Positions 1 through 35,379 of a stretch of DNA of 35,379 bases are shown in pieces. A program made the position numbers and the translations under genes. The DNA is from Clostridia bacterium (lineage in GTDB: Bacteria; Bacillota; DTU025): the NCBI GenBank assembly GCA_034926675.1, contig JAYFQW010000018.1:1-35379 (forward strand), in the 5' to 3' direction. The notes under the pieces are model-generated. The model worked only from the letters and a program-made list of their open reading frames with translations. It was not told the origin of the DNA and made no database searches. Each line of letters starts with the position of its first letter. Position 1 is the stretch's first letter.

Positions 1-1
1 C

Positions 2-334
2 GTGAACGCCATGTTCGTGAAGAAGCCTGAACGGCTGGAGGCTCTTGCATATGTAGTGCTCCTCGCAGCCCTGGTTCGTGCGATCATCCAGCGACGAGCA
101 AGGCGTTATGCTGAAGCCACTAACGAGGAGTTGCCGATCCCGGGAAAAAGGACAACAAAACGGCCTACAGCACGGATGATATTGGATTCGTTTGATGCTG
201 TCATCGTTGTTCAGCTTCCTGATGGCAGTCGGCTGCTTTCTGAATCAAAACTGTTTCCGGATAAAATGTTCCGGGCTCTGGGAGTATCGCCGTCGGTCTA
301 CATCACAATTCCGCAAGAAAACCGCTTCCTCTGA
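2..334 (+). CDS. IS1634/IS4-type transposase, C-terminal fragment cut by the window edge
   Basis: This is the last 110 residues of an open frame that runs in from outside the window, so the true start is not visible. The stretch FVKKPERLEALAYVVLLAAL, followed by an Arg-rich IIQRRARR segment, a KRTTKRPTARMILDSF block and a final predicted short domain, matches the conserved C-terminus of DDE transposases of the IS1634 branch of the IS4 superfamily as I remember it. The catalytic DDE residues would lie upstream and cannot be checked. The frame stops with TGA at 332-334. The end of the element probably lies shortly after, near the sequence GCTGAATATGGGC around 362-374, but no terminal repeat can be paired because the other end is missing. 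It may be an active copy or a remnant. Confidence 0.7.
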   Translation: MNAMFVKKPERLEALAYVVLLAALVRAIIQRRARRYAEATNEELPIPGKRTTKRPTARMILDSFDAVIVVQLPDGSRLLSESKLFPDKMFRALGVSPSVYITIPQENRFL

Positions 335-925
335 AAACCAAGCGATTCAAGGCCCGAGGGTGCTGAATATGGGCTGTAATCAGTACAGTGAGGGGCAACG
401 CCTGCCAGAACGTGAGCACCACTTTCGCGGTAAGAAGTGCTGATGCATAGCATCCGACTGCGAAGAACGCCACTGTGCCCAGTTGAGCCCGGCATAATGC
501 TGTAAAATGGCCTTTGAACTGCGACATGGAAGCAGTCATGCGAGTCGGGCGAGGCTCAACCGCTGCCGACCGGAGCGCTTGCTGCGAGGCCGAGCCGGAG
601 TACAATGCTCACCCGGCTTGGGCGGAATCACCAACTGCGGCAAGACGGACCAACGGCAGGAAGATGGAGCGTCACGGGTGGACCTAGGCGTGGTCCTCCC
701 AGGTTACCTGGGCATCAACCCATTCTACGAGGATCGATTTTATAGCACATTTTGGACTTGACCGGTAGAGATCAGGAGCTGACCCGAACTCCGGTGTTTC
801 GGCCAGGGTGAGTACTGGGTTCGTATGCCTGCGGGCATGCACATTGACTGAGCAGTCGCCCAGCAGGTCGTATGGCCGGCTGGACGATTGCTTATTGCCA
901 TCCGAAGTGACACGGCACATGTTGC
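335..925. other. Intergenic stretch with no convincing gene
   Basis: Short frames exist on both strands (for example 507-761 plus and 684-962 minus), but none has a good ribosome binding site, a recognisable motif or protein-like composition. The left part is probably the non-coding end of the insertion sequence and its target flank. No tRNA, array or clear terminator was seen. Confidence 0.5.
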
Positions 926-935
926 TTGCATGCAA
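926..935. promoter_or_regulatory. 10-bp palindrome upstream of the toxin-antitoxin pair, possible autoregulatory operator
   Basis: TTGCATGCAA is a perfect palindrome about 41 bp before the antitoxin start. It overlaps a weak promoter-like pair: TTGCAT at 926-931, then 17 bp, then TACAGT at 949-954. Toxin-antitoxin operons of this type are usually repressed by the antitoxin bound to a palindrome at the promoter, so the position fits. The assignment is inference. Confidence 0.35.
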
Positions 936-976
936 TAGCATACGATGATACAGTACTTTCAAGGGGGTAGACTGGT

Positions 977-1255
977 ATGGGAAACGGCGCCAGGCTGAAG
1001 AAGATGACGGTTGCGCTTCCTGCTTCGCTGGTTGACAGGCTCAGGATACTTGCAGGCAGCAAGCGCATTCCGTCAGCCAATGCTGCTGTTCGAGAGGCTG
1101 TTGAACGGTACATCGTCGATCTGGAACGCGAGGATTTTCGGAAGGCAATGGAGGCCGCGGCCGCTGACTCCGAGTTCTTGAAGGATGTTGCGACTATAGA
1201 ACGCCATTTCCAGCATGCTGACGCTGAGAGCGCAAGGATGATCTCGGAATGGTAA
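977..1255 (+). CDS. MazE/CopG-like ribbon-helix-helix antitoxin
   Basis: A 92-residue protein. Its N-terminus (KKMTVALPASLVDRL, then a helix with NAAVREAVERYI) has the strand-helix-helix pattern of ribbon-helix-helix DNA-binding antitoxins, and the rest is acidic and helical, as expected for a toxin-wrapping tail. The ATG at 977 has a GGGGG ribosome binding site at 963-967. The stop codon overlaps the start of the next gene by 7 bp (1249-1255), so the two are translationally coupled. The expected role is to bind and neutralise the downstream endoribonuclease and repress the operon. The family call rests on pattern and neighbour. The C-terminal half has no motif I can name. Confidence 0.82.
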   Translation: MGNGARLKKMTVALPASLVDRLRILAGSKRIPSANAAVREAVERYIVDLEREDFRKAMEAAAADSEFLKDVATIERHFQHADAESARMISEW

Positions 1256-1608
1256 ACTACAGATGGTCGATATTCTGGGCAGACCTTGATCCGGTGACAG
1301 GATCTGAGCAGGGAGGCCAGCGTCCTGTCCTGGTTGTGTCTGCTGAAGAGGTCAATCAGCACCTTCCAATTGTCACCGTGCTTCCGCTCACATCAACCAA
1401 GCCCGGCCGCAGGGTATACCCTACGGAGGTTCTATTGACGGAGAACGCGACCGGGCTTCCTAAGGATTCCCTAGCCATGGCGCACCAGATACGGACCATT
1501 GCCAAGAGCAGGCTCGGGGAGGCGTGTGGCCTCATATCTGACGTGTCGATCCGAATCCAGATCGAGGGAGCCATGGGACGACATCTTGGCTTACCTAGCA
1601 CCCGCTGA
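1249..1608 (+). CDS. MazF/PemK-family mRNA endoribonuclease toxin
   Basis: A 119-residue protein with the PemK/MazF fold signature. It opens with RWSIFWADLDPVTGSEQGGQ followed by RPVLVVSAE, the usual start of MazF where the Gly-x-x-x-Gly-Gly-x-RP loop holds the catalytic Arg. The central VTVLPLTS and the later SLAMAHQIRTI strand also fit; the latter normally carries the catalytic Ser/Thr environment. The length is typical for the family. Toxins of this family cut single-stranded mRNA at short motifs when the labile antitoxin is lost; the motif cannot be predicted here. The start codon lies inside the antitoxin stop region, which supports a two-gene operon. Position next to a transposase suggests an accessory locus. 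Confidence 0.92.
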   Translation: MVNYRWSIFWADLDPVTGSEQGGQRPVLVVSAEEVNQHLPIVTVLPLTSTKPGRRVYPTEVLLTENATGLPKDSLAMAHQIRTIAKSRLGEACGLISDVSIRIQIEGAMGRHLGLPSTR

Positions 1609-1718
1609 ACCTTTGCCTACTGCATATCGCACAGGATTCGGGAGGGATTCTGCCTTGTGAGTCCGTGTTCTGGATGTTACTATCTGAGCTAGATAGCCAT
1701 TAGGAGGCCGACTAACAG

Positions 1719-4037
1719 ATGAGCCAGCGATCCTTCAGTGCCGATAGATCAAACGCTGCACTCGTACATGATGGGGAAGCCATACCTGGGCATGCGGCGC
1801 CGTCTCCCTCATCAGAGGATGCCTCCGGGATACTGGAGACGGGCGCTGGCTCGGGCAGGGTTCCCGGCGTGCCTGAGATTGTCGCACAGCTCAGCGCGGA
1901 GCTGGGTGTTGCACTGCCGTTCATTGAAAGTGTGATTCGGCTTCTGGATGAGGGCAACACCATTCCGTTTCTTGCCCGCTACCGGAAGGAGCAGACTGGA
2001 GGCCTCGATGAGGAGGTCCTTCGGTCCATCCATGAGCGGGTGGACTACATGCGCAGCCTGGCCGCGCGCAAGGATGAGGTAATCCACCTGCTGGAGGAGC
2101 AGGGGAGTATCACGCCAGAGATCAGGCAGGCGCTGGCGGCGGCGGATAGTCTTCAGCGAGTGGAAGATATATATCGTCCCTTCCGCCCTAAGCGGAGAAC
2201 GCGTGCGAGCATTGCCAGGGAGCAGGGCCTGGAGCCGTTGGCTACGTGGCTGCTATCCAGGCCGTCGCTGGGGGACCCACTGCAGCAGGCCGCGATGTTC
2301 GTCAATCTCGACAAAGGCATCGAATCCGGAGAGCAGGCCCTGGCCGGGGCTCGTGACATCGTCGCCGAAACGCTATCCGATGACCCCGACGTGCGCACGT
2401 GGGTTCGCAGGTGGACATCGCGCAATGGCATGGTGGCGACGGAGGCCGTGGATTCGGCGCTTCACACTCCGTATGAGCAGTACTATGACTATCGAGAGGC
2501 AGCGGGCCGCATCCCGCCCCATCGTGTGCTTGCGATCAACAGAGGTGAGCGGGAGAAGGCGCTTCGAGTTCGAATCGAAGTGGATGAGGAGCCTGTCCTC
2601 GGTTACCTGCGATCCTGGACCACAAGGAGTGGCCCGCAAAGCAGTCCCGCAGATTCGGAACTTGTCCTGGCTGCGCGGGACTTGTACAAGCGCCTGCTAG
2701 CCCCGGCTGTGGAACGCGATGTGCGCAACCAGCTCACCGAGGTAGCCGATGCGCAGGCGATCCGAGTTTTCGCAGCCAACTTGAGGGCCCTGCTGCTGAC
2801 GCCACCCATTCGGGGCAAGGTGGTAATGGGCGTTGATCCCGCGTATCGCACCGGGTGCAAGATAGCGGTAGTAGATCACACTGGCAAGCTCCTAGAGATC
2901 GCAGTCGTCTACCCGACCCCTCCCCACAACCGGGTAGGGGAGGCTGAGCACACCCTGCTACAGATGATCGAACGCTGCCATGTGGACGTTATCGCCATAG
3001 GAAACGGAACAGCGTCTCGCGAGACTGAGGCATTTGTCTCAGGCATGATACCGAAGGCCGGCCGTCCGGTGGCATATGTGATGGTGAACGAGGCAGGAGC
3101 GTCCGTCTACTCCGCATCCGCGACTGCGCGTGAGGAGTTCCCTGATCTGGACGTATCAGAACGCAGCGCCGCCTCAATCGCAAGGCGGTTGCAGGACGCC
3201 CTCGCGGAGTTGGTGAAGATCGAGCCGAAGGCAATAGGGGTCGGTCAGTATCAGCACGACGTTGCCGAGAAAGAGCTCGCCAAGGCTTTGCAGGCTGTAG
3301 TCGAGTCCGCCGTGAACAGCGTGGGAGTGAATGTGAACACAGCGTCAGCCGCTCTGCTCTCGTATGTCGCGGGCCTGAGCCCTGCGGTGGCAGGGAACAT
3401 CGTGAAGAAACGCGATGCGGATGGAGCATACGCCAGCCGGAAGGCGCTTCTCACAGTGCCTCGACTTGGCCCAAAAACCTACGAGCAGTGCGCGGGCTTC
3501 CTGAGGATCCCTGAGGGCATGAACCCCCTTGACAACACCGCGATTCACCCTGAGTCGTACCCGGTGGCCGAGAAGCTCCTGGCAGAGCTGGGGTTCTCCG
3601 TGGACGATGTGGCCGGAACGAGAAGGTCTGAACTGACGGACGCACTCGGGAGGTTGGCGCCTCAGGAGTGGGCGGGACAGCTCAGTGTGGGCCAGCCTAC
3701 CCTGGAAGATATCGTGGAGGCGCTCTTGCGGCCTAGCCTAGATCCCCGGGACGATCTGCCCCCGCCTGTTCTTCGCACTGACGTTTTGACTATGGACGAC
3801 CTGCATACGGGAATAGTGCTTCAGGGCACCGTCCGCAATGTGGTGGACTTCGGCGCGTTCGTCGACATAGGCGTGCATCAGGACGGACTTGTGCACATAT
3901 CTGAGCTTTCCGAAAGATACGTGAGGCGCCCGCTGGACGCTGTGAGCGTGGGCGATGTGGTATGGGTGCGCGTACTGTCGATCGATAAGGAGCGAAACCG
4001 CATCGCGCTATCGATGAGAGACGCGGCGCGGCCTTGA
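1719..4037 (+). CDS. tex: Tex family RNA-binding transcription accessory protein
   Basis: A 772-residue cytoplasmic protein with the full Tex architecture. There is a helical N-terminal region from about residue 45 and a YqgF/RNase H-like domain beginning near residue 367 (VVMGVDPAYRTGCKIAVVD). A helix-hairpin-helix block spans about 530-612 (NTASAALLSYVAGLSPAVA and a following VPRLGPKTYEQCAGF). A C-terminal S1 RNA-binding domain covers about 692-770 (GTVRNVVDFGAFVDIG). The first 40 residues are a low-complexity extension not typical of the family. The ATG at 1719 is preceded by AGGAGG at 1702-1707. Tex is a housekeeping nucleic-acid-binding protein linked to transcription and stress responses; its exact reaction is not established. 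murJ follows after 53 bp on the same strand. Confidence 0.96.
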   Translation: MSQRSFSADRSNAALVHDGEAIPGHAAPSPSSEDASGILETGAGSGRVPGVPEIVAQLSAELGVALPFIESVIRLLDEGNTIPFLARYRKEQTGGLDEEVLRSIHERVDYMRSLAARKDEVIHLLEEQGSITPEIRQALAAADSLQRVEDIYRPFRPKRRTRASIAREQGLEPLATWLLSRPSLGDPLQQAAMFVNLDKGIESGEQALAGARDIVAETLSDDPDVRTWVRRWTSRNGMVATEAVDSALHTPYEQYYDYREAAGRIPPHRVLAINRGEREKALRVRIEVDEEPVLGYLRSWTTRSGPQSSPADSELVLAARDLYKRLLAPAVERDVRNQLTEVADAQAIRVFAANLRALLLTPPIRGKVVMGVDPAYRTGCKIAVVDHTGKLLEIAVVYPTPPHNRVGEAEHTLLQMIERCHVDVIAIGNGTASRETEAFVSGMIPKAGRPVAYVMVNEAGASVYSASATAREEFPDLDVSERSAASIARRLQDALAELVKIEPKAIGVGQYQHDVAEKELAKALQAVVESAVNSVGVNVNTASAALLSYVAGLSPAVAGNIVKKRDADGAYASRKALLTVPRLGPKTYEQCAGFLRIPEGMNPLDNTAIHPESYPVAEKLLAELGFSVDDVAGTRRSELTDALGRLAPQEWAGQLSVGQPTLEDIVEALLRPSLDPRDDLPPPVLRTDVLTMDDLHTGIVLQGTVRNVVDFGAFVDIGVHQDGLVHISELSERYVRRPLDAVSVGDVVWVRVLSIDKERNRIALSMRDAARP

Positions 4038-4090
4038 GCGTCATCGCCTGACGCAAGAAACGCTTGCCATGCATGGAGGAAGTGTGATGT

Positions 4091-5788
4091 TTGTCTGAGA
4101 GCAGCAACAGCAGCCTGGTGAGGTTCGCGGGCATTGTGGCGTTAGGGTCGGTCGCAAGCAAGATACTGGGCTTTCTTCGAGAGACCGCCCTGGCCTCCAG
4201 GTTCGGCTCCACATACGCTACCGACGCGTATCTGATGGCTATGATAATCCCGACTCTCATCCTGATGGGAGTGGGCCCCGCGGTCACGACCACTCTTATT
4301 CCTGTGTTCACCGACATTGAGAAACGGAAGGGCCGCACTGCCGCATTTCAGTCGGTGACGAGCATCGTGAACGCGTGTGTGCTGGTTGCTGCGATCATAT
4401 CGGGTGCAGGCATGGCTCTTGCCCGCCCTCTGGTGCATCTTGTGGCGCCGGGGTTCGGGCCTGAAACCTATGAACTCACGGTGACCCTCACTACGATCAT
4501 GTTCCCGATAGCGGTCTTCTCCACCATCACGTCGGTGATCACCGGGCTCCTGCACGCCGTGGGCAAGTTCGCAGCTCCGGCGCTGACGGGCCTTGCACAG
4601 AACGTAGTCATCATCTCATCAATAGTGTTCTTCGGAGGCAAGTACGGAATCACGGCGGTGGCAGTTGGCACACTGCTTGGGGCGGCATCGATGCTGGCTG
4701 TACAGCTTCCAGCACTTGCATCGGTGGGATATAGGCACCACATCATGCTGGACTGGCATGATGAAGGGCTCCGGCAGGCAGGGCGGCTTATCGCGCCTAT
4801 CGTTGCTGGATCTGCCGCTGGGCAGGCCGGGACCATCGTCATTCGCACCCTGGCCTCCCGCCTGCCGGAGGGATCCATCACCAACCTGAACTACGCCCAG
4901 CGCCTCGTGGGGCTTCCGGTTACGGTGCTGGGCGCCTCACTCATTACTGTGCTGTACCCGACACTGGCAAGGCTCTACTCGCGGGATTCGGGGATCGGCC
5001 CCGCTGGCGGCAGTGGCGAGCTGGATCTGCGGGGCACTCGCGGTTTGAGGGGCACACCAGATCTGCGCAGCTCGCGGGGTCCGCGTGGCCGCATGGGTCC
5101 GGGTCCGAAGGGGGATTTCCTCCGAGCCTCCGAGAGGGCAGTTGGCATAGTGTTCTTCGTCCTAGCTCCAATGGCCGTAGGGCTGATGGCTCTCTCAACG
5201 CCTGTTGTGCGCTTGGCTTTCGAGCGTGGAGCGTTCACTGATCAATCTACTTCCTCAACGGCGATCGCCCTGGTCTACGCATCAATCGCGATTCCGGCCA
5301 TGAGCCTCTCCGAGCTCATGAGCAAGACCTTCTATGCGATGCATGACACCATTACCCCGATGCTGGTGGGAGTTGGCGCAGTAGGGGTGAATGTGGTGAT
5401 AAGCATTGCACTGGTGGGGACAATGGGCCACGCAGGACTGGCTCTGGCGGGTTCATGCCAGCCTATCGCGGTGTTTGTCACACTGTACCTGGTGTTTCGG
5501 GCGAGGGTGAGGCGGACAGCGTCGGGGCAGGCGCCCGGATACTCGCTGGGTTCATCTGCGCTGAAGACTCTAGTCGCCACTTGCGTGATGTCGGTTTCTG
5601 TGGTGGCCTTCGCAGGCTGGATTGAGAAGGTCGTGCCTGGCCATGGGACGGGGCAACAGATCATTCGGCTGGCGACTTCGGTTGGAGCAGGAGGGGTCGT
5701 CTACATTGCCGTTGCCGCTGCGCTCAGAAGCGAGGAACTCTGCTTTGCAGTGGGCGCCGCCAAGAAGAGGATCGCGGCGAGGCGCTAA
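4091..5788 (+). CDS. murJ: MurJ/MviN lipid II flippase
   Basis: A 565-residue polytopic membrane protein of the MOP superfamily that moves lipid II across the cytoplasmic membrane for peptidoglycan synthesis. The N-terminus carries the family hallmark SKILGFLRETALASRFG, and repeated hydrophobic segments match the usual 14 helices. The start is TTG at 4091 with GGAGGA at 4075-4080; the nearby ATG at 4087 runs into a stop after three codons. An unusual insert lies at about residues 297-340 in the cytoplasmic loop after the VLYPTLARLYS helix. It is Gly/Arg/Pro-rich with repeated LRGT and RGPRG motifs and looks collagen-like. Family members normally have only a short linker there. The conserved sequence resumes at FLRASERAVG, so the reading frame and the transporter core are intact. 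Confidence 0.95.
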   Translation: MSESSNSSLVRFAGIVALGSVASKILGFLRETALASRFGSTYATDAYLMAMIIPTLILMGVGPAVTTTLIPVFTDIEKRKGRTAAFQSVTSIVNACVLVAAIISGAGMALARPLVHLVAPGFGPETYELTVTLTTIMFPIAVFSTITSVITGLLHAVGKFAAPALTGLAQNVVIISSIVFFGGKYGITAVAVGTLLGAASMLAVQLPALASVGYRHHIMLDWHDEGLRQAGRLIAPIVAGSAAGQAGTIVIRTLASRLPEGSITNLNYAQRLVGLPVTVLGASLITVLYPTLARLYSRDSGIGPAGGSGELDLRGTRGLRGTPDLRSSRGPRGRMGPGPKGDFLRASERAVGIVFFVLAPMAVGLMALSTPVVRLAFERGAFTDQSTSSTAIALVYASIAIPAMSLSELMSKTFYAMHDTITPMLVGVGAVGVNVVISIALVGTMGHAGLALAGSCQPIAVFVTLYLVFRARVRRTASGQAPGYSLGSSALKTLVATCVMSVSVVAFAGWIEKVVPGHGTGQQIIRLATSVGAGGVVYIAVAAALRSEELCFAVGAAKKRIAARR

Positions 5789-6082
5789 GGGTAAGGGCCT
5801 CCCCGTCTCTGGCTGAGCAGTTCGTACCCACTGTAAGAGGATACAGAGTCATTCGGGTGTGTCCAAAGCGACACACCTGCACCAAGTACACCATGTCCAA
5901 CAGGCAAAACTGCGTTCAGGTGCAGGCCTACTATGCACCACGTCGTATTATCTCCCAATAGACCTGCGCCCGGGAAAACGGTCGGCGGCGGGCTGGCCAC
6001 GAATGCAGACCCAGTCAATTCACGGCGGGCGTCTGCTTCTCTGAGTCACCTGGGCCAGGAGTACAATGAGGGGGATGCCAAA
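5789..6082 (+). other. Leader region before the C69 dipeptidase, with a stem-loop
   Basis: A non-coding gap after murJ. A perfect 8-bp stem, GGTGTGTC (5856-5863) with GACACACC (5870-5877), closes a 6-nt loop and may end the murJ transcript, although no T-run follows. A second short stem, GGTGCA/TGCACC, lies near 5918-5938. The open frame of the dipeptidase extends back to 5933, but that part is neither signal peptide nor conserved. I matched no known riboswitch class here. Confidence 0.4.
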
Positions 6083-7702
6083 ATGACCAGAGGGGTGCGG
6101 TCCAAGCTACTCTTGACTACAGTGCTCGTGGTTGCCCTACTAGCGACTGGCGTTGTGCCTGCCTTCGCATGCACGTCCATTCCGGTGGGCAAGGGCGCAT
6201 CGGTGGATGGGTCTGTTCTCACAACGCACACCGACGACTGCGGATACTGCGACCCGCGCGTATTTCTCATCCCGCCTGCAGACCACAAGGAAGGCGCTAT
6301 GAGGCCAGTCTACAGCACGCCATCCTTTAGAAGCCCTGACGATCCATACTTCGAGCCTCTTGTTCTGCAGGGCGAGATCCCGCAGGTGAAGCACACTTAC
6401 GGCTACTTCTTCGGCTCCTACGGCATGATGAACGAGAAACAGGTGGCCCTCGGAGAGACTACGATCGGGAACAGAAAGGGCCTCAATACTCCCACCGGAA
6501 TGTTCGACGTCGTTGAACTCTCGAAGATTGCGCTTGAGAGGAGCGCCACGGCTCGCGAAGCCATTGCGGTTATGGGTGCACTTGCTGAGGAGTATGGCTA
6601 CCGCGATAGTGGGGAGTGCCTAACCGTGGCTGACCCCAACGAGGTATGGCTGTTCGAGATCATGGGTTCGACTCCGCTGCACGACAGCGCCGTGTGGGCG
6701 GCCCAGCGTGTGCCCGATGATCACATCAGCGTGAGCGCGAACCGTTCCAGAATCGGGGAGATCGATCTGTCGAATCCGGATTACTTCATGGCGTCGAAGA
6801 ACATATTCAGCGTGGCCGAGGAGATGGAATGGTGGAGCCCAACCTCTGGGAAGCCATTCGTGTTCTACGAGATCTACGCTCCAAAGGCCAACGTGTACAA
6901 CTCCAGACGGGAGTGGCGGGTGCTGTCCCTCGTGGCTCCATCTCTCGACCTCGACCCGTGGTCGGCGCGTTTCCCGTTCTCGGTGAAGCCCGATAAGAAG
7001 GTCTCGGTCGACTTCATCAACTCGATTCAGCGCGACCACTACGAAGGCACTGAGTTCGACCTAACCAAGGGTCTTGCCGCGGGTCCCTTCGGAACCCCGG
7101 ACAGATGGGCCACCCCGGGCAGCCAGGGTGGAGCGTGGGAGCGCGCTATCTCCATATTCCGGGCCGCCTACACCTGGACTGCACAGCTTAGGAATTGGCT
7201 CCCCGACGAGGTTGGAGGCGTGCTCTGGTTCGGCAGCGACACCGCCCATGCCACGGTGTACGTGCCCTTCTATGCGGGCATTGCCAAGCTCCCGGAGGCC
7301 TACACAATCGGCACGACCATGAAGTTCAACAAGGATGCCGCGTGGTGGGTGTTCGACTTCGTGGAGAACTTCGCGAACCTCAAGTACTCCTACATGATCA
7401 AAGACATCCAGGCCAAGCAGAAGGAGCTCGAGGGCCGGGAATTCGCAATGCAGCCAGCAATAGATATGGCCGCGGCGGATCTGTGGAAGCAGAGTCCTGC
7501 ACTCGCCCGTGAGTTCCTCACTCAGTACTGCGTGTCCAACGGCACGAGTGTGGTGAAGGCCTACTGGGACTTCGCTGAGAGTCTCATCGTGAAGTACAAT
7601 GACGGATACCTGAATGACCCGAAGGTCGGCTCAAGCGTTGGATACCCTGCTGAGTGGCTGAAGGGCGTCGGATTCGGGCCCCTGCCTGTTCCTACGAAGT
7701 AG
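6083..7702 (+). CDS. Secreted C69-family (U34) dipeptidase
   Basis: A 539-residue exported peptidase. I chose the ATG at 6083 because GAGGGGG lies 8 bp upstream and it opens directly into a signal peptide: MTRGVRSK, then a hydrophobic core ending VVPAFA. Cleavage after residue 29 would expose Cys30 as the new N-terminus. In C69 peptidases an N-terminal Cys is the nucleophile of the Ntn-hydrolase fold, so secretion and activation would be a single event. The following CTSIPVGKGASVDGSVL and the acidic THTDDCG are the family signature. It hydrolyses dipeptides in its best-known relatives (PepD/PepDA). It stands alone with its own terminator, but beside an oligopeptide uptake operon, which suggests extracellular peptide breakdown. 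AFAC is not a good lipobox, so I do not read it as a lipoprotein. Confidence 0.92.
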   Translation: MTRGVRSKLLLTTVLVVALLATGVVPAFACTSIPVGKGASVDGSVLTTHTDDCGYCDPRVFLIPPADHKEGAMRPVYSTPSFRSPDDPYFEPLVLQGEIPQVKHTYGYFFGSYGMMNEKQVALGETTIGNRKGLNTPTGMFDVVELSKIALERSATAREAIAVMGALAEEYGYRDSGECLTVADPNEVWLFEIMGSTPLHDSAVWAAQRVPDDHISVSANRSRIGEIDLSNPDYFMASKNIFSVAEEMEWWSPTSGKPFVFYEIYAPKANVYNSRREWRVLSLVAPSLDLDPWSARFPFSVKPDKKVSVDFINSIQRDHYEGTEFDLTKGLAAGPFGTPDRWATPGSQGGAWERAISIFRAAYTWTAQLRNWLPDEVGGVLWFGSDTAHATVYVPFYAGIAKLPEAYTIGTTMKFNKDAAWWVFDFVENFANLKYSYMIKDIQAKQKELEGREFAMQPAIDMAAADLWKQSPALAREFLTQYCVSNGTSVVKAYWDFAESLIVKYNDGYLNDPKVGSSVGYPAEWLKGVGFGPLPVPTK

Positions 7703-7736
7703 AACTGACCCTGGGAAACCATGGTCAAACGGATTC

Positions 7737-7775
7737 GCGGGCACGTTGCGAAAGGCAACGTGCCCGCGTTCCTTT
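7737..7775 (+). terminator. Rho-independent terminator of the C69 dipeptidase
   Basis: A perfect 13-bp stem, GCGGGCACGTTGC (7737-7749) with GCAACGTGCCCGC (7755-7767), has a 5-nt loop and is followed by GTTCCTTTT. It sits 35 bp after the stop codon of the dipeptidase and has the right polarity for it. Confidence 0.85.
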
Positions 7776-7863
7776 TGGAGGTGGGAAGTACGGAGTCAGC
7801 CGTCCTTCCCACAGTCAGTCGTGTGCATGTCGGCACGAAGCCGGTACGATGTCGTAAGTTGTC

Positions 7864-8113
7864 AGTACGGAATTCGTACTGGGTCATCGCTTAACCAGTA
7901 CGGAATTCGTACAACCCTAGGCCTCATTCCCTGCAAATCGGGTCTGGCGGACCGAAAACGAACCAGAAAGTGGAGATTATCGCCCGGAATGCAGCCTGCG
8001 GTGCTCTTTTCGTGGGCAACAACGCAGTTTTCAGAGACCGTCCGCCGGATTTGGCTTCTGCACAGTACGGAATCCGTACTGGTGTCCGGTGATGCCAGTA
8101 CGAAATCCGTACT
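7864..8113. repeat. Four near-identical 17-bp palindromes in two pairs spaced exactly 33 bp
   Basis: Consensus AGTACGGAATTCGTACT. The copies are at 7864-7880, 7897-7912 (last base lost), 8064-8080 and 8097-8113. The third, AGTACGGAATCCGTACT, is a perfect 8+1+8 palindrome. Within each pair the copies start 33 bp apart, and the pairs start 200 bp apart. They lie between two converging genes, so they are not in an obvious promoter position. There is no convincing gene in 7776-8209: the 137-residue frame at 7746-8159 simply translates the repeats. Confidence 0.85.
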
Positions 8114-8209
8114 GGGTCTCGGAAATACTAGGTGCGCTGGTTGTGCTGAGGATGCGTAAAGGTTGTTCAGTGCGGTCTACTTATCGCCTAGCTGGTTTCC
8201 CGTCGCTGA

Positions 8210-9127
8210 CTACGATTCCGAGTTCTCCTGGGCCGGGCTGATCTGCTCCTCAGGGGCAGAGGCTGTCCGCACGACCATCCGTGGATCTAGCGCGTCGCGC
8301 AGGCCATCGCCCATGAAGTTCACGCTCAGCACTGCGAGGAGCACGAACAGGCCTGGGAACACTGTGAGCCACCATGGCCGGCCATAGTCGCCCCCTGCGC
8401 CGAGGATGTAGTCCATTGAACGCTGCAGCATGTTCCCCCATGACGGGGTTGGCGGCTGTATTCCTAGGCCGAGGTAGCTCAGTGCCGACTCAGCGAGGAT
8501 CGCCGAGCTCACCCCCAGCGTTGCAGACACAATCACGATCGGGAACAGGTTCGGAAGCATGTGCTTCCACAGTATTCTCCCGGTCTTCGATCCAGAGGCT
8601 CTGGCCGCCTCGACGAATGGCTGTTCACGTAGGGAAAGCGTCATTCCGCGCACCAGACGAGCTGTAGACATCCAGCCGAATATGGTCAGTATGACTATGA
8701 TGTTCGCGAGTCCGCCTCCGAGGAACATCGCGCCGATCAGGAGCACAGGGAGTGTGGGAACCGACAGCATCAGGTCTGTGAACCTCATCAGGACGCCGTC
8801 GACCATCCCTCCCACGAATCCGGACACAACACCGATGAGCGTTCCCACCAACGCAGAGGACACGGCTGCAGCCACTCCCACGAACAGGGATATCCTGCCT
8901 CCGTACATGATGCGCACAAGCACGTCATGGCCGAGTTCGTCGGAGCCGAACGGGTGGACCCGCGACGGCGGAGAGAACACGTTCATCAGGTCCATATCGT
9001 CGATTCTGTATGGGCTGATGCAGGGCACGATAATCGCCGTGATCACGAGGGTGCAGAACACGCCGAACCCGACGGCCGCAAGCTTATGACGCTTGAGCCT
9101 CTTCCAAATGCTCTTCCAGTTGCTCAT
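8210..9127 (-). CDS. oppC: Oligopeptide/dipeptide ABC transporter permease, OppC/DppC type
   Basis: A 305-residue inner-membrane permease and the last gene of the opp operon. The N-terminal cytoplasmic helix (WKRLKRHKLAAVGFGVF) and first membrane segment are followed by the periplasmic HPFGSDELGHDVLVRIMYGG motif, a hallmark of OppC. The ATPase-contacting EAA loop is present (EAARASGSKTGRILWKHMLPN). The conserved LSYLGLGIQPPTPSWGNML is also present. The start is the ATG at 9127, which overlaps the oppB stop in an ATGA arrangement; a GTG four codons upstream is less likely. Together with OppB it forms the membrane channel for imported peptides. Confidence 0.96.
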   Translation of the reverse strand: MSNWKSIWKRLKRHKLAAVGFGVFCTLVITAIIVPCISPYRIDDMDLMNVFSPPSRVHPFGSDELGHDVLVRIMYGGRISLFVGVAAAVSSALVGTLIGVVSGFVGGMVDGVLMRFTDLMLSVPTLPVLLIGAMFLGGGLANIIVILTIFGWMSTARLVRGMTLSLREQPFVEAARASGSKTGRILWKHMLPNLFPIVIVSATLGVSSAILAESALSYLGLGIQPPTPSWGNMLQRSMDYILGAGGDYGRPWWLTVFPGLFVLLAVLSVNFMGDGLRDALDPRMVVRTASAPEEQISPAQENSES

Positions 9128-10092
9128 GAGTAACACACCCGCGGGTCGGCCACGGCATACAGCACATCTGCTGCAAGGTTAGATACTACTGTGAGTGTCG
9201 CAAGCAGCATCAGGCAACATAGAGCCAAGTTGAAGTCACCGCCGATTACAGCCTGGTGCATCAGACGTCCCATCCCCGGCCATGCGAAGATGGTCTCGAC
9301 CACGACCGCGCCTCCGAAGAAGTAGGGGATGTCCAGGGCTGCGATAGTGAGCACAGGTATGAGCGCGTTTCTCATGGCATGCTTAACAAGCACTGTGCGT
9401 TGGCTGAGTCCCTTGGCCCGCGCAGTGCGGATGTAGTCGGTATCCAACACCTCAAGCAGTGATGTCCTCACGTACCTCACCCAGTAGGCCACCTGGACGA
9501 AACCCAGCACGATCATGGGGAGGAGCAGATGCTTCAGCCGGTCGGCAACAATGGCCCACCAGGATCCGGTGACCATGCTCGCGACCCCGCCTATGGGAAG
9601 CCACTTGAGTTTCACTGAGAAAGCCATGATCGACATGAATCCAAACCAAACGGGGGGCATCGATAGGCCGAGGAACGCGATGAACGTGACCACGTAGTCG
9701 AAAGTGCTGTACTGTTTTGAAGCGGAGATCATGCCGATCGGAAGCGCTGCCAGGAGCCCCAAACACCATGCGCTCATCGTAAGGAGAAGCGTGTTTGGCA
9801 CCCTGGACTTCACAAGCTGCATCACCGGGATCTTGTACGTGCTGGAATATCCCCAGTCGCCAACCAGTACGCTCTTGAGCCAGTGGAAGTACCTCACGTA
9901 GATGGGGTCGTTCAGGTGATAGTACTCCCGCAGCCGTGCGATGGACTCCGGCGAGACTGCGCGCGGATTCTCAAGGCGCATTGCAAGGAGCGGATCGCCG
10001 GGTGCAAGTGCAATCAGGCTGAACGCGATGATCGAGATAAGCAGCAGCAAAGGCACTGCCCCGAGTATCCTTTTCGCGATGTATAATCCCAC
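9124..10092 (-). CDS. oppB: Oligopeptide/dipeptide ABC transporter permease, OppB/DppB type
   Basis: A 322-residue permease from the preferred GTG at 10092, giving the usual OppB start YIAKRILGAVPLLLLIS. Family features are the LAPGDP motif in the first periplasmic loop, DWGYSSTYKIPV, and the EAA-type coupling loop TARAKGLSQRTVLVKHAMRN. Later come ETIFAWPGMGRLM and a C-terminal DPRVCYS, where most OppB proteins end in DPR(I/V)RY. The open frame continues to a TTG at 10128, but those extra residues (repeated RL) are encoded by a GCGCAG repeat inside a hairpin, so I take them as non-coding. No strong ribosome binding site precedes the GTG, so the start is the least certain point. Confidence 0.94.
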   Translation of the reverse strand: MGLYIAKRILGAVPLLLLISIIAFSLIALAPGDPLLAMRLENPRAVSPESIARLREYYHLNDPIYVRYFHWLKSVLVGDWGYSSTYKIPVMQLVKSRVPNTLLLTMSAWCLGLLAALPIGMISASKQYSTFDYVVTFIAFLGLSMPPVWFGFMSIMAFSVKLKWLPIGGVASMVTGSWWAIVADRLKHLLLPMIVLGFVQVAYWVRYVRTSLLEVLDTDYIRTARAKGLSQRTVLVKHAMRNALIPVLTIAALDIPYFFGGAVVVETIFAWPGMGRLMHQAVIGGDFNLALCCLMLLATLTVVSNLAADVLYAVADPRVCYS

Positions 10093-10115
10093 TGCTAGTC
10101 CGCTTCCCAGGCGCA

Positions 10116-10144
10116 GGCGCAGGCGCAAATCCCGCGCCTGCGCC
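10116..10144 (-). promoter_or_regulatory. GC-rich intercistronic hairpin just before oppB
   Basis: GGCGCAGGCGC (10116-10126, by pairing) and GCGCCTGCGCC (10134-10144) form an 11-bp stem with a 7-nt loop. The left arm is part of a small (GCGCAG)n repeat. It lies in the 93-bp gap between the M14 gene and oppB. It has no T-run, so an mRNA processing, stability or translational control element is more likely than a terminator. Confidence 0.5.
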
Positions 10145-10185
10145 CGGGAGGCTTCCTCCTCTCCGGGACTTCTACGGTCAAAACA

Positions 10186-11580
10186 TCAGCAGCTCAGTAG
10201 GTGCTTTGCTAGAAGCATCCCAGATCCGAGTTGCACGCGAACTAGGTCCGCTATTGGAACGACGCGGTAGTTGAGTTCCTTCTCCAGATCCGCGCAGCCT
10301 CGGGAGATGGCGCGGTCGAGCTCGTTCTCAGCCTCTTTCAGCCGGGCCGTCTCGCCGTTCCTGCCCGCACGCTTCAGCTCACCCCGGACCAGGCGGAGCA
10401 GCATGCCCATTGACAGCAGGTCATAGAACCTGGATATCACGAGATTGTCGAAGGTCTCCGCCTGCGTCGCAGGCCTCGCCAGATCTTCCGATGTTTGAGC
10501 CCAGTTTCTCTCTGCCTCGATCCCCGCAGGGATGCGCTTCAGATTGTCATAGACGGCAGTGTAGAACGGAGAGCTTTTGTCGGAGATCTCAGGGTCGATT
10601 CTGTTGAGAATCTCCCCGATGTGCTTCCAGTGCTTCTCCGACAGGTCTAGGCGCTCAAGGAAGGTCTCTCTCCGGCTCCTTGCTGTGGGGCTCTGGTCTC
10701 CGATTCTCGGATCGAAGTAGTAGGGCAGTTCGCAAACTAGCGAGAAAGTGCCGGAAACGGTGAGAGCGTACTCATCGCTGCCTGCGCCCCCCGAGATTAG
10801 GGACGCCGGGTCCTCCGCCTTGGAGTGCTTCTCGTAGTAGTCGTAAGTGTCCTTCATGCCGAAGAGGCCGAATACCGCCTGAGCGTATTGGGCGCAGTAA
10901 GGCACTTCCGGCTCGCCCAGGGCCAACGGGATCGCGTGTTTGGCAGCCAGCTCGTGGAAGCGGCCATACAGCTCAGGGACGTCGCCGGTGATGTACCAAT
11001 AGGCGCCGCCGAACCCCGCATTGTGTAGGGAATACATGAAACGGGGCTTCTCATTGTCGATGATCTTCATCAGGCACTTCGTCTCCGGCAGCGGCTGATC
11101 GAAATGGAGCGTCTTGTAGTCGATCGGGAAAGTCCATTCGACCTGCTGATATCCTGGCGGCCGGTAGAAGGCTCTCACGTAGGTCTCAACATCGAACGGT
11201 CCATTGAACCATCCTTCGTTCAGTTTTGTGCCGTCAGGATCGATGCACTTGATGATGTACCATGTGTAATCCAGTTCCCGTCTTAGGTCTGCATCGGCAG
11301 CAAGTCTCTCCGAGACATAGTCGAGCATCATGGCGCCGATCGGCTCGTTCGGATGGGGACATCCGAACATGAGGGCAACTCTCTCGCCAGAGCCGATCTT
11401 CAGGCTCCTGATGGGCGTCCCATTTCGGGACGCCCCCAGTTCCACAAGCTCCACCACATCGGGATACCTTCTAGCCAGTTCCTCTGCTCTCTGATTGAGT
11501 TCATCCACGGTGTAGAACCGAGTGTAGTTCGGTACGCCTTTCAGCAAGCCATCGAGGATCTCTTGAAAAGCCAATCGCAT
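10186..11580 (-). CDS. M14-family zinc carboxypeptidase encoded inside the opp operon
   Basis: A 464-residue metallopeptidase with the M14 (carboxypeptidase A-like) zinc site. The HxxE pair is His76/Glu79 in GCPHPNEPIG, the third zinc ligand is likely His186 in FMYSLHNAGFGG, and the catalytic Glu is likely Glu284 in LVCELPYYF. The N-terminal region (YTVDELNQRAEELARRYPDV, then LGASRNGTPI) is the usual lead-in to the M14 fold. No signal peptide is seen, so it should act in the cytoplasm on peptides brought in by the transporter. AGGAG lies 5 bp before the ATG. The extra C-terminal part (about 310-464) is helical and not part of the minimal M14 domain. Substrate preference cannot be told from the sequence. 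Confidence 0.9.
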   Translation of the reverse strand: MRLAFQEILDGLLKGVPNYTRFYTVDELNQRAEELARRYPDVVELVELGASRNGTPIRSLKIGSGERVALMFGCPHPNEPIGAMMLDYVSERLAADADLRRELDYTWYIIKCIDPDGTKLNEGWFNGPFDVETYVRAFYRPPGYQQVEWTFPIDYKTLHFDQPLPETKCLMKIIDNEKPRFMYSLHNAGFGGAYWYITGDVPELYGRFHELAAKHAIPLALGEPEVPYCAQYAQAVFGLFGMKDTYDYYEKHSKAEDPASLISGGAGSDEYALTVSGTFSLVCELPYYFDPRIGDQSPTARSRRETFLERLDLSEKHWKHIGEILNRIDPEISDKSSPFYTAVYDNLKRIPAGIEAERNWAQTSEDLARPATQAETFDNLVISRFYDLLSMGMLLRLVRGELKRAGRNGETARLKEAENELDRAISRGCADLEKELNYRVVPIADLVRVQLGSGMLLAKHLLSC

Positions 11581-11612
11581 TCACTCCTAGTGGCACGATT
11601 AGTCCCATATGT

Positions 11613-11635
11613 CGGCACTGGAATGACCAGTGCCG
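11613..11635 (-). promoter_or_regulatory. Hairpin after the solute-binding protein gene
   Basis: A perfect 9-bp stem, CGGCACTGG with CCAGTGCCG, closes a 5-nt loop in the 76-bp gap between the binding-protein stop and the M14 start. No T-run follows on the minus strand. Hairpins after binding-protein genes commonly protect the upstream mRNA and let the binding protein be made in excess. Confidence 0.5.
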
Positions 11636-11656
11636 GAACGATCAATGCTGGTACGA

Positions 11657-13939
11657 CTAGTTCTGAATGTACCAGTTCTGTATGATCCAGCCGAGGCCGT
11701 TGTCGTATCCGGAATCGAAGCTCTTGATGTTCTTCTTGGCGAAGTGGTTGGCCGGCGCCGCGACAAGGGGTATCACCGGCAGTTCCGTGGTCCACTGGAC
11801 CAAGTGCTTAACGTAGAGCTCGGTCTTAGCGGCTGGATCAAGAGTTGCGGCGGCCTTTCGGATGAGCCTGTCGTTCTCCGCGTTGATCCATCCCACCTGA
11901 TTGACTCCACCCCAGGCGTTATCGTCAGACGGCGTCAACTCCGAATCCCAGTAGTTCGCCGCCTCATCCGATACCCCGTAGCCCCATCCCACCAACGACA
12001 TGTCGAACTGTCTGTGAGGCATGAGGTCGCCGATGACTACGTTAGCCGGCTTGTTGTCGATTGTGATCGCGATGCCTACGTCCTTGAGCATCTTCTGGAT
12101 CAACTGTTCACTCATCTCCGTGTCTTTCGAGCCCGCAGTGCCAAGAAGGGTGTACTTGAACTTGACTCCGCCCTTCTCGAGTACGCCGTCCTTGCCCAGT
12201 TTCCATCCAGCCTCAGCCAAGAGAGCCTTGGCCTTTGCTGGATTGTAGGGGTACTTGGCCACCCGAGAATCTGCCAGAGCGTCGCGCATCATGTGCAGTG
12301 GAGTGATCCAGGCATCGCAGAGCAGGGCTTTGCCGGAGTATACTACGGTGTTGATCGCATTTCTATCGATCGCGTACATGATAGCCTGACGGACCTTGAT
12401 ATCCGAGAACGCCGCGTGCGGCTTTGAGAGGTTATTTGGATCCCAGAAGTTCAGGTACAGCAGGTCGGGCGCAACAGTTGGCGTGAAGCTCACGTTGAAC
12501 TGGTCTCCATGCTCCGATGCGAGTTTCAGAGCGTCACGCAAGGTGAGAGTGTACCGGCCGAAGTCTATGTCTCCCTTTATGACTGCCGCATTGACCACGC
12601 TGGAATCGGGGATTATCTTGATGAGTATCTTGTCAATGTTTGGCCGGCCCATATAGTAGCCGTCGAATGCCTCAAGGAGCACGTACTCGCCGCGCTTGTA
12701 CTCCTTAAGCTTGAACGGCCCGGACATAATGGGCTTGTTGGTCACTTCCTGAACGAACTTGTTCCAATCGCCGCTCTTCTTCGCCTCATTGTACAGCGGC
12801 TCGAATAGGTGCTTCGGCAACTGGAACCATCCGTAGTAGTACGAGTAGACTGATGAACCCAGGAACGCGCTGGAGTCCACCTTATCCAGGTAGATCTTGA
12901 ACGTGTACTTATCTAGAAGCTGGGCTTTTGTGACGTTCTTTTCGAAGTAGTTCGCCGAGACGGGCACATCTGTGTCCTGCATCACCTTGAGCTGGAACAG
13001 AGCGTCCTCCGCGGTGATGTCCTTGCCATCATGCCACTTCATGCCCTTGCGTACTTCAAAAGTGACTTCCATCTTTCCATCGCTGGCTATCTTGATCAGC
13101 CCGTTCTCGAGAGACGGAAGGCGCTTGATCATCCTCGGGAAGTAGAATCCGTCCTGATCGGATCCTGTATTGCCATCGCCGATGATGTTGCAGATGGTCC
13201 ACGTTGCTCCCGATGATGTTACTATCGTGTTGAATCCCGGGGGCTCTGCTGTGAAGGCAGTGACGATAGTGCCTCCACGCTTGGGCGGGTTGGCCATCAT
13301 GTATACGGCCTTCGCAACCTCGCGCCTGGTGGCTGCCTCTAGTGGCGCTGAGAGGCGCCCAAGGCGGTAGCCGAGTATCTGTCGATCAGATCTGTAGGCA
13401 AGCGTCATGGCGCCTACGGCATACGCCGGCACTTTCTCCTCATCATTTGCGGAAAGCACGGGCTCCTTTATGGAACTGGCTTCGCCCGCCAGGCCGAGCG
13501 CGTTGGTAGCCCAGACTGCCATGTCGGCGCGCTTCACGGGCGCCTGGGGGTCGAATTTCTTGGTGGACGGGACAGCAATCACATTCGCCTTGACCAAACC
13601 CTCAACATATGGATAGCTGGGATCTGACGCTTTGAGATCAGTGAAGCTAGGAGAGGCTGGTTTCACGGTCTGGATGCCTCGTGCCTTAGCCAGAACCGTA
13701 GCGAAGTCTGCGCGAGTGACCGTTTTGTCAGGTTCGAACACCTTGCCCTGCGTGGGCGCGAGCAGACCCTTGCTCACAACGAACTCAATGGCCGCGGCGT
13801 CCCGATCATCTGAAGCAATGTCCTGGGGAAGCACAGACGGAGCCGCATTCCCGGCAAGTGCACAGAGGACAAGAACCGACAGTGTCATGAGTGCGAGAAG
13901 CCATCGCGATAGGGCTTTTTGTCCGCGCACGGTATCCAT
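11657..13939 (-). CDS. SLH-anchored oligopeptide ABC solute-binding protein (family 5)
   Basis: A 760-residue exported protein. The ATG at 13939 follows AAGGAG at a 12-bp gap, and an upstream in-frame start at 14008 is less likely. Domains in order are a signal peptide (hydrophobic core LLALMTLSVLVLCALAG, cleaved near NAA), then three S-layer homology repeats over about residues 30-225. The repeats include FEPDKTVTRADFATVLAKA, FDPQAPVKRADMAVWATNAL and a third ending ATRREVAKAVYMM. A family 5 peptide-binding domain starts near residue 235 (RGGTIVTAF) and includes EVRKGMKWHDGKDITAEDA and VRQAIMYAIDRNAI. No lipobox is present, so the SLH domains replace the usual lipid anchor and tie the protein to the cell-wall polymer. 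It should deliver peptides to the OppBCDF proteins encoded around it. Confidence 0.95.
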   Translation of the reverse strand: MDTVRGQKALSRWLLALMTLSVLVLCALAGNAAPSVLPQDIASDDRDAAAIEFVVSKGLLAPTQGKVFEPDKTVTRADFATVLAKARGIQTVKPASPSFTDLKASDPSYPYVEGLVKANVIAVPSTKKFDPQAPVKRADMAVWATNALGLAGEASSIKEPVLSANDEEKVPAYAVGAMTLAYRSDRQILGYRLGRLSAPLEAATRREVAKAVYMMANPPKRGGTIVTAFTAEPPGFNTIVTSSGATWTICNIIGDGNTGSDQDGFYFPRMIKRLPSLENGLIKIASDGKMEVTFEVRKGMKWHDGKDITAEDALFQLKVMQDTDVPVSANYFEKNVTKAQLLDKYTFKIYLDKVDSSAFLGSSVYSYYYGWFQLPKHLFEPLYNEAKKSGDWNKFVQEVTNKPIMSGPFKLKEYKRGEYVLLEAFDGYYMGRPNIDKILIKIIPDSSVVNAAVIKGDIDFGRYTLTLRDALKLASEHGDQFNVSFTPTVAPDLLYLNFWDPNNLSKPHAAFSDIKVRQAIMYAIDRNAINTVVYSGKALLCDAWITPLHMMRDALADSRVAKYPYNPAKAKALLAEAGWKLGKDGVLEKGGVKFKYTLLGTAGSKDTEMSEQLIQKMLKDVGIAITIDNKPANVVIGDLMPHRQFDMSLVGWGYGVSDEAANYWDSELTPSDDNAWGGVNQVGWINAENDRLIRKAAATLDPAAKTELYVKHLVQWTTELPVIPLVAAPANHFAKKNIKSFDSGYDNGLGWIIQNWYIQN

Positions 13940-14074
13940 CCTATTCTTCATCTCCTTATCTAGTCTGCCAGTTGATAGCCGTAGCCGGCACTCCCATACA
14001 GAATCCACTACTCAGAGATCTTGTTGATCAGGCCGTGAAACACCCCCTCATACCCGTTCGGGGCCTCCCATAGC

Positions 14075-14107
14075 GGTCAACTCATTTCCAGTGGACATGA
14101 GTTGACC
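14075..14107 (-). promoter_or_regulatory. Perfect 11-bp hairpin between oppF and the solute-binding protein gene
   Basis: GGTCAACTCAT (14075-14085) pairs with ATGAGTTGACC (14097-14107) around an 11-nt loop. It lies just after the oppF stop and about 135 bp before the binding-protein start. It has no T-run. It may be a partial terminator or an RNA processing or stability element. With the hairpin at 11613-11635 it brackets the binding-protein message. Confidence 0.55.
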
Positions 14108-14119
14108 TGCTAATTCAAA

Positions 14120-15121
14120 CTAGTTCGAATTGAGCCGGTTGAGCCGTGAAGAACTTGGAAAATGACATGTCACGTAGTGCTCGTTGCCTATGTGGGTTAC
14201 GGCTGGATCAGTCTGCGAGCAGATATCCTGAGCATATCGGCACCTTGTGTGAAACCTGCAGCCACTGGGCAGTTTCACGGGGCTTGGCACGTCGCCCTCA
14301 AGGATGATGCGTTGCCTCTTGTGCTTGGGGTCGGGGATTGGGACTGAAGACAGAAGCGCTTCAGTGTAAGGGTGCTGTGGGTTGATGTAAAGTTCGTCCT
14401 TCGGTGCAAGCTCGACGATCTTCCCTAGGTACATCACGGCTATTCTGTCGCTTATGTGCCTGACCACACTGAGGTCATGAGCGATGAACAGGTATGTCAA
14501 CCCGAAATCATTCTGCAAGTCCTGGAGGAGGTTTATCACCTGCGCCTGAATCGACACATCGAGGGCCGACACAGGTTCATCGCATACGATGAGTTTGGGC
14601 CTGACTGCGAGTGCCCTTGCTATTCCGATCCTTTGCCGTTGACCACCGGAGAACTCGTGCGGGTACCTCTTCAGATGATATGGCGCAAGCCCCACCACTT
14701 CAAGGAGTTCCTGTACGCGCCTGTCCCGCTCCTTTCCCCTGGCCAGCCCGTGGACTTCTATGGGTTCCCCTATGATGTCGCCAATACTCATTCGCGGGTT
14801 CAACGACGCATAAGGGTCCTGGAACATTATCTGCATGTCCTTGCGGAGCTCCCGCATGCCTTCACCGCTCAGTTTCAGGATGTTCCGGCCCTCGAAGCAG
14901 ACGTCGCCAGAGGTGGGCTCAATGAGCCTGAGTATCAGCCTGCCTGTGGTGGACTTGCCGCACCCGCTTTCCCCTACGAGTCCGAGAGTCTCGCCGCGGT
15001 TGATGCAGAAACTGACCCCATCAACGGCCTTGACTGTCGCCGATCGTCTGGATGGTATGAACCCTTTCTTCATTGGGAAGTGTTTCACAAGGTCCCTCAC
15101 TTCAAGCAGAGGCTCGGTCAT
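14120..15121 (-). CDS. oppF: Oligopeptide ABC transporter ATPase, OppF type
   Basis: A 333-residue ATPase. The Walker A motif GESGCGKST lies near residue 50, the Q-loop is in [19 protein letters not shown], the signature is [14 protein letters not shown] and Walker B is [12 protein letters not shown]. The switch His is in IAHDLSVV. The C-terminal oligopeptide-transporter extension is complete: [16 protein letters not shown] and a Cys-containing tail beginning GCRFHTRC. The long spacer before Walker A (FPMKKGF to [10 protein letters not shown]) is typical of OppF rather than OppD. It is the second gene of the operon, 15 bp after oppD, and powers peptide import as an OppD/OppF pair. Confidence 0.96.
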
Positions 15122-15136
15122 AGACGGCAGTCCCCC

Positions 15137-16183
15137 CTAGTTCAGCTCAGATCCGCGTTCAACTGCGTTCCAGCACCTTACTTCATGGTCATCCTTGATG
15201 TCGACAAGCGGCGGCTCCTGCTCCCTGCATATGGGCTGAGCCCAGTTGCACCGAGGATGGAACCTGCAGCCTTTGGGCATGTTGAATGGGCTTGGCACAA
15301 CGCCCTTGATCACCTGCAACCTCTCAGATCTCTCATTCAGCTTCGGGATTGATCCCAACAGGCCCACAGTGTAAGGATGGGCAGGCTTTTCGAATATGCT
15401 GCCCACATTCGCCCTCTCCACGATCCTGCCTGCATACATCACCACAACTTCATCTACGGTTTCGGCAATCACCCCAAGATCATGGGTAATGAGCATTATG
15501 GCTGTGCCAAATCTCTCCCTGAGCTCCGACATCAGTTCGAGGATCTGAGCCTGGATGGTTACGTCTAGGGCCGTGGTGGGCTCATCGGCGATGAGAAGTG
15601 TGGGGTTGCATGAGAGCGCCATCGCTATCATTATTCTCTGCCTCATGCCGCCGCTCATTTGGTGGGGAAAGTCGTCAACACGCTTCTCAGGAGATGGGAT
15701 TCCAACAAGCCGTAGAAGCTCGATGGTCTTGTCCCGAGCTTCCTTTCGCCGCAGCCTTTGGTGAAGTGTGATAGTCTCCATGATCTGATCTCCCACAGTG
15801 AACACCGGATTGAGACTGGTCATGGGCTCTTGAAATATCATGGATATCTCGTTGCCTCTGATGTGCATCATCTCGGCTTCGCTCTTCTTGAGCAGATCCT
15901 CGCCCTTGAAGAGTATCTCGCCGCCCACAATCCTTCCTGGCGGGTTCGGAATGAGCCTCATCACTGAAAGAGATGTGACACTCTTGCCGCATCCGCTCTC
16001 GCCAACGATGCCCAGGGTCTGACCCCTGTCGACCGAGAGACTGATCCCATCCACTGCAGGCACTACTCCATCTTCGGAGACAAAGTGAGTTCTGAGGTCG
16101 CGCACCTCCAATAGCGGTTGCCCCGTACTCCGGACTGAGCTGCTTTCCGATTGGCGTAACCCTTGATCCACTCCCGGTGACAT
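15137..16183 (-). CDS. oppD: Oligopeptide ABC transporter ATPase, OppD type
   Basis: A 348-residue ATPase and the first gene of the opp operon. The ATG at 16183 is preceded by GGAGGGGG at 9 bp; the open frame continues to 16519, but that part is unlike the family and overlaps the probable promoter region. The Walker A motif is [10 protein letters not shown], the signature [15 protein letters not shown] and Walker [13 protein letters not shown]. The Q-loop segment [20 protein letters not shown] is a hallmark of OppD. The C-terminal extension [14 protein letters not shown] and the Cys-bearing [15 protein letters not shown] tail are present. About 22 residues before [11 protein letters not shown] are Ser-rich and not conserved. 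Confidence 0.96.
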
Positions 16184-16463
16184 TGGCTGTTTCCCCCTCC
16201 GATATCTGATACCGCTCGACCAGTTAGGCCTCTCAGCCATCGAGCAAGTCTGCGAGCAGGAGGAGAGACGACTTCGTGCGAACAGAAGCCGACGTATTCC
16301 AGTGGCTGTTCCCTTGATGCCGGCGCATGGCAGCCCAACATGAGGCAGCGACCATGGCATTTGCGCAGAACCTGGGCGGTGGGCCTGAATCGCCAGCGTA
16401 GACGCCTGGTATGGGAGGATTTGCTTTGCGAGAATCTTACCATAGGTCTTTGCATGTAGCAAG

Positions 16464-16499
16464 AGTTTACTTGATTGCCTTTGACTGTTCACATATTCT
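16464..16499. promoter_or_regulatory. Candidate overlapping divergent promoters for oppD (minus) and fetA (plus)
   Basis: Plus strand: TTGATT (16471-16476), a 17-bp spacer, then TATTCT (16494-16499). Minus strand: TGAACA (16491-16486), a 16-bp spacer, then TAAACT (16469-16464). Each box matches the sigma-A consensus at about four of six positions. The position, between two divergent operons, is the main support. Confidence 0.3.
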
Positions 16500-16562
16500 A
16501 TCGGAGATTCTCGATGCACATCTGCTGCACGCGCGCGGCAAGGCAGGTTCCCATTCTGCGAC

Positions 16563-16692
16563 GGCGAAATGCTCAGGTGCTCTGGCGAGAGCTGCCGGCG
16601 CTTCGGCGAGAACCGTGGGTGTGCCGTCGAAGGCGCAGGCGCGCTGGCGAGGTCCGCGATCGTGGCGATGAAACTCGCAGGTGCGTCGGCGA
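16563..16692. repeat. Degenerate repeat with about 21-bp spacing upstream of fetA
   Basis: The pentamer GGCGA recurs at 16563, 16584, 16605, 16646, 16664 and 16688, with GTCGA at 16626 filling the gap. Spacings are 21, 21, 21, 20, 18 and 24 bp. Longer related blocks CAGGTGCTCTGGCGA, CAGGCGCGCTGGCGA and CAGGTGCGTCGGCGA start at 16574, 16636 and 16678. No gene is supported here. It may be a decayed minisatellite within the fetA leader. Confidence 0.6.
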
Positions 16693-16752
16693 ACCCGGCA
16701 GCCGAAATCTCGCATACTACACCTGGAGGATCTAGTGGAGGATATTGCGCAG

Positions 16753-17520
16753 ATGAATACCTCGGAAATCAATGTTTCCGCTCTTGAGCTGTTCCACGTG
16801 AGCAAGGTCAAGCCCGTGCTTCTAGGGAATGCCGTGACTGAACTCGATGTGATCCACGATGTGACGATCACAGTCTCAAAGGGTGAGATACTCACTCTAA
16901 TAGGCCCTTCGGGCTCTGGCAAGTCCACCTTTCTCCGGATGCTGAATCGCCTTGAAGACCCGTCTTCCGGCCAGATACGGCTGTTCGGCGAGGACATCGC
17001 AGGCATTGATCTGCGCGACTTGCGTCGCCGGGTGGGGATGGTGTCGCAGACGCCGGCCTTGCTCGCCGGCAGTGTGGCGAGCAATGTATCCTACGGGCCT
17101 CGCTTGAGGGGGCTGCCATGTGACCTGGGGCGCTACCTCGACATGGTTGGCCTTGAGCGTGGTCTGTTGGATCGCCCAGCGTCGACCCTTTCCATAGGGC
17201 AACAGCAGAGGATGGCCATAGCTCGGGCGCTTGCGAACGAGCCCGAGGTCCTGCTGCTCGATGAACCCACGTCAGCGCTGGACCAGACGGCATCGAGGAA
17301 CATTCTCGACCTGATATGCACGCTCAACAGGGAACTGGGTCTCACAGCGGTGATGGTCACCCACATCATGGACCACGCTCGTGCGGTGGCTACGTCAGTT
17401 GTGCTCTTGGTGGGTGGGGCCGTGGTGGAGGTGGGGCGAGCCGCCGAGTTCTTCTCTGGCCCATCCACAGAGATCGGGCGAAGGTTCCTAAGAGGGGAGT
17501 TGGTCGCCGATGAGCGGTAG
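16753..17520 (+). CDS. fetA: FetA-like ABC ATPase (iron/metal export, YbbL type)
   Basis: A 255-residue ATPase from the ATG at 16753, with GTGGAGGA ending 10 bp upstream. A GTG at 16735 with its own TGGAGGA is an alternative that adds six residues. The Walker A motif is GPSGSGKST, followed by [20 protein letters not shown]. The FetA-like [20 protein letters not shown] segment, signature [15 protein letters not shown] and Walker [13 protein letters not shown] are present. The switch His is in MVTHIMDHA. The stop overlaps the start of fetB by 11 bp, and the FetB partner settles the identity. In E. coli FetAB helps remove excess iron; the exported substrate here is inferred from that. Confidence 0.9.
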
Positions 17521-18355
17521 CACGTACATCCACATATCCGACGTCGACCTGCTGATCGCTCTCCTTTTCATCGCTATCACAGCCATAGTCTCCTACTGGC
17601 AAGGCCTTGGTCTCGAGCGGGACATCGCAGTCGGGACTGTGCGCACCTTCGTGCAGCTCCTTGCGGTCGGGTTCGTGCTGCAGCAGGTATTCGACGCGTC
17701 CCGGTGGTACTGGGTGGTCCTGATCCTGGCGGTCATGACGACTATTGCAGGCTACAACGCCATGACACGACAGGCAGGGGCGAGGCAGGGCTTGTTCGCG
17801 ATAATGACAAGCGCCATAGGGTTAGGTGGCGCAGTGACGATTGTGCTTGTCATCGGTGTGGTGCTCCGGGTGCGCCCATGGTATCAGCCGCAGTACGTGA
17901 TCCCAATTGCAGGGATGATAATCGGGAACTCAATGACCGGCGCGGCGCTCGTAGTCAACAGACTCCATTCTGAGCTCGTGCTGCGCCGAAACGAGGTGGA
18001 GGCGGCACTGGCCCTCGGCGCTCCCGTGAAGGAGGCCGCCGCAAACGCACTCCGCGAGGCCCTGAGGGCGGCGATGATGCCTACAGTGAACTCAATGATG
18101 ACCGTTGGGCTGGTGCAGCTCCCTGGCATGATGACAGGCCAGATCATATCCGGCGCGAACCCGGCGGAGGCCGTGCGATACCAGGTAGTCGTGATGCTCA
18201 TGATAGCCGCCGCCACGGCGATGACTGCAATGATCGCAGCATTCCAGGCACTGGGGGTGTTCTTCACACCTGCGCAGCAGATATCGCCAAGGCTGGAGCT
18301 GGGGAAGCACTGGGATTCCTACATGCGTGTAAAGGGCGGGGCGCCGAGAGCATGA
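17510..18355 (+). CDS. fetB: FetB/YbbM (UPF0014) metal export permease
   Basis: A 281-residue membrane protein of the UPF0014 family. It has about seven hydrophobic segments and the diagnostic GTVRTFVQLLAVGFVL near residue 42. The central signature IPIAGMIIGNSMTGAALVVN is followed by ALALGAPVKEAAANALREAL (coupling helix), and then PTVNSMMTVGLVQLPGMMTG and QIISGANPAEAVRYQ. It pairs with the overlapping upstream ATPase. AGGGGAG lies about 12 bp before the ATG. The likely role is iron or other metal efflux during oxidative or metal stress. No Fur-like or PerR-like box was recognised upstream. Confidence 0.94.
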   Translation: MSGSTYIHISDVDLLIALLFIAITAIVSYWQGLGLERDIAVGTVRTFVQLLAVGFVLQQVFDASRWYWVVLILAVMTTIAGYNAMTRQAGARQGLFAIMTSAIGLGGAVTIVLVIGVVLRVRPWYQPQYVIPIAGMIIGNSMTGAALVVNRLHSELVLRRNEVEAALALGAPVKEAAANALREALRAAMMPTVNSMMTVGLVQLPGMMTGQIISGANPAEAVRYQVVVMLMIAAATAMTAMIAAFQALGVFFTPAQQISPRLELGKHWDSYMRVKGGAPRA

Positions 18356-18428
18356 TCTGTTGGGCGCATGATCTGGCGGGGGCTGTGCAGGCTGTTCCAG
18401 CTAGCATGACTCGAACGAAGGGGGCGCC

Positions 18429-20426
18429 ATGATGCGACGTCAGACGTTGAATTGGGTGTACATGCTCTTGTTCCCGGTCATGCCCATACTCGGATTCGGG
18501 CCGTTCTCCCATCCATACGTCAACCGCCTAGCTCTGAGAAAGGCGAAGGCAAAGCTGGCGGCTGATGTGAGTGAGGGGGAGGGACCCGGGCCGGCTGACG
18601 CGCTCGTCGCAGCCACCGGGTCCGGCGGTGTTCAGCCGCGAGTGAATGCGGAGCTGCTGGCCTTGGTGTTATCTCACGAGCATGAGTTCGTGAACGCGGG
18701 AAACGCCGCTGACTGCGTATCCACATACCATGTGCTCAACGGAATCGACCTCTACGACTACGCCCACAACTACCATCCGGATGACGCGAGTGGCACGCCA
18801 GTCTTTGGATATGCGCTTGTCGACGAGTGGAACCAGCACAGAGGTGATTACCCCGCGAGCCACCTGGCCATCGCTGCCGGGTGGCTTGCTCATCAGATAG
18901 CGGACTGGTATCCCCATTACGCTTGCGTGGGGGCGGACGGGACCCTGAACCCTGATCTGTGCGCCGGGGCGGACGAAGCTATGCATCCGAATCCGCATGC
19001 CGGGGCGGACGGAACCTTGGATTCTCGTCCGCGTGCTCGCGCTGATGGTGAACCCACCTTCGCAGGTATCGCCAATGCCTACACAGTGTTTGGGGCGGAC
19101 CTCCCGCCTGACTTACGCGAACGGTACAGGGATGCAAATCACGCCCTTTTCGAGCTGCTCATTGAGTGCGACGTGCTGGGGCGACCAGATGGAGCTGGGC
19201 TCTTCCACACTCAGGTCAATCTGTTCGATCACAGCGGCGCCTGTGCCGGACTGCTGACTAGGTGCTCACAGCGGTTCAAGGGCCACATCCGGATTCCGCC
19301 GGAGCATCTTCCTTCTCTGGAACGGGACATGAACGCGGTCATCCTCGGCACTGGGCTCTTGGTCAAGTTCCTCCTCAAGGCCTGCCCGCGCCTGCATGAC
19401 GAGGTCGGAGGGTTCATCGACCTGTCCGTGCTAGATCTTGCGGCTGATGCCGTCGTTGACAGGCTATTCTGTGTAGGCTGGGATCGGATCCGGGAGCTGT
19501 CGCGGCCGGAGCATGCAGATGTGTATGATTCCTCACTTGGAGGAGATATCATCGGCGTGTCCTCCACGAGGCTTGCCACACCGGGCAGTTCCCTCATGTC
19601 GGTCCTGTACTGGATCGGCTCATCATTCGGCGTGGGGGTAACGGCTGATAGCCTGGAGCTGCTTGTGGAGGAACCCATTGAGGGTCTCCTGTGTTTGGCG
19701 GGGCGCGTGGGCGAGGCGTACAGGGCTCTCGATTCCGTGCTCGAACGGTTCGGCGCCGACCTGGACGAGATACCTTATCGGGCGCTCCGAAGGCTGCTTG
19801 GGAGGATGGGAGGCAGTCCGAAAGGCAAACCCAGGGAGGCAACGCCCGTTCTCGCGTTTCTCAGCGGACTCGTGCTGGGCGAATCAGCGAGCCTGAAGGA
19901 AGCCCGCGAGGCGATGAGGTTGGGGCTCCGCCCGAGAATCGTCGTGAGGGGAGCTGGCCAACTGGGTGAGCATGGTGCAGGCAACGGGGGCCGCGAATGC
20001 TGCGGATGCCGCGTGGGCAGTAGCGAGGGCTGCGAGGGCCGCGAATGCTGCGGATGTGGCGGCATGGGCAGCGGCGAGGGCAGCGCACTGGCGCGCATGT
20101 TCGCTGATGGCAGAGTGGAGGTCGCTGCGGCGCCTGCCGTGGCTGATGCGTATCCGCCGGAACTGCGACGGCTGAAGTCGCTTGATCCCAGCACTCTTCT
20201 GGTGCGGGTGGATGGCTACAACATCGCGGCCGAGCCTGGAATCGCCAGCGTTCGAGTCACGGGCGATCCATCCAAGAAGCTGGACATCGTGATCACCTTC
20301 GAGAGGCAGATCTGCCCCGGAGTACATCATCTGTTCGTAGACATCCATGACAACAGCGGTGCACACTCCGAGTATCTGGATCATAGGGTCGCTACCGATG
20401 TGAAGAGAGTGGATTCCTGGAGCTGA
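18429..20426 (+). CDS. Zinc phospholipase C-like (S1/P1 nuclease fold) protein with minisatellite inserts
   Basis: A 665-residue protein. The first 250 residues carry the metal-ligand order of zinc-dependent phospholipase C: His28 in FGPFSHPYVN, Asp95 and His101 near NAADCVSTYHVLNG, and His113/His116 in YAHNYHP. These are followed by HxxxD as His155/Asp159 with His163 in LAHQIADWYPHYA, and HxxxE as His238/Glu242 in ANHALFELL. A hydrophobic N-terminus (WVYMLLFPVMPILGFG) could be a membrane anchor or a poor signal peptide. About 41 residues of 12-residue tandem repeat interrupt the domain at 168-208. A Cys/Gly-rich 16-residue repeat lies near 520-552. The last 100 residues resemble an Ig-like or C2-like strand-rich end. 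The substrate is unknown; the family call is by motif order only. The start has a weak ribosome binding site (GGGGG before ATG). Confidence 0.7.
   Translation: MMRRQTLNWVYMLLFPVMPILGFGPFSHPYVNRLALRKAKAKLAADVSEGEGPGPADALVAATGSGGVQPRVNAELLALVLSHEHEFVNAGNAADCVSTYHVLNGIDLYDYAHNYHPDDASGTPVFGYALVDEWNQHRGDYPASHLAIAAGWLAHQIADWYPHYACVGADGTLNPDLCAGADEAMHPNPHAGADGTLDSRPRARADGEPTFAGIANAYTVFGADLPPDLRERYRDANHALFELLIECDVLGRPDGAGLFHTQVNLFDHSGACAGLLTRCSQRFKGHIRIPPEHLPSLERDMNAVILGTGLLVKFLLKACPRLHDEVGGFIDLSVLDLAADAVVDRLFCVGWDRIRELSRPEHADVYDSSLGGDIIGVSSTRLATPGSSLMSVLYWIGSSFGVGVTADSLELLVEEPIEGLLCLAGRVGEAYRALDSVLERFGADLDEIPYRALRRLLGRMGGSPKGKPREATPVLAFLSGLVLGESASLKEAREAMRLGLRPRIVVRGAGQLGEHGAGNGGRECCGCRVGSSEGCEGRECCGCGGMGSGEGSALARMFADGRVEVAAAPAVADAYPPELRRLKSLDPSTLLVRVDGYNIAAEPGIASVRVTGDPSKKLDIVITFERQICPGVHHLFVDIHDNSGAHSEYLDHRVATDVKRVDSWS
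18930..19046 (+). repeat. 36-bp in-frame minisatellite, about 3.3 copies
   Basis: GGGGCGGAC recurs at 18930, 18966 and 19002, and a diverged fourth copy begins near 19038, all exactly 36 bp apart. It encodes the 12-residue units GADGTLNPDLCA, GADEAMHPNPHA and GADGTLDSRPRA, then a partial RADGE. The array sits inside the metal-binding domain of the phospholipase C-like protein, between two conserved ligand motifs, and keeps the frame open. Confidence 0.9.
19989..20084 (+). repeat. 48-bp in-frame tandem repeat, two copies, Cys/Gly-rich
   Basis: GGCCGCGAATGCTGCGGATG occurs at 19989 and again at 20037, a 48-bp period with small internal shifts. In frame it gives GRECCGCRVGSSEGCE and then GRECCGCGGMGSGEGS. 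In another frame the same DNA reads as an Ala-rich heptad-like string, a common result of GCN-rich minisatellites. Confidence 0.85.
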
Positions 20427-20571
20427 GATGAATCACCAGGCTGGCATCTGAAGTTAGAGGTGTGTTGGAGGTATTTGCCGAATCATGAGCGGGCACGTTG
20501 GCGATGTATGGGATACCCCCGAATTCTCCAATCGTGTTGGGTTGAAGGCTGTTGATGGAGGGCTGTGCACC

Positions 20572-22035
20572 ATGGCATACGCGCTATACGGGGTTGTGAT
20601 CGCGCTTCTTGCGTGCGTTGTACTTGTCCTGGTCCGGGCTGCCGTGCATAGACCGAAGGAGAACATGGCAGGCAGGGAGCTTTCGCAGAGCTGTGAAGCA
20701 GGCGTTGCGGACAGCGTGAACACCGAAAGGGCCGTGAAGTCCTTGTCCGATGCGATCCAGGTCAGGACGGTTTCGTTCGCTGACCGGTCCCATATGGACA
20801 CCGTGGAGTTTGACCGATTCCACGCGCTTCTTGATTCGTCTTTTCCTCTGGTTCGCGACAGGCTCACGAAGAAGGTCCTCGGGTACAACCTGGTGTATCT
20901 GTGGAAGGGTGCGGGAGGCGGGCAGAAGCCTATCGCACTGATGTCGCACATGGATGTGGTTCCGGCAGACGACGAAGGGTGGGAGCATCCTCCTTTCTCC
21001 GGGGCCGTCGCTGATGGTTTCGTGTGGGGGCGCGGCGCTCTCGATATCAAATTCGGACTTATCACGATACTGGAGGCAATTGAAGAGCTGCTGGAGGTCG
21101 GGTTTGTCCCCTCAAGAGATGTGTATGTCGTCTCTACCTGCGATGAGGAGGTGGGGAACAACGGAGGGATCACAGAGGTCATGGGATTCCTCAAGAGATC
21201 AGGTGTGGACCTGGAATGGGTGCTCGACGAGGGCGGCGTCGTTGGCGAGGGGATGATGGCCGGCTTCGACAGACTTCTTGCCCTGGTGGGCGTCGCGGAG
21301 AAAGGATACCTCGATGTTGAGCTGTCGGTGGAGATGACCGGCGGACACTCGTCCTCTCCAGGACGGGCGACCTCAGTGGGCCTTCTATCTCGCGCGATCG
21401 CGAAGGTGGAGGCGAGGCAGATGCCAACCCGGATGGGAAGCCCTGTGCGGGAGTTCTTCAATCAAGTCAGCCGGTACATGGGCTTCGGCAAGAGGCTGGT
21501 TTTCGCCAACATGCCGCTGTTCCAGCCGCTGATCACGGCCGTGCTGCTTGGAACTCCCGAGACTGCTTCGATGATCAGGACAACCACGGCGCCCACCATG
21601 ATATCCGGTGGCGTGAAGCCGAACGTGCTTGCCCCCAGGGCGTCGGCGGTGATCAACTGCCGGCTTCTGCCGGGCGACACCGCCCACGATGTTGTCGATC
21701 ACATCAACAGAGTGGTCGCGGACGATCGGGTGAAGGTCAGGATCCTCTCCCAGAGCCCTGCGTCGCGAGTATCTTCTGTAGGAACCGAAGGATTCACGCT
21801 GATCAGCAGTTGTATCGCTGCGCACTATCCTGGAGCTGTAGTTGCTCCCTATTTGGTGATGGGCGCGACGGACTCGAAGGGCCTAGAGCCCATAGCGGAG
21901 GGCGTGTACAGATTCGTTCCCGTCCAGATCACCAAGAAGGACCTGGCACGGATGCATGGAGTGAATGAGCGGGTGTCCATCGAGAACATCGAGAAGGCAG
22001 TCCGATTCTTCAGGAGTGTTGTAGTGCGTGCATGA
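20572..22035 (+). CDS. Membrane-anchored M20 metallopeptidase (carboxypeptidase S/PM20D1-like)
   Basis: A 487-residue protein from the ATG at 20572, chosen because GGAGGG lies 9 bp upstream and it opens into a transmembrane segment (ALYGVVIALLACVVLVLV). An in-frame ATG at 20485 is possible. The M20 zinc site is present: His126 and Asp128 in SHMDVVP, Asp158 in GALDIK, and the Glu192/Glu193 pair in CDEEVG. A late His in MHGVNERV is also present. The dimerisation or lid domain begins near GYLDVELSVEMTGGHSS. The N-terminal anchor and the WGRGALD context fit the carboxypeptidase S/PM20D1 branch, which cleaves C-terminal residues from peptides or N-acyl amino acids. The YfcC transporter gene follows after 77 bp, suggesting joint work on peptides or acyl-amino acids. 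Confidence 0.9.
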   Translation: MAYALYGVVIALLACVVLVLVRAAVHRPKENMAGRELSQSCEAGVADSVNTERAVKSLSDAIQVRTVSFADRSHMDTVEFDRFHALLDSSFPLVRDRLTKKVLGYNLVYLWKGAGGGQKPIALMSHMDVVPADDEGWEHPPFSGAVADGFVWGRGALDIKFGLITILEAIEELLEVGFVPSRDVYVVSTCDEEVGNNGGITEVMGFLKRSGVDLEWVLDEGGVVGEGMMAGFDRLLALVGVAEKGYLDVELSVEMTGGHSSSPGRATSVGLLSRAIAKVEARQMPTRMGSPVREFFNQVSRYMGFGKRLVFANMPLFQPLITAVLLGTPETASMIRTTTAPTMISGGVKPNVLAPRASAVINCRLLPGDTAHDVVDHINRVVADDRVKVRILSQSPASRVSSVGTEGFTLISSCIAAHYPGAVVAPYLVMGATDSKGLEPIAEGVYRFVPVQITKKDLARMHGVNERVSIENIEKAVRFFRSVVVRA

Positions 22036-22112
22036 TCCCAGTGGGCAGCACATGACCTAGCGAGCGGCGCATCGACGCGCAGGCGCATGTACGGACAGGG
22101 GGCGAGGTTGCT

Positions 22113-23582
22113 GTGGACGAGGGAATTGGGGCATCGGTCTCGATCAAGATTGGCAAGAAGGCATTCATCTCGTCGGTTCTCATCTTGCTGGCGCTTCTTG
22201 TGATGGCAGGCGTGCTCACGAGAGTAGTGCCAACGGGCAGTTACGCACGACTGGAGAATGGCGGGGCGGGAGCGATCGACGTCGCCTCGTTCCAGTACGC
22301 GAGCATTCCTCCCCTTCCTGTGTGGAAGTGGTTCACTGCGCCGATTGAGGTCCTCTGGAGTCCAGAGGGGGCAGTTGTGATCGGCATCATCCTGTTCTTC
22401 CTTTGTATTGGAGGCGCTATCAACCTCCTGAATCAGTGTGGTGTGTTCAGTTTCATGATCGACAGGGTGGTGCGCAGTTACGCGGGCGCGAAATACCGTC
22501 TGATTGCCGTGACTGTGCTGGTGTTGATGCTTATGAGCGCGCTTACCGGCATCATGGAGGAGGCCGTCTTCATAGTCCCGCTCATGATGCCGCTTGCCCA
22601 GAGCCTGGGCATGGATCCATTGATCGGACTGGGGATGTCGCTGCTGGCGATGGGATTTGGGTTTGCGGCCGCACTCACAAACCCGTTCACAATTGGCGTC
22701 GCGCAGCGAATCGCAGGCGTGCCGCTTTTCTCGGGATTGTGGTTTCGAGCGCTAGTTTTCGCTGCGGTATATGGGATCCTAACAACCTTTCTGATAAGAC
22801 ACGCCAGGCGGATCGAAGGCGCCGACAAGCTGCCCCATAGTTCTGCTCGGCGCGGTGAGTCCACAGACGGAGTGCGCAGGCCTGACGGCGCCGGACGCGT
22901 CTTGGATGGCCGTGACCACCGGATGTCCGTGGCGTCAAGGTGGTTCATCGGGTCCATGGCCGTAATGCTCGTGTTCAGCCTGACAAGCTCGGTTGTTCCG
23001 AGCCTGAGTGACTACGCCTTTCCTGCAACTACCGTGCTCTTCCTGATTGGCGGCATCGGCGCCGGGGTAGGCGCAGGCAAGGGCGGACGGGATCTCGCGA
23101 GGCTGTTCGTACAGGGCATCGTAGGGATGTCCGCAGGGGTCGTGCTGATGCTTATGGCGGCCGGAGTGAAGCACATCATCGCCTCCGCTGGCATTCTCGA
23201 CACGATCATCTTCACAGGCGCCAGGGCGGTGGAGGGCATGCCCCGAGTTTTCGCTGCGGGAATGATCTACCTGCTCGTGTTGCTAATGAACTTCTTCATC
23301 CCATCCGCCTCGGCGAAATCCCTGATCATGATGCCGATTCTCGCGCCACTGTCCGACGTCGTGGGTCTCAATAGGCAAATCGCGGTGCTTGCGTTCCAGT
23401 TCGGCGATGGGTTCAGCAATGTAATATACCCGACCAACCCGATCACTCTGATATCCGTTGCACTGGCAGGCGTCAGCTATCCGTACTGGTTCAGGCGCAC
23501 GGTAGGTCTGCAACTCGTGGTATTGGGAGTCACGGCCGCGTTTTTGGTTCTGGCCGTGGCAATTGGTCTTGGGCCGGTGTAG
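22113..23582 (+). CDS. YfcC/DcuC-superfamily integral membrane transporter
   Basis: A 489-residue polytopic protein beginning with GTG at 22113, with GGCGAGG upstream. It carries family landmarks: VPTGSYARLENG after the first helix, IGGAINLLNQCGVFSFMIDR, and MSALTGIMEEAVFIVPLMMPLA. GFGFAAALTNPFTIGVAQRIAGVPLFSG and near the end NFFIPSASAKSLIMMPILAPLSD with FGDGFSNVIYPTNPI are also present. Members of this ion-transporter superfamily move dicarboxylates, basic amino acids or acyl-amino acids; the substrate here is not clear. A Gly/Arg-rich cytoplasmic loop at about residues 229-272 is variable in the family. It forms a likely two-gene unit with the M20 peptidase, comparable to the p-aminobenzoyl-glutamate import and cleavage pairing in other bacteria (inference). 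A downstream hairpin is not evident before the converging TPR gene. Confidence 0.86.
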   Translation: MDEGIGASVSIKIGKKAFISSVLILLALLVMAGVLTRVVPTGSYARLENGGAGAIDVASFQYASIPPLPVWKWFTAPIEVLWSPEGAVVIGIILFFLCIGGAINLLNQCGVFSFMIDRVVRSYAGAKYRLIAVTVLVLMLMSALTGIMEEAVFIVPLMMPLAQSLGMDPLIGLGMSLLAMGFGFAAALTNPFTIGVAQRIAGVPLFSGLWFRALVFAAVYGILTTFLIRHARRIEGADKLPHSSARRGESTDGVRRPDGAGRVLDGRDHRMSVASRWFIGSMAVMLVFSLTSSVVPSLSDYAFPATTVLFLIGGIGAGVGAGKGGRDLARLFVQGIVGMSAGVVLMLMAAGVKHIIASAGILDTIIFTGARAVEGMPRVFAAGMIYLLVLLMNFFIPSASAKSLIMMPILAPLSDVVGLNRQIAVLAFQFGDGFSNVIYPTNPITLISVALAGVSYPYWFRRTVGLQLVVLGVTAAFLVLAVAIGLGPV

Positions 23583-23710
23583 GCAGGAGGGCCGTGGGAC
23601 AGACGGTGCGAATAGACAGAGACGCTCCAATCCTCTCGCTTCGTGTACGTCTCCGTGTGCACTTCCATCGCCGTCCATCGCCGCCCACTGCAGGCCGGGC
23701 GGTTGCGCGG

Positions 23711-24661
23711 CTACTCCTGGGTCAGCCTTTTCAGCAGCTTGACCGCCTCTGTCTCGCTTACCTTCGCCAGTTCGTTGATGCACGCAACTACGGCGTCGGC
23801 GTCTCCGTTCATCAGGTGCGCATCGGCCAGTGATGAGTATGCCTTGAAATCGTCAGGGTCAAGCTTCAGACAGTTTCTGAACCAGTGAATCGCATCAGGT
23901 ATGACCGATGCGACCAACAAGTAGAAAAGACCTAGCTTGTAGCTGGTCATAGAGCATGACTCTGCAATGGGCTTGGCCTTTTCGGCGGCGGCTATCCCTT
24001 CCTCAGTGCGACCCATGCGGAACAGTGCGTGAGCCTGCCCGACAATGGCGCACCCGTGCACCTCTGGCATTGCCGCGGCAGTGTTGTAGGATGCGAGAGC
24101 TTTTGCGAATCGGTCTTGCGCCATGTAGCAATCGCCCAACGCTATCCGCGGCAGGGGATGAGAGGGATCGAGCTCAATGACTTTCTTGAACGCCTTGACC
24201 GCCTCATCGATATCGCCCCGGTTCGCGTTCATGGTTCCCAGGATGAAATAGGACGCCGGATAGGTTGGATCAGCCGTAATGGCCTCCTTCGCAGTTGTCA
24301 CGGCGTCGGAAGCATATCCAGTCTCCATAAAACCCTTGGCGATCTTGAGAAGCATGTCTGCGTTTCCTTTGAATGCGGCCCTGGCGATGTGCAGCATCAC
24401 TCGGGTGTCGCTGTCGTCGCGGGGTTTTCCTTTACGGTCTCTTGCCCCAGCATCTGCGACGCCTTTCTTCCCCCGCGAGCCCGCCCCGGGCCGTTTCTGC
24501 CCTTTCGAGCGCTCATGCATCAAGCCCACAAGGTCTTCAATTGCGGAATCGAGCGTGTTGGACGCCTGGGGATCAGCTCCAAAAGGCAATGACCCTGATC
24601 CCGCCTTTGGCAAGGCGGTTTCCCCTGTGCGCTTATGCTGGAGATCTCCTCTGTCCTTCAA
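23711..24661 (-). CDS. Tetratricopeptide repeat (TPR) protein
   Basis: A 316-residue protein starting at TTG (24661), with GGAGGTGGAG just upstream. An out-of-frame ATG three bases before it gives only a 10-codon frame. Residues 1-85 are low-complexity and charged (repeated KG, RG and DR). From about residue 88 there are at least five TPR-like helical pairs, the clearest being YPASYFILGTMNANRGDIDE followed by AVKAFKKVIELDPSHP. Later copies end LKLDPDDFKAYSSLADAHL. No signal peptide or membrane segment is seen, so a cytoplasmic scaffolding role is likely. Its partner is not evident. It converges on the YfcC gene. Confidence 0.8.
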   Translation of the reverse strand: MKDRGDLQHKRTGETALPKAGSGSLPFGADPQASNTLDSAIEDLVGLMHERSKGQKRPGAGSRGKKGVADAGARDRKGKPRDDSDTRVMLHIARAAFKGNADMLLKIAKGFMETGYASDAVTTAKEAITADPTYPASYFILGTMNANRGDIDEAVKAFKKVIELDPSHPLPRIALGDCYMAQDRFAKALASYNTAAAMPEVHGCAIVGQAHALFRMGRTEEGIAAAEKAKPIAESCSMTSYKLGLFYLLVASVIPDAIHWFRNCLKLDPDDFKAYSSLADAHLMNGDADAVVACINELAKVSETEAVKLLKRLTQE

Positions 24662-24896
24662 TCATCTCCACCTCCATGAATGTTTTGCTAGCGGGCGACA
24701 AACCACAGCAGTCTCGGCGCTGGACCGCTGCAGCCAGCGGCAGATCGCGACAGCCAGCGGCAGATCGCGACAGCCAGCGATGGATTGCTGCAGCTCGCCC
24801 GCCATCGCTTGCGACAGACCGCAACAGACTGCAACAAGCCGCGATAGGCCGCGACGGCCTGCTGCGATCTGCGGCACTGGGGCCGGGGTTGGCTGG
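24662..24896. repeat. Low-complexity GCAGC-rich stretch with a 20-bp direct repeat
   Basis: CAGCCAGCGGCAGATCGCGA is present at 24731-24750 and 24751-24770, then half of it at 24771-24780. The flanks continue as a diffuse mix of GCGACAG and GCAACAG units to about 24880. Open frames through it on both strands (for example 24279-25097 plus) are repeat translations that I do not accept as genes. It separates the TPR gene from the winged-helix/nuclease gene. Confidence 0.8.
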
Positions 24897-25799
24897 TTAG
24901 TCTGGGACGGGGCCCTGATTCTCGTCGACAGGGTGATCCGCCTTCGCAGCTCGCGATTTTTGAACGTTGCGTGCCCGTATGCAGTTCGACCTGTACATGG
25001 AACTGAGTCGAGAGACTGTTTTCATGACGTCCCCACGCTGGTCGATGCGTCGGACCCGGATGTGCGGGCTTGCTTTGGCGACCATCCCTTCATATGACAA
25101 GTCGTTTTCGGTCACCTCAACCAGCGTGATGCCCTCCTTCTTGCACAGGGCGAGCTTCGCCAGGTCCCGAGTCTGCCGAGCGCTAAGCTCGTCGCCTGCC
25201 CCGAACAGTGATGTCTCCTCGTAGTGCTGTCTTCCATTGAACTCGAGAGCCACGTTGTCCTCAACATACAGCCTATCAAGCTCCAACGGGTATCCTGTGG
25301 GCGGATTAGCAAGGAATCTGGGTCTGGCGTTGTTCTGGTAACTTAGGGACACGACAAGTAGGTCAAGCCACACGAGCATTAGGTATTCGCCAGCGCGAGG
25401 CGCTCTCCAGCGGAAGTCGTCGATGTGTTTGGCGATTGCCTTCTGGGTATGGGGTGGCGCACTGAGGATGAACCGCATTCTGCTTTCACGAGTTCGTGGA
25501 ACCACCTGTTCGACTCCTATCCAGCCGGTTTCTGAGAGGCGGTGCACTGATCTGCCGACAGTCTCGCGATTCAGCCCTGTGATCGTGCAGATCTGAACGC
25601 AAGACACTGGGTCAGCATGGGCGATGGCGCCGTAGACTCTGGCATCAACCAGGCTGAGGCGGGGATCGGATTCCAAGTCGCGCCTCAGCGTGTAATCGAT
25701 CAGGCGTGAGGGTTCCACGGTTTCAACCTCCTCCTGGTAGGCGGGCAGCCCGTACTGAGTACCGAGGCCGGCTTGAGGTGTAGGTATGTCATAAAGCAT
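24897..25799 (-). CDS. Winged-helix protein with a C-terminal PD-(D/E)XK-like nuclease fold
   Basis: About 300 residues from the ATG at 25799; the start is uncertain because no ribosome binding site is visible, and the frame stays open to 26117 through repeat DNA. Residues about 48-100 look like a winged helix-turn-helix: SLVDARVYGAIAHAD, then CTITGLNRETVGRSVHRLSE and TGWIGVEQ. Residues about 170-235 resemble the DUF559/Vsr-like endonuclease core. Candidate acidic residues are Glu173/Asp175 in LELDRLYVED, followed by Glu186 in ALEFNGRQHYEE and then RDLAKLALCKKEGITLVEVTEN. The middle of the family motif, usually E(Y/F)DGxQH, is well matched. I do not recognise an exact family. It could be a DNA-binding regulator that has kept a nuclease fold or an active site-specific nuclease. 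Confidence 0.65.
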   Translation of the reverse strand: MLYDIPTPQAGLGTQYGLPAYQEEVETVEPSRLIDYTLRRDLESDPRLSLVDARVYGAIAHADPVSCVQICTITGLNRETVGRSVHRLSETGWIGVEQVVPRTRESRMRFILSAPPHTQKAIAKHIDDFRWRAPRAGEYLMLVWLDLLVVSLSYQNNARPRFLANPPTGYPLELDRLYVEDNVALEFNGRQHYEETSLFGAGDELSARQTRDLAKLALCKKEGITLVEVTENDLSYEGMVAKASPHIRVRRIDQRGDVMKTVSRLSSMYRSNCIRARNVQKSRAAKADHPVDENQGPVPD

Positions 25800-26046
25800 G
25801 GTAGCATAGAAAGGAACAAATGTAAATAGCTTACAGGCAGAGTGCGACGATCGACAAGCTTGCATGCGCGAGGATACAGATGCATGTGGGACATCGGCGT
25901 AAGCTCGGACAAACGTGCCTTCGGGAATGCAGGCGAGGGTCTGTTCATCTGTTCGGGCGGCCATAGACTCGTATATGGAAGCTATGCCGGCGATTCCGGC
26001 ACTGAAATGAGATCGCTTCAACCCCTTGAACCCTGGAGTGTGGAGG

Positions 26047-26071
26047 TCAATGTCGATGAAATCGACATTGA
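26047..26071. repeat. Perfect 11-bp hairpin of the TCAATGTCGA repeat family
   Basis: The left arm is 26047-26057, the loop GAA is 26058-26060 and the right arm is 26061-26071. The arm sequence is the same word that recurs in the 78-bp element and the 41-bp tandem units to the right. Confidence 0.8.
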
Positions 26072-26267
26072 GACGTCGATCATGTCGATGAATCCAGCAT
26101 TGACGCCCCGCGGACACGCGTATTGGTGGGAAGGACTATGGGAAGTCTTGTCAGGGGAAGATAGTGGCAGAAAAAGGAATAACAAAAGCGGTGCTAGACG
26201 GAATTCGAGTGATTCCTTGAGGAGGTCCATCGGGTGCACCTAGGTCACTCCTGCAGAGAATCACTCA

Positions 26268-26345
26268 TCAATGTCGACGGAATGGACACTGACCTTACGG
26301 TCAATGTCCATTTGAGTCGCATTGATCGCGCGACAGTGCCGGTTT
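26268..26345 (-). repeat. 78-bp dispersed repeat, copy A (inverted relative to copy B at 35284)
   Basis: Read on the minus strand it matches 35284-35361 at 72 of 78 positions by hand alignment, with weaker similarity for about 13 more bases beyond 26345. It contains a hairpin with 14-bp arms (26281-26294 and 26299-26312) that has one mismatch and a 4-nt loop. It lies about 170 bp beyond the last gene of the seven-gene operon. Confidence 0.9.
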
Positions 26346-26351
26346 CGTCGA

Positions 26352-26474
26352 CATTGACGGCGAGCGAATCCAAATCTGACCGATCTGATCGGCATTAAGG
26401 GCGAGTGGATCCCAATTCGTCCGATTTCACCGGCATCGACGCGCGAGTGGGTCTCCACCAGCCCGTTTCTGACG
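26352..26474. repeat. Degenerate 41-bp tandem repeat, three copies
   Basis: Units begin at 26352 (CATTGACGGCGAGCGAATCC), 26393 (CATTAAGGGCGAGTGGATCC) and 26434 (CATCGACGCGCGAGTGGGTC), 41 bp apart. Since 41 is not a multiple of three, the array is not a coding repeat. It adjoins copy A of the 78-bp element. Confidence 0.8.
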
Positions 26475-26479
26475 CTGCG

Positions 26480-26515
26480 ACCATGTATGCTACCATGTAT
26501 GCGACTATGTATATT
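26480..26515. repeat. 12-bp tandem repeat, three copies, at the flavoprotein stop codon
   Basis: ACCATGTATGCT, ACCATGTATGCG and ACTATGTATATT run head to tail. The last copy overlaps the minus-strand TAA stop of the flavoprotein gene at 26516-26514. Confidence 0.8.
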
Positions 26516-27062
26516 ACTCGCACAGACCCTGCCCGAGGCCATACGCCTCATGCATGGCATCTGAGTTCGCCCTGGCATCCCCTGGGTCGCTGGCCGTGAC
26601 CCCGAGCGTGCCTACGAGGTCGATCTTCAGATAGTCGAGGGCCTTGCGGAACATGCCGATCACATGCTCAGGCGTCTCGGGGTCAGTATCGCCGTAGGCC
26701 GTGACTACTGCAGCTTTCTTCCCCTGGAGCTTTCGCGCGCCGTCGCTGTTGGCAATGGCGTACCATCTGTCAATGAAGGCCTTCATCTGCGCGGATGGAC
26801 CCCAGAAGTACACAGGGGTTCCAAACACGAACGCATCGCTTTCCAGAATGCTCGAGTAGAGCTTCTCCATGTCGTCCTTCTGTACGCAATGCCCCGTTCC
26901 ACTGCAACTCCCGCACGCCCTGCAAGGTGCGATATTGAGGCTGCAGATATCCACGACCTCGCATGCCGCGCCGGAGTTGCTGGCGCCGCGAATCACCTCA
27001 TCCACCAGCGTACGAGTGTTTCCGCGGGCCCGAGGGCTGCCTGAAAACGCCAACACTCTCAC
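26514..27062 (-). CDS. Iron-sulfur flavoprotein / NADPH-dependent FMN reductase family
   Basis: About 182 residues. The N-terminus VRVLAFSGSPRARGNTRTL is the FMN phosphate-binding loop of flavodoxin-like reductases, and FGTPVYFWGPSAQMKAFIDR is the second flavin-contact motif. Between them lies CX2CX2CX5C (Cys47, 50, 53, 59), the compact 4Fe-4S motif of iron-sulfur flavoproteins. I prefer the GTG at 27062 because TAAGGAG at 27077-27071 is then 8 bp away; the ATG at 27068 would be only 2 bp from it. It begins 19 bp after the phosphoglycerate mutase gene and ends the seven-gene run. Such proteins carry electrons from ferredoxin or reduce oxygen species or quinones. Its link to phosphoglycerate chemistry is not obvious and may be simple redox support. 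Confidence 0.88.
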   Translation of the reverse strand: MRVLAFSGSPRARGNTRTLVDEVIRGASNSGAACEVVDICSLNIAPCRACGSCSGTGHCVQKDDMEKLYSSILESDAFVFGTPVYFWGPSAQMKAFIDRWYAIANSDGARKLQGKKAAVVTAYGDTDPETPEHVIGMFRKALDYLKIDLVGTLGVTASDPGDARANSDAMHEAYGLGQGLCE

Positions 27063-27081
27063 ATCCATCACTCCTTAGGTC

Positions 27082-28827
27082 TCAAAATGCCTCTCCCTCT
27101 CCGCTAGTGAGGGCAACATAAGCGCACCTGGTCTTTCCGGCGTAGTCTCCGCTGCGGTCAAGTGCATATGCTCGACCGACTGCCGTTACGGCATCCCACT
27201 CGATCCCTGTTCCCACTTCCCTGTCGAGAACTGCGAGCAGGTCGGCAGCGCCCTGCGGAGGACTGCTCCTGCCATCCAACACCAGATGCAGGTTGGCGCG
27301 TCTGATGCCGTTGGCTTTGGCCGCCTCAAGCACCGCCACGCCTTCTCTGATGTTCCCGTGAGAACTCTTCTCCGAGAGCATCATTATAACATGAAGACTG
27401 CCTCCGGTGGACGTTATTTGCTCGAATCCACTTGCGAGAGCCGGGTTTGCAGCAAGGCCACAAGCCTCTACGGACTGGGCAATCCTCAGCTCATCCTGGG
27501 GCACTACTCGACCAGCGCCGAGTGTCAGGTGCCCGGTCTCGGAGTTTCCCGCTCGCCCGGCGGGGAGGCCCACGGCGAGCTCGGCAGCGGAGAGTGCTGT
27601 GTGCGGACAGTTCGACAGTATCCAGTCCATCACGGGAACCCTGGCCGCCGCTATGGGGTTCGTTGCGGGGTCGGCGACTCCGATGCCCCATCCATCTAGA
27701 ACAACAAGAATGCAGCGGTTCCAGGCTGCGTTGGAATGGAAAAGCACCTTGCCGTCCATCTCCTGCGGCGCAGGAATCCCCATCAGGGATAGAAGTGTGG
27801 GCGCCACATCAGACAGGGCGCCGTGTGCGGAATCGGCCGGCAGGAATTCCCCACTGTTAGCTATCCCACAGGACGCTCCACTGATTTCCCAATCCGCTTT
27901 CCCGCTCGCCTCTTCAATCGCCTCTCTGTCCGCCTCTCGCGTCGCTTCCTCGTCGATGCACGCGTTCTCCGTGCCAATCGCGTGGGCCTGTCGAGCCCGG
28001 CGGGCGTCAGTGCATGCTATTCTACCCTGCCACATGCCCGGCGCGATGAGTGCGAACGGTGCCTGAGCAGTGGTATGGCCGGTGTTCGTGGTTCCGTCGT
28101 CGTTTCTGAACCTTTCGAGCAATCCGTGGTCGGCGGTGACCGCCACAAGATAGCTGGCGGCGCTCGCGGCCTCGCATATTGCCCCCAGCGCTGAATCGAC
28201 CGCCTCCGCACATTTTATGTTCGCATCCCAATCATCTAGGTGTCCGATGATGTCTCCGGCTGCCAGGTTAACCAGGATGAAATCATGCTGCCCTGCATGG
28301 GCTGCATCTACCACTGCCGCAGCCACCTGCGCAGTGCTTGTCCCCGGCCTTGAAAGGAACTCCGATGATTTCGGGCTTGGCACTACCAGACGTTCCTCAC
28401 CGGCGAACGCTGCGGCTCGCCTCCCGTTGAAGAAGAAGGACACATGCGCCGCCTTCTCCGACTCTGCTACGCGCAGCTGCCTAAGCCCCGCCTTGCTCAG
28501 CACCTCGCCCATCGTCTGCTCTGGCTGGAGCGTAGGGAACACCGTAGGCAAGTATGCGAACTTCTCGTGGTATACCACAAATGGGATGAATGCCAGCCGC
28601 GGCATTCGAGATGCGTCGAATCCCTTGAAGACGGGATCGGTGAACGCCTCGGTGAGCTGGACCTCGCGGTCTCCTCGTCTGCAGCAGAAAACCACGCAGT
28701 CCCCATCATGTATCCTGCCTATCGCGATGCCTGAATCATATTTCACAAGCGGAGTCATCCAGTAGTCCATGGCTCCGGCCTGGTATCTCTTCCGAAGCGC
28801 CGCGGCTAGAAACCCGGTGTTTGCCAC
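27082..28827 (-). CDS. Circularly permuted cofactor-independent phosphoglycerate mutase
   Basis: A 581-residue protein in one frame. Residues about 1-366 match the C-terminal part of GpmI: GRIHDGDCVVF; AESEKAAHVSFFFNG; GDIIGH; VTADHG; NTGHTT; then LSDVAPTLLSLMG and MDGKVLF. After a short linker, residues about 371-581 match its N-terminal part: CILVVLDGWGIG; AVGLPAGRAGNSETGHL; the LVLDGRSSPP loop; and GRAYALDR. The new termini fall in a loop of the phosphotransferase domain, and the old N- and C-termini are joined. Metal and Ser ligands are all present: Asp192, His196, Asp233, His234, His251, Asp378 and Ser429 (nucleophile). Substrate residues Arg51, Arg54, Lys125, His490, Arg520, Arg552 and Arg558 are kept. 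The Asp that normally follows Arg520 is Ser521. Residues about 267-337 are a low-complexity insert. The start is GTG with GGGGGCG upstream. It should interconvert 2- and 3-phosphoglycerate or act on a related ester. Confidence 0.93.
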   Translation of the reverse strand: MANTGFLAAALRKRYQAGAMDYWMTPLVKYDSGIAIGRIHDGDCVVFCCRRGDREVQLTEAFTDPVFKGFDASRMPRLAFIPFVVYHEKFAYLPTVFPTLQPEQTMGEVLSKAGLRQLRVAESEKAAHVSFFFNGRRAAAFAGEERLVVPSPKSSEFLSRPGTSTAQVAAAVVDAAHAGQHDFILVNLAAGDIIGHLDDWDANIKCAEAVDSALGAICEAASAASYLVAVTADHGLLERFRNDDGTTNTGHTTAQAPFALIAPGMWQGRIACTDARRARQAHAIGTENACIDEEATREADREAIEEASGKADWEISGASCGIANSGEFLPADSAHGALSDVAPTLLSLMGIPAPQEMDGKVLFHSNAAWNRCILVVLDGWGIGVADPATNPIAAARVPVMDWILSNCPHTALSAAELAVGLPAGRAGNSETGHLTLGAGRVVPQDELRIAQSVEACGLAANPALASGFEQITSTGGSLHVIMMLSEKSSHGNIREGVAVLEAAKANGIRRANLHLVLDGRSSPPQGAADLLAVLDREVGTGIEWDAVTAVGRAYALDRSGDYAGKTRCAYVALTSGEGEAF

Positions 28828-28931
28828 GCCAAATCGCCCCCAATGTGCACGCAGGCATCCTCTGGCCGCTCCGGAATCCCAATCCGGTTGCGCCAGTGCC
28901 TGCGACGTTTGCAGAATGTGCGAGACATGCG

Positions 28932-28956
28932 TGATAGGCGGAACACGCGCCTATCA
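28932..28956 (-). terminator. Hairpin between the ABC ATPase and phosphoglycerate mutase genes
   Basis: A 9-bp stem, TGATAGGCG (28932-28940) with CGCCTATCA (28948-28956), has a 7-nt loop in the 165-bp gap. There is no T-run on either strand, so it may be a partial terminator or a processing site that sets the mutase level apart from the transporter. Confidence 0.4.
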
Positions 28957-28992
28957 TGAGAAATGCGCTCAGAGAGGATGAGTATGCGGAAT

Positions 28993-30045
28993 CTATGGAT
29001 ACAGGAGACCCTTGCCTATTTTGAGATATGCACGTTCCCCTGGCTGGCACGCCCCGTCCAGCCCCGAGTGCACGCGAAGCAGGTCTTCTCCTAGCCTCAC
29101 TCTGTAGTCCATGGAGTTCCCGAGGAATATCCCCACTTCTACCTGGCACTCCAGACCGTCGTTTCGGTTCAGCGTGATATCCTCTGGCCTCACTGCCAAC
29201 ACACACTGACCGGAGGCGGCAACCTGACTCTCAACCTGGACCAGCATCCCATTTCTCAGCCGCACAGTGACCTGTCCATCTTCCAAGCCAAGGGCCTCGC
29301 ACTGGATGAAGTTCATCGTGCCGATGAAGTCCGCCACGAACTGCGTTGCTGGCTGCCTGTATATCTCGTCGGGAGGACCTTCCTGGATGATGACTCCTTT
29401 GTTCATCACTGCGACTCGATCCGACATGGCCATGGCCTCTACCTGGTCGTGTGTGACATATAGGATGGCTATGCCCGTCTTGCGCTGCAGATCCTTGAGT
29501 TCAAACCGCATCTGCTCCCGGAGCTTCGCATCCAGGTTGGAAAGTGGCTCATCAAGCAGCATGACCTCTGGGTCCATAGCGAGCGCGCGGCCAAGTGCGA
29601 CTCTCTGTTGCTGGCCGCCGGACAATTCCGATGGATAGCGTTTTCCGAGGCCGGTGAGTTCGAGCAGACCGAGGAGTTCCTCCGTTTTCGCCCGGGATCG
29701 CGCCTTGGTCCATCGAGCGAGCTTGAGAGGATATGATATGTTCTGTTCTACGGTCATGTGTGGCCACACCGCGTAGTTTTGGAACACCATTCCGATGCCG
29801 CGCCGCTCCGGCGGGCGCATGATATGCCTGGCAGGCGCAGTGACTAGCTCCTGGCCGATGTAGACCTCGCCTTGGGTGGGTTCCTCAAGGCCGGCCACAC
29901 AGCGTAATGTGGTCGTCTTGCCGCATCCGGAGGGACCCAGCAGAGAGAAAAACTCGTTCTTTCTGACTGTGAAGCCAACGTTGTCTACGGCGGCGAACGA
30001 ACCGAACATCTTGGAAAGGCCGATTACTCGGATTCTCTCATCCAA
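28993..30045 (-). CDS. ABC transporter ATPase, FbpC/AfuC/PotA type
   Basis: A 350-residue ATPase. The start is TTG at 30045, with GGAGGTGG 8 bp upstream; the overlapping ATG is out of frame. The Walker A motif is GPSGCGKTTT, the Q-loop VFQNYAVWPHMTV, the signature LSGGQQQRVALGRAL and Walker B VMLLDEPLSNLD. The switch His is in YVTHDQVEAMAM. The C-terminal TOBE-type domain runs from about residue 240 (FIGTMNFIQCE) and includes LAVRPEDITL. This class drives importers of ferric ion, polyamines, phosphonates, phosphate esters or sugars, and the ATPase alone does not tell which. It is 19 bp downstream of the permease gene. Confidence 0.94.
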   Translation of the reverse strand: MDERIRVIGLSKMFGSFAAVDNVGFTVRKNEFFSLLGPSGCGKTTTLRCVAGLEEPTQGEVYIGQELVTAPARHIMRPPERRGIGMVFQNYAVWPHMTVEQNISYPLKLARWTKARSRAKTEELLGLLELTGLGKRYPSELSGGQQQRVALGRALAMDPEVMLLDEPLSNLDAKLREQMRFELKDLQRKTGIAILYVTHDQVEAMAMSDRVAVMNKGVIIQEGPPDEIYRQPATQFVADFIGTMNFIQCEALGLEDGQVTVRLRNGMLVQVESQVAASGQCVLAVRPEDITLNRNDGLECQVEVGIFLGNSMDYRVRLGEDLLRVHSGLDGACQPGERAYLKIGKGLLYP

Positions 30046-30064
30046 TTACAGAGCCACCTCCGAT

Positions 30065-31738
30065 CTAGATCCCGATCTGCCCGCGAGACAGCTTGCGTAC
30101 GATGGTGTTGCCTGCCAGGATCACGAGGAGCACGACGGTGGACAGGGCCGCTGCGATCTGTGTGTAGCCGGCGTCCTGCATGTTGTAAATGACTACGCCG
30201 ATGGTCTCCGATCCTTGCGACCACAGCAGGACTGACATGGTTAGTTCGCGGAATGCAGGCATGAACACCAGCGCCCAGCCAGCCACAAGGCCCGGCTTGA
30301 TCAGGGGAAGCACCACATCGCGCATGCTCTCCATCCAGCCTGCGCCTGATATGCGGGCGGCCTCCTCAAGGGAGATATGCACCTGTTGAAGTGTGGCATT
30401 GGTCGTTCTGATTGAGAACGGCATGTAGCGTACTAGATACGCCGCAAGCATCACCCAAATAGTGCCATATAGGACCACTGGAGGGCGCGACCAGGCGAGT
30501 ATCATCGCAATCGCCACCATGGTGCAGGGCACAGCATATGGTATGGTGCCTATGAAGTCGAGCAGCCTGGCGCTTGGCATCCGCGCCCGGAGCGACAGGT
30601 AGGAGACGAGTGTTCCCACGGCCATGGTTATTGTGGCTGCGCCAGACGCAAGCAGAAGGCTGTTTTTGAACGCCCGCGTGGCCATGGACAGCTGGGAGAT
30701 GTACCGGTAGTGGTTCAACGTCATGCTCTGCAGGGTGAGGGGCGCACCCCAGTATTTGAGGAATGAGGTGACTATCATCGATGTTAGTGGCACTACTCCC
30801 GCGAAGAACGCTACGGCTGCTACGGCGATGAATACCGGGGTCCTCCAACCGCCTAGGTTGAGAGTCTGAGGCCTCACGCTCTTGCCCGCGATAACCGTGT
30901 ATCGGTGCTGGCTTTTCTCGAATCTCCTTTGAAGCAGCAAAGCCGCGCCCGACACCACCGCAAGGACGATCGACATGGCGGCTGCCAGTGGCATGTCGGG
31001 TATTGAAAGCGCGGAGTAGATCCGCGTAGTAAGCACGAAGAATCTGGCCCTGAACCCTAGAAGGGCGGGGATGCCGAAGTTTGATATGCATCCCACGAAG
31101 GCGAGAAGCCCGCCGGCTATTACGGCAGGGGTTGCCAGTGGGAGCGTAACATCTAGGAGCGTGCGAAGCGGACCAGCCCCCGACATCCGCGCCGCTTCCT
31201 CAAGGCTCGTGTCGATCCTTCCCAGTGCGCCGCTGACAGTGATGAATACAACGGGGAATTGGTATACTGCCAGCACAATGATTACACCTGCGGCGCTGTA
31301 TATGTTCCACGGCGCCGCCGTTCCGCCGCTCAGCTGGGTGAACAGCTTCGAGACGTACCCGACCGGTCCGAATAGCTGAGCCCACGCGATGGCCCCGATG
31401 AAAGGCGGAATGCCGTACGGGAGTGTGAGGAGCGTGCGAAGCCACGATTTTCCCGGGATATCGGTTCTCACCACAATCATCGCGAGGAGTGTGCCCGCAG
31501 CCACGCACACAATCGTGCTGGCCACCGACACCCACACGGAGTTCCAAAGGGCACGGCGATTAGCCGCCTCCCCGAATACTCTTGCGTAGCTTGCCATCGT
31601 GAGCCCGCCTTTGGAGGCGAAGCTCTTCATGACGACCATGGAGATTGGATAGATGATTACTACAATGAAGAAGGCAGCCACTGCTGCGAGGAACACGTGC
31701 CTCGCATCGAAGGAACGCCCGGGAGACTTGATGCTCAA
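30065..31738 (-). CDS. Fused two-domain ABC permease, FbpB/AfuB type
   Basis: About 557 residues with two permease domains of about six helices each. Each domain has its own EAA coupling loop: SLEEAARMSGAGPLRTLLDV near residue 175-195, and SLEEAARISGAGWMESMRDV near 463-482. Duplicated single-chain permeases are usual for the ferric/hexose-phosphate/phosphonate branch. I set the start at TTG 31738 because AAGGGGAGG ends 6 bp upstream. ATG at 31744 would sit directly on that site, and ATG at 31759 lacks one. The partners are the binding protein upstream and the ATPase downstream. The transported substrate is inferred from neighbours to be a small phosphorylated compound rather than iron; this is uncertain. 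Confidence 0.92.
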   Translation of the reverse strand: MSIKSPGRSFDARHVFLAAVAAFFIVVIIYPISMVVMKSFASKGGLTMASYARVFGEAANRRALWNSVWVSVASTIVCVAAGTLLAMIVVRTDIPGKSWLRTLLTLPYGIPPFIGAIAWAQLFGPVGYVSKLFTQLSGGTAAPWNIYSAAGVIIVLAVYQFPVVFITVSGALGRIDTSLEEAARMSGAGPLRTLLDVTLPLATPAVIAGGLLAFVGCISNFGIPALLGFRARFFVLTTRIYSALSIPDMPLAAAMSIVLAVVSGAALLLQRRFEKSQHRYTVIAGKSVRPQTLNLGGWRTPVFIAVAAVAFFAGVVPLTSMIVTSFLKYWGAPLTLQSMTLNHYRYISQLSMATRAFKNSLLLASGAATITMAVGTLVSYLSLRARMPSARLLDFIGTIPYAVPCTMVAIAMILAWSRPPVVLYGTIWVMLAAYLVRYMPFSIRTTNATLQQVHISLEEAARISGAGWMESMRDVVLPLIKPGLVAGWALVFMPAFRELTMSVLLWSQGSETIGVVIYNMQDAGYTQIAAALSTVVLLVILAGNTIVRKLSRGQIGI

Positions 31739-31922
31739 CGGCATCCTCCCCTTCCGCATCTACTCTTTGGCCGCGATGGATGGCTGCTCTTGGGCAATAC
31801 CATACAAACAGCCAAGACATGAAACACACCAGAGCAGGGGATGGCTGGCCTGGGCACGGCGGGGCGCGCGGGGGTGTGCCTGTGCGAAGGTGTGAGTTTG
31901 GGATAGGGGCTGGGGAGATGAG

Positions 31923-31942
31923 GCGGGGCGATGCCGCCCCGC
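31923..31942 (-). promoter_or_regulatory. GC-rich hairpin between the binding-protein and permease genes
   Basis: GCGGGGCG (31923-31930) and CGCCCCGC (31935-31942) form a perfect 8-bp stem with a 4-nt loop in the gap of about 280 bp. No T-run follows on the minus strand. It sits where many ABC operons carry a hairpin that raises the binding-protein message over the permease message. The rest of 31760-32020 holds no supported gene. Confidence 0.5.
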
Positions 31943-32020
31943 GAACTCCACTCGACTCCACTCCGTGCCCACGGCGCCCTCGTGCTCAGCGCAGTTTCCT
32001 GCTAATCTCCTACGAGCTCT

Positions 32021-33001
32021 CTACTTGAGCATTATCTTCTCGAAGGTCTCCCTGATCTCAGTGGTATGCGCGGCTGCCCATTCGAACGGTATCGGCATTG
32101 CTACGATCTTGTCGGCGGTCGGCATGCCCGGAGGCGGCGCCACGTCGGCTCTTACGGGTACTACTCCGTCGCGCACCATGAGTTCCTGCCCCTTCTTGGA
32201 GAGCAGGAAATCCACAAATGCCCTGGCGCCCACGGCGTTCTTGGTGTTAGCTATTATCGCTATGGGGCTGGGGATTGATATGGCGCCATCCTCCGGCCAG
32301 ATTATCTCCACTGGGGCGCCGGTCTTTTTGAGGTCGAGCACCATGTAATCCAGCACCATACATGCGGCGAACTCGCCTGCTCCGAGGCCGCGAGATACGT
32401 CGGAGTTGCCGCGGAGGACGAGCATTCCGCTCTTCCGTGCGCGCTCAAACCAGCTCCAGCCGTTCTGCTTGTTGACGAATGTTGCGGTCACCATGAAATT
32501 GGAACCGGAGTAGAGGGGGTCGGCCATCGCCGCCTTGCGCCCGAACCCGATCAGGTCATCCCATTTGCGCGGGGCAGCGCCGGGCTTCACAAGGTTGGTG
32601 TTGATGCCTATGATCATGTTGATCATCCGGGCAGCGGTGAAGTAGCCGTCTGGATCCTTGAGGTCGTTCGGGACCTTGGCGGCCTCCGGCGACTTGTAGG
32701 CCAAGAGCAGACCCTTGTCGCGGAAGGTGTAGTAGCTAGCCGCATCCGCAAGCCACACCAGATCCGCCTTCACGCCGCCTGTCTCCTGTTCGGCCCAGAT
32801 CTTATTGACAACATCGGTGCTTCCAGCCCTGAACACTTCGACTTTGATCCCCTTGTTGGCGCGCGTGAACTCGTCGGCGAAAGCAGTGGCAAGCTCCAGC
32901 GGAACGGAGGTATACAGAAGCAGCTTGGAATCAGCGAATACTCCCGTCGAAACGGATAGGAGAATGGCCAAAGCCACGAGACTCATGGTGATTCTTCTCA
33001 T
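32021..33001 (-). CDS. Extracellular solute-binding protein, AfuA/FbpA-like family
   Basis: A 326-residue exported protein with a short signal peptide (RRITMSLVALAILLSVSTGV, cleavage near VFA-DS) and no lipobox Cys. Conserved features of the family are LLLYTSVPLELATAFADEF, the VEVFRAGSTDVVNKI segment, KADLVWLADAASYYTF and GLGAGEFAACMVLDYM. The block IIWPEDGAISIPSPIAIIAN follows, then the C-terminal ARAFVDFLLSKKGQEL. Ferric-binding FbpA proteins have a tandem Tyr pair after the GE(F/V) block; here that place reads VLDYMVLDL, so ferric iron is unlikely. The family also includes binders of hexose phosphates and aminoethylphosphonate. GGGGAGG lies about 10 bp before the ATG. Gene order with cyclic diphosphoglycerate synthetase and a phosphoglycerate mutase suggests a phosphorylated C3 acid as ligand (inference). 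Confidence 0.88.
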   Translation of the reverse strand: MRRITMSLVALAILLSVSTGVFADSKLLLYTSVPLELATAFADEFTRANKGIKVEVFRAGSTDVVNKIWAEQETGGVKADLVWLADAASYYTFRDKGLLLAYKSPEAAKVPNDLKDPDGYFTAARMINMIIGINTNLVKPGAAPRKWDDLIGFGRKAAMADPLYSGSNFMVTATFVNKQNGWSWFERARKSGMLVLRGNSDVSRGLGAGEFAACMVLDYMVLDLKKTGAPVEIIWPEDGAISIPSPIAIIANTKNAVGARAFVDFLLSKKGQELMVRDGVVPVRADVAPPPGMPTADKIVAMPIPFEWAAAHTTEIRETFEKIMLK

Positions 33002-33037
33002 TGCCGCGATGCCTCCCCATGGTAGATTTTGGCCTGG

Positions 33038-34381
33038 TTACCTGGCAGCGCTGAACTCCCGCATGCACTTGCGGGCGAGGGCAAGCACCTCCTCATCAAG
33101 ATGATCGCTTTCGCTGATTGGGATGGGTTCGTTGTCCATGTAGATCACTGGGTAGCCTTGGCCCAGCCCCCAGCTGGTCACCACATCCACGGCCGCAGCC
33201 TTCAGTTCGGTGACTACAGCATCCGGTTTGAGCGCCTCGAACCGCGCTAGGTCCTGCCGGAGAAGCGGCCGGTTGGACAGGCTGCAACTCACTCCCACAA
33301 CTGTGCAGCCATAGTGCTTCTCGAGATAGCCAGACACCACATCCGCCATGATCTTTGGGGTGGTGAGTGTGACCACGATTCTCTTTCCGGAGATGTCGCC
33401 CAGTGGACGCGGGCGGAATATAGTTTTCACCATGCGCACTTCTGGGCTTATCCCATGGATGGCCTCTTCCATCTGCTGGACTTTGGTTTCATCCGCGATG
33501 GGGCTTTCGCACATAGTGAGGATTATCAGGTTGGACGTGAGCACTCGGTAGGGGCCAAGGTACGATCTGAGATAGTCGATGGGCTGGTGTGCTCCGACTA
33601 CCAGTATCCTGGCGTCGGTATGCACTGACGGTATCGTTGAACCGCTTCCCTCGAATACTACGATATCAGCGTCCACCTTCTCTGAAAGCAGAGCGCCTTT
33701 CTCCACATTTGAGGTGAATGTCTGTCCTGACATTCCGCCTCCGCACCGCCTGCATCCGATGGTAGTGACACGGGATGTCAGGGCATCCTCGAAATGGTCG
33801 GACGATGCATGCCGTCCCTGCTTCGACACTGACATCAGGTATTCAGGAGTAATGTTGAGATCTGTTCCCTGTATTAGCTCAGGCTCGGCTGGCCCGCCGC
33901 GTCCCATCGTCACGACCACCGGCCTGAATTCGTGGGCAAGCGTTCTTGCTACGAAGCCGCCAACTGCGGTTTTCCCGATCCGTTTGCCAGTGCCAACTAC
34001 CGACATGCTAGGCCGGCTGACCCTTGTGGCCTGCATAGGAGGTGTGAATCGAAAGTCAGCGCCTAAGTAGGCAACTCCGTGCGCCAGCACCACCGATGCG
34101 ATGGAGAAGCGCTCCCTGTACCCGACTACCGGCTCGTCTGACAGGTCAACGACCTCGTCGGGATGATACTGTTCAATTGCTTCCGCAATCGCTTCGAGAT
34201 AGTCGGGCTTTCGGACCACGGGCACTCCGATTTTCGCGAAGTCGGCATCGGAACCGATTTTCTCAGTCCCTCCGATGAAAACCGCCGCCATTATGTCGCG
34301 ATCTGTGCTGAGTTCCTTGATGGCATCGTGGGTGACCGCAGGGTAATGCTCGCCATCGGTAAGGACGATTGATTTCACCAT
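33038..34381 (-). CDS. Cyclic 2,3-diphosphoglycerate synthetase (cPGS family)
   Basis: A 447-residue cytoplasmic protein. The N-terminal domain opens IVLTDGEHYPAVTHDAI and continues AAVFIGGTEKIG and VVDLSDEPVVGYRERF, the signature of cyclic 2,3-diphosphoglycerate synthetase as known from Methanothermus fervidus and annotated in some bacteria. A P-loop follows at residues 130-138 (GTGKRIGKT), then VVVTMGRGGPAEPELI, and IGCRRCGGGMSGQTF with a Cys pair. DIVVFEGSGSTIPSV comes later. The enzyme uses ATP to close 2,3-diphosphoglycerate into the cyclic trianhydride. No 2-phosphoglycerate kinase gene, the usual source of its substrate in methanogens, is in the window. GAAGGTGG lies 5 bp before the ATG. 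It sits 18 bp after the regulator gene and 36 bp before the binding-protein gene. The family call is firm; the reaction in this organism is inferred. Confidence 0.88.
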   Translation of the reverse strand: MVKSIVLTDGEHYPAVTHDAIKELSTDRDIMAAVFIGGTEKIGSDADFAKIGVPVVRKPDYLEAIAEAIEQYHPDEVVDLSDEPVVGYRERFSIASVVLAHGVAYLGADFRFTPPMQATRVSRPSMSVVGTGKRIGKTAVGGFVARTLAHEFRPVVVTMGRGGPAEPELIQGTDLNITPEYLMSVSKQGRHASSDHFEDALTSRVTTIGCRRCGGGMSGQTFTSNVEKGALLSEKVDADIVVFEGSGSTIPSVHTDARILVVGAHQPIDYLRSYLGPYRVLTSNLIILTMCESPIADETKVQQMEEAIHGISPEVRMVKTIFRPRPLGDISGKRIVVTLTTPKIMADVVSGYLEKHYGCTVVGVSCSLSNRPLLRQDLARFEALKPDAVVTELKAAAVDVVTSWGLGQGYPVIYMDNEPIPISESDHLDEEVLALARKCMREFSAAR

Positions 34382-34399
34382 GAAACCACCACCTTCGAG

Positions 34400-34822
34400 C
34401 TAGAATGACGTGCCATTCGTCACCATCTCCTTATTTGAACTCACCATAAGATACGAACCAGCAAGCTTCGATGGGTGGACCGTATCGACTGAGAGCACTT
34501 CGGCCGCGAAGCGATGGCCAAGCGCGCGCATTCGCGTGGCGAGCCTCATCTCATCGGTGATGTAGGTGGTCTCCCTATACTCCATAGGACACTGCGGCGC
34601 TGCGACAAAAGTGCCCTTCCGCTGGACTGAATACAGACGCCCCTCGTGCACCAGCTCAGCCAGCGCCTGTTTGGCTGTCGTGGTGCTTATGTCATACGTG
34701 GCGCACAGTTCTCTTACCGATGCTATGCAAGCATGCGGGGGCCATTCACCGGAGTCGATCTTCTCCTTTATCTCCTCTTTCAGCTGGTAGTAAAGTGGGA
34801 CGAAGCTTTCTTTCTGAAGCAT
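34400..34822 (-). CDS. Short GntR-family transcriptional regulator with a truncated effector domain
   Basis: A 140-residue protein. Residues 8-75 are a typical GntR winged helix: PLYYQLKEEIKEKIDSGEW, then ASVRELCATYDISTTTAKQA and LVHEGRLYSVQRKGTFVA. The remaining part (YITDEMRLATRMRALGHRFA and AEVLSVDTVHPS) looks like the first third of a UTRA effector domain, which in the HutC subfamily is normally about 140 residues long. The protein ends abruptly at NKEMVTNGTSF. The next gene starts 18 bp later, so the loss is not an obvious recent frameshift. GGAGGAG lies 4-5 bp before the ATG. As first gene of the run it most likely controls the operon. With most of the ligand pocket missing, it may respond differently from full-length relatives. 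Confidence 0.9.
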   Translation of the reverse strand: MLQKESFVPLYYQLKEEIKEKIDSGEWPPHACIASVRELCATYDISTTTAKQALAELVHEGRLYSVQRKGTFVAAPQCPMEYRETTYITDEMRLATRMRALGHRFAAEVLSVDTVHPSKLAGSYLMVSSNKEMVTNGTSF

Positions 34823-34884
34823 GGCGCTCCTCCGTGATATCAGGTTGGCTCTTCCAATATGCCTGCAGTGTGGCCACCCCGATC

Positions 34885-34925
34885 ATAATACCTGCTAAAA
34901 CCAGTGTGCGCGTAAACGTGTTAAC
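34885..34925 (-). promoter_or_regulatory. Possible promoter/operator of the GntR-cPGS operon
   Basis: On the minus strand TATTAT (34890-34885) is a good -10 box, about 60 bp before the GntR start, but no good -35 box sits at the right distance. GTTAAC at 34920-34925 is a small palindrome flanked by CGT/GTG and could be part of a regulator site. Low confidence. Confidence 0.25.
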
Positions 34926-35283
34926 GTGCTCGCCTGATCATTCTATATCTCACGTTCCGCATGTAGATGCTTCCAGCTTGGCATTTGGGGATGAGCCCCT
35001 CAGCCAATTCGGCGAAGGATCAGTGTATATGTTGGCGTCAAAGCCTGCAAGCCGAAGGAGTTGTGGCGCGTCAAGATCGTGGCGCGAATCTATCCCATGT
35101 TCAGCACCATCGGGCGTTCAATCGCTCGGTTCTCGCTGCAGCCCTGAGCTCGTTAGGCACTCTCTCTGCACCTGGGGCACTGCCTTGGCATCGCGGAAGG
35201 CAACGTCTCGCACGCCGTCTATAGCCGCTGATGAGGCGCCGTGGTTCTCAAGATTCTGGTCCCGCAGGCTGTCAGTGTCGGCC
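34926..35283. other. Intergenic stretch with no supported gene
   Basis: A 202-residue plus-strand frame (34720-35328) crosses the stretch, but it runs antisense through the start of the GntR gene and has Ser/Arg-rich, repeat-like composition without motifs. Nothing else was seen until the repeat at 35284. Confidence 0.5.
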
Positions 35284-35361
35284 AAACCAGCACTGTCGCG
35301 CGATCAATGCGACTCAAATGGACATTGACCATCGGGTCAGTGTCCATTTGGTCGACATTGA
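35284..35361 (+). repeat. 78-bp dispersed repeat, copy B (inverted partner of 26268-26345)
   Basis: It carries the same hairpin as copy A: arms AATGGACATTGACC (35317-35330) and GGTCAGTGTCCATT (35335-35348) with loop ATCG. It matches the reverse complement of copy A at 72 of 78 positions by hand. It lies about 460 bp upstream of the GntR start, so the two copies bracket the seven-gene operon. The repeat family continues toward the window edge (GTCGACATTGACGG at 35351-35364). Confidence 0.9.
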
Positions 35362-35379
35362 CGGTCCGACTCCCGCGGT

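Follow-up and report, generated by a model that had tools for sequence, protein, structure and literature searches.

A circularly permuted GpmI-like protein of Bacillota, encoded in an operon with a homologue of archaeal cDPG synthetase

Introduction

Why would a bacterium that possesses an ordinary cofactor-independent phosphoglycerate mutase (iPGM, GpmI) also encode one whose two parts stand in swapped order, and what might such a protein do at the end of an operon for an importer and a homologue of cyclic 2,3-diphosphoglycerate (cDPG) synthetase? This question is raised by a 35,379-nucleotide stretch of DNA from a Clostridia bacterium (contig JAYFQW010000018.1 of assembly GCA_034926675.1), hereafter the window, in which a first-pass annotation made from the letters alone had proposed a naturally permuted GpmI. 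In canonical iPGM, the phosphotransferase domain is inserted into the phosphatase domain, which contains both termini. iPGM paralogues have been reported as rare, and the permuted form is not mentioned in the same survey of bacterial phosphoglycerate mutases (PMC2964296); no permuted phosphoglycerate mutase was found in the openly licensed full texts searched. The second partner of interest, cDPG, occurs as a solute in several methanogens, Methanobrevibacter and Methanothermobacter among them (PMC1224877), and has been described from archaea only (PMC10690619). The cDPG synthetase of Methanothermus fervidus is a reversible enzyme that prefers synthesis but can also produce ATP from cDPG, and the Methanothermobacter enzyme has been reported as irreversible (PMC1224877).

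In this work, we describe the permuted gene, its relatives and its neighbourhoods, and weigh a possible role of its product in the use of cDPG.

Results

Order of the parts and predicted fold

The swapped arrangement within a single frame of 581 codons was seen by Pfam, TIGR01307 and PDB matches alike (Table 1). In Pfam, the Metalloenzyme domain came first and was followed by iPGM_N, of which the first 130 positions matched residues 449-579, while residues 372-578, 35-264 and 335-363 corresponded to positions 19-223, 254-484 and 491-519 of PDB 5vpu, respectively. The TIGR01307 equivalog cut-off (330.65 bits) was exceeded with 376.9 bits, a value summed over three stretches in swapped order, among them residues 9-264 matching profile positions 215-468; since this cut-off can be passed irrespective of how the parts are ordered, automatic annotation hides the permutation. 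Compared by BLAST with the canonical GpmI of a relative, the protein as encoded aligned in three pieces (E 1e-52, 2e-34 and 3e-6), and moving the N-terminal part to the front turned these into one alignment of about 500 residues (4-505 to 8-511; 39% identity, 308 bits, E 2e-103), which is the outcome that the first-pass annotation had named as support for its proposal. Likewise, two pieces against the canonical GpmI of the same genome became one (E 4e-101, 37% identity). The GTG start fits the N-terminal ends of relatives in the alignment.

Table 1. Features of the permuted gene and of its operon in the window
Feature	Position	Strand	Remarks
Circularly permuted GpmI-like protein, 581 aa	27082..28827	minus	GTG start; last operon gene
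Canonical C-terminal part, now first	27739..28827	minus	Residues 1-363 (canonical residue ~213 through the C-terminus)
Linker HSNAAWN joining the old C- and N-termini	27718..27738	minus	Residues 364-370
Canonical N-terminal part, now last	27085..27717	minus	Residues 371-581 (D12, S62, H123, R153, Ser for D154, R185, R191)
Extra stretch of about 60 residues	27829..28020	minus	Residues ~270-332, this copy only; limits approximate
ABC transporter ATPase (PhnT2/FbpC-like)	28993..30045	minus	
Fused double ABC permease (PhnU2-like)	30065..31759	minus	
Solute-binding protein	32021..33001	minus	Closest solved structures: pyridoxal-5-phosphate-binding protein, Fe3+-type periplasmic binding proteins
cDPG synthetase homologue, 447 aa, full length	33038..34381	minus	8oru, E 6.5e-133
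GntR regulator, 140 aa	34400..34822	minus	About 120 UTRA residues missing in frame; relatives 260-265 aa

The break falls close to position 213 of the canonical protein, in a loop flanked by the helix that ends with AYxALVxGEG and the one that leads to RGETDEF; the new termini are therefore located in the phosphotransferase-domain loop after the GRxYAxDR block, as had been proposed, about 20 residues past it. The linker of about seven residues was found as described, and across the permuted copies the old termini are joined by 6-9 variable residues. The AlphaFold2 model of the window protein, built from 48 aligned rows, reached a pLDDT of 90.5 and a pTM of 0.87, and the sole segment below pLDDT 50, predicted as disordered, comprised residues 284-324 within the extra stretch. 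When this model was compared with the PDB by Foldseek, the significant matches were iPGM structures only, the best of them covered along about 60-70% of their length with TM scores by target of up to 0.49, a partial coverage expected from a sequential aligner applied to a permuted fold.

Distribution and age of the permuted proteins

Searching 398 genomes of the phylum with a profile of permuted proteins yielded a single match spanning the junction in each of 12 genomes (667-962 bits); the copy in one of these, genome G006, is truncated at a contig end. Canonical-order matches reached at most 278 bits among the matches listed and ended near the junction. Further copies came from the classes of G059 and G072 (in G422, G446, G447 and G418, and a partial one in G435), and a near-exact peptide scan of genome contigs found two near relatives. 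The homologues sought to verify the proposal thus amount to 15 full-length open frames, the copy of G006 being left out, all with the same order and breakpoint and spread over seven family-level groups of one phylum. In each of the 15, the C-terminal part precedes the N-terminal one, contrary to the canonical domain order of GpmI. Among the carriers is Bacillota bacterium AS02xzSISU_21 (G386, or L033), a metagenome-assembled genome from biogas reactors with 32% abundance in one reactor (PMC7038595).

The permuted proteins formed one clade on a single branch with SH-aLRT support of 100, both with 11 and then with 15 permuted sequences in a tree with 41 canonical ones, and close pairs displayed a dN/dS of about 0.11 (0.074/0.66 for G059/G133), as under purifying selection. 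The longest exact DNA word common to the permuted gene and the canonical gpmI of its own genome is 12 bases, so the permutation is not recent. Together with the confident fold, the shared order and breakpoint in 15 proteins of one clade under purifying selection strongly support a natural circular permutation and, judged from sequence, the permuted GpmI is an old, single-origin side-family of iPGM.

A misassembly is ruled out by the recurrence of the same order and breakpoint in independent genomes. A canonical-order version broken at the junction was looked for in related genomes and none was found; the canonical GpmI copies there are not allelic versions but distantly related paralogues, separate from the permuted gene, and the permuted protein and the canonical copy of its own genome share about 37% identity. 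Viral contigs gave no match to the permuted GpmI, plasmids gave partial matches only, with less than 60% identity and a query coverage under 80% throughout, and a phage collection gave 21 weak ones, the best 2 of the 21 being in canonical order. Two further loci were observed. The permuted gene of Firmicutes bacterium UBA6811 (L034, 2352-3089) seems frame-shifted, possibly as a pseudogene or through a sequencing error, and a genome that lacks the operon encodes 61 residues resembling the N-terminal part of the permuted GpmI (L146, G001:C106, contig 24102-24284; 57 bits), perhaps a remnant.

Active site

The active site was compared between the 15 permuted and 41 canonical proteins, with the numbering of the Geobacillus stearothermophilus enzyme, and the residues other than the metal ligands, Asp154 included, were given the roles commonly ascribed to them in iPGM. 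Identity in all proteins of both sets was found for 14 of the 15 residues checked. These include the seven metal and nucleophile residues (D12, S62, D403, H407, D444, H445 and H462), all of them kept as the first-pass annotation had stated, and seven of the eight substrate residues (H123, R153, R185, R191, R261, R264 and K336), of which it had claimed that most were retained. The exception is D154, replaced by Ser in 15/15 permuted proteins and in 0/41 canonical ones, which sets the permuted proteins apart from the substrate-residue pattern of GpmI. The metal ligands agree with those of the Caenorhabditis elegans structure (PMC5382265).

Further pocket changes are fixed in the same manner (15/15 against 0/41), namely H128E, W195Y, E231Y, N259C, F260R and N446L, F260R providing an extra Arg just before Arg261; additionally, all of the 11 permuted proteins compared at these positions shared G121S, V122S and S124G, and the position of D192 holds Ser in 13 and Gly in 2. 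The switched residues were not significantly nearer to catalytic residues in the sequence (12/16, versus 35/64 of the unchanged columns, p = 0.17). A pocket that has lost an acid and gained an arginine could favour a substrate bearing one more phosphate.

Other phosphoglycerate mutases of the hosts

In the genome of the window, contig 18 carries the permuted gene and contig 23 a canonical GpmI. Beside the permuted gene, a canonical GpmI was present in G000, G002, G005, G006, G009 and G072, and ApgM in G059 and G101; the His_Phos_1 search was too broad to reveal a cofactor-dependent enzyme. The permuted GpmI is not the sole phosphoglycerate mutase of its host, nor is it the ordinary mutase of the cell. 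On account of this other enzyme beside it and of the fixed pocket changes, an altered substrate or reaction appears more likely than plain interconversion of 3PG and 2PG. The view of the first-pass annotation that this is a working enzyme is supported as regards the retained catalytic residues and is not supported in the sense of a plain GpmI.

The operon and other neighbourhoods

The operon is ordered as GntR/UTRA regulator, cDPG synthetase homologue (443-454 aa), solute-binding protein, permease, ATPase and permuted GpmI. This order was found in the window, in the own-class relatives G002 and G009, in pieces in G005, G006 and G007, and in a group formed by G059, G133 and G386, the operon of the latter beginning after the regulator because the contig starts there. 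The gap before the permuted gene is -4 to 59 bp in relatives and 165 bp in the window. The regulator of the window has lost its UTRA effector residues through an exact in-frame deletion, with the DNA-binding domain and the last residues remaining. All importer subunits scored below the curated cut-offs (PhnS2, 105 against 393 bits; PhnT2, 358 against 458; PhnU2, 204 against 593), which places the system outside the PhnSTUV2 aminoethylphosphonate importers. In G005, a second, divergent set of solute-binding protein, permease and ATPase of the same families adjoins the permuted gene (L038, 2795-7379). Elsewhere in the window, an oligopeptide-binding protein with an S-layer homology domain is encoded at 11657-14008 on the minus strand.

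The synthetase homologue had no match in Pfam or NCBIfam, and its alignment with the structure 8oru covers residues 3-443. The substrate- and nucleotide-binding residues named for cDPG synthetase, E45/K46 and the P-loop K145/R146 (PMC10690619), are conserved as E40/K41 and K133/R134, as are the residues of the GxGKRIGKT motif. Strong matches to cDPG synthetase occurred in 8 of the 398 genomes, seven of which carry the permuted gene; in the eighth (G007), 72% complete, the contig ends in the ATPase gene of the operon. No cDPG synthetase was found on plasmids. Furthermore, none of 13 genomes contained a 2-phosphoglycerate kinase above the cut-off, so that these genomes lack the enzyme known to supply 2,3-diphosphoglycerate (2,3-DPG) for the synthesis of cDPG.

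About half of the permuted copies do not adjoin a cDPG synthetase. In one genus, the permuted gene occurs in five genomes, next to a RapZ homologue in four with enough contig and next to a phosphoglucomutase in four, and in G447 both genes lie near it. In G446, its neighbour is a predicted membrane protein, and a gene resembling a regulator lies upstream; in G435, it stands by sugar-type ABC genes, and in G418 among genes without evident link. Since so many copies lie away from cDPG synthetase, cDPG by itself cannot account for the activity of the family; the enzyme class extends beyond the cDPG operon, and its activity has to be explicable in the absence of that operon.

Discussion

The permuted protein resembles canonical iPGM (PDB 1ejj, 1o98, 5vpu) in its two domains, metal ligands, Ser62 and substrate residues, with 37-39% identity along a full-length alignment once un-permuted, and by its domain content and chemistry it probably works like iPGM. 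In contrast to canonical iPGM, its parts are swapped with new termini in the phosphotransferase domain, Asp154 is replaced by Ser, Asn259 by Cys and Asn446 by Leu, an extra Arg stands at 260, other changes are fixed as well, and the protein forms a separate clade accessory to another phosphoglycerate mutase. In the permuted form, a short linker connects the native ends, and new ends have opened in the phosphotransferase-domain loop. As it retains the fold, the two metal sites and the serine that accepts the phosphoryl group, the enzyme very probably still forms phosphoserine and moves a phosphoryl group. A precedent by annotation for an iPGM relative with a different phosphorus-group transfer is PhpG (NF038358), although its similarity is very weak (19 bits in one permuted copy) and PhpG is not permuted as far as known.

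From the operon structure and the families of its products, we infer, with a probability of roughly one half, that the operon serves cDPG uptake and breakdown. The ABC importer would take up cDPG released by methanogens, the synthetase homologue would act in reverse, with ring opening coupled to the formation of ATP from ADP and Pi, and the permuted enzyme may remove or shift one phosphate of 2,3-DPG, yielding 2- or 3-phosphoglycerate that the canonical GpmI and enolase of the cell could then use. The catabolic direction is favoured by the binding-protein importer, the lack of a 2-phosphoglycerate kinase and the reversible M. fervidus synthetase; the biogas-reactor origin of one operon host also counts for the proposal. 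The neighbourhoods without cDPG genes, the synthesis-preferring or irreversible archaeal enzymes, the shortened regulator of the window and the lack of a significant proximity of the switched residues to catalytic ones count against the proposal as a whole. The synthetase homologue is similar to the archaeal enzyme (PDB 8ork/8oru) in length and in its E-K, P-loop K-R and Walker residues, and differs in being bacterial and in sitting in an operon that has an importer and lacks a 2-phosphoglycerate kinase. The importer shares binding-protein, fused permease and ATPase families and gene order with PhnSTUV2, AfuA and P5PA-type systems, yet lies far below the PhnSTUV2 cut-offs, and its ligand is putative. 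A more far-reaching version, which we put forward tentatively, is that methanogen-associated bacteria have a dedicated cDPG salvage with the permuted iPGM as a 2,3-DPG phosphatase or phosphotransferase, and that the whole clade handles bisphosphates.

Other explanations account for part of these observations. A competent 3PG/2PG mutase retained as a second copy, its permutation and pocket changes being neutral, would be in keeping with the TIGR01307 score and the 14 retained active-site residues; we nevertheless consider such an ordinary isozyme unlikely, as every permuted protein, and no canonical one, has changes at Asp154 and at several positions of the pocket, another phosphoglycerate mutase exists in the genomes checked, and iPGM paralogues are reportedly rare (PMC2964296). 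It is likewise rather unlikely that the importer serves a different phosphate ester or phosphonate (a sugar phosphate, pyridoxal phosphate or an aminoethylphosphonate-like compound), on which the permuted enzyme would act as phosphatase or phosphotransferase: this would leave unexplained the synthetase homologue conserved in the same operon, even though the transporter subunits resemble PhnSUT2, the binding protein resembles a pyridoxal-phosphate-binding protein, and other permuted copies lie by phosphoglucomutase, glycerophosphodiesterase-like or sugar-type ABC genes.

The opposite direction, in which cDPG is made as a protective solute from 2,3-DPG that the permuted enzyme would generate by phosphoryl transfer between phosphoglycerates, is quite improbable. 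The synthetase homologue is present and well conserved, and a phosphoserine enzyme could in principle hand its phosphoryl group to a phosphoglycerate; however, the solute-binding protein among the three transporter genes marks an importer, the 13 genomes have no known 2,3-DPG-making kinase, and cDPG is described from archaea only (PMC10690619). As for an assembly artefact or a decaying rearranged copy, the extra stretch, the shortened regulator and the apparently frame-shifted UBA6811 copy might be read that way, but the 15 open frames of common order and breakpoint from many independent genomes, the purifying selection in close pairs and a longest exact word of 12 bases with the own canonical gpmI reduce its probability to a negligible level.

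Taken together, the permuted GpmI is a genuine and somewhat unexpected variant of an enzyme that is very well known, and the cDPG salvage proposal offers for it a biochemical hypothesis that is specific but unproven. It would represent a naturally occurring circular permutation, old and fixed, within an enzyme family central to glycolysis, and the two forms, permuted and canonical, exist in the same cells; such a pair allows one to ask whether the moved termini altered the hinge motion that iPGM requires, and provides a route to asking how a mutase becomes another phosphoryl-transfer enzyme. If the proposed catabolism of cDPG is true, bacteria would consume a solute known so far from archaea, which would bear on how carbon and phosphate are exchanged in anaerobic digesters.
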